The position numbers were made by a program, and so were the translations under genes. Below, piece by piece: positions 1 to 11,633 of a stretch of DNA of 11,633 nt; the stretch's first letter is position 1; each line of letters begins with the position of its first letter. The stretch covers positions 1 to 11,633 of the forward strand of contig JAOUNC010000047.1 of assembly GCA_029881175.1 (NCBI GenBank), in the 5' to 3' direction. The notes beneath the pieces were generated by a model. The model saw only the letters and a list, made by a program, of their open reading frames with translations, did no database searches and was not told the origin of the DNA. The stretch comes from Nitrospirota bacterium (GTDB lineage Bacteria > Nitrospirota > Nitrospiria > Nitrospirales > UBA8639).

Positions 1-355
1 CGAAGTGGATCTGAGCTAAAGGGGGATGTATCTCTGCCCTTCTACTCTTTTTGAAAGATCTCACATCCGGACACATCGGGCAAATGTATTTTGCCCCAGG
101 CTTGGACAGCTCCGCTTCCATGGCCTACGTATGCTTTCCAGTCAGATAGCCCTCTGGATCATGGCTGAACCTGAGCCTGGCCCTTCCCTCGAGGCTTGCA
201 GAAGTAGTACATGTTGCTCACAAGCTCGAACTTTCCTGCCGCGGTGAGCGGATCCACCATCATACCGCAGACGGGTCATTTACCTACTCCACCTTGACCA
301 TGCTCAATTCGCGGCGTTTCGGTTTGTCTTCAGGGGAATGAGGTTGATGATTCAT
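1..355 (-). pseudogene. Decayed N-terminus of a heavy-metal (copper-type) P-type ATPase: YHS domain plus metal-binding domain, runs off the left edge
   Basis: Read on the minus strand, an ATG at 355-353 lies 7 bases after AAGGA and opens a His/Lys-rich peptide (MNHQPHSPEDKPKRRELS...) that stops at TAG 286-284. After a one-base loss the next frame reads PVCGMMVDPLTAAGKFE and then MYYFC, which is the YHS domain signature. A second shift leads to RFSHDPEGYLTGKHT, a TAG at 127-125, and then GAKYICPMCPDVR, the signature of the metal-binding domain that follows YHS in many copper-exporting P1B ATPases (usual form YTCPMHPEVR). The expected CPKCGMAL part is not found after it. These matches come in the family order on one strand, so chance is unlikely. 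Two stops, two frameshifts and a lost motif indicate true decay. The ATPase core would lie left of the window. It follows copA and copB on the same strand, fitting an old copper operon. Confidence 0.72.
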
Positions 356-462
356 CGAGCAATCCTTATATGGGTTTGTCATTCCTGAATTAGGATATTT
401 CACATGTTCCTCGACCCTTGGGGATAGGGCAGGGGTGACGGGATGGCCCGCCTGGTTTTAGA

Positions 463-500
463 AAAAAACTATACCACCGATTTCCAGAACGCAGGTATAG
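463..500 (-). terminator. Probable rho-independent terminator of the copAB operon
   Basis: On the minus strand, 15 bases after the copB stop, CTATACC (500-494) and GGTATAG (476-470) form a perfect 7-pair stem with a 17-base loop, followed directly by seven T (469-463). The stem is short and only 3 of 7 pairs are GC, so termination may be partial. Confidence 0.5.
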
Positions 501-514
501 AAGCAGTGCTCTGG

Positions 515-1348
515 TTAGAACCAGGCACGCACACCTACCACGAAACGTATCTGACTTGGATCTCCAGCCTCTTGCCGCACGAGCGAGGCGGTCTCTCCAA
601 TGCTTTTGTCCAGAGAGACTCCCATGTATGGTGCGAATTCTCGCCAGATTTCATAGCGCAGACGAACCCCTCCTTCAATGTTGTTGAGACCCGAACCGGT
701 GGTGAATTTTTTAACTCGTTGTATGGCGGCATTCGTTTCAAAGCGAATTTGAACAATCAATCGCTGACTCAACGAGAAATCTTTCGTGGCCGTGAAGCGT
801 GCCGACACATCGCCGCGGTAGCTGATGAAGAGGGCTGGCTGAATTTCGTAGTGATACGGGACGAGTCCTTGTAACCCGATCACCGCCAGTCCGCGTGTCA
901 CGTTCCGTCCCCGAAAGGATTGTGTTTCGAGGCGACCGCCCATCTGAAAGTCGTAGTATTGCTGAAAGAACCGGCCATAGAGCAGTTGGGAGTCAATGTC
1001 ATAGTCTGCTTTCAATGCCGTATTCCGCTGCCCTTCGCTTTTAAACCACAGTCGATTGTAGTCTCCCCCATACCAGCCTTCGACATCCCACCTGTAATCG
1101 TTTGTGTTTCCTGTACCACCTACCTTGGGACGATATTCAAGGATGTTGGCGAGAAAAAAACTGTAGTGATGCTGATCGTCGACCGGACTGGGCCAGTCCG
1201 GGTGGAGGGATACGTTTGATACGTTGGGTGTCTGTGTTTCTCTATGCGCGGATGGGATTGTTTGACCAAAGACACCTGATACCTGGAGTGCCACGCTCAG
1301 GACACACATCACGAGTCGTGATAGGACAGCTCGAAGAGACGCGCTCAC
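515..1348 (-). CDS. copB: Copper resistance protein B, outer-membrane beta-barrel
   Basis: A 277-residue protein of the CopB family, which sits in the outer membrane and helps sequester or move copper in the periplasm. The GTG start overlaps the copA stop as GTGA, and GAGG lies 7 bases upstream, so translation is probably coupled to copA. Residues 1-29 form a signal peptide: two Arg, a hydrophobic run, and probable cleavage near VFGQ. The early mature part has the family-typical segment HPDWPSPVDDQHHYSFFLAN followed by LEYRP. The rest alternates polar and hydrophobic residues as beta-strands do and ends in Phe (VGVRAWF), the usual C-terminal signal of outer-membrane barrels. The Met/His-rich N-terminal repeats of some CopB proteins are missing, so this is a compact version. 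Partner of the upstream copA. Confidence 0.9.
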   Translation of the reverse strand: MSASLRAVLSRLVMCVLSVALQVSGVFGQTIPSAHRETQTPNVSNVSLHPDWPSPVDDQHHYSFFLANILEYRPKVGGTGNTNDYRWDVEGWYGGDYNRLWFKSEGQRNTALKADYDIDSQLLYGRFFQQYYDFQMGGRLETQSFRGRNVTRGLAVIGLQGLVPYHYEIQPALFISYRGDVSARFTATKDFSLSQRLIVQIRFETNAAIQRVKKFTTGSGLNNIEGGVRLRYEIWREFAPYMGVSLDKSIGETASLVRQEAGDPSQIRFVVGVRAWF

Positions 1349-3219
1349 GCAAGAGCCTCTGGCTCTTTGCCGGTTACCTCAACGATGCGGAACATTCCCG
1401 CTTCCATATGAAGGAGCAGATGGCAATGAAAGGCCCAACGTCCGGGAGCGTCCGCCGTGATGGCAACGGAAACCCGCTCGGCTGGTTTGACGATGACCGT
1501 GTGTTTGCGGGGCAGGTAGTCACCCGTTCCATTCTCAAGGTGCATCCACATCCCGTGCAAGTGCAGGGGATGCTCCATCATTGTGTCGTTCACAAAGGTC
1601 AAGCGCAGGCGCTCGCCGTAACGAAAATGTATTGGCTCTTTGGTTTCTGAATACTTCTTGCCGTCGAACGACCACATATAACGGATCATATGGCCTGTGA
1701 GATGAAGTTCGATTTCCCGCTCAGGCTCTCGTTGGTCGGGATCGGGTGTTAGACTTTTTAAGTCGGCGTAGACCAGCACCCGTGTCCCTGTATTCTCCAG
1801 TCCAACGCCAGGCTCATCCAGGCGTTGACGCGAATACTCGGCGACGGATTGGTTGCCGGAACCATGATGGCCGGGAGCATGACGAACAGGAGTGCTGCCG
1901 GGAATTTTCGCTTGGCGCGGATCTTCCGTTGCGATGCCTGACACGTCGTGCATGACAGGAATGTTTTCCGTGGCGGGTTTTCCGGGGACGTTCATTTCCG
2001 GGTGGATCGAGTGTGCGCCGTCATGATGATCGGGATTGTTCGTGTCGGCCATGTTCATGCCGTCCATGTGCATGCCCATGTCAGCCATGGTCCGGAGCGG
2101 TCTTGGACGACGGTCTGGGAGTGGTGCGGTCATTCCTTCGCGCGGAGCCAGTGTGCCGCGCGCATAGCCGCTTCGATCCATCGTCTCTGCAAAGATCGTA
2201 TACGCGCGATCTCCGGAAGGTTCGACAATTACATCATAGGTTTCCGCCGGTCCGATACGAAGCTCGTCCACCATTACCGGTTGCACATATTGCCCGTCCG
2301 CTTGAACAACCGTCATCTTGAGGCCCGGTATACGCACGTCATAGAAGGTCATGGCCGCTGCCGCAATGAAGCGCAGGCGGACCCGGTCGTATGGACGAAA
2401 AAGCCCCGTCCAATTTTGTTCGGGTGTCAAGCCGTTCATCAGATAGGTATAGGTGTACCCGGTGACGTCGGCGAAGTCCGTTGGATCCATCCGCATCCGG
2501 TCCCACATCAGGTAGTTCTGTAGTGCGGCCCACAATCCCATTCGGGCTACGTCAGCAAAGAACTCGGGGGCCGCGCGTTTCTGGAAGTTATAGTAATCAC
2601 TTTGTTTTTTGAGATTGGCGAAGACCGATTCCGGCGAATCGAAGGTCCAATCCGAAAGCACCACGACATAATCCCGATCAAAGTGAAAGGGCTCTGGCTC
2701 AATCGGGTCGATGATGAGCGGTCCGTAGACGCCAGATTGCTCCTGCAAGCCGGAATGGCTATGGTACCAATATGTTCCGCTTTGGCGAATCGGGTAGTGG
2801 TAGGTGAAGGTCGAGGCCGGCTTGATACCTCCGAAGCTGACGCCGGGCACGCCGTCCATGTCTGGTGGAAGAATTATTCCGTGCCAGTGAATGGAGGTAT
2901 CCTCTTGCAACCGGTTAGTGACGTTGAGGGTGACGGTGTCACCTTCTTGGAGGTGAATTAAGGGGCCAGGTAGGGTGCCGTTGATGGTTTTTGCTGTCCC
3001 GGTTAACGCTCCGATTCGAAACGGAGTCTCGTCGATCATCAAATGAATGGTCTCTCCGCTTACCTCTAAAGTGGAGGGTGCCACTATCGTCGTGGCGTTT
3101 GCCCAGACATAGGAAGGGATAAGGCGGGCCATAGCGGCCATTAGCCCCAGCGCTCCGACCCCTTGCAACAAGGCACGTCGGGTTATCCTGTTGTGTGGAT
3201 TGTCCATAGAGCCGCTCAT
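1345..3219 (-). CDS. copA: CopA-type multicopper oxidase, Tat-exported, periplasmic copper resistance
   Basis: A 624-residue multicopper oxidase of the copper-resistance CopA/PcoA family (periplasmic oxidase, not the ATPase of the same name). Residues 11-40 form a twin-arginine signal (RITRRALLQG, then a hydrophobic stretch ending near VWANA), so it is exported folded. All four copper motifs are intact: HWHG at 111-114, YHSH at 152-155, HPLHLHG at 550-556, and H598-C599-H600 with H604 and Met609 as type 1 axial ligand. Residues 378-410 form a Met/His-rich insert (MGMHMDGMNM), typical of the family and probably Cu(I)-binding. Family role: oxidation and storage of periplasmic Cu(I). The ATG start has only a weak upstream ribosome binding site. 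First gene of the operon, overlapping copB by 4 bases. Confidence 0.95.
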   Translation of the reverse strand: MSGSMDNPHNRITRRALLQGVGALGLMAAMARLIPSYVWANATTIVAPSTLEVSGETIHLMIDETPFRIGALTGTAKTINGTLPGPLIHLQEGDTVTLNVTNRLQEDTSIHWHGIILPPDMDGVPGVSFGGIKPASTFTYHYPIRQSGTYWYHSHSGLQEQSGVYGPLIIDPIEPEPFHFDRDYVVVLSDWTFDSPESVFANLKKQSDYYNFQKRAAPEFFADVARMGLWAALQNYLMWDRMRMDPTDFADVTGYTYTYLMNGLTPEQNWTGLFRPYDRVRLRFIAAAAMTFYDVRIPGLKMTVVQADGQYVQPVMVDELRIGPAETYDVIVEPSGDRAYTIFAETMDRSGYARGTLAPREGMTAPLPDRRPRPLRTMADMGMHMDGMNMADTNNPDHHDGAHSIHPEMNVPGKPATENIPVMHDVSGIATEDPRQAKIPGSTPVRHAPGHHGSGNQSVAEYSRQRLDEPGVGLENTGTRVLVYADLKSLTPDPDQREPEREIELHLTGHMIRYMWSFDGKKYSETKEPIHFRYGERLRLTFVNDTMMEHPLHLHGMWMHLENGTGDYLPRKHTVIVKPAERVSVAITADAPGRWAFHCHLLLHMEAGMFRIVEVTGKEPEALA

Positions 3220-3363
3220 TTTTTATCGCTCATCCATTTTGAGCTTACAAAACTCATTGGGGCGGTGCGAATCACCGGAGGTGAGATTGCCAAGAACGGC
3301 TGGTCGATTCTTGATGAGTCTTTTGGCACATCGCGTGTTGGATTGTAGTAGCTGAGCCCTATC

Positions 3364-3369
3364 ATTATA
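3364..3369 (-). promoter_or_regulatory. Candidate -10 box for copAB
   Basis: The minus strand has a perfect TATAAT at 3369-3364, about 145 bases before the copA start. No good -35 hexamer sits at the usual distance, which suits an activator-dependent promoter. The leader to copA would be about 135 bases long. Confidence 0.35.
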
Positions 3370-3396
3370 GGAATTGGCGCCAGGTTGAAGCGAGGG

Positions 3397-3408
3397 TTCT
3401 CCCGAGAA
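3397..3408. promoter_or_regulatory. Short dyad upstream of the candidate copA -10 box
   Basis: TTCTC-CC-GAGAA is a perfect 5+5 inverted repeat centred about 36 bases upstream of the candidate TATAAT, where an activator could bind. It does not match an operator I can name. It is short enough to occur by chance. Confidence 0.2.
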
Positions 3409-3513
3409 TTTTACGACGTTTCTCCTCATCAAAATTGCTCATCACACCAATCCATTCGTCTTTTCTTCCCGAATCCCAATTTGCATCACCGCCCTATTCC
3501 ATGTGTTGCGAAA

Positions 3514-3529
3514 TGCCACAAACGTGGCA
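3514..3529. promoter_or_regulatory. Inverted repeat TGCCAC-N4-GTGGCA upstream of the PH-domain gene
   Basis: TGCCACAAACGTGGCA has perfect 6-base arms and lies 122 bases before the likely start of the PH-domain gene, in the divergent region shared with copA. No T tract follows, so an operator is likelier than a terminator. The rest of the 3220-3650 region shows no gene I can support. Confidence 0.3.
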
Positions 3530-3650
3530 CGCTCCGGTTGTTGGTTTACGCAAAACACTAAGGAATCAATGCAAAAAGAGGATGGTACCGAATTTGTATT
3601 ACCTTAGTAGAAAGGACAATTTTGTGAACATCTACAGTTCGGAGGGAGAC

Positions 3651-4118
3651 GTGACTGATCAAGGTGAATCTGAGCGTATCCTGTGGGAAGCGTATCCCTC
3701 TTGGGGCCAGTTCAGTTGGCTGTTTTTTTTGAGTCTCTGGATAGCCTTAAGGGGACTTGTTTTTATTCGTGTCGGCGTACCTGGCTGGGAGGTTTGGATG
3801 GTTGGAGCAGGTTTTTTGCTTGTGGTGGCAGTAGGCCTTCGGTATTGGGCAAAATATGTCCTCACCTCACGGCACGTTATCATTCGGAATGGATATTCCG
3901 GCAAAACGATGAGATGTGTCAGTTACGATGTGATTGATGCAGTTGAACTCGTACAAGGGCCTTTCGCCAGGTTTTTGAGAATAGGTACTGTGGTTCTTCG
4001 TTGTCATGATTCGAATCCGACTCTGCGATTTCGTGGGGTCAAAGCTCCAGAGGTGGTCGAGACAAAGTTGCGGGCGCTTCTGCCTGCCTCTTCTCCTGTC
4101 TTTAGCTCGTCTCTTTGA
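3651..4118 (+). CDS. Membrane protein with bacterial PH-like domain
   Basis: A 155-residue protein from the GTG at 3651, chosen because GGAGG lies 5 bases upstream and because the family pattern begins right there (GESERILWEAYPSW). GTG 3624 (AGGA 7 bases upstream, nine residues longer) is an alternative; a longer TTG start at 3435 would add a tail unlike the family. Residues about 20-40 and 47-66 are two membrane helices. The segment from about 68 to 145 (YVLTSRHVIIRNGY, VSYDVIDAVELVQG, RFLRIGTVVLR) matches the small bacterial PH-like (YdbS/bPH2-type) domain: a strand pair, the I..V...QG.F.R..GIG-like turn, then a final helix. Function is unknown. It ends 48 bases before the cytochrome b-like gene, so it probably shares its transcript. 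Confidence 0.72.
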   Translation: MTDQGESERILWEAYPSWGQFSWLFFLSLWIALRGLVFIRVGVPGWEVWMVGAGFLLVVAVGLRYWAKYVLTSRHVIIRNGYSGKTMRCVSYDVIDAVELVQGPFARFLRIGTVVLRCHDSNPTLRFRGVKAPEVVETKLRALLPASSPVFSSSL

Positions 4119-4165
4119 TTCCAGGATGGACATGTAGCTCAGCGCTGCAACGATTCTTCAACCTG

Positions 4166-4750
4166 ATGCCGACTCTTTCCCGTCGTACAACTCTTATCAT
4201 TGCTCTTGCGTGTCTTACCATAGGCAGTGCCTTCCTTCTTGAGTATTTTTTGACGACGACACCGAGCCGGCCATTCGGCCATACTCAAATGGCTCACCTC
4301 ATTGGGTGGGTTGGTCTAGGCATCATTGGATTGACGTTTGTCTATCCATGGAAACGGTGGCGGCATCCAAATCAGGTTTGGCCCAAACGTTGGTTTCAGG
4401 TGCATATGGTGGCTGGGGTTCTCGGCCCTTTGGTGATTTTTGTTCATGCGGGTGCGCATTTTCATGCGTGGGCGCCGATTCTGGCTTTAATCACCATGGT
4501 TCTGGTGGTGGTCAGTGGCCTTGTCGGACAGGCGTTGCATTATTGGGTTTTTCAATTGCTGTATGAGCGTCGGCATCAACAGGATTTTGAAGGTCTATCG
4601 GAAGAAGGGATTGAGGCTCATTTACATGATTTGGCATTACAAGAAAAAGCATTGCGATGGTGGAAATGCCTTCATGGTCCTTTAACATGGTCGTTTGTGG
4701 CCTTCGTCTTGCTCCATATCGGTGGCGCATTATTTTTTGGAGGCATGTAA
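4166..4750 (+). CDS. Five-helix membrane protein, probable di-haem b-type cytochrome
   Basis: 194 residues from ATG 4166. A TTG at 4115 that overlaps the previous stop (TTGA) would add 17 polar residues; neither start has a good ribosome binding site, so the start is uncertain. Membrane helices lie near residues 8-30, 41-61, 78-98, 102-125 and 171-192. Helix 3 carries His80 and His94 and the last helix carries His170 and His184, both exactly 14 apart. This is the histidine spacing that holds two stacked haems in four-helix b cytochromes. Gly84 and Gly87 lie between the first pair. A cytosolic loop rich in charged residues (about 133-165) joins helices 4 and 5. The stop codon touches the ATG of the five-haem cytochrome c (TAAATG), so the two are probably made together, and this protein likely passes electrons from quinol to it. 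The haem call is inferred from spacing. Confidence 0.65.
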   Translation: MPTLSRRTTLIIALACLTIGSAFLLEYFLTTTPSRPFGHTQMAHLIGWVGLGIIGLTFVYPWKRWRHPNQVWPKRWFQVHMVAGVLGPLVIFVHAGAHFHAWAPILALITMVLVVVSGLVGQALHYWVFQLLYERRHQQDFEGLSEEGIEAHLHDLALQEKALRWWKCLHGPLTWSFVAFVLLHIGGALFFGGM

Positions 4751-5338
4751 ATGATTGGGTGTCTACGGCCATGGGTGGCGCCATTAATTTGGGGCATTAC
4801 TGCCCTGTTGATTGGGACGGTCGTCTGGTTGTCCCCATACTATCCCGAAGCTCTTTGGGCTCCTGGGCATCTCAGTCGGTCTCATACGGATGTGACGTCA
4901 TGTGGTTCGTGTCATGAACCGTTTCGGGGCCCGACCCCTCAGCAATGCCTATCCTGTCATTCCAGCCAGAAGTTTGCTGCGCGCTCTGAACCCGATGTGG
5001 CCAGTTTTCATGCCGACATTATTCAAAAGGCCCAATCCTGTTTGACCTGTCACGTCGAACATCAAGGTGTCCTGGCTGCCATTACGACTGGGCTGTTGAA
5101 TAATCCTCATGGAGAATTTATTTTTCGTGCCACCGCCGCGACGTCCTGCTCGGATTGTCATATGATGGAGTCAGGCGATGGGGGAAATAGAATGAGTCTG
5201 CTCTCGAATTCCATGGTTAGTCATATTATTGAAGAAGGTGAGGGGGCGCATCGGATTGGCCATTTTGCGAAATGTCTCAATTGTCACCGTGGAGGTCAGC
5301 TGGACGTAGAGGATGATGATGAACATGAGGATGATTAG
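4751..5338 (+). CDS. Membrane-anchored pentahaem cytochrome c
   Basis: 195 residues with five CxxCH haem c sites at 51-55, 66-70, 97-101, 133-137 and 175-179. Residues 11-29 form one hydrophobic helix with no clear cleavage site, so the protein is probably anchored with its haems in the periplasm. Additional His residues (45, 87, 104, 158, 167, 171) could be distal haem ligands. The C-terminus is a strongly acidic tail (DVEDDDEHEDD), possibly a docking surface. The ATG follows the previous stop directly and has GGAGG 7 bases upstream, so the gene is firmly coupled to the cytochrome b-like gene. It resembles the small multihaem class (cytochrome c3/NapC-NirT style), but I cannot place it in a named family. 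Likely role: electron carrier between the quinone pool and a periplasmic acceptor. Confidence 0.85.
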   Translation: MIGCLRPWVAPLIWGITALLIGTVVWLSPYYPEALWAPGHLSRSHTDVTSCGSCHEPFRGPTPQQCLSCHSSQKFAARSEPDVASFHADIIQKAQSCLTCHVEHQGVLAAITTGLLNNPHGEFIFRATAATSCSDCHMMESGDGGNRMSLLSNSMVSHIIEEGEGAHRIGHFAKCLNCHRGGQLDVEDDDEHEDD

Positions 5339-5606
5339 TCTGTTGAGGGGGTGAGGTTGTCAAAATATCTGGGTATGACTGAGGGTGCCATGCTTCAGAC
5401 CTTATTGGAAAAACATTCGCCTCAACCTGGACACGATTGAGATGGGACAAATGAAAGAGCTAATCCAATCGGCTGATGCATTGAAAATCCCACTCACTCA
5501 AGAAATAAGAAATTTCAGTGGAAGGTTGCTGTAGCTCATCTATGGTGAAGTGGTGTAAAAAAAATATTTCGTGACTGGAACTCCCTCAAACAGAAGGAAT
5601 TATTTT
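5339..5606 (+). other. Intergenic region with no supported gene
   Basis: Between the cytochrome c and stress-protein genes. A 30-codon frame at 5442-5534 (MGQMKELIQSADALKIPLTQ...) can be read as one helix-like stretch and stays open upstream to about 5382, but it has no ribosome binding site and no family I recognise. An A-rich run (5557-5564) and AAGGA (5594-5598) precede the next gene. No clear terminator was seen after the cytochrome. Confidence 0.4.
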
Positions 5607-6536
5607 ATGCGAATGTTATTAGCCATTGATCAATCCAAAGATTCCAAGGCTGCAATTACTTTGCTGCAAAAAATGCAGTGGCCTGCCGGGTCAACCTTGA
5701 TATTGCTGCATGTCACGACCATAGATGACAGGCCTGTGCCAACGGAGTCGAGTCGATTGTCTAGAAAGAAATCAGGCGATGCTGAGGAACCTTTAGCCCG
5801 AGTGCAGTCAGAGCTTCAACGACTGGAACAATTGCTGGGATCGGACACGTTGCAGGTTCAATCGATGGTCGTGAACGGGGTTCCGGGGCAGGAAATTTTG
5901 AATGCCATTCAGAAAAAGAAGATTGATGTGGTGGCCCTTGGTTCCAGAGGGCTCTCTCGAATTTCTGGTTTGCTGATGGGTAGCGTGAGTGAATGGGTCT
6001 TGAATGATGCTCTATGTTCGGTCCTTATTGGACGACCAACGGCACGGAGAGGGAAATCGTCAAACACCCTCAATGTGTTGCTTGCGACCGATGGATCACC
6101 CGATGCCTGGAAAGCCGTGGATATTCTCAAAGAATTGGGACTTCCCCCCGAGTCTACCATAACATTGCTTCATGTGATCAAAAAACATATGTATGAAACC
6201 GCACAATGTGTGGATCGTGCCGGAAAAAGTCAGGCGGAATTTTCAAAATTGGCCAAGGATCTGTGTCGGGATCGTGATTCAGCCGGTGTGCGCCTTCTGA
6301 AGGCCACTCGAGATGCCCTGGGTTCTCTTTCACTCACTATTCAGGAACGCGTGGCTTTGGGACATGAAACAGAGGAAATCCTGAAGGCGGCCCGGCAACA
6401 AACAGCCGACTTGATACTCATGGGTTCAAGGGGAAAGACTGGTCTGAGGCGATTTCTGATGGGAGGTGTGGCGCGTACGGTTAGTCGACATGCTCCTTGT
6501 TCGGTACTCGTCGTGCGAGCTCCGAAGAAAACGTAG
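5607..6536 (+). CDS. Tandem universal stress protein (two UspA domains)
   Basis: 309 residues from ATG 5607, picked because AAGGA lies 8 bases upstream and the UspA fold begins at once (MRMLLAIDQSKDS); a GTG at 5571 would add 12 unneeded residues. Two UspA domains are joined: about 1-150 and 155-309. Each ends in the nucleotide-binding loop. The first is GSRGLSRISGLLMGS (G-2X-G-9X-G-S, the ATP-binding type). The second is GSRGKTGLRRFLMGG, where the last position is Gly rather than Ser/Thr. Both continue into the family's closing strand (CSVLIGRP, CSVLVVRAP). Cytosolic; family members help cells withstand energy and oxidant stress, but the specific role here is unknown. It stands alone between the cytochrome operon and the regulators. 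Confidence 0.93.
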   Translation: MRMLLAIDQSKDSKAAITLLQKMQWPAGSTLILLHVTTIDDRPVPTESSRLSRKKSGDAEEPLARVQSELQRLEQLLGSDTLQVQSMVVNGVPGQEILNAIQKKKIDVVALGSRGLSRISGLLMGSVSEWVLNDALCSVLIGRPTARRGKSSNTLNVLLATDGSPDAWKAVDILKELGLPPESTITLLHVIKKHMYETAQCVDRAGKSQAEFSKLAKDLCRDRDSAGVRLLKATRDALGSLSLTIQERVALGHETEEILKAARQQTADLILMGSRGKTGLRRFLMGGVARTVSRHAPCSVLVVRAPKKT

Positions 6537-6556
6537 AGACGTTGAGGGTGTTTCTG

Positions 6557-6611
6557 AAATGTAACTACTACATTTTCTGTGGAGTAATTCCACACTGTTG
6601 TTTCGTTTTTT
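6557..6611 (+). terminator. Two tandem hairpins with T tract after the stress protein
   Basis: AAATGTA-ACTAC-TACATTT (6557-6575) and TGTGGA-GTAAT-TCCACA (6578-6594) are two adjacent perfect hairpins, followed by a T-rich stretch ending in six T (6606-6611). The T run begins about 11 bases after the second stem, a little far, so strength is uncertain. It separates the stress-protein gene from the regulatory genes. Confidence 0.5.
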
Positions 6612-6754
6612 AGTGTTTCTCATCCCCAAATAGGGACAAATTTGCGTAATTTCTGGTCAATAGCGAGGTCTAGATTTTGCTGTGATTCATAGTCAAGGTG
6701 TTCTGGGTTTTCTTGAACGCAATCGATGATGTTTGAGAGGGAAGAAGAAGGACG

Positions 6755-7180
6755 ATGAAGCAAGTTCTGGTTCATGGGCAGGCTGGGGAAGAGGCTTGTA
6801 CCATTATGGTGGTGGATCAAGATAAGGCCATGAGGGCGGTTTTGGTTGATGCACTCCAGGAAAAGGGATGTCGGGTGCTGGAATCCCAGGATGGGAAGGG
6901 GGCATTGAATACACTTCGGACGGTCTCCCCACGGATTATCGTCACGGATTTGAAAATTCCTGACGGAGGCTATCCGTATTTGCGGCTTCTGAAAGCCTCA
7001 GCTCCACAGAGTTGCATTGTGGTGATAACGGCCTATGTTGATAGCCAATCCAAAGCGAAGGCGCTTGAATGTGGCGCGCAAGGATATTTTGAGAAACCCC
7101 TTCATCTGAAGGAGTTGAAAACCTGGATTTGCCAAATGTGTATGGTCAATCCATGTGGGAATATGATGGAATATTATTAA
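6755..7180 (+). CDS. Stand-alone response regulator receiver protein with Cys-rich tail
   Basis: 141 residues, a single receiver domain with no output domain. The phosphorylation site is Asp65 (IIVTDLKIPDGG), with Thr92 (VVITAY) and Lys114 (YFEKP) in their conserved places. The acidic pocket reads VVDQD (Asp21-Gln22-Asp23): the second acidic residue of the usual DD pair is Gln, which may weaken magnesium binding or change phosphorylation. The tail holds Cys126, Cys129 and Cys134 (CQMC....C), unusual for a receiver. The ATG start is kept because the first strand (TIMVVD) needs residues before Met18. AAGGA lies only 2 bases upstream, so the ribosome site is poor. The sigma-54 activator begins 39 bases downstream and lacks a receiver of its own, so the two may be halves of one NtrC-like system. 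No histidine kinase is in the window. Confidence 0.88.
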   Translation: MKQVLVHGQAGEEACTIMVVDQDKAMRAVLVDALQEKGCRVLESQDGKGALNTLRTVSPRIIVTDLKIPDGGYPYLRLLKASAPQSCIVVITAYVDSQSKAKALECGAQGYFEKPLHLKELKTWICQMCMVNPCGNMMEYY

Positions 7181-7219
7181 ATAATTAGATATTATCAGGG
7201 AAAAGGAGAAGGAGTGACG

Positions 7220-8647
7220 ATGGCCGGATCGTATGCGTCAACGGAGTCTGATGTTTCGCCGCTCGTTCATGCTCGTCTTGAGGGTTTGAAGGCGTTAGCC
7301 GAACATGTGGAGGAACCAATCCTGATTTTTAATCCACAGATGGAATTGGTCTATGTCAATCCTTCCGCAGATAAAATTGCGAAAGATTGTCCCTTAGGTT
7401 CTACGCTCACCACACGTCCTTCTCATTTAAGTGCTTCGAATCAGTCTCCTTGTGACCCCTGTACTGCGACCTATCTATTCCGGTCTAACGTTCAGGATTT
7501 AGCCACCCCCTCAGGGTCGGTGTCCTCCGTCGCTCTTCCCGAAACATGTCCAATGTTGCGGGCTGTGGCCGTCAAAGGTGAGACCGGCATCACACATTTT
7601 GCGGTACTTATGGGAGATCGTGGCAGTGAGAGTGTCGTCGTTGCTCGGAAAGAACAAGGGTTCTCAGGCCTTCCTCCTCGTCAGGAGAGGGCTGTAGGGG
7701 AGGTTCCCCAGCGGACGATTATTGGTGAGAGTGAACCCATTCAGCGGTTAAGGGAAACGATTCAATTGGTCGCGGTCAGTGAGGCCACGGTCTTGATTCA
7801 AGGGGAGAGTGGAACGGGTAAAGAATTAGTCGCAAAGACCATTCATGCGTTGAGCCATCGACGAGCCCGGCCTTTTGTGGTGGTGGAATGTAGCGCCCTA
7901 CCGGAAACCTTACTGGAAAGTGAATTATTTGGCCATATGCGGGGCGCCTTTACTGGAGCGATTGTTGATCGTAAGGGGTTGTTTGAAGAAGCTGAAGGAG
8001 GCACGATTTTTTTAGATGAGATTGCCGATACCACTCCCGGGTTTCAGGCTCGATTATTGAGGGTGTTGCAGGAGGGAGAAATTAAACCCGTTGGGAGCAA
8101 TCGCTCTATTCAAGTAGATGTCCGGGTGATTTCCGCTGGCAATCAATCCCTAGAAGAGTTGGTCAAGGCTAAGCGCTTTCGCGGTGATTTGTATTATCGC
8201 TTAGCGGTGTTGCCCTTAACCGTTCCACCCTTACGTGAGCGTCCGGAAGATATTGTGTTATTGGCCAAGCATTTCCTCGATATTTCAACCGGCCAGCATG
8301 GTCGACCGGCTTTGGCGCTTCATCCAGATGCGTTGAAGGCCTTAACGCATTATGCTTGGCCGGGGAATGTCCGGGAGTTAGGGAATCTGATTGAGCGAGC
8401 GGTGGTGACCTGTCGTCATTCCACCATTCATGTCAGTGATCTCTTTGGGTCGAAGCAATTAGAGGGTACTAAAGGTACTGACGGTGAGTTGAGGGCTGTG
8501 AGTAAAGCCGCTCGTCGAGTGGCCGAACGAGATCGTATACTTGAAGCGCTTTCCCAAACCAATGGTGATAAGACGCGGGCTGCACGCCTCCTCAAAATCA
8601 GTCGTTCTAATCTTTATAATAAATTGCGACTGTATCACATCTTGTAA
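7220..8647 (+). CDS. Sigma-54-dependent transcriptional activator (PAS, AAA+, Fis-type HTH)
   Basis: 475 residues from ATG 7220 (AAGGAG 5 bases upstream). GTG 7214 is nearly as good and adds two residues. Residues about 20-130 form a PAS-like sensor (EEPILIFNPQMELVYVNPSA) with Cys57, Cys78, Cys81 and Cys110, including CDPC, which could bind a metal or sense redox state. The AAA+ domain is complete: Walker A GESGTGKE (195-202), the sigma-54 contact loop GAFTGA (242-247), Walker B GGTIFLDE (260-267), and the arginine-finger region RFRGDLYYRL near 319-328. The C-terminus (about 436-473, TRAARLLKISRSNLYNKL) is a Fis-type helix-turn-helix that binds enhancer DNA. It lies 3' of a stand-alone receiver gene and 5' of a sigma-54 promoter serving the large oxidase, which makes that oxidase the likely target. 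Confidence 0.95.
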   Translation: MAGSYASTESDVSPLVHARLEGLKALAEHVEEPILIFNPQMELVYVNPSADKIAKDCPLGSTLTTRPSHLSASNQSPCDPCTATYLFRSNVQDLATPSGSVSSVALPETCPMLRAVAVKGETGITHFAVLMGDRGSESVVVARKEQGFSGLPPRQERAVGEVPQRTIIGESEPIQRLRETIQLVAVSEATVLIQGESGTGKELVAKTIHALSHRRARPFVVVECSALPETLLESELFGHMRGAFTGAIVDRKGLFEEAEGGTIFLDEIADTTPGFQARLLRVLQEGEIKPVGSNRSIQVDVRVISAGNQSLEELVKAKRFRGDLYYRLAVLPLTVPPLRERPEDIVLLAKHFLDISTGQHGRPALALHPDALKALTHYAWPGNVRELGNLIERAVVTCRHSTIHVSDLFGSKQLEGTKGTDGELRAVSKAARRVAERDRILEALSQTNGDKTRAARLLKISRSNLYNKLRLYHIL

Positions 8648-8693
8648 TTTTCAACGATCCTGTCCCTATTCTCCCCATTGCCGCCTATTTTGT

Positions 8694-8709
8694 GTCCAAA
8701 AAATTGGAC
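8694..8709. promoter_or_regulatory. Perfect dyad, candidate enhancer site (or weak terminator)
   Basis: GTCCAA-AAAA-TTGGAC has 6-base perfect arms, extendable to 7 of 8. It lies about 200 bases before the expected start of the sigma-54 transcript, a normal place for an activator enhancer. It is also 46 bases after the activator's stop and could be a hairpin, but no T tract follows on either strand, so an operator is favoured. Confidence 0.4.
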
Positions 8710-8759
8710 GCGTAACTTGTTGATTTATTGGATAGCGCAACTTTGTGTGGGTTCTTCTG

Positions 8760-8782
8760 TCCAGAACCGCAGAATTTCTGGA
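8760..8782. promoter_or_regulatory. Second dyad, candidate enhancer site
   Basis: TCCAGAA-N9-TTCTGGA has perfect 7-base arms and contains a tighter nested palindrome CAGAA-T-TTCTG (8770-8780). It lies about 130 bases upstream of the expected sigma-54 start. It shares TCCA...TGGA with the first dyad but with different spacing, so a common binding protein is not certain. Confidence 0.4.
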
Positions 8783-8874
8783 TGTCGTGATCCATTAAAA
8801 AACTCGATGGTATCTGCCCCATTACCTGCATGAATAGGTCCTGTTCCTCTTTCTTGCTCCAGATGCTACATTCC

Positions 8875-8890
8875 TGGCACTTATGTTGCT
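8875..8890 (+). promoter_or_regulatory. Sigma-54 (-24/-12) promoter for the large multicopper oxidase
   Basis: TGGCAC-TTATG-TTGCT fits the sigma-54 consensus TGGCAC-N5-TTGC(A/T), with GG and GC exactly 10 bases apart. The strand is that of the oxidase gene, and the expected transcript start is near 8900, giving a leader of about 200 bases. A complete sigma-54 activator is encoded directly upstream, which strongly raises the prior for a true site. Confidence 0.8.
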
Positions 8891-8901
8891 TTGATTTCTG
8901 T

Positions 8902-8977
8902 TGCCGACATTGGGTGGGGTGTGATGGACCGGCCTCCGGAATGCCCGACCTCCGAAAGAGGATACCTAATGTCGGCA
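8902..8977 (+). promoter_or_regulatory. Long inverted repeat / stem-loop at the 5' end of the oxidase leader
   Basis: TGCCGACATT (8902-8911) and AATGTCGGCA (8968-8977) are perfect 10-base inverted repeats. The stem continues inward with GU-GC-GC-UA-GU to 15 pairs (8902-8916 with 8963-8977). The loop is GC-rich with CCTCCG twice (8933-8938, 8949-8954). It begins within a few bases of the expected sigma-54 transcript start, so the messenger would open with this structure. A small mobile or palindromic repeat is the other reading. Confidence 0.55.
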
Positions 8978-9025
8978 CTCAACCTTGATGGTATGTGAGT
9001 GAGTCAGTTCAGAAAAATCGAAAAT

Positions 9026-9067
9026 GATCTGATGGAACAGATTGTTGCTGTCAATTTTGTTTTTTTA
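9026..9067 (+). other. Leader hairpin followed by U-rich tract
   Basis: ATCTG-ATGGAA-CAGAT (9026-9041) is a small hairpin and 9055-9067 is nearly all T, about 20-35 bases before the oxidase ribosome binding site. The gap between hairpin and T tract (13 bases) is long for a terminator. It could be a weak attenuator or just an unstructured ribosome standby region. Confidence 0.2.
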
Positions 9068-9101
9068 TTCACCAAACGCCTTAACTAAAGGAGTCCGGAG
9101 C

Positions 9102-11633
9102 ATGTATCACCGCCAACCGACTTTATTCACGGTTTCGGCGTTCTTGGCGCTATTTGGGGGAGCCACTATTGTGGGAACTCCCTCTGTTGGTAGCGCGGAG
9201 AATGCTTCCTCAGAGCATGCCCATCAAATGGGCATGAATTCCCAATCACCTGGCTGGGCCGAAAAGCTCAAGGGCCAGACGATTGTGGAAGATGCGATGG
9301 AGGGTCGCGCCGAACGGGCGGCACTCGTCGAGCAGCAGCATCAACGGATGATGCAGCAAATGCAGAAAGAAGCTGACCACAGAGGGGCTGACACGGGTGC
9401 GTTTAACTCCATGTCGATGATTCATCAATATGGCGCAGGACCCGGCAATGGTTTGCTGGCCAGTCCTTCCGGTGTGGAACCCGTTTCGATGAAAGGGGGC
9501 TTGTGTCCTAAGACGGCCCCGGTTCGAAATTACGATATATCCGCCATTAATGTGGAAATCAGCTTGAATCAATGGCTGGATTATTATCCAGGGTACATGT
9601 ACGCCTTGACTGAAGACATTGACAAAATTCGTGAAGAAGAAGAAAAAAATCGCGAGGCTCGGGAAAAAGAGGGCCATCATGATGCAGGGGGCGTGAAAAA
9701 CGGGATCCAAGACCAGTGGATTCAACCCTTGGTGATTCGTGGCAATCAAGGCGACTGTGTCAAAATTACGCTGAACAATAAGTTAGAGTTCGGTGAAGAA
9801 GTCAGTTTGCATATTAATGGTTCGGATATGGTCATGAGTGATAGTGGCACGCCAGCTACAACGACCAATCCAGCCACCGTGGCCGCAGAAGGCCAAAGCG
9901 TCAGTATGGAATGGTATATCCATCCAGAGACGCAAGAAGGTGGAAAGCAATTTCATACGTTTAGTAATGATCGGGAACTGACGGTCATGGGGATGTTCGG
10001 GGTGTTCGTCGTCGAGCCCAAAGGGTCGAATTACTTTGAACCCTTAGGAACGGGACCAGCCACGGAAGCCCGGAGCGGCTGGCAGGTTATGATTGATAAT
10101 GGGGACGGTCCGGATTTCCGTGAATTTGTCCTGATTTATCATGAAGTCGGTGACGAAGCCTTTCGTCCCGTCAATAAACATGGGGATTTCTTACCCCAAC
10201 GGGATCCGTTAACGGATGCGTATCGCCCAGGTGCCCGGGCGCTCAACTATCGCAGTGAGCCGTTCGGCATCAATAACATGCATGTGCAACATGAATATTT
10301 TGGATTTGAAGATGAGTCGATGGCCTATAGCTCCTATACCTTTGGGGATGCGGCCCCGACTATTCCTCGGAGTTATTTAGGTGATCCTGCCAAATTCCGT
10401 GTGGTGCATGGTGGATCGGAAGTGTTCCATTCCCATCATCCACATGGGGGATCCATCCGTTGGCAACGCAGTCCTCGGGCTACGCAAATGCCCGTGTGGA
10501 ACACGGGTCAAAGTGGGCCAGTGAAATACCCGGTCATTCGTACTAAATCTGATCGGGTGGATGTGGAGGTCATCGGGCCATCAGAGGCGTTGGATTTAGA
10601 AACAGAATGTGGCTCAGGTTTGTGCCAATGGTTAGCGGGAGATTTTCTCTTCCATTGCCATGTGGCGCATCACTATGTAGCCGGGATGTGGGGCTACTGG
10701 CGGGTGTATAACACCATGCAAGAGCCTGGTGTCCAAAATGACGTCATGGCGCCGTTACGCGAGTTGCCTGACCGATTGGGTCGAATTCACAAACCGGTGA
10801 CCTCTGATCAATTGGTCGGGAAGACCGTCAATTGGTTTGGCAAGCAATTCAAGATTGTGGGTGAAGGCAAGAGCAATTGGAAAGCCGAACCTGCCGTTGT
10901 CAATATTAAAGATTGGGTCGAAATGCAGTTAGCCAATCAAGGCAAGCCTGGTCATACGGATGATGAAAAAGGGCAGATGATGGCCTATGATGCCACCGTC
11001 ATGGACTGGGTCTGGCAGGGCAATAAGGCCATGAGTGAGAAGGAAGCCACGTTAGGGGAGAACCCCAAGTATCGTCCGGAGTTGTTGGGATATAAGGCGG
11101 GCGAACGGCATGGCATTTTGTTTGAACCCACGACGGGAAAAGTGGCGTGGCCTTGGTTGACGCCACATTTTGGTAAGCGAGTTCCGTTCTCGAATGATCA
11201 TAACCCAGCCCCCTGGCTGGAAATGATTCGATTGAATCCCGATGGGACACGGTCGGTTGGACCCGCCAAGCCGGGAGAAAATGGTCCGTGGAGTTTGTGC
11301 CCGGATCGAGCCGGTTCGCAGGATTACAAAATCCATTTCATTAAGTTACCGATTGAATTATCGGCAGCCGAAGGCAGTGAGCCGGCTATTGTCGACCCCA
11401 ACGGGTTGTTGTATGTGGTGCAGGAAGAAGAGGCAGCGGTTCGAGCGGACAACAACAAGAAGTTTCCGTTGGTCGTCCGGGCTAATGTGTATGATTGCAT
11501 CGATTGGACACTCACCAGCGAGTGGATTGATGATGATATCACGAACTTCCAATCGTCCAAGATCAACACGCATTTCCATTTCTTTCAATTTGACAACCAA
11601 GCATCGGACGGGGTGATTTCAGGCTTCTCGTAC
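9102..11633 (+). CDS. Large secreted multicopper oxidase, partial (3' end outside the window)
   Basis: Open for 844 codons to the window end. ATG 9102 has AAAGGAG (9087-9093) 8 bases upstream. Residues 1-32 form a Sec-type signal peptide, cleavage probably after VGSA. A Gln/Met-rich coiled segment (about 73-92) and a Glu/Lys-rich one (about 172-193) precede the cupredoxin folds. The first expected copper sites are altered: HING at 237 replaces HWHG, and HTFSND at 285 replaces the H.H....G motif before GMFGVFVVEP. A full ligand set follows: HSHHPHGG (443-450, H..H.HG pattern) and H518-C519-H520 with H524 and Met529 (LFHCHVAHHYVAGM). Another HFHFFQFDNQASDG motif appears at 824, so at least one more copper domain continues outside. 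Size and order exceed CopA or laccase (450-620 residues) and recall large multi-cupredoxin oxidases such as the manganese oxidase MnxG; that link is from memory. Substrate unknown. Confidence 0.88.
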   Translation, partial: MYHRQPTLFTVSAFLALFGGATIVGTPSVGSAENASSEHAHQMGMNSQSPGWAEKLKGQTIVEDAMEGRAERAALVEQQHQRMMQQMQKEADHRGADTGAFNSMSMIHQYGAGPGNGLLASPSGVEPVSMKGGLCPKTAPVRNYDISAINVEISLNQWLDYYPGYMYALTEDIDKIREEEEKNREAREKEGHHDAGGVKNGIQDQWIQPLVIRGNQGDCVKITLNNKLEFGEEVSLHINGSDMVMSDSGTPATTTNPATVAAEGQSVSMEWYIHPETQEGGKQFHTFSNDRELTVMGMFGVFVVEPKGSNYFEPLGTGPATEARSGWQVMIDNGDGPDFREFVLIYHEVGDEAFRPVNKHGDFLPQRDPLTDAYRPGARALNYRSEPFGINNMHVQHEYFGFEDESMAYSSYTFGDAAPTIPRSYLGDPAKFRVVHGGSEVFHSHHPHGGSIRWQRSPRATQMPVWNTGQSGPVKYPVIRTKSDRVDVEVIGPSEALDLETECGSGLCQWLAGDFLFHCHVAHHYVAGMWGYWRVYNTMQEPGVQNDVMAPLRELPDRLGRIHKPVTSDQLVGKTVNWFGKQFKIVGEGKSNWKAEPAVVNIKDWVEMQLANQGKPGHTDDEKGQMMAYDATVMDWVWQGNKAMSEKEATLGENPKYRPELLGYKAGERHGILFEPTTGKVAWPWLTPHFGKRVPFSNDHNPAPWLEMIRLNPDGTRSVGPAKPGENGPWSLCPDRAGSQDYKIHFIKLPIELSAAEGSEPAIVDPNGLLYVVQEEEAAVRADNNKKFPLVVRANVYDCIDWTLTSEWIDDDITNFQSSKINTHFHFFQFDNQASDGVISGFSY

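Follow-up and report, generated by a model that had tools for sequence, protein, structure and literature searches.

A conserved leader RNA behind a sigma-54 promoter in Nitrospirales mirrors the ribosome-binding sites of two giant multicopper oxidases and suggests that a single message controls translation of both

Background

Sigma-54-type regulation and multicopper oxidases have been connected in two described systems. In Pseudomonas putida GB-1, sigma-54/IHF promoters were predicted for mnxG and mcoA, and the accessible part of that account resembles our case in its large multicopper oxidases, predicted sigma-54 control, proposed dedicated regulatory system and two such enzymes per cell (PMC11930936). 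It differs in that Mn dependence was demonstrated there by promoter fusions, and a leader RNA goes unmentioned in that part of the source (PMC11930936). In Myxococcus xanthus, the gene of the sigma-54-type response regulator CorR likewise adjoins that of the multicopper oxidase CuoA, but CorR has its own receiver, the operon serves copper tolerance, and the accessible text mentions no leader RNA (PMC3707914). The first-pass annotation of the DNA studied here took sigma-54 control of a multicopper oxidase for an unknown circuit, a claim which these sources, as far as accessible, contradict (PMC11930936, PMC3707914). Unlike in P. putida GB-1, a receiver and a PAS-like activator adjoin the oxidase gene in the present locus.

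The Qrr small RNAs of vibrios are driven by LuxO/sigma-54, pair with ribosome-binding regions, and are separate, Hfq-dependent molecules. The leader described below would share with them the sigma-54 activator as driver and the pairing with ribosome-binding regions, whereas it forms the 5' end of the oxidase message and Qrr are separate small RNAs. The SreA SAM riboswitch of Listeria is also an mRNA leader, which works in cis and, through base pairing, influences in trans how another message is translated; according to the accessible part of its description, its pairing site lies some 80 nt 5' of the Shine-Dalgarno (SD) sequence of its target, and a terminator releases it (PMC8079631). In contrast, the loop of the present leader matches SD and start codon directly, and a U-rich tract is present in no more than 21 of the 75 leaders. 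In the open-access literature we found no account of how the giant oxidases of Nitrospirales, an order which includes nitrite oxidisers and comammox bacteria, are regulated, and no description of this leader element in work on Nitrospira regulation or RNA motifs; the word Nitrospira is absent from the main text of certain RNA-discovery papers.

Results

In the window (the whole stretch of 11,633 nucleotides that was analysed), a receiver, an activator with GAFTGA motif, an exact-consensus -24/-12 site and a giant multicopper oxidase follow each other on one strand. Pfam and motif scans confirmed this order, as proposed in the first-pass annotation, and a gene-order search in relatives found the same synteny again. 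The stand-alone receiver-domain protein (6755..7180, + strand; 141 aa; Pfam Response_reg, E 5.7e-20) keeps the Asp in VTDLKIPD, the Thr in VVITAY and the Lys in FEKP, and its acidic pair reads D-Q-D. In all 13 named leader loci whose available DNA extends beyond the activator start, it lies immediately 5' of the activator gene.

The activator (7214..8647, + strand; 477 aa) is of NtrC/NifA type by its AAA+ domain with GAFTGA (residue 244), its Walker A (residue 197) and Walker B (residue 262) motifs and its Fis-type HTH (Pfam Sigma54_activat, E 1.5e-67; AAA lid; HTH_8). From its earlier description as a PAS-AAA-Fis protein, the AAA and Fis parts stand, while the sensor is better called PAS-like: the N-terminus matches PAS_8 at 13.4 bits (E 0.074), under the cut-off of 21.8, and the best structural matches of its predicted fold, of low confidence (mean pLDDT 57.5), are PAS domains. 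Four cysteines (Cys59, Cys80, Cys83 and Cys112) are invariant among 15 aligned sequences. The activator is found upstream of the leader in 17 of 21 named loci; two others (L101 and L110), with more than 3 kb of upstream sequence, have no activator match of 200 aa.

The oxidase gene (9102..11633, + strand; SD AAAGGAG) is truncated, its frame from 9102 being still open at the contig end. Complete frames in relatives are mostly 1,610-1,770 codons long; 1,627 aa is the length of the L089 orthologue. The protein is a multicopper oxidase by its cupredoxin domain (Pfam Cu-oxidase_3, E 2e-5) and by HCHVAHHYVAGM at residue 518, where HCHxxxHxxxGM is the copper signature of these enzymes. It matches MnxG of PDB entry 9bxa with E 2.7e-55, yet against the MnxG equivalog model NF041487 of NCBIfam, the 844-residue fragment reached 50.7 bits and the full-length L089 orthologue 131.7 bits, both far under the cut-off of 3100 bits, and we therefore call it MnxG-like and not MnxG. 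Homologues occur in 57 of 59 genomes searched (including the window's own), and many Nitrospirales have several giant MnxG-like oxidases per genome. Three things escaped the first-pass annotation: a structured leader RNA that separates the promoter from the start codon, the complementarity of this RNA to ribosome-binding sites (RBS), and the gene of a second oxidase.

The -24/-12 promoter TGGCAC-N5-TTGCT (TGGCACTTATGTTGCT; 8875..8890, + strand) is the sole exact consensus match in the window. Its predicted +1 at 8901 agrees with the earlier sequence-based expectation of an oxidase transcript start near 8900. Genome-wide there are 8 exact matches and 3 to the reversed pattern, so the motif by itself is weak evidence and its conservation is the convincing part. 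The annotation had named a missing -24/-12 element at orthologous oxidases as grounds for abandoning its proposal; a site with at least 9 of 11 consensus positions is kept in 68 of 75 leader regions, with 13-15 nt between C(-12) and the first base of leader stem P1, and all 68 also have the dyad described below. Below this cut-off are L069, L076 (twice), L077, L078, L080 and L235, among which L069 and L235 carry AGGCAY-N5-CTGCG at the usual spacing. Neither a sigma-70-like promoter (both strands) nor an intrinsic terminator was found within 8600-9120. A sigma-54 promoter of the GG-N10-GC type, with an upstream enhancer-like site and conserved in orthologues, is thus well supported by the sequences compared.

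The enhancer-like dyad TGTCCA-N6-TGGACG (8693..8710), within which GTCCAA-N4-TTGGAC with arms of 6 nt is nested, is the probable binding site of the activator. A second dyad, TCCAGAA-N9-TTCTGGA (8758..8782, arms 8760-8782), is degenerate here and occupies the place of another TGTCCA-type site in some relatives. Both had been reported as perfect, which is true of their arms; only the first is conserved in position. In a first, non-degenerate scoring (TGTCCA/TGGAC), 59 of 68 best matches lay within 177-184 nt before the -24 element (counted by eye), with scores that shuffles often nearly equalled. With the degenerate consensus YGTCYA-N6-TRGACR, which was afterwards derived from the very 68 sites that it scored, every one of the 68 sites has its best match (10-12 of 12 positions) 175-197 nt ahead of the -24 element, and 64 of them have it within 177-184 nt. 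In one shuffle per region, 0 of 68 best matches fell within 177-184 nt, and at least 10 of 12 positions were reached in 8 of 68.

A structured leader RNA of about 82 nt (8900..8981, + strand) begins at the predicted +1. It consists of stem P1 (8902-8915 with 8964-8977), hairpin P2 and a variable P3, and its fold has a z score of -5.0. The window leader matches covariance models R1 (E 5.5e-20) and R2 (E 6.8e-16), being itself among the building sequences of both. By alignment, 96.7% of cells are paired compared with 35-57% when the structure is slid, and both sides changed in 14 of 20 pairs counted, including 8 of 8 in P1; alignments A3 and A4 had been fitted to the structure of the model. The leader is present in 182 of 235 Nitrospirales genomes, for example at 3762834-3762918 of G111 (searches spanning more than 40 genomes had stricter filters and lost weak matches), and matches in a phylum-wide scan of 395 genomes are confined to the order. 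An oxidase match lies within about 500 nt downstream for 43 of 46 leader matches (compared by eye). Across the whole window, no Rfam family reached its gathering score; three weak snoRNA matches (E 1.5-7.4, all under gathering score) turned up on 481 bases, and 20 relatives gave none at E<=1. The U-rich tract lies 3' of P1, and its presence in just 21 of 75 leaders indicates that the leader is not generally set free as a small RNA. Judged on these comparisons, the leader RNA itself is well supported: it is a covarying 5' fold tied to a gene family, as riboswitches are, and an RNA previously uncatalogued in Rfam.

Some of the 75 leaders come from near-identical relatives, so that the set is not one of independent cases; it leaves aside two doubtful cases (L083 and L084), a second copy of L081 (L209) and antisense-strand matches in L051, L058 and L233. 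The apical core GGACCGGCCUCC (8926..8937, + strand), with loop CCGGCC (8929-8934) closed by GGA/UCC, is exact in 72 of them and constitutes a proposed anti-RBS element. It is complementary to the extended SD of the downstream oxidase, and GGAGGCCG occurs in 55 of 73 own RBSs (two leaders at a contig edge, both from L076, lack an assignable start). The RBS of the own message lies 54-303 nt further downstream (median 139).

The core duplex has -17.2 kcal/mol or stronger at 36 of 43 leader-bearing starts, while 7 of 43 pair weakly, down to -8.8 kcal/mol; starts were chosen automatically, and some calls are uncertain here, while those of several g12 loci are uncertain or mistaken. In the window, the proposed cis target (9087..9104, + strand; AAAGGAGTCCGGAGCATG) contains GGAGUCCGG with one U:C mismatch and reaches -14.3 kcal/mol, as does G012, whereas most other leader-bearing genes of the same genus reach -20.7 to -21.7 kcal/mol. 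In the following, leader-bearing oxidases are type-1, sister oxidases type-2 and leader-less paralogues type-3. Five type-3 paralogues (L170, L172, L173, L178 and L184) have ordinary SDs with -9.5 to -12.4 kcal/mol; they were selected from 21 starts that have neither a leader nor the full motif and as a whole are mixed (-6.9 to -27.0 kcal/mol), type-2 variants pairing well and g4 and f2 genes reaching -10.6 to -23.0 kcal/mol.

Among 489 start regions from 80 named loci, the 34 strongest core duplexes are all at oxidase starts, as assigned by position. A search of 12 genomes showed AGGAGGCCGG followed by ATG to be restricted to oxidases in 6 (G018, G010, G013, G031, G023 and G053), and G008, G037, G046 and G058 have further unplaced matches. 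Compensatory changes between core and RBS were not found, leader-less loci of genus g4 included. A nested co-fold, which is incapable of modelling a kissing loop, gave net energies of -4.2 kcal/mol in trans and of -2.0 and -1.5 kcal/mol in two cis cases.

The core is perfectly complementary over 12-14 nt to the start of the second oxidase, AAGGAGGCCGGUCCAUG. This exact 17-mer occurs in 101 of 235 genomes and its reversed control in none. Sister starts pair at -29.2 kcal/mol in 28 of 30 cases and at -25.6 kcal/mol in the other 2, compared with -8.8 to -24.2 kcal/mol at own starts. In a profile of 30 type-2 rows, which were selected by the motif, the motif is conserved and its flanks are not. 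Complementarity to a target start region, as in trans-acting base-pairing RNAs, is thus conserved.

Leader and exact 17-mer are found together in 88 of the 235 genomes, the leader only in 94, the motif only in 13 and neither in 40, a weak co-occurrence (Fisher p 0.0025, ignoring phylogeny). In 7 of the 13 motif-only genomes (G020, G026, G028, G071, G075, G195 and G213) the 12-mer occurs only at the RBS itself and the core has no other source, so something besides trans pairing must contribute to the conservation of the motif. The others (G015, G035, G062, G082, G100 and G176) have extra 12-mers, those of G015 and G100 at contig edges. In genus g12 (79 genomes), 73 genomes have the leader, 19 the exact 17-mer and 18 both, which favours a cis role there. 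Genus g4 has lost the leader; of the 10 type-2 starts that it contributes to the tree, 7 have GGAGGCGGTTCC, and the 7 type-1 upstream regions inspected all keep a -24/-12-like AGGCAYCATYCTTGCR site.

Discussion

Building on the genes, the conserved promoter and dyad with their spacing, the covarying RNA and the conserved complementarity, we propose, with a probability of roughly 0.6, that an activator-induced leader regulates translation through pairing of its loop with RBSs, in cis and probably in trans. The sigma-54 activator with its PAS-like sensor, together with the receiver as its partner, would occupy the dyad, which lies about 180 bp 5' of the -24/-12 promoter, and fire this promoter; the inducing signal is perhaps metal or redox, as the four invariant cysteines hint. 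The transcript would open with the folded leader, P1 starting at about +1 and the GGA/UCC-closed loop CCGGCC being exposed. The loop could then pair with the GGAGGCCGG-type RBS of its own message and, more strongly (12-14 bp), with that of the sister message, on which it would probably act in trans. Such pairing would hide the SD and presumably lower translation, and the leader fold may gate it. That the loop mirrors both RBSs suggests control of both oxidases by a single message. A stronger form of this proposal, which we offer tentatively and think rather doubtful, is an mRNA-borne isozyme switch: the induced message would kiss the SD and start codon of its sister and stop translation there, while the weaker cis pairing caps its own synthesis.

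The most serious competitor is a cis-only riboswitch that senses a ligand or metal through a binding site formed by P1, P2 and P3 and masks its own SD with the loop, the sister match being inherited from an ancestral start region. The position of 43 of 46 leader matches just 5' of an oxidase would fit this, as would the lack of the exact 17-mer in 94 of 182 leader genomes and the paralogy of type-1 and type-2, whose coding parts are intermixed in the tree. But P1 and P3 vary freely (by eye, 47 sequences), and unpaired bases outside the core are seldom conserved in the same 47, which is not what aptamers typically show. Moreover, the core matches the sister start better (-29.2 kcal/mol in 28 of 30), whose motif is kept amid unconserved flanks in the 30 motif-selected rows; we consider a purely cis riboswitch unlikely, though a reading of some weight.

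Less probable still is a leader that serves only as a 5' stabilising hairpin, its RBS complementarity arising incidentally because the extended SD is GC-rich. In 68 of 75 leaders the predicted 5' end does coincide with the start of P1, as it would in such hairpins, and the RBS motif is kept in some genomes without a leader match; but stabilisation needs no 12-nt apical core that stays exact in 72 of 75 while the stems change, and the leader-less type-3 paralogues lack the GCCGG extension. We regard two further explanations as very improbable. Translational control by a leader peptide, in the frame starting AUGGACCGGCCUCCGGAAUGC, is largely refuted, because the AUG is missing from 46 of 75 leaders; 29 of 75 do have it, with frames of anything from 10 to 53 codons. 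A reading of P1 as a DNA operator and not an RNA stem could appeal to its form, a 14-nt inverted repeat near the promoter, but the arms are 48 nt apart and differ in sequence among families, with both-side changes in 8 of 8 pairs counted.

The preferred reading, loop-RBS pairing by an induced leader, presents a directly testable circuit, in which promoter, enhancer-like dyad, covarying leader and target site follow each other at nearly constant distances. If the trans pairing is true, a message that encodes a protein would regulate its own paralogue by antisense pairing, a rare arrangement; if the pairing is in cis only, metal oxidases would still have in this element a class of leader RNA that is not yet catalogued. 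An isozyme switch, if true, would make it a new class of structured RNA in Nitrospirales that couples sigma-54 transcription to a translational exchange of enzymes that are close relatives of each other.

Source genome and the giant oxidase

The source genome (3.07 Mb, 509 contigs, 82% complete) holds the window as contig C187 entire, 11,633 bases, and the nearest oxidases in named records come mostly from uncultured Nitrospirales, the order that also includes Nitrospira moscoviensis. All elements named in the first-pass annotation were recovered in the window, each where it had been placed. The oxidase gene is truncated by the contig end, and its orthologue in locus L089 is 1,627 aa long. A search of 59 genomes, counting the window's own, found homologues in 57, many with several matches. 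The oxidase resembles MnxG (PDB 9bxa, E 2.7e-55), and the MnxG equivalog cut-off of 3100 bits was reached neither by it (50.7) nor by the full-length orthologue (131.7). Nitrospirales oxidases with leader, at 89% and 83% identity, also occur at L091 and L101 in contigs filed as Opitutales and Nitrosomonas MAGs, where mis-binning is probable.

Conservation of the sigma-54 promoter and upstream dyad

Our comparison covered 75 Nitrospirales leader regions, one of them the window's (45 from first rounds and 30 later), and left out L083 and L084 as doubtful, antisense-strand matches in L051, L058 and L233, and L209 as a second copy of L081. The first-pass annotation had staked its circuit on conservation of the -24/-12 element before orthologous oxidases, and this conservation was found: TGGCAY-N5-TTGCW matched at no fewer than 9 of its 11 positions in 68 of 75 regions, which include close relatives and are not independent, with the -12 cytosine 13 nt (17 cases), 14 nt (44) or 15 nt (7) from the first RNA-stem base. 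In all 68, the best match to YGTCYA-N6-TRGACR, a consensus derived from the same sequences it scored and left free in position, lies 175–197 nt before the -24 element (177–184 in 64), scoring 12/12 in 59, 11 in 8 and 10 in 1. The controls, one shuffle for each region, never fell within 177–184, and 8 of the 68 scored 10 or 11 of 12. Judged by conservation, the sigma-54 circuit is real. The suggestion that such control of a multicopper oxidase is a circuit type without precedent did not hold, as PMC11930936 describes predicted sigma-54 promoters of mnxG and mcoA, and PMC3707914 a sigma-54-type regulator whose gene neighbours that of CuoA. Elsewhere in the window, a palindrome-like sequence, TGCCACAAACGTGGCA (3514–3529), lies near the start of an open frame (3435–4118) that diverges from the copA gene.

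Activator, receiver and possible signal

The activator is found upstream of the leader in 17 of 21 named leader loci, at a distance of about 1.7 kb in some genomes. Of those where it is not found, L100 and L163 offer less than 1.6 kb of upstream DNA, while L101 and L110 extend further, yet show no activator match of 200 aa. A lone receiver stands immediately 5' of the activator in all 13 loci with DNA reaching far enough. Within Nitrospiraceae, the activator orthologue adjoins the leader in five genomes (G037, G053, G055, G057, G058) and sits on a separate contig in four (G043, G046, G049, G051).

The tentative PAS assignment for the activator draws on the fold of a low-confidence predicted structure and not on a sequence profile. 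In this PAS-like sensor (window 7214–7720), C59, C80, C83 and C112 are unchanged across 15 aligned sequences, which suggests a metal- or redox-binding domain. These cysteines, together with the CopA/CopB copper genes and multihaem cytochrome nearby in the window, make metal or redox state a plausible inducing cue.

A structured leader RNA

When the upstream regions were aligned, conservation peaked in the block from the predicted +1, exceeding promoter and enhancer. This block corresponds to a leader RNA (8900–8981) with stem P1 (TGCCGACATTGGG / CCTAATGTCGGCA), hairpin P2 and a P3 that varies, folding in the window at -39.9 kcal/mol (z -5.0). Pairing holds in 96.7% of cells in 47 sequences (window included), versus 35–57% when partners are slid by 1–3 columns, and both-sided changes occur in 14 of 20 pairs; this alignment was fitted to the model, and relatedness remains despite shuffle controls. 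Another set, made up of 30 distinct rows of which one is an antisense match, gave 89.7% paired, versus 36–55% slid and 86.3% shuffled, and both-sided changes in 9 of 24 pairs.

The leader model R2 picked out 182 of the 235 Nitrospirales genomes, spread over 27 of 37 genera, and 113 of 395 genomes in a phylum sample, every one of these 113 inside Nitrospirales. No Rfam family matched the leader of the window or those of 20 relatives. By-eye comparison placed 43 of the 46 hits of an earlier model, R1, within about 500 nt 5' of a listed oxidase match; two of the others are at a contig edge (G040:C112) and one is doubtful (G058:C15). At that edge, L076 (G040:C112:144-321) has a tandem pair of leader-like elements, about 100 nt apart, with invariant core.

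In genus g4 (L102–L106, L108, L112), the oxidase of the otherwise leader-bearing kind (type 1) has no leader and retains AGGCAYCATYCTTGCR, which resembles a -24/-12 site; a number of these genes come after an apparent histidine kinase end. The arrangement reads like a re-wired circuit.

The leader core and oxidase start regions

The apical 12-nt core, GGACCGGCCUCC, is exact in 72 of 75 leaders, within stems that vary, and is complementary to oxidase start regions; we propose that the loop may act as an anti-ribosome-binding site. The ribosome-binding site (RBS) of the leader-bearing oxidase contains GGAGGCCG in 55 of 73 assignable cases, and the core duplex is -17.2 kcal/mol or stronger at 36 of 43 such starts. 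The window's own site, GGAGUCCGG, is a poor case, with one mismatch and -14.3 kcal/mol.

The start of a sister oxidase (type 2), AAGGAGGCCGGUCCAUG, at C449:800–816 in the window's genome, is a perfect 12–14-nt complement of the core (-29.2 kcal/mol), and no leader core lies within 600 nt upstream of it. The exact 17-mer of this start is present in 101 of the 235 Nitrospirales genomes, mostly as a single copy, and its reversed control in 0. AGGAGGCCGG plus ATG is confined to known oxidase starts in 6 of the 12 genomes examined for it; extra matches of unassigned location occur in G008, G037, G046 and G058, and G088 and G094 have a single, unassigned match each. In several Nitrospiraceae genomes (L163, G046:C10, G120:C15, G122:C31), the leader-bearing oxidase and a type-2 start are 6–9 kb apart on the same strand.

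Among 489 start regions from 80 named loci, the 34 strongest core duplexes are all at oxidases, as assigned by position, and the first unrelated start ranks 35th. Five leader-less paralogues (type 3) have plain Shine-Dalgarno sequences at -9.5 to -12.4 kcal/mol; the remaining 16 starts that have neither leader nor full motif (type-2 variants and genes of g4, f2 and others) span -6.9 to -27.0. A tree built from 91 protein pieces mixes the type-1 with the type-2 proteins of the window's genus, while their start regions stay separate. At L093/L121 and L099/L107, too, oxidases of the two types from a single genome or from close relatives can group together with differing 5' regions. From these sequences, the coding part has apparently been gene-converted and the regulatory part kept apart.

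Possible action in cis and in trans

Of the 46 R1 hits, 43 place the leader at the predicted 5' end of an oxidase message, and genus g12 retains it in 73 of 79 genomes with the exact 17-mer in just 19, both of which favour action in cis. Action in trans is favoured by the type-2 site, which matches the core better, is more conserved and has no cis partner inside its fetched locus, and by g4, where the leader is lost and the site has decayed (7 of 10 now GGAGGCGGTTCC). Against trans, the exact 17-mer is present in 13 genomes that gave no leader hit; G015 and G100 among them carry a core copy at a contig edge, and completeness is 97% or higher for G020, G026 and G035. The sequences compared showed no compensatory changes between core and RBS. 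Weighing this evidence, we regard pairing of the leader loop with the RBS as likely, and cis and trans action together as the best single account. The boldest reading, to which we give roughly one chance in three, is that the leader would exchange oxidase isozymes in trans.
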